Shown here: positions 1-24,483 of the stretch, in pieces | Numbering within the stretch: the stretch's first letter is position 1 | How the letters are laid out: every line of letters starts with the position of its first letter | Translations under genes and position numbers: made by a program | Notes under the pieces: model-generated | What the model saw: the letters and a program-made list of their open reading frames with translations, nothing else | The model's database searches: none | What the model was told of the DNA's origin: nothing | From: a virus | IMG/VR virus record: IMGVR_UViG_3300010368_003491 | Span: 1 to 24,483 of that record | Reading direction: 5' to 3' (one strand) | Length of the DNA stretch: 24,483 nt

Positions 1-22
1 AAATAGAAAAGGAAATAAAGCA

Positions 23-559
23 ATGAGTTTCAGCATAAACGAATTTAAATCACAACTTGTGGGGGGTGGGGCAAGACCCACCCTATTCGAAGTGAGAATC
101 ACTAACCCTGTTTCAGGGGTTGCTGATGTAAAAATTCCATTCATGGTAAAATCTTCACAAATCCCTGGTTCTTCTTTGGGTTCATTCACTGTCCCATATT
201 TTGGCAGACAAGTTAAGTATGCTGGTGATAGAACATTCGAAGATTGGACAGTGACAGTGATCAATGATGAAGATTTTGCTATCAGAAATGCAATGGAAGC
301 ATGGTCAAATTCTATCAATTCACACGTTAGTAACCAAAGAGCATTGCCGCAAGATTATAAATCTGACGCACAGGTTATTCAATATGGTAAAGATGGAACA
401 GTTCTTAGACAATATACTTTCCAAGGTATATATCCACTAACTATTGACCCAATTGATTTGAATTGGGAAACACAAGACTCTATTGAAGAATTTAATATAA
501 CCTTCCAGTATGACTTGTGGGTTGTTGATGGTGGAGTTACAGGTTCTTCTGTCAACTAA
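23..559 (+). CDS. 19: Tail tube protein (T4 gp19-like)
   Basis: This 178-residue protein polymerises into the inner tube of the contractile tail, through which DNA passes. Its length and sequence pattern fit T4 gp19: an N-terminal FSINEFKSQL, a central FEDWTVTVINDEDF and a C-terminal segment ending in the aromatic strand FQYDLW. It lacks cysteines and membrane segments, as expected for a virion tube subunit. The ATG follows AAGGAAAT, and the portal gene starts 31 bp later, which matches the T4 order 19-20. The window begins with AAATA, which could be the tail of a TATAAATA late promoter cut by the edge; that part is speculation. Confidence 0.95.
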   Translation: MSFSINEFKSQLVGGGARPTLFEVRITNPVSGVADVKIPFMVKSSQIPGSSLGSFTVPYFGRQVKYAGDRTFEDWTVTVINDEDFAIRNAMEAWSNSINSHVSNQRALPQDYKSDAQVIQYGKDGTVLRQYTFQGIYPLTIDPIDLNWETQDSIEEFNITFQYDLWVVDGGVTGSSVN

Positions 560-590
560 ATAACCAATAACATATAAAGGATGGATAGAA

Positions 591-2249
591 TTGAGACTTT
601 TTGGTTTTGAAATAAAAAGAGAAAATGAAGGTGTCGAAGACGAAAATAACGATAATATCGTTTCTTTCACAGCACCTACAAATGATGATGGGGCATTAAA
701 CGTAGGAACCGCTTTAGGTGGTTCTTACGGTATGCTTTTAGATATAGAGGGTTCCGCAAAAACAGAAGCAGAACTTGTCACACGATATAGGCAAATTGCA
801 TTAAATCCAGAGATGCAACAAGCAATTGATGAAATTGTCAATGAGGCAATAACCATTGATCCTCTTGAAAGAGTTGTTGAAGTAATTTTGGATGATGTTA
901 AATCATCAGATGCAGTAAAAGAAAAAATCAGAGAAGAATTTGATGGTGTTTTAAAACTTCTAGATTTTTCGAATAATGGTTATGATATTTTTTCAAAATT
1001 TTATGTTGATGGTAGATTAAACTACCATGCTATGATAGACGAAAAAAATATTAAAAGGGGTATTGTAGAATTACGCTATATTGACCCAAGAAAAATCAGA
1101 CTAATACGTGAAATTGAGATCGTTCCTATTAAAAATGTTTCAGATACTGGTTTTATGGAAAAAAAGATTAAAAAAGAATACTATATGTATTCTGAAAACG
1201 GTTTCGGAAGTAGTAACACTTCAAAAAATAGTTCTGAAATGAATGGAAACACTACTGTTGGTGGTGTTAGAATTGCAAAAGATTCTATTATCAGAGTTAC
1301 CTCTGGTTTGATGAATGAGAACAATTCACTTGTATTGTCACATTTACATAAAGCAATTAGACCTCTAAACCAATTAAGAATGCTAGAAGATGCAACTATA
1401 ATTTATACATTGACACGTGCGCCTGAAAGACGTGTTTTTTATATTGATGTTGGTAATTTGCCGAAAGCAAAAGCAGAACAATATCTACATGATATGATGG
1501 CAAGACACAAGAATAAAGTTGTGTATGACCCATCTACAGGAGAAATCCGTGATGATAGAAAAATGATGACAATGACAGAAGATTACTGGTTTCCAAGACG
1601 TGAAGGTAGCAGATCAACAGAAATTGACACATTACCTGCTGGTCAGGGTTTGGGAGAGAATGAAAATCTTACATATTTTTTGAATAAATTGTATAAATCA
1701 TTGAATGTTCCTATTGGAAGACTTCAACCAGAAAATATGTATTCATTTGGTAGGACTTCTGAAATAACAAGAGAAGAATTGAAATTTTCAAAATTTGTTC
1801 AAAGATTGAGAGTGCGCTTTTCTATTTTATTTGATAGATGTTTAGAAAGACAACTTGTCCTTAAAGGTATAATAACACCAAGTGAATGGAAAGAAATACA
1901 AGATTCTATCCGTTATGACTTTATACAAGAAAATTATTTTCAAGAATTAAAAGAAGCAGAAATTCTTAGAGAAAGACTTTCAACTCTTAGAGATACAGAA
2001 GAATATGTCGGTAAATATTTCTCTTTGGAATGGGTTAAAAGAACAATTCTTCAAATGGGCGATGATGAAATCAGAGAAATGGATAAGCAAATTGCCGCTG
2101 AAAAAAAAGCAGGTCTCTATAATGAAGATGACGGTTTTGGTGATGGTGGCAATGATAATTTCGACAATGATGATGAAGAAGACACTAAAGAACCTTCTAC
2201 TCCACCAGAACCTCCTGAGAAACCCAAACCTGAAAAAGAAACCGAATAA
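591..2249 (+). CDS. 20: Portal vertex protein (T4 gp20-like)
   Basis: This 552-residue protein forms the dodecameric portal at the unique capsid vertex that initiates prohead assembly and conducts DNA. Recognisable T4 gp20 features are LVTRYRQIALNPEMQQAIDE near residue 65, YIDPRKIRLIRE near 160, a long helical stretch with LTRAPERRVFYIDVGNLP near 275, and an acidic proline-rich tail after about residue 510 (T4 gp20 has 524). The start is a TTG at 591, preceded by AAAGGA at 576-581. The nearby ATG at 581 is in another frame and stops after nine codons. Upstream, CTAAATA at 554-560 resembles a weak late promoter, so expression may be partly by readthrough from gene 19. Confidence 0.95.
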   Translation: MRLFGFEIKRENEGVEDENNDNIVSFTAPTNDDGALNVGTALGGSYGMLLDIEGSAKTEAELVTRYRQIALNPEMQQAIDEIVNEAITIDPLERVVEVILDDVKSSDAVKEKIREEFDGVLKLLDFSNNGYDIFSKFYVDGRLNYHAMIDEKNIKRGIVELRYIDPRKIRLIREIEIVPIKNVSDTGFMEKKIKKEYYMYSENGFGSSNTSKNSSEMNGNTTVGGVRIAKDSIIRVTSGLMNENNSLVLSHLHKAIRPLNQLRMLEDATIIYTLTRAPERRVFYIDVGNLPKAKAEQYLHDMMARHKNKVVYDPSTGEIRDDRKMMTMTEDYWFPRREGSRSTEIDTLPAGQGLGENENLTYFLNKLYKSLNVPIGRLQPENMYSFGRTSEITREELKFSKFVQRLRVRFSILFDRCLERQLVLKGIITPSEWKEIQDSIRYDFIQENYFQELKEAEILRERLSTLRDTEEYVGKYFSLEWVKRTILQMGDDEIREMDKQIAAEKKAGLYNEDDGFGDGGNDNFDNDDEEDTKEPSTPPEPPEKPKPEKETE

Positions 2250-2257
2250 TATTATTG

Positions 2258-2265
2258 TATAAATA
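2258..2265 (+). promoter_or_regulatory. T4-type late promoter TATAAATA
   Basis: Exact TATAAATA octamer 32 bp before the start codon of the prohead-core-like gene. It matches the T4 late promoter recognised by the gp55 late sigma factor. No -35 hexamer is visible, as is normal for this class. Confidence 0.8.
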
Positions 2266-2296
2266 TAACAGATAAACAAATAAAAGGACACGCGAA

Positions 2297-2899
2297 ATGA
2301 AAACCTTCACACAATTGATGATGGAAGTTGCGCAACCAAAATCAGAAGATGAATTGAATTTCAAGTTAAAGCATGAAATTGAATTTTTTGATCATCCTGC
2401 TTCTGAGGAAGGACAGCACACTTCTGATAAGAAAAAAGCAAAAAGAATTGCTGATTACGACACTGGCGAAGATATGGCAGTAAACGAAGAAGAAATGACA
2501 GACGCACAAATGAAGCGCCGTGAAGAAATCGTCAAAGGCATGAAAAAAAATAAAGCAGACATGGAAAAGCGTTATGGTGATAAGTGGAAAGAAGTTATGT
2601 ATGCGACTGCTACTAAACAAGCAATGAAAGAAAGTGCTTCTGAAAACATGTCTCTTTTCAAAGAAATCGAAAAGAAAAAAATGCAAAAAGAAGAACTGGA
2701 CCTTGAAAAAGGGTTCAAATCAAGAGTCATGAAATTGAAAGATAAAAGTGAAGTTACACTTTCCGGTGATGATGTTTCTGCATTAAATAAACTATTCGAT
2801 AACGTTTCTTCTTCAAGCGCGAATAAGATGAAAATGTCTATGATGAAAGACAAAAAAGGTTTTGATGAAATTTTGAGTTTCGCAAGAGAGGCAATGTAA
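2297..2899 (+). CDS. Prohead core-like protein (gp67/gp68 position)
   Basis: A 200-residue, very lysine- and glutamate-rich, predicted helical protein between the portal and protease genes, where T4 has the small core genes 67 and 68. The segment RYGDKWKEVMYATATKQAMK near residues 92-111 resembles a motif I associate with marine T4-like head proteins. LMME|V at residues 7-10 resembles the (L/I)-x-E cleavage signal of the gp21 prohead protease, so N-terminal trimming is plausible. It has AAAGGA upstream and a TATAAATA promoter. The role in the internal scaffold is inferred from position and composition, not from clear homology to T4 gp67 or gp68. Confidence 0.6.
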   Translation: MKTFTQLMMEVAQPKSEDELNFKLKHEIEFFDHPASEEGQHTSDKKKAKRIADYDTGEDMAVNEEEMTDAQMKRREEIVKGMKKNKADMEKRYGDKWKEVMYATATKQAMKESASENMSLFKEIEKKKMQKEELDLEKGFKSRVMKLKDKSEVTLSGDDVSALNKLFDNVSSSSANKMKMSMMKDKKGFDEILSFAREAM

Positions 2900-2900
2900 T

Positions 2901-3149
2901 ATGAATATAACCAAACCGATATCAACAGAAGTGGAAGTTACCACAGCATCTACTGTCAATGATTCAAAATTAGTTAGAATTTACGCATCTGCAAATACTC
3001 TTATTCAAATGACAAATGGTGAAACCTCAGAAATTTATGGTTCATTTACTATACCCGCTGGTGGGGTTGAAGTTGTGGAAAAAGCAGTTCTTGATACAAT
3101 AACCGCAAACACAACAGTATATTGCACACCAGTTGCATACAAAAGTTAA
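2901..3149 (+). CDS. Small beta-rich putative virion protein
   Basis: An 82-residue protein of unknown function that starts one base after the stop of the core-like gene, so the two are probably co-transcribed. It is rich in Thr, Val, Ser and Ile with short alternating strands (VEVTTASTVN, GSFTIPAGGVEVVEK) and looks like a small beta-sandwich, with no signal or membrane segment. Similar short beta proteins occur beside head genes of marine T4-like phages as I recall them. A structural or decoration role is inferred from composition and position only. Confidence 0.7.
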   Translation: MNITKPISTEVEVTTASTVNDSKLVRIYASANTLIQMTNGETSEIYGSFTIPAGGVEVVEKAVLDTITANTTVYCTPVAYKS

Positions 3150-3153
3150 GTTT

Positions 3154-3161
3154 TATAAATA
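3154..3161 (+). promoter_or_regulatory. T4-type late promoter TATAAATA
   Basis: Exact TATAAATA 23 bp upstream of the gene 21 start, directly after the stop codon of the preceding small gene. Confidence 0.8.
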
Positions 3162-3183
3162 AAAATAAAAGGGGTTAAGGGAA

Positions 3184-3855
3184 ATGAAATTAATCACAGA
3201 AATCTATGACGAAGATTGTCAGGTAATCACAGAAGCAAATGAAGATGGTAAAAAGAGTTATTTTATCGAAGGTATTTTCATGCAAGGCGATTTGAAAAAT
3301 CGTAATGGCAGAGTATATCCTTCTGATATTCTTGAAAAAGAAATGGCACGTTATCAAAAAGACTTTATATCTACAAAGCGCGCATTAGGAGAATTGGGAC
3401 ATCCAAACGGACCACAAATTAATGGTGATCGTGTTTCACATTTGATAACAGAAATGAAGCGTGATGGTTCTAATTTTTATGGTAAAGCAAAAATTCTTTC
3501 TACACCAATGGGCGAAATTGTAAAGACCTTCATTGATGAAGGTGTTAAAGTTGGCGTTTCAACACGTGGTCTAGGATCAGTGAAGCAAACCAAAACTGGT
3601 ATCATGGAAGTTCAAAATGATTTCCATTTGGCAACTGTTGATGTTGTCACTGACCCATCTGGACCAGATTGTTTCGTCAATGGTATTATGGAAAATACCG
3701 ATTATTACCTAGATAATGCTGGTAATTGGAGAGTTGCGGAACAGATAGCAGAAACTATCAAGGAAGTAAAGAAAGAATATAAAACAACGGTCAAAAAAAT
3801 TGATGAAAGAAAAGCATTAAGAATTTTTGAAGCGTATATTCAATCTCTGCGTTAA
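3184..3855 (+). CDS. 21: Prohead core maturation protease (T4 gp21-like)
   Basis: A 223-residue serine protease of the herpesvirus-assemblin-like fold that cleaves scaffold, core and major capsid proteins during prohead maturation. The catalytic pair is visible as His73 in GELGHP and Ser126 in GVSTRG, followed by DVVTDPSGPDC near residues 153-163, typical of gp21. The N-terminus carries two matches to its own cleavage signal, ITE at 4-6 and ITE|A at 16-19, consistent with self-processing. It sits between the core-like gene and scaffold gene 22, as in T4, with its own late promoter. The upstream GGGG/AAGGG stretch supplies the ribosome-binding site. Confidence 0.95.
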   Translation: MKLITEIYDEDCQVITEANEDGKKSYFIEGIFMQGDLKNRNGRVYPSDILEKEMARYQKDFISTKRALGELGHPNGPQINGDRVSHLITEMKRDGSNFYGKAKILSTPMGEIVKTFIDEGVKVGVSTRGLGSVKQTKTGIMEVQNDFHLATVDVVTDPSGPDCFVNGIMENTDYYLDNAGNWRVAEQIAETIKEVKKEYKTTVKKIDERKALRIFEAYIQSLR

Positions 3856-3871
3856 GAGAAAAACTAACTAT

Positions 3872-3879
3872 TATAAATA
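3872..3879 (+). promoter_or_regulatory. T4-type late promoter TATAAATA
   Basis: Exact TATAAATA in the 65-bp gap between genes 21 and 22, 41 bp before the gene 22 start codon. Confidence 0.8.
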
Positions 3880-3920
3880 AGATTATGTAAAGTAATAATC
3901 CAATAAAAAGGAGAAACAAC

Positions 3921-4874
3921 ATGGCAAATGGAAAAGACTTAAAGGCGGTTACTGATATAGTAGATGATGATACCATCTATGATACCGCTGATGTAGTTAC
4001 ACCTGCTGGTGGAGCAATTAAAAAGCGTAAAGCAGACGTTAACAAAACTGTAGATGCAAAAGCAGACACAGTTAAAGAAGAAGCAGATGAAGAAGAAGCA
4101 GATGAAGAAGAAGATTCTATCGAAGAAGTTTCTGAATCATTTGCAGATTTGTTTGAAGGAACTGACCTTTCAGAAGACTTCAAAGAAAAAGCACAACTTG
4201 TGTTTGAAGCGGCAGTGAATGAAGCGGCAAGAGCAAAAGCGATTAAAATTGCAGAATCACTTGAAGAAGAATTCGAAACAAACCTAAATGAATCTGTTAC
4301 AGAGTCAATGGATGCAATAATTGAAAATCTAGATGCTTATCTAGATTACATTGTTGCTGAATGGATGGAAGAAAATGAAGTTGCTATTGAATCCGGCGTT
4401 AAAGTCGAAATGGCAGAATCTTTCATGGAAGGTCTAATGTCTCTATTCAGTGAGCATAGAATTGAAATTGACGAAGAAACTGTTGATGTTGTTAATGAAT
4501 TGGAAGGAAAACTTTCCGAATCAAATCAGTCACAAAACACCTTGATGCACAAAAACATCGAATTGAGTGAAGAAATTGCTGCATTAAAAGCAGAAAAAGT
4601 ATTCAACGCTGTTTGTGAAGATTTGACAACATCACAAAAAGAAAGAATGAAAATTCTTTCTGAAAAACTAGACAATGATGATATTGATGCTTTCAAAAAC
4701 GATCTTGAAACATTGAAAGAATCTTTCTTCAAAAAAGAAACACCTGTTATTTCAGAAGAATTTGCGGAAGAAGAAGAAATCCTAACGGAGGATACTAACT
4801 TCAAGCAACGTGTTTCTGAATATGATTCAGTTAATGCAATCGTCGCTGCAATCAACGCAAAAAACAAGAAATAA
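3921..4874 (+). CDS. 22: Prohead scaffold protein (T4 gp22-like)
   Basis: A 317-residue, highly acidic, alpha-helical protein that fits the major internal scaffold around which the gp23 shell assembles before being degraded by gp21. It has a long glutamate-rich stretch near residues 50-72, predicted coiled coil between about 190 and 275 (SEEIAALKAEK, LSEKLDNDDIDAF), and a C-terminal FKQRVSEYDSVNAIVAAIN. T4 gp22 has 269 residues; the extra length is the acidic N-terminal part. Several L/I-x-E sites (for example ILTE near 290) could be gp21 cleavage sites. AAAGGAGAAA precedes the ATG. The call rests mainly on composition and its place between 21 and 23. Confidence 0.9.
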   Translation: MANGKDLKAVTDIVDDDTIYDTADVVTPAGGAIKKRKADVNKTVDAKADTVKEEADEEEADEEEDSIEEVSESFADLFEGTDLSEDFKEKAQLVFEAAVNEAARAKAIKIAESLEEEFETNLNESVTESMDAIIENLDAYLDYIVAEWMEENEVAIESGVKVEMAESFMEGLMSLFSEHRIEIDEETVDVVNELEGKLSESNQSQNTLMHKNIELSEEIAALKAEKVFNAVCEDLTTSQKERMKILSEKLDNDDIDAFKNDLETLKESFFKKETPVISEEFAEEEEILTEDTNFKQRVSEYDSVNAIVAAINAKNKK

Positions 4875-4892
4875 TAGAGAAAACTAAGTTTT

Positions 4893-4900
4893 TATAAATA
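4893..4900 (+). promoter_or_regulatory. T4-type late promoter TATAAATA
   Basis: Exact TATAAATA 39 bp upstream of the major capsid gene start, in a 65-bp AT-rich gap. A strong late promoter here fits the need for the most abundant virion protein. Confidence 0.85.
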
Positions 4901-4939
4901 TAATTAATAAAAACAACAATAACACAAGGAGAGACACAA

Positions 4940-6253
4940 ATGAATCTATCTAACGATCAGATAATTAATAAGTGGGGTCCACTTTTGGAGCATGATAGTT
5001 TTGCGCCAATTGAAAACTCACACAAAAAATCAGTTACCGCAACTATTTTGGAAAATACTGAAAAGGCGCTTAAAGAAGGCACATCCTTGTCAGCATCTTC
5101 CTTGTTGATGGAAACACCTTCTAACGCTGCTGGTACTGGTGGTTTTGGTGGTTCAGCAACTGCAACTGGTCCAGTAGCAGGTTATGACCCTGTTCTAATT
5201 TCACTAGTTCGCCGTTCCATGCCAAACCTAGTTGCATATGACATTGCTGGTGTTCAACCAATGACTGGACCAACTGGACTAATCTTCGCAATGCGTTCAA
5301 AGTATGCATCACAGTCTGGTGACGAAGCATTCTACACAGAAGCAAACACATCATTCTCTGGTACTGGTACTCACTTGGGTTCACCAATTACCGCAGATGC
5401 TGCTAACACTTCACTATTCGACACAGGTACTGGCATGTCCAATGCTGCTGCCGAAGCACTAGGTTCAACTGGTGATGCATTTGCAGAAATGGCATTCTCA
5501 ATTGAAAAAGTTGCAGTAGAAGCAAAATCACGTGCGTTGAAAGCAGAATACACCACTGAACTTGCACAAGACCTTCGTGCTGTTCACGGTCTAGACGCAG
5601 AAACTGAATTGGCAAACATCTTGTCAAGTGAAATTCTTGTAGAGATTAACCGCGAAGTTATCCGTACAATCTACAGCAATGCTGTTACTGGTGCGGTCGC
5701 AACTGCAAACGCTGGTGTGTTTGACCTTGACGTTGACGCAAACGGTCGTTGGAGTGTTGAAAAGTTCAAAGGTCTTATGTTCCAAATTGAACAAGAAGCA
5801 AACGCAATCGCAAAAGCAACCCGCCGTGGTAAAGGTAACATCATCGTTTGTTCCTCAGACGTTGCATCCGCACTACAAATGGCAGGTGTTCTAGATTACA
5901 CCCCTGCTTTGAATAGCAACAACCTAAACATTGACGACACAGGCAACACCTTTGCAGGTATCCTAAACGGTCGCTTCCGTGTTTACATTGACCCATATGC
6001 AGGTAATAACTACCTAGTTGTTGGTTATAAAGGTTCAAGCGCATTCGATGCTGGTATTTTCTACTGCCCATACGTGCCGCTACAGATGGTTCGTGCGGTT
6101 GGTGAGAACTCCTTCCAACCAAAAATCGGGTTCAAAACTCGCTACGGCATGGTTTCTAACCCATTTGCAAAAGGTGCTGCACAAGGTTCTGGCGCATTGG
6201 AAGCAAACAGCAACGTTTACTACAGACGTGTTCGCGTAACCAACCTAATGTAA
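4940..6253 (+). CDS. 23: Major capsid protein precursor (T4 gp23-like)
   Basis: A 437-residue HK97-fold capsid subunit. Diagnostic gp23 segments include DPVLISLVRRSMPNLVAYDI near residue 80, GVQPMTGPTGLIFAMRSKY near 103, a central EKVAVEAKSRALKAEYTTEL and the C-terminal GFKTRYGMVSNPFA. A gp21-type site LME|TPS at residues 56-61 predicts removal of about 58 residues on maturation, close to the T4 cut after residue 65. Codon use is visibly richer in C-ending codons than its neighbours, as expected for a heavily expressed gene. AAGGAGAG precedes the ATG. It is shorter than T4 gp23 (521), mostly in the insertion domain. Confidence 0.97.
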   Translation: MNLSNDQIINKWGPLLEHDSFAPIENSHKKSVTATILENTEKALKEGTSLSASSLLMETPSNAAGTGGFGGSATATGPVAGYDPVLISLVRRSMPNLVAYDIAGVQPMTGPTGLIFAMRSKYASQSGDEAFYTEANTSFSGTGTHLGSPITADAANTSLFDTGTGMSNAAAEALGSTGDAFAEMAFSIEKVAVEAKSRALKAEYTTELAQDLRAVHGLDAETELANILSSEILVEINREVIRTIYSNAVTGAVATANAGVFDLDVDANGRWSVEKFKGLMFQIEQEANAIAKATRRGKGNIIVCSSDVASALQMAGVLDYTPALNSNNLNIDDTGNTFAGILNGRFRVYIDPYAGNNYLVVGYKGSSAFDAGIFYCPYVPLQMVRAVGENSFQPKIGFKTRYGMVSNPFAKGAAQGSGALEANSNVYYRRVRVTNLM

Positions 6254-6260
6254 TAAAAAA

Positions 6261-6278
6261 ATCTGGAACCAACCAGAT
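6261..6278 (-). terminator. Rho-independent terminator for the leftward transcript
   Basis: A 6-bp inverted repeat, ATCTGG / CCAGAT, with a 6-nt loop. On the - strand it is followed by six T residues (complement of the A run at 6255-6260). It lies just past the stop codon of the leftward homing endonuclease gene and abuts the oppositely oriented gene 23 terminator. Confidence 0.6.
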
Positions 6279-6283
6279 CAACT

Positions 6284-6313
6284 AAGAGGGGCATTTATTG
6301 CCCCTCTTTTTTT
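6284..6313 (+). terminator. Rho-independent terminator of gene 23
   Basis: A 9-bp GC-rich stem, AAGAGGGGC (6284-6292) with GCCCCTCTT (6300-6308), has a 7-nt loop and a T run to 6313. It ends the rightward head-gene transcript about 30 bp after the gene 23 stop. The stop codon of the convergent endonuclease gene lies in its loop. Confidence 0.9.
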
Positions 6314-7680
6314 GTCCATGTGTATATCGCAGAACCACAATCCCATATTCTGTCCCATCCATTTTCCAACATATTTTCATACTCTGTTTTTGCTTCATCA
6401 AAATATTCAAGTTTGGTTTTTAATTTGTGTTTTTGGAAAGCAACTCTTGAAAACAACGTTCTTGGATTTCTTTTGTTAAAATACCAATAATTTGGTGGTG
6501 TTAATCCAGAAAACGAAAATCCACAATGCTCATAAACTTTACCATCACCGAAACGCAAGTCTGCATATGTTATAATACTATTTGGATTTTCTATTTTTAT
6601 GAAATTGCTGAACAATTTAGATGCGCCGCCAACAACAGTAAAATCAGAATGTGATGACATTCTTGCACACTCATATTCATATTTTTTGTTATATCTTGAC
6701 TTTCCAAACGAACATGCCATAACAAGTTCTCCTTGATTGAAAAGACCATAATGATATCTTGCAGGTATAAACCCATGCATGTGATGCTCATTATGAAATT
6801 TTCTAGATTCTTCAACTGTTATACGTTTTACTTCTGTTTTTCTGGCATACACTCTTTTGTTTTTTCCATGGATGGTATTTAAAAGTTTTTTTACTTTTTC
6901 AGTATCATCACTCTCAAAAATAGTTATTAGTTTGACACCAACTTCTTCACACATTATGAATTTTTTTTGATGGTAATTACTTTTCTTTTTGCCGAAGTTT
7001 TCAGAATGCCAAACATTACCACAATACTCTATCGCAAGACTATTTTTTTTGTTGTAAATGTCCAATTCGAATGGTGTTATTATTTCTTTGGTATTATGTA
7101 TCCAATCATATTCGCCATACGTTCTTTCGCAATACTCAAACAATTCTATCTCTGCTTTGCTTCTCCAAGGTACTTCTACTTGCATATCATATTTCTTGAA
7201 CAATTTTTTAAGGTATGAGTAAGAAACCCCCAAATCATCTGCTAGTATTGTTAGAGGTTTTTTTCTGTCATATTTTTTCTCTAAAAATTCTTTGTCAAAC
7301 TGCATGTGTTCAAATTGTTTATTCTTACCGTCTCTACATGCTTCTGATAAATCCTTCAATTCTATATCGTAATTTTCTAACCATTCGTAAATTGTTTTTT
7401 GACTCACTGAATAATATTTTTCTAACGCTTTTATGGAATTTCCAGAATACATTTCTGCAAGTTCTAGTTTATTTGGCATAGACATGAATTTATGCCTATT
7501 ATTTGCCTCACTAGATGCTTGCTGTTGTGATTTCTTTTTTATGCCATAAAAATCCAACCATTTTCTAACGGTTGGATTCGATGTTTTGTAATGCCTAGAT
7601 AAAGATGAAATAGTCCCACCTTCCTTAAAATAAAGTGCTTCTATTTCATCTTTTTTTGGTATAGGTTTTTGGTGACTCAA
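6295..7680 (-). CDS. Free-standing homing endonuclease (Vsr-like, HTH repeats, C-terminal GNAT-like domain)
   Basis: A 461-residue mosaic. Three helix-turn-helix-like repeats lie near residues 20-45, 80-105 and 140-165 (each ends in W/L-x-x-Y-x-I/M). Residues about 173-275 look like a Vsr/EDxHD (PD-(D/E)XK-like) nuclease, with candidate catalytic Glu177, Asp207 in FELDIY, Glu218 in AIEYCG, His225 and His237. The rest (ITVEESRKFHNEHHMHG to the C-terminus) resembles a domain that recurs in phage endonucleases and has a GNAT-like look. The start is TTG at 7680, directly after an in-frame TAA, with AAGG about 10 nt upstream; the next in-frame Met is residue 66. It follows the 7696 gene by 15 bp. 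A site next to gene 23 is typical of mobile endonuclease genes. Family assignment is by motif only. Confidence 0.75.
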   Translation of the reverse strand: MSHQKPIPKKDEIEALYFKEGGTISSLSRHYKTSNPTVRKWLDFYGIKKKSQQQASSEANNRHKFMSMPNKLELAEMYSGNSIKALEKYYSVSQKTIYEWLENYDIELKDLSEACRDGKNKQFEHMQFDKEFLEKKYDRKKPLTILADDLGVSYSYLKKLFKKYDMQVEVPWRSKAEIELFEYCERTYGEYDWIHNTKEIITPFELDIYNKKNSLAIEYCGNVWHSENFGKKKSNYHQKKFIMCEEVGVKLITIFESDDTEKVKKLLNTIHGKNKRVYARKTEVKRITVEESRKFHNEHHMHGFIPARYHYGLFNQGELVMACSFGKSRYNKKYEYECARMSSHSDFTVVGGASKLFSNFIKIENPNSIITYADLRFGDGKVYEHCGFSFSGLTPPNYWYFNKRNPRTLFSRVAFQKHKLKTKLEYFDEAKTEYENMLENGWDRIWDCGSAIYTWTKKEGQ

Positions 7681-7695
7681 TTAACACATGCCTTT

Positions 7696-8151
7696 TTATT
7701 CATATGCAACTGGTGGACAAATCTTCTTCTTCCATGAAATATATTTTGTTTTAAACAAACCATGCTCTGGTTCGATGTATTCACCACGTGCAATTTTACG
7801 CTCCTTTTCTTTTTTCTTTCCTGATAATTTAAAGAAAAACATAAGAACACTAAAAAAAGTTGCAAAGAAAGCAATAACAGCAATTGCAGTATACAGAACA
7901 GAAATATTAGCATAAGCGGCAACACCAAGTGAGAAAATTCCATAAAGAATTGCACCAATAACACCAACAATAATCGCAACAAAAAAACCAATTTGTAGCA
8001 TATTGATCATACTCATTCGCCAATATGCGCAAAAATTTGCTTTGAATCTCATAGTGTTTTGAATTTCATGTGCAGAAAAATGTTGACTTTCTAGCGTAGC
8101 AACATTCATTTTATAGTGCCAAGAATTTCTATTTACCTTAAATGCGTTCAT
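7696..8151 (-). CDS. Two-TM membrane protein, function unknown
   Basis: About 151 residues from the ATG at 8151. This start has GGAG seven nt upstream, inside the end of the preceding gene; an in-frame ATG at 8175 lies deeper in that gene and is less likely. The N-terminal soluble part begins MNAFKVNRNSWHYK, and RFKANFCAYWR precedes the membrane part. Two strong hydrophobic helices lie near residues 52-77 and 85-108, then a basic KKKEKERK cluster and a soluble tail ending near a KKKICPPVAYE segment. I recall related proteins in other T4-like phages but no known function. It is in an operon with the OB-like and YqeY-like genes. Confidence 0.75.
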   Translation of the reverse strand: MNAFKVNRNSWHYKMNVATLESQHFSAHEIQNTMRFKANFCAYWRMSMINMLQIGFFVAIIVGVIGAILYGIFSLGVAAYANISVLYTAIAVIAFFATFFSVLMFFFKLSGKKKEKERKIARGEYIEPEHGLFKTKYISWKKKICPPVAYE

Positions 8152-8152
8152 T

Positions 8153-8821
8153 TTATACTCCATACATTTTTTCATTTGTTTGTTTTTTCTTTACGTAAGG
8201 AAAATTTATGTAAGTTGCTTTTAATCCTTCCGAATTTGCAACATATCCATGTGCAGTTATAGTTGCTTTGAATTCTATAATATCACCAATCCTAAGATTA
8301 AATCTTTTGGTTCCTTTATTTATTACAAGATTTCCATTTTCATCTCTAAAGTAAGTATAATTTCTTTTTGCATAATTATTACCAACCCACTCATTCGTAG
8401 AATGAGAACCAAAATACCGCAATACAAGATTTTCTCTATTTCCAACTTCACCGATATATTTTCCTGAAATGTCAAATTCCATTTCTTGTTTTTTTGCTAC
8501 TTTTTTACCATCAAGTATCTGTTCGGTAGTTCCTTCGATAGAATATATTTCTCCATTATAATATACCCAAAGAGCGTTTTCTAGAGAACCGTTTTTTAAA
8601 ATCATTTGATCTGAAATTAAACTGAAAGTCATCTCTTGGTCTTTATCATATAACCAACCCAAAAAAGGACATTTATAGTTGTCATACGCTGCATATACAC
8701 GATTACTTTCGTTTATGCGGCAATTAGGATACATTTCTGCCAAAGCATCTTTGATAAGTCTTGGTGCATCTGCTTGCATGACATTTTTAATTTCTTCTAT
8801 ATCAGTTGAAAAACATAGCAT
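8153..8821 (-). CDS. Unknown protein with possible C-terminal OB-fold-like domain
   Basis: About 222 residues from the ATG at 8821 (GGGG nine nt upstream); an in-frame ATG at 8836 is an alternative that would overlap the previous stop. The N-terminal half (IEEIKNVMQADAPRLIKDALAEMYP) is uncharacterised. The C-terminal half carries GKYIGEVGNRENLVLRYF, then YTYFRDENGNLVINKG and a lysine-rich strand FKATITAHG. This order resembles a beta-barrel nucleic-acid-binding module I have seen in several phage replication-associated proteins. The OB-fold idea is an inference. Its stop and the next start (8151) are nearly fused, so the two are translationally linked. Confidence 0.65.
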   Translation of the reverse strand: MLCFSTDIEEIKNVMQADAPRLIKDALAEMYPNCRINESNRVYAAYDNYKCPFLGWLYDKDQEMTFSLISDQMILKNGSLENALWVYYNGEIYSIEGTTEQILDGKKVAKKQEMEFDISGKYIGEVGNRENLVLRYFGSHSTNEWVGNNYAKRNYTYFRDENGNLVINKGTKRFNLRIGDIIEFKATITAHGYVANSEGLKATYINFPYVKKKQTNEKMYGV

Positions 8822-8825
8822 GTTG

Positions 8826-9254
8826 TTATACCCCATACATTTCTGTAACAATTGCACCTGCAATTTTCATATCAATCAAAGAACCAAATTTGGTTTTAAG
8901 TGCTTTCATCGCTACACCTTTATTTGATGGTTTTTCTTGACCAAATTCATGTAAAAGATATATACGAACATCATCTTCTGATGTGAGTTCTGGTAGAACA
9001 CTCTCTAACAGAGAGATTTCAGATTGCAGAACTGCGATTTTGTTTTCATCTTTTATAACTGAAATTACACTTTTGTTTTTATCAATCAATTTTTTGATAA
9101 CTGAAATTGCTTCATCTTCTGTGGTTTCACGGTTTCCAGCATTTTTTCCGACATTCTCAATTTCACTAAGAACGTAAACAGAAAATGATGCAAGTTTTCC
9201 ACGGTCCCTACGAATTTTCATAGACTCATTTTTAAGTTTTTCAACCACACTCAT
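8826..9254 (-). CDS. YqeY/GatB-domain-like protein
   Basis: About 142 residues from the ATG at 9254, which has AAGGA eight nt upstream. The protein matches the YqeY family, related to the tRNA-binding tail domain of the GatB amidotransferase subunit: MSVVEKLKNESMKIRRDRGKLASF at the start, ISLLESVLPELTSEDDVR in the middle and the signature NKGVAMKALKTKFGSLIDMK followed by GAIV near the end. YqeY proteins are about 148 residues, so this is full length. The family is thought to bind tRNA or assist aminoacyl-tRNA metabolism; the phage role is unknown. It overlaps the upstream gene by 14 bp. Confidence 0.8.
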   Translation of the reverse strand: MSVVEKLKNESMKIRRDRGKLASFSVYVLSEIENVGKNAGNRETTEDEAISVIKKLIDKNKSVISVIKDENKIAVLQSEISLLESVLPELTSEDDVRIYLLHEFGQEKPSNKGVAMKALKTKFGSLIDMKIAGAIVTEMYGV

Positions 9255-9762
9255 TATCAATATCCTTCATAATTTTATTTGCGAAAGAAGCAGTATCTTT
9301 CATAATTCGTTCTACTGCTTTTTCATGTCTTTGTTTACTATTAAGCATCATATCAATTTGTTGATCGCGTGTCAATGGCATTTTTTTATTTGCTGCCCAT
9401 TTTTCAGGAAATTCTTTTTCAAATGTAGAATACCCTTTACTACCAGAACCAATGATTTTCAATGTACCTTTTTTGATCCCAACCGTTATATCTCCTTCTG
9501 GATTTGGATCATTTAACATTACATTCCACATTTCGTCAAATCGTTTTTCACGCTGTGCATTTTTCTCTGGTGTGTCGAGAGATTTTATCTGTAAATACGC
9601 AGAAATTATTGATTTCACATCACTTGCTGCTTCCATAACACCATCATCTTGTCCATAATGATATGATACTTTCAACCAACGCTTGAATTTTTCTAGATCA
9701 TTATCAGAAAATTCTTTTTCTATGTTTTCTTGAATCATTTTATAAAATTCATCAAATTCCAT
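9241..9762 (-). CDS. Hypothetical phage protein
   Basis: About 173 residues from the ATG at 9762, which sits one base after the metallophosphoesterase stop codon with GGAGA upstream. It is charged and soluble, without cysteines until the last residues. A helical N-terminal part (EFYKMIQENIEKEFSDNDLEKFKRWL) is followed by YHYGQDDGVMEAASD, a short beta segment VGIKKGTLKIIGSG and a helical C-terminus. I do not recognise a family. It is co-transcribed with the phosphoesterase and YqeY-like genes. Confidence 0.7.
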   Translation of the reverse strand: MEFDEFYKMIQENIEKEFSDNDLEKFKRWLKVSYHYGQDDGVMEAASDVKSIISAYLQIKSLDTPEKNAQREKRFDEMWNVMLNDPNPEGDITVGIKKGTLKIIGSGSKGYSTFEKEFPEKWAANKKMPLTRDQQIDMMLNSKQRHEKAVERIMKDTASFANKIMKDIDNECG

Positions 9763-9763
9763 T

Positions 9764-10390
9764 TTAAATCTCCACATCTACGAAATCACTAATTCCAATG
9801 CATTGGAATGTGGTTCCTTCCATTTTCATAATTTGTGTATCGTGCCAATGACCGAAAAAATGCAATTCTGGTTGATGAATTTCAAACATCACTTGAAGTG
9901 CTTGCCCTGTCCTTGTAGCATATTGCCTACCAGAAAAAGTTTTGCCTTTCTTGACAAACATCTCATTAGAGACAGACAGTGGACAATCATGTGTGATCAT
10001 GACTCTTGGTTTCATAATAGAATATATTTCAATAATTTTATCAAGTTCTGTATATGAAAGTTCTTCATCTGCCCACCAATTAACATTTTCTTTTCTGATA
10101 CCTCTATCAATAGACCATGCACCGCCAACATACATTACATCATTTTCGATAGTTCCATCTGGAATATACCCAACCATGTCTTGTTTACATTTTGACGGGT
10201 TGTCATGATTTCCTCTAATGAACCTATGCTGCCCAGAAGAATGAAAATTATTAACACGATCATGCCAATATGTACCACTAAACCCAATCCCAAAATCACC
10301 AACTTGGATGGAATTGTGTTTAATATTTTCTGTAATTATTTGGTAATCATTCCAATTACCGTGAATATCACCAATGATTCGTGTCAACAT
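9764..10390 (-). CDS. Calcineurin-like metallophosphoesterase
   Basis: A 208-residue enzyme with all five metallophosphoesterase motifs in order: GDIHG (Asp8, His10), GDFG (Asp32), GNHD (Asn61, His62), THD (His134) and GHWH (His181, His183). These coordinate a two-metal centre that hydrolyses phosphomono- or phosphodiesters. The likely substrate is a nucleotide or nucleic-acid phosphate, but the sequence does not settle it. AAGGAG lies seven nt before the ATG, and a TTGACA/TAAGTT promoter sits upstream, making it the first gene of a leftward operon that ends at the homing endonuclease. Confidence 0.9.
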   Translation of the reverse strand: MLTRIIGDIHGNWNDYQIITENIKHNSIQVGDFGIGFSGTYWHDRVNNFHSSGQHRFIRGNHDNPSKCKQDMVGYIPDGTIENDVMYVGGAWSIDRGIRKENVNWWADEELSYTELDKIIEIYSIMKPRVMITHDCPLSVSNEMFVKKGKTFSGRQYATRTGQALQVMFEIHQPELHFFGHWHDTQIMKMEGTTFQCIGISDFVDVEI

Positions 10391-10412
10391 TTTAATTCTC
10401 CTTCATACAATA

Positions 10413-10441
10413 AACTTATCAAAATATGTATTATATGTCAA
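10413..10441 (-). promoter_or_regulatory. Sigma70-like early promoter before the metallophosphoesterase gene
   Basis: On the - strand, -35 TTGACA (10441-10436), a 17-nt spacer and -10 TAAGTT (10418-10413). It lies in the 71-bp gap between the 10462 gene and the phosphoesterase gene, about 23 bp from the start codon. Confidence 0.65.
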
Positions 10442-10461
10442 CTAATTTATCATATTGCTTC

Positions 10462-10830
10462 CTAATACCCTGTTACAGGATTACTACGACACACAGAATT
10501 CAATTCAATTTCAGGTTTATTACCACTAAAATTTCTTGACCATTCTGATTGTGGCATTTCTATATATGGATTTTCCCGTCTTGCAAATCTACCACCTGTC
10601 CATTCATCCCAATAATTGAATTTTGCTTTAAAAACTTCAATGTGCATCATGTCATGATGACTTTCGAAAAATGGGCGGCATTTTGGAAGACAATCATTTT
10701 TATATTTTTGTCTTATTGCCTTTGCCTTTTCTTGACTCTGTGCAAAAGTTTCGAGTGGACCATATTTCTCTAGTCGATATGCGTTACCTTTTTTAATTGT
10801 TTCATTTGCTTTTTTAAAAAAATTAAACAT
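10462..10830 (-). CDS. Hypothetical phage protein
   Basis: A 122-residue basic protein of unknown function. The start follows GGGAGAA and is separated from the methyltransferase stop by one base. Visible features are an N-terminal MFNFFKK, a Cys pair in CLPKC near residue 47, and the aromatic, histidine-rich segment ESHHDMMHIEVFKAKFNYWDE, which could bind metal but matches no family I know. It ends just before a promoter-containing gap and is probably the last gene of its unit. Confidence 0.7.
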   Translation of the reverse strand: MFNFFKKANETIKKGNAYRLEKYGPLETFAQSQEKAKAIRQKYKNDCLPKCRPFFESHHDMMHIEVFKAKFNYWDEWTGGRFARRENPYIEMPQSEWSRNFSGNKPEIELNSVCRSNPVTGY

Positions 10831-10831
10831 A

Positions 10832-11362
10832 CTACGTTCTCCCTACAAAAATTGTTTTTTCACATGGGTTCTTGTCAAACAGATACCATACACAGTTATC
10901 TTTTCCTGTCGATTTACTATCTTCTATCCACTTCACTCTACCTACAGACACTATTTTATGACAATATTCCATATATTGGATTGACTGTTTTGTGTGCATC
11001 CAATCGGCATCAAACAATAACCAAGTCTGTCTTTGTTGTCTAAAATGTTCTATCATTGGATGTAATATTTTACGATTCCAAGGAGGATTTGTTATAATGA
11101 ATTCAGTGTTATGTGGAACTACCAAATCTAACGCATCAATAGTTTCTACACCATCATCTTGTGGTTCTATATCTGAAAGTATAGAAGCAATGCAACTAGA
11201 ATTTGTCAAATAATCAAGATGTATTGCCAATCTACAATCACCAGCACATGGTTCTGCATAGACAAAATCTTCTGGTAAGTGTGGTATAAGCGGTTTCACT
11301 GCTTCTAATGGCGTGCTATAAAAATCTCTTTCGCGTCTTATGTAATCGCTTCGTTTTCCCAT
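10832..11362 (-). CDS. SAM-dependent DNA amino-methyltransferase-like protein
   Basis: A 176-residue class I methyltransferase. Motif I is EPCAGD (residues 37-42) for SAM binding, Asp64 in LSDIEP fits motif II, and TNPPW (91-95) is the catalytic motif IV of N6-adenine or N4-cytosine enzymes. The opening RERDFYSTPLEAV resembles the phage Dam-type family. It probably methylates phage or host DNA, possibly to evade restriction. At 176 residues it is small and lacks an obvious target-recognition domain, so an RNA or small-molecule substrate cannot be excluded. The start abuts the upstream stop, with GGAAGA as ribosome-binding site. Confidence 0.8.
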   Translation of the reverse strand: MGKRSDYIRRERDFYSTPLEAVKPLIPHLPEDFVYAEPCAGDCRLAIHLDYLTNSSCIASILSDIEPQDDGVETIDALDLVVPHNTEFIITNPPWNRKILHPMIEHFRQQRQTWLLFDADWMHTKQSIQYMEYCHKIVSVGRVKWIEDSKSTGKDNCVWYLFDKNPCEKTIFVGRT

Positions 11363-11363
11363 A

Positions 11364-11600
11364 CTATTCTTCCAATAGACTATTTAATATGTACACACAA
11401 CGCGCCAAACTATCACGAACATATTCGACATCTTCTACTTCACAAATTTTATTCCCAACAGAACGTAATTCTATAAATTCGTTCAACATGCTTTCAAGAG
11501 AAATTGTCTGTAGTGGCGTTTCATCATCTCCAATATATACTTCTATCCCATCAGTATCAAGAAAAACAGACACATCTACTTTAATATTTGCTGTTATCAT
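11364..11600 (-). CDS. Hypothetical small protein
   Basis: A 78-residue acidic protein, with a beta-rich N-terminus (ANIKVDVSVFLDTDGIEVYIG) followed by helices (SLESMLNEFIELRS, YVRDSLARCVYILNSLLEE). Function is unknown. AGGAAAAT precedes the ATG. It lies just downstream of the terminator that ends the GapR operon, so it may be expressed by readthrough. No separate promoter was recognised. Confidence 0.65.
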   Translation of the reverse strand: MITANIKVDVSVFLDTDGIEVYIGDDETPLQTISLESMLNEFIELRSVGNKICEVEDVEYVRDSLARCVYILNSLLEE

Positions 11601-11616
11601 TTCATTTTCCTATAAT

Positions 11617-11640
11617 AAAAGGGTGGCAATTTTGCCACCC
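11617..11640 (-). terminator. Rho-independent terminator after the GapR-like gene
   Basis: An 8-bp stem, GGGTGGCA (11621-11628) with TGCCACCC (11633-11640), extendable to 9 bp. On the - strand it is followed by TTTTATTAT. It lies six bases past the GapR-like stop codon. Confidence 0.85.
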
Positions 11641-11645
11641 AATAA

Positions 11646-11906
11646 TCACATTCCGAGTGCTTCCATATACATTTGTGTGATTGCTTCTTCTTCTTCAATA
11701 TCATCACGATGACGCTTACGAAGGCGGACAACTTTACGTATTACTTTCGTATCATAACCACGTCCTTTTGCTTCTGCCATAACTTCTTTTTGTTGGTCTG
11801 CGATGTCTTTCTTTTCAGCATCAAGACGTTCATAACGTTCAATAAAGGAACGAAGTTCATCTGCTGTTACACGGTAGGTTTCGCTTGTATTTTCTTCATC
11901 ATTCAT
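11646..11906 (-). CDS. GapR-like (DUF2312) DNA-binding protein
   Basis: An 86-residue protein matching DUF2312/GapR almost end to end: TADELRSFIERYERLDAEKK, then ADQQKEVMAEAKGRGYDTKV and the basic KVVRLRKR, ending in EEEEAITQMYMEALGM. GapR of Caulobacter is a nucleoid-associated protein that clamps overtwisted AT-rich DNA and supports replication. The family is characteristic of Alphaproteobacteria, so this gene is a host clue. Its phage role is inferred: it could manage supercoiling on replicating phage DNA or mimic the host protein. AAAAGGAGA precedes the ATG, which overlaps the upstream stop as ATGA. A terminator follows. Confidence 0.9.
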   Translation of the reverse strand: MNDEENTSETYRVTADELRSFIERYERLDAEKKDIADQQKEVMAEAKGRGYDTKVIRKVVRLRKRHRDDIEEEEAITQMYMEALGM

Positions 11907-12094
11907 CTTTTTTCTCCTTTTGATTGTAATTCTTTTAGTCTAATAGTTGCAGATACTGCTGCATCTAATTCTTCACGATTATTAGATATACTTACACAAT
12001 CCCAAATTTCTGAAAATGACACTTCACTAAAAAACGCATTGCCCAATGAACTGGTTATGTAATTATAATCTGTGATTTCGTATTCTTCTTTCAT
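11903..12094 (-). CDS. Hypothetical small acidic protein
   Basis: A 63-residue protein with no recognised family. It starts MKEEYEITDYNYITSSLGN and ends in a helical segment with LDAAVSATIRLKELQSKG. AGGTGA is the ribosome-binding site, and the stop overlaps the GapR-like start by four bases (ATGA), so the two are translationally coupled. Confidence 0.65.
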   Translation of the reverse strand: MKEEYEITDYNYITSSLGNAFFSEVSFSEIWDCVSISNNREELDAAVSATIRLKELQSKGEKR

Positions 12095-12097
12095 ATA

Positions 12098-12520
12098 TCA
12101 CCTATGAAGTGGATATTTACCCAAAATAAAACTTGCCATATCGTCATTTGATTTATCTGGTACAAAAACATATGCACAGGTATCGAGTGGCAAATAATGG
12201 ACTACCTTACCATCAACAATTGGATATGTTGGATCATGAACTATTCCAGAAATGTATCCCATTTTTTGTGCAATGTCAACAGTTTTTTGGATTTCTTTCA
12301 TATCTGCTTCAAGTACAAGAACAGTTCCAAAACCTTGTTTGGTCTGTAATTGCCAGACATTGCCAGCATTTATAATGTCGATATCAGGTTCTGCTGTTTC
12401 GCTTGCATAAGTCAAAAAATGGTCAATGAACGCATTTGATGCATGTGAACCTTGTGCAATTGCCTTTCCCGAATTCATAGAATCCAAATCATTGCGCATT
12501 AAAATATATAGAACTTCCAT
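12098..12520 (-). CDS. Peptidyl-tRNA hydrolase 2 (Pth2)-like protein
   Basis: A 140-residue protein with the Pth2-type N-terminal signature: a first strand YILMRNDL, then MNSGKAIAQGSHASNAF at residues 15-31, which contains the Lys and Ser/His positions conserved around the Pth2 active site. The middle (GFGTVLVLEADMKEIQKTVDIAQKMGY) and the late DTCAYVFVP strand fit the fold. Pth2 releases tRNA from stalled peptidyl-tRNA in archaea and eukaryotes; bacterial and phage homologues are mostly unstudied, so the activity is an inference. Its ATG overlaps the upstream TAA by one base. Confidence 0.75.
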   Translation of the reverse strand: MEVLYILMRNDLDSMNSGKAIAQGSHASNAFIDHFLTYASETAEPDIDIINAGNVWQLQTKQGFGTVLVLEADMKEIQKTVDIAQKMGYISGIVHDPTYPIVDGKVVHYLPLDTCAYVFVPDKSNDDMASFILGKYPLHR

Positions 12521-12897
12521 TAATTTTTCTCACTTTTTTCACTATTCTGCATTGCTTTCAGGATAGTACCTACTATTCCAATAGCAATAACAGGAATAAA
12601 AATACCTGAAATTAGAACAAACCCAAACTTATACATGGTAATAATGCTAACAATATAAAGAATTTGAACCATGAATATAATAGACAGTGATGGTTTTTCC
12701 ATCATATCATATTGATTTTTTATTTCTTCTAGATCAACAATAAAATTTAGTGCCGCTGCACTGCCAACAACAATGTTGAATGTTGAAATAGAAAGAAGTG
12801 CCATTACCACATATAATCCATATACGATACCGTAACTTGCCATCATTACTGCAACTCCATTAATTGCAGCGTATATTAGTAGGTTAACATCTTTCAT
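12520..12897 (-). CDS. Polytopic membrane protein, function unknown
   Basis: A 125-residue hydrophobic protein with about four predicted transmembrane helices: near residues 5-25, 27-50, 71-92 and 94-115. A charged loop (DLEEIKNQYDMMEKPS) lies between the second and third, and there is a short basic tail. AAGGAT precedes the ATG. It sits between DUF932 and the Pth2-like gene in one leftward operon. No pore, transporter or holin signature is obvious, and no lysis enzyme lies nearby, so I do not call it a holin. Confidence 0.75.
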   Translation of the reverse strand: MKDVNLLIYAAINGVAVMMASYGIVYGLYVVMALLSISTFNIVVGSAAALNFIVDLEEIKNQYDMMEKPSLSIIFMVQILYIVSIITMYKFGFVLISGIFIPVIAIGIVGTILKAMQNSEKSEKN

Positions 12898-12917
12898 TTT
12901 TTATCCTTGTATTATTG

Positions 12918-12939
12918 AGAAGCGACTTATGCCGCTTCT
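12918..12939 (-). other. Stem-loop spanning the DUF932 stop codon
   Basis: A 7-bp perfect stem, AGAAGCG (12918-12924) with CGCTTCT (12933-12939), encloses the stop codon. No T run follows on the - strand, so it is not a normal terminator. It may be an mRNA processing or stability element. Confidence 0.35.
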
Positions 12940-13895
12940 GCCATTTTAATTGCTTCATTAAGAGCAACAATTTTCCTATCACGGTTTGGACCATACCAAG
13001 AACTATTCATTCGACTATCGTTAGTACGTCCAAGTTGGTGATCGCACATATAGGTGACAGCATTGAAAAGTTGCCAATATGAACCTTTTGCAAATTCGGC
13101 ACCTGGTTGCGTTTCAACAACTTCAATTGCCTTTTCCGCAGTTGGTGACAAGTCTTTATTTTCTTTTGTGCTTTCACCAAATACTTTTTTGAAATACTTC
13201 CGCATGTCAATAACATTATAATTTTTAGAACCAAGAAATTCTGCTGCTTCTTTGAATTCTTCCATTTTCCCATGTGACAAACCAAGAATTTCTTTGACTT
13301 TTTCTGCATCAAATTGTGAACGGTGATTGACACGAACCCCTGCTTGACTTTTTTCACCTAGTGCTACTGTTAGCGTGTTGTTACATACTACACGTGTAGC
13401 AACAAAGCGAACATCAATGGATTTACCATATACGTGGGGGTTTGAAAAAAGAAGATATCCGTTAACTTCATCACCATTAAAAAGTGAAAAACCATCTTTC
13501 AAATCAGCAAGTGCCCATACCATTTGTCCATCTTTTAGAGAACCCGCAGTGTCCATGACCATATCGCCTTTGGAAACAAAATCGGTGAAAAAGTCAAATG
13601 CGTCTTTGTTCTGAACAGGATTCCATCCTTTTCCAACTTGTGTCAATACGCGACCATCTGTTTCACGCACAAGCGCATCTTGACCAGTTTTCAGACGTTT
13701 AATTTCACCATTGATTTCCATTTCTGCAAAAGTTGGAACTTTTGTGACTGTCCAATCAAGACCTGCTGCTTGCATGATTTCTTGTGGTGTCATATCATCT
13801 TCTACAGGAACCCCAAGTCCATGCCAAGGTACACCATTAGAAAGGCGATATGCCATTTGTGCTTGACCATCAATTATTTCTAGTTCATGCGCCAT
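12927..13895 (-). CDS. DUF932 phage/plasmid-like protein
   Basis: A 322-residue protein of the DUF932 (TIGR03299-like) family common on plasmids and phages. The N-terminus MAHELEIIDGQAQMAYRLSNGVPWHGLG, the segments VGKGWNPVQNKDAFDFF and VRFVATRVVCNNTLTVAL, and the late SYWQLFNAVTYMCDH are diagnostic. The biochemical function is unknown; early expression in large phages is common. AAAAAGGAG precedes the ATG, and a TTGACA-type promoter lies about 35 bp upstream, overlapping the end of the previous gene. It heads the operon running to the GapR-like gene. Confidence 0.9.
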   Translation of the reverse strand: MAHELEIIDGQAQMAYRLSNGVPWHGLGVPVEDDMTPQEIMQAAGLDWTVTKVPTFAEMEINGEIKRLKTGQDALVRETDGRVLTQVGKGWNPVQNKDAFDFFTDFVSKGDMVMDTAGSLKDGQMVWALADLKDGFSLFNGDEVNGYLLFSNPHVYGKSIDVRFVATRVVCNNTLTVALGEKSQAGVRVNHRSQFDAEKVKEILGLSHGKMEEFKEAAEFLGSKNYNVIDMRKYFKKVFGESTKENKDLSPTAEKAIEVVETQPGAEFAKGSYWQLFNAVTYMCDHQLGRTNDSRMNSSWYGPNRDRKIVALNEAIKMAEAA

Positions 13896-13927
13896 TTTAA
13901 AACTCCTTTTTGATTTTGTATATTGGA

Positions 13928-13956
13928 AATTTACATTATGATTATGTGTTTGTCAA
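13928..13956 (-). promoter_or_regulatory. Sigma70-like early promoter before DUF932
   Basis: -35 TTGACA (13956-13951), a 17-nt spacer and -10 TAAATT (13933-13928) on the - strand. It lies just past the stop codon of the upstream gene and about 33 bp before the DUF932 start. Confidence 0.7.
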
Positions 13957-13959
13957 CAC

Positions 13960-14316
13960 TTAATCAACAAGTTTGTAATTTTTTCCGTAATCACCGACAT
14001 TGACACGCATGTAATATGCGGTATCGAAATAATCAGTCATAGAGTCACTGTTATCATACCACACATCACCCATCATTGCAGAGAAAATTTTGTTGACAAA
14101 TTCTTTCGCTTTACCGCTAAAATTGCTGCCGTTTGCATGGTGGATTTGGACATATCCGCGTTCTGCGACACCGAAATCAAGCGAACCTTCTTTGATATTA
14201 ACAACAAGAGTGCTATGATTTTGAATGGCAATAGTGCCTTTGACACCATATTTTTTCATAACTGCTTTAATAGCAGGAGCAAGTTTTTTCTTGGTTTCTT
14301 GGGAGATGTATGCCAT
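13960..14316 (-). CDS. Conserved hypothetical phage/plasmid protein
   Basis: About 118 residues from the ATG at 14316, which has AAAGGTG upstream; an in-frame GTG at 14325 overlaps that site and is unlikely. It begins MAYISQETKKKLAPAIKAVMKKYGVKGT and continues with a beta segment LVVNIKEGSLDF. This opening is shared, as I recall, by small proteins on phages and plasmids of several proteobacteria, all without known function. It has its own strong promoter and is flanked by another on the far side, so it forms a single-gene unit beside DUF932. Confidence 0.75.
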   Translation of the reverse strand: MAYISQETKKKLAPAIKAVMKKYGVKGTIAIQNHSTLVVNIKEGSLDFGVAERGYVQIHHANGSNFSGKAKEFVNKIFSAMMGDVWYDNSDSMTDYFDTAYYMRVNVGDYGKNYKLVD

Positions 14317-14350
14317 ATGAAGCACCTTTCTTTCTCTGTCTTACAAGATC

Positions 14351-14379
14351 AATATAAGGTATGTTCATGTGGTTGTCAA
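14351..14379 (-). promoter_or_regulatory. Strong sigma70-like early promoter
   Basis: -35 TTGACA (14379-14374), a 17-nt spacer and -10 TATATT (14356-14351) on the - strand. It is the closest to consensus of the six promoters of this type seen here and drives the gene starting at 14316. The -35 overlaps the stop of the gene upstream. Confidence 0.8.
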
Positions 14380-14759
14380 CTATGTTTTGAAATGTTTTTT
14401 ATGATTTTTACTATTTTTTTGTTTTCTGCGTGACTAATGTCATACCAACCTTTTTGGTCAAAAATTTTGGTGCCTTTGACTATTTGAAAATGACCTTCTG
14501 TGTTGACAATGCGCACATCTTGGTTTTTTTCGCAAAACTCTACTAATGTTTGATCACTATCATATTCTTCAAAATCGTAATCATTGTCTATAAGCACTAA
14601 TAGAAGTTCTGATAACGACATGCCGCCATACCAAGCATCATTTTTGTGGAAAAAATCTCTAATTTCAATAAACACTGATTTGAAATTTCTGTCTAAAATG
14701 TAACAAAGAACTGCCACGCCGCAACATGGTAGTTCTTTAGGAATATTGTAGTTTGTCAT
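14376..14759 (-). CDS. Small protein with possible papain/C39-like cysteine peptidase fold
   Basis: A 127-residue protein. A near N-terminal Cys pair in LPCCGVAVLCYI (Cys12, Cys13), GGMSLSELLLVL near residue 45, and a later GHFQIVKGTKIFD with His90 and Asp101 follow the Cys...His...Asp order of small papain/C39-like proteins in phages. The first Cys lies at the start of a hydrophobic helix, as in that fold. There is no Gln oxyanion residue that I can place confidently, so it may be inactive. The start overlaps the previous stop by one base. The fold is an inference from motif order; no substrate is suggested. Confidence 0.55.
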   Translation of the reverse strand: MTNYNIPKELPCCGVAVLCYILDRNFKSVFIEIRDFFHKNDAWYGGMSLSELLLVLIDNDYDFEEYDSDQTLVEFCEKNQDVRIVNTEGHFQIVKGTKIFDQKGWYDISHAENKKIVKIIKNISKHS

Positions 14760-15070
14760 TAGTGGATTGCGTTAGAATACTCTGGAAGATTATCCATCAT
14801 TTGACCTGTATGTTCGCCATAACCCTCTTTAATAAGATTAACACATGAAACATACTTTTCTTGTGTCTTCAACTCACCAATAATGAATTCAAAATCTTCT
14901 TCATCTTGTTTTAGGAATTTATCTGCGTACAATTTTGCTTCTATTGAATCCTTGAATGTGGGTGCTTTATATAGACCAAAATCATACAATTTACTAAAAA
15001 AACCATAATTATCATAGGTTCCTAAAAAAACACCACGTTCTTTACAAATAATACAAAAACGATTATTCAT
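14759..15070 (-). CDS. Hypothetical protein with N-terminal cysteine pair
   Basis: A 103-residue protein of unknown function. It opens MNNRFCIICKERGVFLGTYD, where CxxC could bind zinc but no second pair is present, and continues with an aromatic region (YGFFSKLYDFGLYKAP) and acidic helices. GGAAAAT lies upstream of the ATG. Its start overlaps the end of the 45-47-residue gene upstream by eight bases, and its stop overlaps the next start, indicating coupled translation. Confidence 0.65.
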   Translation of the reverse strand: MNNRFCIICKERGVFLGTYDNYGFFSKLYDFGLYKAPTFKDSIEAKLYADKFLKQDEEDFEFIIGELKTQEKYVSCVNLIKEGYGEHTGQMMDNLPEYSNAIH

Positions 15071-15200
15071 TATTATTTTCCAGAAGTTTTAATAATGCTT
15101 TTATTTCTTTTTCTTTTTCAATATTATCTATATTTTTACTATCCATTTCAATTATGGATGCCACACGTTCAATTCTATTAATAATTTTTTGTTTGCTCAT
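15063..15200 (-). CDS. Very small helical protein (45-47 aa)
   Basis: A short gene reading MSKQKIINRIERVASIIEM at its start and ending LLKLLENNNE. It is lysine- and glutamate-rich and looks like a single long helix. The ATG at 15200 has GGAG nine nt upstream; an in-frame ATG at 15206 is only three nt from that site and less likely. It lies directly behind a good TTGACA/TATCAT promoter and overlaps the next gene start by eight bases, which supports it as a real first gene. Function unknown. Confidence 0.6.
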   Translation of the reverse strand: MSKQKIINRIERVASIIEMDSKNIDNIEKEKEIKALLKLLENNNE

Positions 15201-15232
15201 ATGCATAAACTCCATTTAAATTTTCAATTTTA

Positions 15233-15261
15233 ATGATATCACAAAATTTTTATAATGTCAA
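15233..15261 (-). promoter_or_regulatory. Sigma70-like early promoter
   Basis: -35 TTGACA (15261-15256), a 17-nt spacer and -10 TATCAT (15238-15233) on the - strand. It overlaps the stop codon of the 2H phosphoesterase gene and drives the small gene at 15200 and the two genes after it. Confidence 0.75.
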
Positions 15262-15740
15262 TCATAATCTTCTATATCACTGACCACTATTTTATTAAAT
15301 TTTGGTCTAAATGTGGGAAGTTTTATAGTATTTGGGTCTACTGATTTTTTTGCATATGATAGAGATATATGTGGAATATATTCATCCCACGCATCTTCAA
15401 GACCCAAACTTTCATAATATTCACGTATGCCATTCAGTCCAGATGAAGAAATCGTAAATACTGGAATATCCTTATTTTCACCTAAAAACTTAATTCCAGT
15501 TATGTATACTTCTGTTGGTGACTCTGATATTGTTTGGTTTTTTAAATTTACTTCATTTGTACTATAAAATATTGTCGTATGAAAGTCAAAATCTTCTGCT
15601 TTTTGTTCACTTCCATTATAAGAAACGGTAAGGTCAAACCCATTATATTCACACCAATCTCTTAGCATTTTTTGAGATTGTTTATCGTAGTTTACTGAGA
15701 CATATTTTCTTTTTTTTGTGTAATCTTTGAATTTTTTCAT
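15258..15740 (-). CDS. 2H phosphoesterase, Acb1-like (candidate anti-CBASS nuclease)
   Basis: A 160-residue protein with the two HxT/S motifs of the 2H phosphoesterase superfamily: FHTTIFYS (His54, Thr56) and PHISLSY (His124, Ser126), about 70 residues apart. The opening YVSVNYDKQSQKMLRDW and the spacing recall T4 57B/Acb1, which degrades cyclic oligonucleotide signals of CBASS defence. Length matches Acb1 (about 150 residues). This is an inference: LigT or CPDase-type 2H enzymes share these motifs. The ATG overlaps the PAAR gene stop as ATGA, so it may be expressed from that late unit; no strong ribosome-binding site is visible. Confidence 0.65.
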   Translation of the reverse strand: MKKFKDYTKKRKYVSVNYDKQSQKMLRDWCEYNGFDLTVSYNGSEQKAEDFDFHTTIFYSTNEVNLKNQTISESPTEVYITGIKFLGENKDIPVFTISSSGLNGIREYYESLGLEDAWDEYIPHISLSYAKKSVDPNTIKLPTFRPKFNKIVVSDIEDYD

Positions 15741-16126
15741 ACTTCTATACTTGGACCCCCAATCATTACTTTTGACGAACCAGTTTTAACTTCATGATCA
15801 AAACCAGTTCCAGTATTAAATTTACTTCCTATTCTTACAGCACGTTTTCCACCTATATATACATTTGCTGCACATAAAGAAGTAGTAGGTGCATGTAATA
15901 CTGGTGCCGGAACACAAGGATCACCATTTGGATGTGAAACCATTGCATCACCTTCGACTGCCACAAGTTTACCCTCTACAAATACTTTTGTATTTGTTGT
16001 AGCAGATGTGACTTGTGTGCTTGGTGAATTCCATTTCCAATAAGGTATTGGGGCGCATAGTGAACCTTTAACCCCATCTGTGCATGAAATATCACTGAAA
16101 CCTAAAGCAAATGCAATGGATGTCAT
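15737..16126 (-). CDS. PAAR-repeat tail spike tip protein (T4 gp5.4-like)
   Basis: A 129-residue glycine- and valine-rich protein in the style of PAAR-repeat proteins that cap the central spike of contractile tails. It shows TNTKVFVEGKLVAVEGDAMV near residue 45, a HPNGDPC segment, then ANVYIGGKRAVRIGSKFN and the terminal KVMIGGPSIEV. Cys and His residues could bind the iron or zinc at the tip. T4 gp5.4 is a similar-sized PAAR protein. It is on the - strand, away from the tail-tube gene, next to PhoH. AAAGGT lies upstream of the ATG. Confidence 0.85.
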   Translation of the reverse strand: MTSIAFALGFSDISCTDGVKGSLCAPIPYWKWNSPSTQVTSATTNTKVFVEGKLVAVEGDAMVSHPNGDPCVPAPVLHAPTTSLCAANVYIGGKRAVRIGSKFNTGTGFDHEVKTGSSKVMIGGPSIEV

Positions 16127-16142
16127 TTAAATACCTTTCGTG

Positions 16143-16592
16143 TTATGCTGCTTCTAATTCTCTTTCTTTTGTTATAATGTATTCACGAACTAAACCTGAT
16201 CTTATAATGTCATCTGTGCCAAATTCGATAACATCAAAAGAAGGCATTTTATTGATTATTCTTATAAAATCACGAAGACCAGAATTGTCTTGTCTGTTTC
16301 TTGAAGATTTAAGATCGTCTTGTTTTACATCACCACAAAGAATGATTTTTGAATTTTCTCCTACACGTGTCATTACTGTATCTATTTCACCAAAGTTGCA
16401 GTTCTGGACTTCATCAAGAATGATAATTGCGTTATCAAATGTGAGACCTCTAATAAATGAAGTTGACATAAATTCTATCATTTTCTTTTGTTTTAAGATA
16501 GAATACGCATCGCCCCTTCCAAACAAATCGTTGACAATATCAGTATATGGCGCTTCATAATAACTCATTTTTTCATTCAATGAACCAGGCAT
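16143..16592 (-). CDS. phoH: PhoH-like ATPase, C-terminal part (split by in-frame TAA)
   Basis: Residues after the interruption: FMPGSLNEKMSYYEAPY, the Walker B region AIIILDEVQN and the sensor-like LCGDVKQDDL, all typical of phage PhoH-like P-loop ATPases. The reading frame is the same as the N-terminal part; only the single TAA at 16608-16610 separates them, with REQGF codons between. The ATG at 16592 falls inside the conserved GFMPGS motif, so it is probably not a native start, although GGG four nt upstream could allow weak reinitiation. Without Walker A this part alone cannot be a working ATPase. PhoH function in phages is unknown. Confidence 0.75.
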   Translation of the reverse strand: MPGSLNEKMSYYEAPYTDIVNDLFGRGDAYSILKQKKMIEFMSTSFIRGLTFDNAIIILDEVQNCNFGEIDTVMTRVGENSKIILCGDVKQDDLKSSRNRQDNSGLRDFIRIINKMPSFDVIEFGTDDIIRSGLVREYIITKERELEAA

Positions 16593-16607
16593 GAAACCCT
16601 GTTCTCT

Positions 16608-16880
16608 TTATTGGACTGCTGATCTTACGATAACAATCTTTTCATAATCATTTTGATCCATCAATTCTTCTAATGCCATATAAAGAGATACATATGTCTT
16701 ACCCGTACCAGCACTTCCGATTGCAGCAATATTTTTGCCATTATCATAACTGTCAAACAATGTATGTTGGGTTTCTGTCATAGGTTGGACACGTTTCATT
16801 GTAAATTTGTTGTTTACAACGTAATCTGTTTCTCTTTCGACTTGTGTACGCTTTTTTCTATTAAGGCGCTGTTTTGCCAT
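16608..16880 (-). CDS. phoH: PhoH-like ATPase, N-terminal part (ends at in-frame TAA)
   Basis: About 90 residues from the ATG at 16880, which has AGGAGG five nt upstream; longer in-frame starts lack this. It begins MAKQRLNRKKRTQVERE and carries the Walker A loop GSAGTGKT, ending IVIVRSAVQ at an ochre codon. In related proteins the text continues directly with a short residue run and then GFxPGS, which is exactly what follows the TAA in the same frame. The whole locus would be 245 sense codons, a normal phage PhoH length. One base change (TCA to TAA) could explain the stop; sequence error, recent inactivation or readthrough remain open. Confidence 0.75.
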   Translation of the reverse strand: MAKQRLNRKKRTQVERETDYVVNNKFTMKRVQPMTETQHTLFDSYDNGKNIAAIGSAGTGKTYVSLYMALEELMDQNDYEKIVIVRSAVQ

Positions 16881-16990
16881 GAAGACCTCCTGTGAGAATG
16901 ATATCATTCTACTCTTAGTGTTGGCATAACAAAAAAATTTTGAATTCACCAATATAAATATTCAAAATTTAGATACAGTAACAACCTCCT

Positions 16991-17227
16991 TTATCTTGTG
17001 TTTATGTTGGAATATTTGTGAGCATTTTTTGCTTTCAATAGAACATCATTGAAAGACCTATCTGGTTTTCTTATGCCAATTCTAACAGAATCGACCACAC
17101 CAGGAAACTTTGTAAAAATCTGTTTTATACTTGGATTTTCTTTGAGATATACCTCTAATTCAGCAATCTTCATAGTCTCTTCAAAGACTTCATCTGTTTC
17201 GATATTACGAAAACTATATACTGGCAT
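16991..17227 (-). CDS. Conserved small T4-like phage protein
   Basis: A 78-residue protein starting MPVYSFRNIETDEVFEETM, with KENPSIKQIFTKFP in the middle and ending near KYSNINTR. The pattern resembles a small protein I recall from marine T4-like phages, sometimes labelled FmdB-like, but the zinc-binding cysteines of FmdB are absent. Function is unknown. AAGGAGAT lies upstream. It is the first gene after a late promoter (17304-17311) whose transcript carries the structured leader described below, and it precedes PhoH and PAAR. Confidence 0.7.
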   Translation of the reverse strand: MPVYSFRNIETDEVFEETMKIAELEVYLKENPSIKQIFTKFPGVVDSVRIGIRKPDRSFNDVLLKAKNAHKYSNINTR

Positions 17228-17243
17228 TCTATCTCCTTATTAC

Positions 17244-17273
17244 AAAAAAGGCGACCTATTGTAGATCGCCTTT
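17244..17273 (-). terminator. Rho-independent terminator inside a late leader
   Basis: An 8-bp stem, AAAGGCGA (17254-17247 region read as complement) with TCGCCTTT, pairs 17247-17254 with 17266-17273 around an 11-nt loop. On the - strand it is followed by six T residues. It would end early transcription from the HAD genes but lies downstream of the late promoter at 17304-17311. Confidence 0.8.
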
Positions 17274-17301
17274 GACACGTATCATTATTATGATCTACAA
17301 T
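17258..17301 (-). repeat. 10-bp inverted repeat overlapping the terminator
   Basis: ATTGTAGATC at 17258-17267 is the exact reverse complement of GATCTACAAT at 17292-17301. The inner arm covers the terminator loop and two bases of its stem, so the two structures compete or form a pseudoknot in the RNA. Confidence 0.7.
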
Positions 17302-17303
17302 GT

Positions 17304-17311
17304 TATTTATA
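17304..17311 (-). promoter_or_regulatory. T4-type late promoter TATAAATA
   Basis: Exact TATAAATA on the - strand, three bases past the HAD gene stop. The predicted start site is near 17298, giving a leader of about 70 nt before the gene starting at 17227. Confidence 0.75.
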
Positions 17312-17314
17312 AGA

Positions 17315-17905
17315 TCAAATGTTTTCCCCAATGATATAATCGTAAATTTCTTTCCAATTATTCACAATTTTCATACCGTATGGGTTTGTATAATTTTCAT
17401 TATAGTGATGTTTGACTAGTATTGGTTCTAGACCATATTCAATACCAAATTCTGCATTTTTTGTAACATCTTCAATCCAAAAACATCCACTGTCCTTGTA
17501 AAATTCAAGAACTTCTTTTTTGTTGTCTGATGTGTCGGTGAGAACAATACGCTCAAATGCAGTCTTACCAAAAAGATTTTCAATATTTTGTTTGCGAAGA
17601 TCGAAAATATTTTGATCATTTGGTATAGCAGAAATACAATGAAACACGTAACCATGTTCTTCATGCAGTTTTTTGATGTATTTGATAGACCCCCTTAGTG
17701 GTGGGAGTTTGCCAATAGTGGCACTTTCATTAAACATCTTAACAAGCATTTCACCTTTTTCAAAGTCAATACCATACTTTTCGTGTATTTCGTATTTTCC
17801 ATTTGGTGTAGATGTGTATCCATTAAAACGCATCCACATATCAAATGAATGCTCCCAATACGCACATACACCATCATAATCAACCAAAATTACATTATCA
17901 AACAT
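17315..17905 (-). CDS. HAD-superfamily phosphatase
   Basis: A 196-residue HAD hydrolase. Motif I is VDYDGV (nucleophile Asp9, acid/base Asp11), SAIPND fits motif II, and WIEDVTKNAEFG with its acidic pair fits motif IV. Substrates could be nucleotides or sugar phosphates; the T4-like context suggests nucleotide turnover. It overlaps the upstream HAD gene by eight bases and is the last gene before a terminator. The N-terminal half between motif I and II (FNGYTSTPNGKYEIHEKYG) forms the cap and differs from its neighbour, so the two are not a recent duplication. Confidence 0.8.
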   Translation of the reverse strand: MFDNVILVDYDGVCAYWEHSFDMWMRFNGYTSTPNGKYEIHEKYGIDFEKGEMLVKMFNESATIGKLPPLRGSIKYIKKLHEEHGYVFHCISAIPNDQNIFDLRKQNIENLFGKTAFERIVLTDTSDNKKEVLEFYKDSGCFWIEDVTKNAEFGIEYGLEPILVKHHYNENYTNPYGMKIVNNWKEIYDYIIGENI

Positions 17906-18377
17906 TACCCAACGCCTTTTTTAATTGGTTTTTAGTGTTTTCGAAGTCAGTATGCATAATAGCATAACCACCATGTTCAGTCCAAGAATTGCAATTTTTT
18001 GCCATATCATCAATAAGAATGTCACCTTCTTGATGAATGAACATCGCTTTGTTTTTACCGCCAAGAATAGGCAAAATCATAATATCTTGCGAAAGGTTTT
18101 TACGAACCCATTGCCGCTTTTGAATTGCCGCTGCTTGATAGTTACTACGTGGACATGCAGTAAGAATAATTGGGTTGAATTGCTCTAGGTAATTAAAAAA
18201 TTCATAAGCACCTTCCATAACCTCCATGTCTAGGAAGTAGTGTTGGACACTATTAATTTTTTTCCACATTTCTGCATCATTAAAACTATCATGAGGAACA
18301 CCAAACTGTTTTAGAAAATGTCCTTCAAAATCTGCCATGACACCATCCAAATCAAGAAAAATTTGAGGTGTATCCAT
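17898..18377 (-). CDS. 5'(3')-deoxyribonucleotidase-like HAD phosphatase
   Basis: A 159-residue HAD hydrolase with motif I LDLDGVMADF (Asp9, Asp11), motif II ILTACPR, a lysine in GGKNKA and motif IV LIDDMAKN. The size and motif spacing fit the NT5C/deoxyribonucleotidase group, which dephosphorylates deoxynucleoside monophosphates and helps balance pools. Its end overlaps the next HAD gene by eight bases. AAGGATATATA precedes the ATG. The exact substrate is not shown by the sequence. Confidence 0.8.
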   Translation of the reverse strand: MDTPQIFLDLDGVMADFEGHFLKQFGVPHDSFNDAEMWKKINSVQHYFLDMEVMEGAYEFFNYLEQFNPIILTACPRSNYQAAAIQKRQWVRKNLSQDIMILPILGGKNKAMFIHQEGDILIDDMAKNCNSWTEHGGYAIMHTDFENTKNQLKKALGNV

Positions 18378-18396
18378 TATATATCCTTTTCATTGT

Positions 18397-18418
18397 TGAG
18401 TGGAATTAACCCCACTCA
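18397..18418 (-). other. Stem-loop between small gene and HAD gene
   Basis: A 7-bp perfect stem, TGAGTGG (18397-18403) with CCACTCA (18412-18418), lies one base past the stop of the 54-aa gene. No T run follows on the - strand, so an mRNA stability or processing role is more likely than termination. Confidence 0.35.
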
Positions 18419-18583
18419 TTATTCTTCGTCATTATTTTCAAGATCGCTGAAACGATCTTTTACTTTTTTACGGCGTTTGCTGCGACGATTTTCAAGACTT
18501 CTGTCTTTGCTGCGAAATTCGTCATTACTGCCCCATTCATCATCATCCCATTCATCACGGAACTTTTTGAACGACTTTGCCAT
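18419..18583 (-). CDS. Small charged protein (54 aa)
   Basis: A 54-residue protein that opens MAKSFKKFRDEWDDDEWGSN, has a strongly basic centre (RRSKRRKKVKDR) and ends in LENNDEE. It has no hydrophobic core and is likely disordered or nucleic-acid associated. AAGGAAAA lies upstream of the ATG, and the gene fills the gap between the DUF6433-like gene and the HAD gene. A similar short charged protein occurs, as I recall, in other T4-like phages. Function unknown. Confidence 0.7.
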   Translation of the reverse strand: MAKSFKKFRDEWDDDEWGSNDEFRSKDRSLENRRSKRRKKVKDRFSDLENNDEE

Positions 18584-18602
18584 AGTATCTTTTCCTTTTT
18601 CT

Positions 18603-19013
18603 TTATATTAACTCAGGGAACGCTTCTTGTATAACACCAACCGGAAGACCTGTCAAGGGTTTTTGTTTTATCATTTGTACTAAAAGTTTTGCATCATCTT
18701 TATCAACATCTTCCAACAAACTGATAAACAATTGTTCGCGCTTTACTTGGTTAAGGTTATCGTACCCACCACCTTTAACGAAGATTCGCAAACGCCTTGC
18801 CTCTTTATACAACATTCCTTCAACGCCCACAAGATCACTTGGTTTATATGGCGGTTCACTGGCTGGTAGCAACACTTCTATATTCTTATCATACATGATT
18901 TTCAATACAGTTCGTAATGATGCATCATCATTATCTCGCAACCATTTTATTTTATCTTCTCTTTTACTTGTATCAATTGCCTTTTTGACAACTTCTGCTA
19001 TTGATAAACGCAT
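18603..19013 (-). CDS. DUF6433-like conserved T4-like phage protein
   Basis: A 136-residue protein without known function. The sequence VEVLLPASEPPYKPSDLVG-type segment near residue 46, the YKEARRLRIFVKGGG stretch, VKREQLFISLLEDVDKDDAKLL near 90-110 and the ending VIQEAFPELI match a family widespread in marine T4-like phages that I associate with DUF6433. It is mostly helical and soluble. It begins immediately after the RNase H stop codon, an association that hints at a replication-linked role, but that is inference. Confidence 0.75.
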   Translation of the reverse strand: MRLSIAEVVKKAIDTSKREDKIKWLRDNDDASLRTVLKIMYDKNIEVLLPASEPPYKPSDLVGVEGMLYKEARRLRIFVKGGGYDNLNQVKREQLFISLLEDVDKDDAKLLVQMIKQKPLTGLPVGVIQEAFPELI

Positions 19014-19877
19014 TTAGTAGAAATCTCCTATATCACTCATTAGATTTTTTAGACCTTTGTCCATGAAATATTCCAAAATTTTATTACCCATATTAACTTT
19101 GGGTATGTTGTATTTTTCAATGACTTTTTCTTTATACATCTCTGGAATACTATTTAGGTCAATGAGTATTTTGTTTCTCTCATATTTCTTTTTTTCCACG
19201 TCACTCATGTTTTCAATACTTTCTAGGAAAACACTCATTCTTTTTGCAGTCATAGGTTTTTGGCGTTTCCCAATCACAAGGCAATTATCATCTGATATGA
19301 TATTTGGTATGCCATCACCAGAATCACCTTTTAGTATATGTTCTTTCAGATATTGTTCTGGATTTGAATTAGTAATCCATTTTTTTCTTACTGGATCATA
19401 CTGATATACATTACTATATTTGTGCAACTGAACAAAATCTTTGTCGCCAGACAAAATTAAGAATTTTTCTGAATTGTTTTCTAATATAGTTCCATTTTCA
19501 TGAACTATGCTACCTATAACATCATCTGCTTCTACTGAATCAAAATGTATTACTTTGTATGGAAAATTTTCGTCTAATTCTTCGCGTATACTTGACATAA
19601 TACGGAACAATTCGTTCCAATCAAGTTCTGATTCTTCTCTAGTTTTTTTGCGATTTGCTTTGTAGTATGGGAATATATTTTTACGCCACGAATTTTTACC
19701 ATCCGCACAAATTACCAATTCTCCGTACTCTTTGTGAAATTTTTTCCTAGATGCTCTTAGCGAATTTAAAAACATATGTCGTATCATGTCTTCGCTGATG
19801 TCTGCGTTGTGGTGATTTCCTATTGACGCAAACAGTGATGCTAACATAACTTGGTTATAATCAACTAATACTGCCAT
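19014..19877 (-). CDS. rnh: RNase H / 5'-3' exonuclease (T4 Rnh, FEN-1 family)
   Basis: A 287-residue FEN-1-type nuclease that removes RNA primers and flaps on the lagging strand. The acidic metal-binding residues appear in the right order: Asp6 in LVDYNQ, Asp59 in ICADGKNSWR, Glu116/Asp118/Asp119 in VEADDVIG, Asp145/Asp147 in SGDKDF and Asp185/Asp188 in GDSGDGIPN. The basic arch helix follows as PYYKANRKKTR. T4 RNase H is 305 residues with the same layout. AAAGGA precedes the ATG, and a TTGACA-type promoter is about 38 bp upstream. It heads the operon running to the HAD genes. Confidence 0.93.
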   Translation of the reverse strand: MAVLVDYNQVMLASLFASIGNHHNADISEDMIRHMFLNSLRASRKKFHKEYGELVICADGKNSWRKNIFPYYKANRKKTREESELDWNELFRIMSSIREELDENFPYKVIHFDSVEADDVIGSIVHENGTILENNSEKFLILSGDKDFVQLHKYSNVYQYDPVRKKWITNSNPEQYLKEHILKGDSGDGIPNIISDDNCLVIGKRQKPMTAKRMSVFLESIENMSDVEKKKYERNKILIDLNSIPEMYKEKVIEKYNIPKVNMGNKILEYFMDKGLKNLMSDIGDFY

Positions 19878-19914
19878 TTTTATTCATCCTTTATTTAACT
19901 TGCTTAATTGATAT

Positions 19915-19943
19915 ACTCTATATCATCAATTAGCATTTGTCAA
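19915..19943 (-). promoter_or_regulatory. Sigma70-like early promoter before rnh
   Basis: -35 TTGACA (19943-19938), a 17-nt spacer and -10 TAGAGT (19920-19915) on the - strand, in the 93-bp gap between the glycosyltransferase and RNase H genes. The -10 is the weakest part. Confidence 0.65.
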
Positions 19944-19970
19944 GTCTTCTTTTTATATCAGCATCTTATT

Positions 19971-20924
19971 CTAAGAATTTTTCAAGGTTTCAAGCAAATT
20001 TGTCCATTTTTTAGAAAAGGAACTGATGTTGTTTTTTGATAAAGACTGATTTTCTCTATTACCAATATTATTTATGAAACCTTGTTGCCTTTGCTCTTGT
20101 GAAAGCAACCATCTTGTAATACCATAGCACTTTTGAGCATGTTTATTCATATCTTCTGTGAAATCATATGATATAGACATATTTTCAGAAGTCTCATTTA
20201 ATGCGCCGTAGTTTGGATTTATAACTACACATGAAGATCGCAATGCCTCAATCATTGCAATACAAGAGGTTTCCTTCCAAATTCTTGGATACAGAAATAC
20301 ATGAGATTTTTCTAGATACCCTAGAACCGTCCCATTATCCTTTGCGCCATGATAATTTATTTTTGGATGTTCTCTAAGTTTGTCGAATAATGGTTCAAAT
20401 TTAGCATCTCTGCTTTGCCAACCATATACCGCAAAGGACGAAAAAACATCAAATTCTATATTTTCATATTGTTTAGACAGTGCATCAAATACAGTATACG
20501 CCAAACCTAATCCCCTATGAGGGGTTGTGTGGTATATAAATTTGATTGTTGTGTTATCTTTTTGTCTTTGTTTGTGTTCAACTTCAACTGCATTTGGTAT
20601 GATTAAAGACTTGTCATATGGTATGCTGAACATATTAATATAACTGTCGCGTTGCCATTGTGAAACAAACACGAAAAAGTCAAATTTTTTCCATCCACCA
20701 TCTTGTAGAATTTTGTTTTCAGGGTCTTCTGCAAGATCATGACACCAGAGAATATTTTTCACATCACTGTATATTTCTCTTGGGCGCGAAAGATGTATAG
20801 CATAATTTTGTAGCAGGTCATTAGGCAAATTACGCAAAAGGCGGTCACGCATCATTTCCGTGCCGCCTTTTGCGTTTTTAGATAATGCAGTTTCTACTAC
20901 TTCACCTTTGTAGATACAACTCAT
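19971..20924 (-). CDS. GT4-family glycosyltransferase
   Basis: A 317-residue retaining GT-B enzyme. Evidence: the N-terminal glycine-rich acceptor loop GGTEMMRDRLL (residues 20-30), FVFVSQWQRD near 85, IIPNAVE near 108, and the GT4 signature EX7E formed by Glu218 and Glu226 in KETSCIAMIEALRS, followed by NPNYGALNE. It likely transfers a nucleotide-activated sugar to phage DNA bases, a virion protein or a host surface glycan; the acceptor is not evident. Its ATG overlaps the upstream stop by four bases. It ends the unit that begins at the TTGACA promoter near 22290. Confidence 0.88.
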   Translation of the reverse strand: MSCIYKGEVVETALSKNAKGGTEMMRDRLLRNLPNDLLQNYAIHLSRPREIYSDVKNILWCHDLAEDPENKILQDGGWKKFDFFVFVSQWQRDSYINMFSIPYDKSLIIPNAVEVEHKQRQKDNTTIKFIYHTTPHRGLGLAYTVFDALSKQYENIEFDVFSSFAVYGWQSRDAKFEPLFDKLREHPKINYHGAKDNGTVLGYLEKSHVFLYPRIWKETSCIAMIEALRSSCVVINPNYGALNETSENMSISYDFTEDMNKHAQKCYGITRWLLSQEQRQQGFINNIGNRENQSLSKNNISSFSKKWTNLLETLKNS

Positions 20925-21172
20925 GAAATCACGTATTGTTGCTTTGCTCTTTGTTTTGGTGATCCGTAAAGATCATTTGCCTTTACACGAATAAAACGCT
21001 TATTGGTTTCATTTTTGTTTGGATTCGGAATTGTGATCCAAGGGTTTTGCCCCTTCGCCCAAGCATTTTGTTGGTCAATGACTTTCTGTGCCGGATCATT
21101 TGTGCGAGTTGTGATTGAAGATTTGCGCTCACCTTTTGAAACGTAGTGCTTACCAGATGCTTTTTTACCCAT
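20921..21172 (-). CDS. Conserved hypothetical small basic protein
   Basis: An 83-residue basic protein of unknown function, rich in Lys, Asn and Gln. It starts MGKKASGKHYVSKGERKSS and contains NPWITIPNPNKNETNKRFIR, which looks like a conserved core seen in other T4-like phages. No membrane segment or cysteine. AAGGAGAA lies upstream of the ATG. Its stop overlaps the glycosyltransferase start (ATGA). Confidence 0.7.
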   Translation of the reverse strand: MGKKASGKHYVSKGERKSSITTRTNDPAQKVIDQQNAWAKGQNPWITIPNPNKNETNKRFIRVKANDLYGSPKQRAKQQYVIS

Positions 21173-21205
21173 AGTGTAGTTCTCCTTCTTTCATAATTAA
21201 ATTGT

Positions 21206-21448
21206 TTATGTTTTCATTAGTTCTAAATCGCTAAGTATTTTATATAGAATATCCGACACTTCTCCTTCTGGATCAAGTCTCACTGTTGCAATGAACCTAT
21301 CTATGAATATTAATTCTTTACCATTATCTGATGCAATACTGAGAGATTCAAAAAAAGTTTCTAAGTCGTATGGATTTTCTAAAAAAACCTTACGCTTGTT
21401 TGCCTGTATTTTCTTTTTCTTGTCGGCAAATTTTTTCGATTGTTCCAT
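21206..21448 (-). CDS. Hypothetical small protein
   Basis: An 80-residue protein of unknown function, with a basic helical N-terminus (SKKFADKKKKIQANKRK) followed by an acidic C-terminus with alternating strands and helices (ELIFIDRFIATVRLDPEGEV, ILYKILSDLELM). It starts inside the end of the kinase gene, overlapping it by 59 bases in another frame. AAAGGA six nt before the ATG supports a real start. Confidence 0.65.
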   Translation of the reverse strand: MEQSKKFADKKKKIQANKRKVFLENPYDLETFFESLSIASDNGKELIFIDRFIATVRLDPEGEVSDILYKILSDLELMKT

Positions 21449-22022
21449 GTAAGTCCTTTACATTACCGTTATTTTGTATACGATATATTCTTATTGAAAA
21501 GTTGTCTGGAAGTATGTGTGATTTTATTATAGGAGTTTCTTTTTTGATTATATATTCATTAACAAGAGTTCCATTTAAATATCTTCTTGAATCGGAAGAA
21601 AAATCACACCCTTCTCTTGTCAATTGAACCAAGGATATATCATTGGTCCCAACTTTATTTATAATCGGTTCAAGTTCCTCTTTAAAACCACCATCACTGA
21701 AACAATAGTCTTTACCTTTTTCTATTTTGTTCGACACTTCTTTGCCAAAAAAATCTTTTCCATATTTTGGTTTGATGATACATTCAGAAACATATATCAT
21801 CGCTTCCCTTCTACTAAATCCTTGCAAATACGAAGAAGATGCTTCTTTTTTTGATCTATCGTCATAACCTGACATAAACCAATCTATACCGACACCAAAA
21901 TATTTGCATGTTTCTTGTAACAACAATTTTTTAAAACTTAGGTGTCCAAACCCTTTTTTTTCTAGGAACAGACAACATTCATCTTTGCCTGTTCCTGGTG
22001 GTCCATTAAATATAACTATCAT
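21390..22022 (-). CDS. Deoxynucleoside monophosphate kinase-like P-loop protein
   Basis: About 210 residues from the ATG at 22022; longer in-frame starts lie deep in the upstream gene. The Walker A loop is GPPGTGKD at residues 7-14. Downstream, FSRREAMIYVSECIIKPKYG followed by KDFFG and CFSDGGFKEEL match the phage dNMP kinase pattern (T4 gp1-like), where a Ser-Asp-Gly-Gly motif sits in the acceptor region. It would phosphorylate dNMPs for phage DNA synthesis. The ribosome-binding site is weak (AGAAGAA), so coupling to the upstream gene, which it overlaps by 17 bases, is likely. Confidence 0.8.
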   Translation of the reverse strand: MIVIFNGPPGTGKDECCLFLEKKGFGHLSFKKLLLQETCKYFGVGIDWFMSGYDDRSKKEASSSYLQGFSRREAMIYVSECIIKPKYGKDFFGKEVSNKIEKGKDYCFSDGGFKEELEPIINKVGTNDISLVQLTREGCDFSSDSRRYLNGTLVNEYIIKKETPIIKSHILPDNFSIRIYRIQNNGNVKDLHGTIEKICRQEKENTGKQA

Positions 22023-22224
22023 ATATTTCTTCTGCGAATACCGCTCTCCATTCTTCTTGTGTAATTCCAGAAAGTATGAATTCACGATCTGAATTGTTCA
22101 AATAAGGCATTGCATCATCAATAGAAGCATCACCATTTTCCCACAAAATCAAATCCTCTGGATTTACAGGAATATTAACAACACGTTCAACACCAGTAAT
22201 CACACTTTTACGTTTAATTTCCAT
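22006..22224 (-). CDS. Conserved hypothetical small acidic protein
   Basis: About 72 residues from the ATG at 22224, which has AAGGA nine nt upstream; the in-frame ATG at 22233 abuts that site and is unlikely. The N-terminus MEIKRKSVITGVERVVNIP is followed by an acidic middle and REFILSGITQEEWRAVFAEE, a pattern common in short phage proteins of unknown role. It is the first gene after the TTGACA promoter near 22290 and overlaps the kinase start. Confidence 0.75.
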   Translation of the reverse strand: MEIKRKSVITGVERVVNIPVNPEDLILWENGDASIDDAMPYLNNSDREFILSGITQEEWRAVFAEEIYDSYI

Positions 22225-22264
22225 GCAAGACATCCTTTATGATATATTTTCTATTAAGACTTTG

Positions 22265-22293
22265 ATACTACTCTATATTTTCACGTTTGTCAA
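22265..22293 (-). promoter_or_regulatory. Sigma70-like early promoter
   Basis: -35 TTGACA (22293-22288), a 17-nt spacer and -10 TAGTAT (22270-22265) on the - strand. It lies about 40 bp before the start at 22224 and overlaps the 3' end of the orphan coding fragment. Confidence 0.7.
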
Positions 22294-22416
22294 GCATTTT
22301 TCGTGTCCCATCTTACATATGTAATAAGCATCTACTATATCTGAAAGTGGGTTCCATTGCTTGGTGCTAGTTATATTGAGTTCTTCCCTAATGTTCAATC
22401 CCTTTTTTTCTAAATG
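22273..22416 (-). pseudogene. Orphan 3' coding fragment (RuvC-like DxxDA motif)
   Basis: An open stretch of 47 codons with no convincing start, preceded by an in-frame TAG at 22417-22419 and ending at TAG 22273-22275. It reads as a protein C-terminus: GLNIREELNITSTKQWNPLS, then DIVDAYYICKMG. The DIVDA element resembles the last catalytic Asp motif of RuvC-type resolvases. It lies directly behind the GIY-YIG endonuclease gene, overlapping its end in another frame, so it may be the remains of a gene disrupted when the endonuclease inserted. The RuvC idea is a weak inference. Confidence 0.4.
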
Positions 22417-23299
22417 CTATTATTTTAATATTATATTTTGAATGTAATCTTTCGTTATCCAAGTTTTTTTTTGACCATGCTTTAAGAGCATTGTAATTTA
22501 TATTGTTGAGAGAACACCACACAGATGGTGATTCGATAGTTGTGAGACCGTCTTTAGTTAAAATATCTGCTTCCCAATTATCAGGAGAATTGGGATTTTT
22601 TGTGGCGAAATTACCAGTTTCTTTTAAAGATTGTGAAATTTTTTTTCTATGCGCTTCTGTTTTGTTGTTTTTGCAGTATTTGGGTTGTATATTCTTTTCT
22701 TTTAAAGATTGAGAAATTTTTTTTCTTTCTTCTTCCGATCTTTTTTTCGTGTTTCCTTTTGTGGAACCTAACACTCCTTTATTCCAAGTATTCCCACCTT
22801 TTTTTGATCTGGAAATGTTTTCTTTGTGTTCTCTTGTAAAAGAAATGCCAATTCTACTTTCACTTAGTTTTCTTCTATGTTCTGGTGAAAATTCTTTTTT
22901 AGGAGCGAAGTATCTCGACATTATATTATTGTTGTAATAGAGTCTTTCACCATTTTCATTCTTTTCTTCTAAAACATTCAATTCAAATTGGACTTTAGTT
23001 TCCCAATAATTAGTGTCGCCTCTCGTAAAATGTAAAGACAAAATTTCTCTCGAAAAGTTTTTGTATCCTATATTAGTAACGTCTTCTGTTAATGTTTTGC
23101 TTGATCCATAATATTTTTTCCAGTCGCTTTGTATTCTTTTTTTTCCCCTTTTTGCCGTGAAATACTTCCTGCCAATATACATTTTTCCCGATAAAAGATT
23201 TGTTATTAAGTATACAAAACCATAATATTTTTCAATGTTCTCTTCTGTAAAAACCTCTCCTTCAAAATACCACGGATTTTCTATATATTCGTGCCTCAT
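22388..23299 (-). CDS. GIY-YIG homing endonuclease with NUMOD3 motifs
   Basis: A 303-residue endonuclease. The opening YIENPWYFEGEVFTEENIEKYYGFVYL leads into the GIY-YIG core: GFVYLITN and MYIGRKYF, followed by the catalytic-region pattern DWKKYYGSS and YWETKVQF with its conserved Glu. The C-terminal half has repeated NUMOD3-type DNA-binding motifs (SPEHRRKLSESRIG, REHKENISRSKKG, EEERKKISQSLKEK, EAHRKKISQSLKETG) and a terminal HTH-like region. Free-standing genes of this kind are mobile in T4-like phages. It has its own TATAAATA promoter and a hairpin covering its ribosome-binding site and start codon. The ATG follows AGAGGT. Confidence 0.88.
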   Translation of the reverse strand: MRHEYIENPWYFEGEVFTEENIEKYYGFVYLITNLLSGKMYIGRKYFTAKRGKKRIQSDWKKYYGSSKTLTEDVTNIGYKNFSREILSLHFTRGDTNYWETKVQFELNVLEEKNENGERLYYNNNIMSRYFAPKKEFSPEHRRKLSESRIGISFTREHKENISRSKKGGNTWNKGVLGSTKGNTKKRSEEERKKISQSLKEKNIQPKYCKNNKTEAHRKKISQSLKETGNFATKNPNSPDNWEADILTKDGLTTIESPSVWCSLNNINYNALKAWSKKNLDNERLHSKYNIKIIAFRKKGIEH

Positions 23300-23326
23300 A
23301 AATACCTCTTTTTTTAAGGTATTTAT
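23298..23326 (-). promoter_or_regulatory. RBS-sequestering hairpin of the GIY-YIG gene
   Basis: A perfect 10-bp inverted repeat, 23317-23326 with 23298-23307, and a 9-nt A-rich loop. In the - strand RNA the 3' arm contains the AGGT of the ribosome-binding site and the AT of the start codon, so a readthrough transcript would hide both. Confidence 0.75.
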
Positions 23327-23327
23327 A
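23320..23327 (-). promoter_or_regulatory. T4-type late promoter TATAAATA inside the hairpin arm
   Basis: Exact TATAAATA on the - strand overlapping the 5' arm of the hairpin. By T4 spacing the start site is near 23314, in the loop, so late transcripts lack the 5' arm and leave the ribosome-binding site free. Confidence 0.8.
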
Positions 23328-23353
23328 AAAGTTGCAAACTAGTAAAGGATAAA

Positions 23354-23599
23354 TTAATTTCGTTTCAAATATTGATCAGGTGCCCGACCAGTAGCAATAT
23401 CCATAAAATATTCAACTTTATTAAGATCGCCTAGTCTGCTTTCCAAATAATCACACATATCAAAAACAGAATTCACATCAACTTTTTGATGAAACATGTC
23501 AGATAACAAAGCGTCTGACATTGTTGTTTTTTCATCAATCATTATACGTATGATGTTTTTCTCAAAAGAGTTTATATCTTCAAAATTGTCCTTGACCAT
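23354..23599 (-). CDS. Conserved hypothetical small acidic protein
   Basis: About 81 residues from the ATG at 23599; longer in-frame readings overlap the glutaredoxin gene in another frame and are not likely used. It is acidic and helical: MVKDNFEDINSFEKNIIRIM at the start, SDALLSDMFHQKVDVNSVFD in the middle and the ending KVEYFMDIATGRAPDQYL, a pattern I recall from other T4-like phages. Function unknown. It overlaps the glutaredoxin stop by 20 bases and has a weak GAGTG ribosome-binding site, suggesting translational coupling. Confidence 0.7.
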   Translation of the reverse strand: MVKDNFEDINSFEKNIIRIMIDEKTTMSDALLSDMFHQKVDVNSVFDMCDYLESRLGDLNKVEYFMDIATGRAPDQYLKRN

Positions 23600-23831
23600 A
23601 ATCACTCTTTGTATTTTCAATTTCTGATGTAAATTCTTTGTATCCTCCAATATAACGACCATGCCACCAAATTTGAGGAATGCTTTTGGCATCTGGTTTT
23701 GCGAGTTTTAATTCTGCCAAAACAAGAGGTTCTTCCGCATTTTTATACTCATATTTTAGTTGATATGTTTCTGCTATTCTTTTTGCTTTCTCGCACCAAG
23801 GGCAATTTGATTTGCCATAAATTATAATCAT
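23580..23831 (-). CDS. Glutaredoxin
   Basis: An 83-residue thioredoxin-fold reductant. The redox-active CPWC lies at residues 10-13 after the strand MIIIYGKSN, the cis-proline is Pro52 in KSIPQIW and the glutathione-binding GG is at 62-63 in YIGGYKEF. It likely keeps ribonucleotide reductase or other enzymes reduced during phage DNA synthesis, as T4 thioredoxin (nrdC) does. No reductase gene is in this window. AAGGAAAT precedes the ATG, which overlaps the upstream stop (ATGA). Confidence 0.93.
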   Translation of the reverse strand: MIIIYGKSNCPWCEKAKRIAETYQLKYEYKNAEEPLVLAELKLAKPDAKSIPQIWWHGRYIGGYKEFTSEIENTKSDYGQGQF

Positions 23832-24046
23832 TTAATTTCCTTTCTTACACACCAATAAATCCAACTTTCCATGCAGTGATTTTTGTTAAAGAACAACAAG
23901 TTGTCTATCACCCAAACCAAATTTGGTTTACCATCTCTTTTCCATCCATAGTTTCTTGCTGAAAATGTCTGATTGCTGTTGCCACCTAGTATAACATTAA
24001 GCAAAACAGACAAAGCAATTCCAACTCTTATTAGATATTGCTTCAT
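23828..24046 (-). CDS. Small membrane-anchored or exported protein
   Basis: A 72-residue protein with an N-terminal hydrophobic helix (YLIRVGIALSVLLNVILGG) that could be a signal anchor, then SNQTFSARNYGWKRDGKPNL and the end segment NHCMESWIYWCV. This combination (NQTFSARN plus HC..SW..W) is shared by small proteins in many T4-like phages, as I recall, with no assigned function. AGGAGA lies upstream of the ATG, and a TATAAATA promoter is about 35 bp upstream, so it heads a late unit with glutaredoxin. Confidence 0.75.
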   Translation of the reverse strand: MKQYLIRVGIALSVLLNVILGGNSNQTFSARNYGWKRDGKPNLVWVIDNLLFFNKNHCMESWIYWCVRKEIK

Positions 24047-24080
24047 TGTTTTTTTCTCCTAACACGTTAACATGCAACGT

Positions 24081-24088
24081 TATTTATA
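24081..24088 (-). promoter_or_regulatory. T4-type late promoter TATAAATA
   Basis: Exact TATAAATA on the - strand in the 37-bp gap between the edge gene and the small membrane protein gene. It overlaps the last codons of the edge gene. Confidence 0.75.
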
Positions 24089-24482
24089 GAGAAACCATGA
24101 AGCAATTATTCTTCCACAGGTTAAATTCTTCTACAAGACTATTATGTGTGTCAAAAGAACAATAAAAAAACCATTCTCGAATTTTACTGTCATATGTATA
24201 ACCTATAACAGTGACAGGAAATTCATCATCTTTGCGTTTAATTCTTTCTACGCTAAATGCATTCATTTTTCTGAAGTCAAAAGAAAAATTTGCATCATAT
24301 ATTTGATTTTGAATTGAATCTGATATTTCGCCTTTAACTATTTTAAGTTCTTCTTTCTTGTCCTTAATTTGCCTATCATATGACGAAATAGTTGCAGTCA
24401 TATTTTCAATATCGCGTTCAAGATTTTTCTTTTCTTTTTGAATTTCAATGAGTTCTTCTTTAAACTTTTTTGTCAAAAACAT
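24084..24482 (-). CDS. Coiled-coil hypothetical protein at window edge
   Basis: 132 residues from an ATG one base from the window end. The true start could lie further upstream, so it may be partial. The first 60 residues form a charged coiled coil (FKEELIEIQKEKKNLERDIE, then YDRQIKDKKEELKIVKGEIS); the rest is a compact globular part with NAFSVERIKRKDDEFPVTVI and REWFFYCSFDTHNSLVEEF. I recall a similar protein in T4-like phages without function. No ribosome-binding site can be judged at the edge. Confidence 0.7.
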   Translation of the reverse strand: MFLTKKFKEELIEIQKEKKNLERDIENMTATISSYDRQIKDKKEELKIVKGEISDSIQNQIYDANFSFDFRKMNAFSVERIKRKDDEFPVTVIGYTYDSKIREWFFYCSFDTHNSLVEEFNLWKNNCFMVSL

Positions 24483-24483
24483 T

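Follow-up and report, generated by a model that had tools for sequence, protein, structure and literature searches.

The locus described here raises the question of whether a small phage gene, lying against the gene for a spike-tip protein, encodes a member of the Acb1 family, and whether its product degrades the cyclic oligonucleotides that serve as bacterial defence signals. The window, the whole stretch of DNA that was analysed, comprises 24,483 nucleotides (positions 1 to 24,483 of IMG/VR virus record IMGVR_UViG_3300010368_003491). The original prediction named the gene a divergent Acb1-like 2H phosphoesterase and an anti-CBASS candidate. The gene runs on the minus strand of the window from 15740 to 15258, exactly where it had been placed, and encodes 160 residues; the plus strand across 15258-15740 carries many stops. 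The two H-x-[TS] motifs said to stand about 70 residues apart are present at a spacing of exactly 70 residues.

15258 to 15740, minus strand: acb1-like gene, 160 residues, 2H phosphoesterase of the Acb1 family (PF23474); assigned from the open reading frame, Pfam, the AlphaFold model and structure comparison
15573 to 15581, minus strand: first catalytic motif, H54-T55-T56 (H44 and T46 of T4 Acb1); H54 and T56 in 29/29 members
15363 to 15371, minus strand: second catalytic motif, H124-I125-S126 (H113 and T115 of T4 Acb1, with Ser for Thr); H124 and S126 in 29/29 members

A motif pair of this type is by itself modest evidence, because an H-x-[TS] pair at a spacing of 60-80 also arises in 369 of 100,000 shuffles of the window protein. 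The observation is solid because the tetrad H54, T56, H124 and S126 is identical in all 29 aligned members of the clade, the protein matches Pfam Acb1 at 49.9 bits, and purifying selection acts on the gene (dN/dS 0.06-0.34 in the nine pairs computed, with dS large in most pairs). The N-terminus likewise resembles that of T4 57B, as predicted; profile-profile alignment places residues 1-138 onto T4 Acb1 residues 1-127 with a probability of 98.7%.

The twin motifs could also belong to a general RNA-end or nucleotide-repair 2H enzyme, similar to LigT or CPDase, that serves phage nucleases and has no part in counter-defence. The Pfam Acb1 score exceeds the cut-off of 27 (residues 13-140 on profile positions 4-121 of 144), whereas the next 2H model, 2_5_RNA_ligase2 (PF13563), reaches 11.7 bits, under its cut-off of 27. 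All 29 clade members scanned match Pfam Acb1 (E <= 0.01; best 7.4e-18). The AlphaFold model of the window protein (pLDDT 91.2, pTM 0.85) has as its best solved match FBB1 Acb1 (7t26; Z 14.8, rmsd 2.4, 135 of 137 residues) and as its second-best the Acb1 of phage BCSR5 (Z 13.0), both above CPDase (Z 10.0) and LigT (Z 9.4). Foldseek matched the model to FBB1 Acb1 structures with E values of 1.4e-7 and 1.7e-7, and many BFVD hits bear the name Acb1. The structural comparison proposed with the original prediction therefore returned Acb1, and not LigT or CPDase in its place. A phmmer search of PDB with the single protein reached 7t26 at E 0.17, and at 2.7e-6 with a profile; PADLOC reported nothing. 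The window protein is thus a genuine, if divergent, 2H phosphoesterase of the Acb1 family and not a LigT or CPDase.

Several observations nonetheless speak for an RNA-end enzyme. A weak match to 2_5_RNA_ligase2 is found in 21 of the 29 members (best 2.2e-7), genes for RNase H, an exonuclease, a HAD nucleotidase and PhoH surround acb1 in relatives, and the lid and W74 of T4 Acb1 are gone. PHROG_755, which matches the window protein at 5.5e-24, is named RNA ligase, and several GenBank records use that name or 2',3'-cyclic phosphodiesterase. However, T4 Acb1 itself belongs to PHROG_755, so "RNA ligase" is an old, mistaken name for one and the same family and carries no weight. Given that both fold and profile favour Acb1, a general RNA-end function is unlikely.

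Relatives of the gene became visible with an alignment as the query. A search of IMG/VR with the single protein returned one relative, and a five-member alignment returned 44 loci. Alignment A3 holds 28 of these, the remaining 16 (L015, L019, L026, L029, L032, L033, L035, L036, L038, L040, L041, L044, L045, L048, L049 and L053) having been removed before counting because they were near-copies, ran off a contig end or had a broken frame. L052 has no C-terminus and L050 and L051 are cut at the match end, so that tail lengths rest on 26 rows. The maximum-likelihood tree contains 42 of 44 rows (L051 and L052 left out), has a midpoint root only and includes three very long branches. A branch with support 100/98 sets off a clade of 30 of the 42 rows, namely the window protein, 26 environmental proteins and three proteins of rhizobial-type phages. 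Eight T4-type proteins sit on a separate branch (support 98/95). Sampling is thin for the Vibrio and T4-type proteins, which are represented in the tree by four and eight sequences chosen by hand among the 16 and 1,449 records that tblastn listed, respectively.

The suggestion of a new branch thus stands in part: the clade is apart from T4 Acb1 in the tree, but Pfam Acb1 already matches all 29 members, and GenBank rhizobial phages carry clade genes labelled RNA ligase, hypothetical protein or 2',3'-cyclic phosphodiesterase. A literature search, with most subscription journals outside its coverage, found no paper on the branch. Two peptide patterns run against prokaryote genomes of 84,980 species gave 138 matches, none of them a relative, and no relative was found in the plasmids searched; both results say little on distant members. 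Absence from the genomes and plasmids searched indicates that the gene is phage-borne, which fits counter-defence. A megablast of the whole window against phages gave no match, and the capsid proteins nearest to that of the window are from Sinorhizobium phages (68%). The source phage is T4-related.

The substrate pocket is where the clade departs from T4 Acb1, and it bears on which signal the enzyme may accept. In T4 Acb1, according to the accessible text of PMC9117128, the catalytic residues are H44, T46, H113 and T115, the stacking residues are Y12, W74, F107 and W147, E141 contacts adenine N6 as the only base-specific contact, and residues 145-152 form a lid. The residue numbers in that text agree with the T4 57B sequence when counted along it. 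Positions were mapped from a 44-row MAFFT alignment, and clade counts refer to the window protein and 28 loci (29 rows). The following two features are involved.

15588 to 15644, minus strand: residues 33-51, longer than in T4 Acb1 by about nine residues, a feature typical of the clade; two alignments place the gap slightly differently
15258 to 15281, minus strand: C-terminal tail, S154-D155-I-E-D-Y-D and stop; by alignment the chain is over before the T4 lid (145-152)

The T4 pocket and catalytic positions correspond to Y13, H54, T56, W118, H124 and S126 of the window protein. The position of Y12 is Y or F and that of F107 is W or Y in 29/29 members. The position of W74 is L86 in the window and Leu in 27 and Phe in 2 of the 29, whereas it is W in five and F in three of the eight T4-type rows. 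MAFFT aligns E141 with S154, in a region where the alignment is uncertain by one or two residues; within that uncertainty, of the 28 rows that include the C-terminus, 25 have an acid at 155 and 26 have one at 154 or 155. Structural alignment stops near E141 (model 157-159 on FBB1 137-139). The T4 lid with W147 is absent from the window protein, whose chain ends five residues past D155. Where the end is complete (26 rows), one to seven residues remain, and the tail contains an aromatic residue in 3 of 28 rows, including Y159 of the window. The extra residues within 33-51 are well ordered in the AlphaFold model (block pLDDT 93-97).

With Leu for W74, no lid tryptophan and no clear E141, the pocket is remodelled and may shift affinity or base preference, in a direction that is unpredictable from sequence. 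The different nucleotide preference originally proposed for this branch is, from W74 to Leu and the missing clear E141, possible, though clearly the less likely outcome. A rival explanation is an Acb1-fold enzyme shifted to another cyclic signal, such as 2'3'-linked or pyrimidine-rich dinucleotides or a Panoptes-type decoy signal. The Leu in 27/29, the Ser for T115 in 29/29, the variable E141 column, the truncated lid and the additional residues at 33-51 point in this direction, and E141 is the sole base-specific contact according to the accessible text of Hobbs et al. (2022; PMC9117128). T4 Acb1 is also reported, in the accessible text of PMC12657230, to degrade 2'3'-c-di-AMP, which suggests that the Acb1 fold tolerates other linkages. 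Against a shift, the acid at 154 or 155 could replace E141, and the Y12 and F107 positions remain aromatic. Furthermore, aligned W147 is missing from four of the eight sampled T4-type sequences too, with Aes012 ending just past E141, so that lid loss is not special to the clade. A change to another signal is a plausible minority reading.

The genes next to acb1 are also to be considered, since the original prediction regarded the context as different from that in T4. Two of them lie upstream in the window.

15737 to 16126, minus strand: PAAR gene, homologous to the spike-tip protein gp5.4 of T4 by BLASTP and PHROG; 4 bases (ATGA) are common to its stop and the acb1 start
16143 to 16880, minus strand: phoH, a conserved upstream neighbour, with an in-frame stop inside a conserved stretch; from comparison with relatives

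The context does differ from T4, in which 57B lies between 57A and ipI, but it is not peculiar to this genome. Relatives have the genes in the order RNase H, a gp18603-like gene, a nucleotidase-like HAD gene, PhoH, PAAR, acb1 and a PD-(D/E)XK exonuclease. Counted over the 44 IMG/VR loci, near-copies included and with profiles seeded from the same loci, PAAR is directly upstream of acb1 in 31 of the 43 loci with enough sequence and anywhere upstream in 37/43, PhoH lies within 4 kb in 40/42, and the exonuclease lies within 1.5 kb downstream in 37/38. The block PhoH-PAAR-acb1-exonuclease is conserved and typical of the lineage. The window lacks the exonuclease, to which tblastn found no match there, and in six other database phages with a relative (L004-L009) neither PAAR nor PhoH adjoins acb1. 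PAAR and acb1 stand some 2 kb or more apart, with other sequence between them, in L028, L029, L034-L036 and L053. The phoH gene is intact in relatives such as L001, and the stop in the window copy may be a sequencing error or a real nonsense change.

Other features of the window lie outside this block. A promoter scan found 19 sigma-70-like sites compared to 17.6 in shuffles, so none of them is trusted. The motif TATAAATA occurs 9 times versus 2.69 expected, a count reached in 0 of 100 shuffles, and four plus-strand sites (2258, 3154, 3872 and 4893) stand just ahead of structural genes, as T4-type late promoters do. The TATAAATA upstream of the PhoH unit was dropped as a late promoter, as a terminator-like hairpin lies between the site and the genes. 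A homing-endonuclease-like gene (6295-7680, minus strand; phrog_3339, 2.4e-89) lies downstream of the major capsid gene and is encoded on the other strand.

The PAAR neighbour, the only PAAR protein recognised in the phage, invites the idea that Acb1 is coupled in translation to the spike-tip protein so that it can be packed into, or attached to, the tail tip and arrive with the first contact; a lidless pocket with a changed signal range would then clear alarm signals from the start. The PAAR protein matches T4 gp5.4, the tip of the central spike in PDB, by BLASTP (6e-7) and shares its PHROG. The stop/start overlap and the frequency of PAAR directly upstream (31/43) were counted for delivery, as was the finding that the only PAAR matches adjoin acb1 in five of the eight genomes or records searched (elsewhere in one, none found in two). 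In the accessible text of PMC12028318, which accepted single-peptide identifications, Acb1 was detected in particles of a Vibrio Schizotequatrovirus and immediate deployment was suggested. However, acb1 and PAAR are apart in T4 and OspM_OC, the other neighbours are replication enzymes, and T4 Acb1 activity was seen about 15 minutes into infection according to the accessible text of PMC9117128. The adjacency of PAAR and acb1 may reflect mere gene order. A search of the anti-CBASS literature for Acb1 together with PAAR found no paper containing both. Delivery with the virion is improbable.

A natural deletion bears on whether the block is essential. The Sinorhizobium phages phiM12 and phiM19 are 100% identical up to mid-phoH, and a match of 99.9% resumes about 5 kb on (phiM19 stretch L003, 4415-9455). 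This 5-kb deletion in phiM12 (L061, 13309-13566) truncates phoH and removes PAAR, acb1, an HNH gene and the exonuclease; the flanking matches overlap by 9 bases in phiM12. No match to Acb1 or PAAR was found elsewhere in phiM12. Since phiM12 is a deposited S. meliloti phage without the block, the block is dispensable on S. meliloti. Such a loss is in keeping with an accessory role in counter-defence and speaks against the gene being essential for replication or tail assembly, although several genes were lost at once.

The same loss could instead be taken as a sign that acb1 is a decayed or non-functional gene kept by linkage, as could the stop in the neighbouring phoH and the one locus of 44 in which acb1 is split by frame changes (L048, 5001-5449 of an 83-kb contig). 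That split may be decay or sequencing error, and the adjoining PAAR and exonuclease genes match unbroken. Decay is nevertheless very improbable in light of the catalytic residues, invariant in 29/29 members, and the dN/dS range of 0.06-0.34 in nine pairs.

Taken as a substrate class, the degradation of cyclic-oligonucleotide defence signals is probably the role of the gene. By homology to T4 Acb1, from which we infer the reaction, the substrate and the protection alike, the product would be a small, metal-independent 2H phosphoesterase using H54 and H124 as acid and base. In a cyclic di- or trinucleotide, the 2'-OH of an adenosine would attack the 3'-5' bond next to it, yielding a 2',3'-cyclic phosphate that would be opened in a second hydrolysis step. 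Removal of the alarm signal, of CBASS or a related system, would keep the host from abortive infection. Two observations count against this role. The neighbours are RNase H, a PD-(D/E)XK exonuclease, a nucleotidase-like HAD protein and a tail-tip PAAR protein, not known counter-defence genes, and three features that hold the base in T4 Acb1 are changed or missing (W74, Leu in 27/29; the lid tryptophan; the unconserved E141 column). If the clade is active, the destruction of cyclic oligonucleotides would be a regular trait of T4-superfamily phages well away from enteric bacteria, contrary to the view, in the accessible text of PMC11722364, that Acb1 is relatively rare and restricted. The altered pocket offers natural variants bearing on what E141, W74 and the lid contribute, and phiM19 and phiM12, one natural deletion apart at the acb1 locus, are a ready-made test system.

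Finally, the window gene represents a divergent branch within a family known for counter-defence; the pocket is altered and the gene context conserved. The protein shares with T4 Acb1 (57B, NP_049750.1) the Pfam and PHROG family, the fold, the N-terminal layout, both catalytic histidines, the first threonine and, with the pocket as described in the accessible text of PMC9117128, the aromatics at Y12 (Y13) and F107 (W118), two of the four positions that stack on bases in Acb1. The best BLASTP stretch between the two is 27/79 identical (34%). Unlike T4 Acb1, the window protein has Leu for W74, Ser for T115, no clear E141, no lid tryptophan and about nine extra residues in 33-51, and its gene adjoins PAAR rather than 57A/ipI. 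The best structural matches, the Acb1 of FBB1 (7t26 and 7t27; Z 14.8 and 14.4) and of BCSR5 (9q2g and 9q2y; Z 12.9 and 13.0), show 16-18% identity to the window protein across the structurally aligned residues. A lid is described for both, in the titles of 9q2g and 9q2y and the accessible text of PMC9117128, whereas the window protein is too short for the same lid. LigT and plant CPDase share the 2H fold and the twin H-x-[TS] motifs, but with lower Z scores (9.4-10.0) and no Pfam match over the cut-off. The closest named relatives, in the same clade and with 36-41% identity to the window protein, are from Sinorhizobium phages phiM7, phiM19 and phiN3, Rhizobium phage RHph_I1_18 and Ochrobactrum phage vB_OspM_OC. 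Phage phiM19 has the PhoH-PAAR-acb1-exonuclease order, as in the relatives of the window gene, while RHph_I1_18 and OspM_OC, unlike the window, carry acb1 without neighbouring PAAR and PhoH.

Follow-up and report, generated by a model that had tools for sequence, protein, structure and literature searches.

The Locus and Its Endonuclease Gene

The window, by which we mean the whole 24,483-base virus record analyzed here, is a fragment of a T4-like phage, with portal, head protease, scaffold, and major head genes on its + strand and nucleotide-metabolism genes on its − strand. A free-standing GIY-YIG homing-endonuclease-like gene of 303 amino acids lies at 22388–23299 on the − strand, as recognized from its open reading frame, Pfam matches, and model fold match. 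Its product combines a SegE-type GIY-YIG catalytic domain at residues 10–126 (22922–23272, − strand; Pfam SegE_GIY-YIG, PF19835, 1.4e-39) with a separate DNA-binding region, a NUMOD3 motif at residues 155–176 (22772–22837, − strand) that scores above the Pfam gathering value. In the alignment with relatives, W10, G27, Y30, Y41, G43, and E100 are conserved, E100 and the Y/G residues of the GIY-YIG domain being invariant among the aligned relatives. The predicted model of the protein, the rows for which were the window sequence and loci fetched by search, has a mean pLDDT of 74, and its top structural matches are to the I-TevI catalytic domain (probability 0.90–0.97, with weak E values of 0.035–0.07). 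A search of solved structures by sequence with the 303-residue protein gave no credible match, and neither did megablast of the region match any of the named phages. By its sequence, the product is a SegE-type GIY-YIG homing endonuclease with a putative DNA-cleaving activity, for which cleavage and homing are predicted.

Displacement of a Resident Resolvase Gene

The endonuclease gene occupies a defined slot in a conserved block, the order of which is phrog_3342, glutaredoxin, p23354, X, p22006, kinase. Here, X is a RuvC-like Holliday junction resolvase gene in L417, L153, L419, L420, and others, and the endonuclease gene in the window; as L417, L153, L419, and L420 have no such endonuclease at the site, this is a presence/absence difference between relatives. 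The upstream neighbor p23354 (112 aa, 23354–23692, − strand) precedes the resolvase gene in relatives, and the downstream neighbor p22006 (75 aa, phrog_20898, 22006–22233, − strand) follows it. Between the two, a remnant of the resolvase gene persists at 22291–22413 (− strand), corresponding to residues 142–182 of 185 in L417 (tblastn, 78% identity, E 3e-17), and over 22269–22412 the nucleotide identity is 77%. The remnant, roughly the 41 last codons, lies in another frame and overlaps the last codons of the endonuclease gene, with a 1-nt deletion near its end. Because this remnant sits in the resolvase slot, the 5′ part of the resolvase gene is absent from the window, and a second contig (L002) has the same endonuclease/remnant junction, we conclude from the computed comparison that in the window phage most of a RuvC-like resolvase gene has been displaced by the endonuclease gene, a feature that the sequence-only reading had overlooked.

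Rfam gives no group I intron match over 22001–24483, which bears out the proposal of the earlier, sequence-only reading that the gene is free-standing. An intron-encoded endonuclease (I-TevI proper) was rejected on the same Rfam result, together with the absence of the resolvase 5′ part from the window.

Leader, Late Promoter, and Proposed Switch

The minus-strand leader, running from 23327 to 23297, is TATAAATACCTTAAAAAAAGAGGTATTTATG. An exact T4-type late promoter, TATAAATA, is found by sequence match at 23320–23327 (− strand) and begins 28 nt upstream of the endonuclease ATG at 23297–23299. This promoter is overlapped by the distal (5′) arm of a hairpin at 23317–23326, upstream of the predicted late start, while the proximal (3′) arm at 23298–23307 covers the AGGT of the Shine–Dalgarno sequence (GAGG, 23305–23308) and the A and U of the AUG, all on the − strand. 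The arms are complementary at 10 of 10 positions across a 9-nt gap, and the helix grows to 13 contiguous pairs when wobble is allowed; the runner-up among the late promoter/ATG pairs of the window reaches 6 pairs, and across T4 none exceeds the 11 of gene e. Both elements that had been read from the letters, a perfect 10-bp repeat over AGGT and part of the ATG and an exact late promoter in its distal arm, are thus present, at exactly the positions first given for them. The promoter sequence occurs nine times in the window, compared to 2.7 ± 1.6 times in shuffled sequences (none of 100 shuffles reaches nine), and since it is over-represented in this way and several copies stand before head genes, it constitutes a used promoter class in the window.

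We propose that in a read-through RNA, UAUAAAUACCUU would pair with GAGGUAUUUAUG, such that the Shine–Dalgarno sequence and the AUG would be closed to ribosomes. Late RNA polymerase would instead start at about 23314 (− strand), a position predicted from T4 spacing that falls within the loop, and the distal arm would be missing from the resulting late RNA, the leader of which would be 15 nt long. The endonuclease would then be translated solely from its own late transcript. This scheme presupposes that an early or middle transcript reaches the gene from upstream. Farther upstream on the − strand, the one late promoter seen is at 24081–24088, and the analysis turned up no early or middle promoter. 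We infer the start site, the read-through RNA, the timing, and the translation from the sequence, and “late-only” translation is likewise a prediction.

Predicted Opening Energies

The computed cost of opening the start site is 13.1 kcal mol–1 on the long RNA and 0.3 kcal mol–1 on the RNA starting at 23314, a predicted difference of 12.8 kcal mol–1, and folding gives an unpaired probability for the AUG of 0.01 on the long RNA and about 0.8 on the late RNA. The same calculation performed on positive controls from T4 yielded 9.9 kcal mol–1 for I-TevI, 10.7 for segB, 11.3/13.9 for e, and 9.2 for 49. In comparison, the other late genes of the window range from −1.2 to 1.7 kcal mol–1, and the T4 late promoters have a median of 2.8 kcal mol–1. 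Sizeable differences do occur in some control leaders, the control set having a median of 3.8 and a maximum of 12.9 kcal mol–1. We note, however, that T4 soc gives a weak difference of 3.1 kcal mol–1 although it is a switch described in the literature, and thus the opening energy is an imperfect detector. With this in mind, the expectation that folding both transcripts would show a hidden and an exposed start is supported by a predicted difference within the 9–14 kcal mol–1 of the T4 cases.

Relatives of the Endonuclease and Its Leader

Three protein-based scans returned only two full-length relatives, L020 and L002, the latter being a second copy of the window sequence. The L020 endonuclease (287 aa, 42% identical) lies at another locus, directly 3′ of an intact RuvC-like gene, and in its leader, TATAAATACTTAATAGGAGGTATTTATG, the ten pairs are all retained, one of them changed from C-G to U-G. 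The leaders of related GIY-YIG genes had been expected to reveal compensatory changes; the pairing is indeed kept in L020, but as this is the one full-length relative found, the direct compensatory evidence for the window gene amounts to that single wobble change. The window leader is almost letter-identical to that of T4 I-TevI, AATAAATACTTCTATATTTAAAGAGGTATTTATG, and when used as a DNA query against 50,697 phage records its best match was an endonuclease leader (85% over 39 nt, E 0.007) located in a split thymidylate synthase gene, which is the I-TevI position.

Taking the sequence logic, the T4-benchmarked folding, the conservation in L020, and the near letter-identity to the I-TevI leader into account, the original suggestion that a free-standing gene carries a switch like that of I-TevI is well founded. 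The free-standing SegE/I-TevI-type GIY-YIG endonuclease gene, which displaced approximately the first 141 codons of a RuvC-like resolvase gene, is very probably governed by a late translation switch of the T4 type.

Versions of the switch are found in some SegE-like lineages (the L045 group, L128, L139, and L229), and among the short (140-aa) cyanophage SegE-like genes, 6 kcal mol–1 is reached by 9 of the 63 late-promoter leaders. The switch as a general property of SegE-like genes was rejected, as most of the short cyanophage homologues (phrog_447) are without it. Separately, the short SegE-like genes L003, L005, L007, and L016 have strong stems of varying sequence immediately 5′ of the start codon, with no obvious Shine–Dalgarno sequence. 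Members of phrog_447 (for example, P-SSM2 176711–177148) carry “NAD synthetase” labels in cyanophages, yet by sequence are close SegE-type GIY-YIG relatives, a phrog_447 protein being 55% identical to the window endonuclease, and this annotation looks wrong.

Genes behind the Switch Motif

A strict form of the motif, TATAAATACYT-N3-15-AGGTATTTATG, was scanned in IMG/VR and found in 14 stretches, every one at the start of an open reading frame, with 7 of the 11 distinct downstream genes being homing-endonuclease-like. These comprise GIY-YIG (L101, L102, L107), HNH (L106, L108, L112), and EDxHD/HNH-type (L100) genes. We also compared a wider motif with a control in which the pairing was broken, obtaining at least 41 and at least 34 distinct downstream reading frames, respectively, each of at least 60 aa, and called endonuclease types from PHROG/Pfam profiles and inspection. 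Among the matches listed, about 22 of 41 reading frames behind the wider motif are of endonuclease type, compared to 0 of 34 in the control (Fisher, 5e-8); the former include, among those listed, one I-TevI homologue, three short SegE-like genes, and two called on phrog_5104 alone. The control reading frames that can be named among the matches listed encode head–tail adaptors, baseplate proteins, terminases, endolysins, and similar, and the listed control matches also include two RuvC-like genes with a hairpin of their own.

As a separate observation, a family of proteins of about 190 aa has the same late switch (L103:1692–2267, L104:2–535, and L177:6004–6615), and its L103 member had no PHROG match in the profile scan.

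The Switch on Resolvase Leaders

Resolvase loci were chosen by protein similarity (80 loci, L418–L497), giving 36 distinct leaders, each of the 36 with NATAAATA or NCTAAATA no more than 60 nt from the start. The opening difference reaches 6 kcal mol–1 in 25 of these 36 leaders (median 9.3). In an alignment of 35 resolvase leaders and two endonuclease leaders, 86% of cells are paired, compared to at most 61% in slid controls. This alignment contains 27 double-change cells, compared to 7.3 in shuffles (0 of 500 as many), and exchanging arms between leaders reduced the mean helix score in every one of 300 trials, with the caveat that relatedness inflates both of these tests. The pairing varies in sequence among the resolvase leaders (CCTCT/AGAGG, TCTCC/GGAGA, GTACC/GGTAC), and it is in these leaders only, not for the endonuclease gene, that strong covariation is found. 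RuvC-like resolvase genes of T4-like phages thus appear usually to have a covarying, start-hiding hairpin at a late promoter. We found no description of this switch on RuvC-like phage resolvases in the literature searched, which is not proof of absence.

Alternative Explanations and Origin of the Leader

Perfect repeats of at least 10 bp are not rare in the window, and the inverted repeat by itself is therefore weak evidence. In addition, TATAAATA is complementary to a TATTTAT(G) start context, and the promoter letters predispose to pairing with ATTTATG start contexts. One could accordingly suppose that the overlap of promoter and repeat is coincidental, or that the stem serves attenuation, RNA processing, or mRNA stability. 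This seems unlikely, however: when promoter, Shine–Dalgarno sequence, and ATG are kept in place, shuffling the letters produces a stem of 10 or more pairs with a frequency of 2.5e-5, and filling the positions at random does so with a frequency of 7e-5, which puts the probability of a chance origin at about 1e-4 or less, and, among the matches listed, endonuclease genes are over-represented behind the paired motif, whereas the unpaired control stands before late structural genes. A terminator was rejected, the stem being absent from the terminator-scan list; unlike a terminator, it has no U-run behind it, and it holds the Shine–Dalgarno sequence and AUG inside an arm. Similarly improbable is a dead or unexpressed insertion, with a switch of no present function. 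The adjoining resolvase is indeed a broken remnant, but the endonuclease reading frame is intact and encodes every domain residue that is conserved in relatives, and the second contig (L002), 99.8% identical, keeps the reading frame over the covered residues 23–303.

The preferred reading, a late translation switch on the endonuclease gene, is compatible with more than one origin of the leader. The endonuclease coding region may have replaced that of the resolvase from the start codon onward, inheriting the resident leader, in which case the mechanism would be the same. This has a substantial chance of being correct, though somewhat below even: the gene fills precisely the resolvase position between p23354 and p22006, where the 3′ end of the resolvase gene still remains, the resolvase leaders all have a late promoter and mostly a start hairpin, and some are very close in sequence, such as that of L153/L431, AATAAATACCTCTATAGAAAATGTAGAGGTATTTATG. 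Against this, the L020 endonuclease has its own switch 3′ of an intact resolvase gene, the window and L020 have ACTAGT in common at a nearly equal distance upstream of the promoter, and many unrelated endonucleases carry the switch. The similarity of the window leader to endonuclease and to resolvase leaders is not decisive for its origin. More broadly, we tentatively suggest that the late switch of about 30 nt (NATAAATAC..T / AGGTATTTATG) may be a standard module of DNA-cutting enzymes in T4-like phages, either repeatedly evolved or transferable and common to RuvC-like resolvases and homing endonucleases of several nuclease families, and that the window endonuclease displaced the resolvase at that switch. 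The displacement could possibly have occurred via recombination between two nearly identical switches, or by takeover of the resident one.

Comparison to Known Systems

The logic of a late promoter within a hairpin that hides the ribosome-binding site has been described for I-TevI, I-TevII, I-TevIII, e, soc, 49, segB, and Aeh1 mobE (PMC2988022, PMC3014915). Like the window gene, the T4 I-TevI gene of the td intron has a late promoter, in its case NATAAATA, within the distal arm. Its proximal arm is the same AGAGGTATTTATG, and the folding difference is similar (9.9 kcal mol–1 for I-TevI and 12.8 kcal mol–1 for the window gene). The I-TevI gene, however, lies in a group I intron, whereas that of the window stands free and has taken the place of a resolvase gene, and the two proteins have a common GIY-YIG fold but belong to different families, that of the window being SegE-type. 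The sequence-only reading had seen the novelty in the gene being free-standing; it is free-standing, but the switch has already been described for the free-standing endonuclease genes segB of T4 and mobE of Aeromonas phage Aeh1 (PMC2988022). As in the window, the late promoter of these genes overlaps the hairpin that hides the ribosome-binding site, but they belong to other endonuclease families or subfamilies, and their insertion sites differ, segB lying between tRNA genes and mobE within nrdA.

The leaders of T4 gene 49 (endonuclease VII; PMC3014915) and gene e follow the same logic with similar sequence, although these genes are not mobile elements. Gene 49 encodes a Holliday junction resolvase, as did the gene displaced in the window, but one unrelated to RuvC. 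T4 SegE has the Pfam SegE_GIY-YIG domain of the window protein, but the segE leader, which does have a late promoter, has a weak predicted switch (2.7 kcal mol–1), and segE adjoins uvsW, unlike the window gene.

A known kind of switch in a new setting is, on the sequence, well supported, and with it a control circuit known from T4 would reach uncultivated phages as well. It suggests a rule by which a single late RNA switch conceals the DNA-cutting enzymes of phages, mobile and resident alike, and, as the selfish gene and the gene that it broke bear the same kind of switch, capture and co-transfer can be tested against each other.

Elsewhere in the window, a second homing-endonuclease-like gene (6295–7680, − strand; phrog_3339/559) is without the late switch. 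It lies antisense directly after the major head gene, placed and oriented as segD is in T4.
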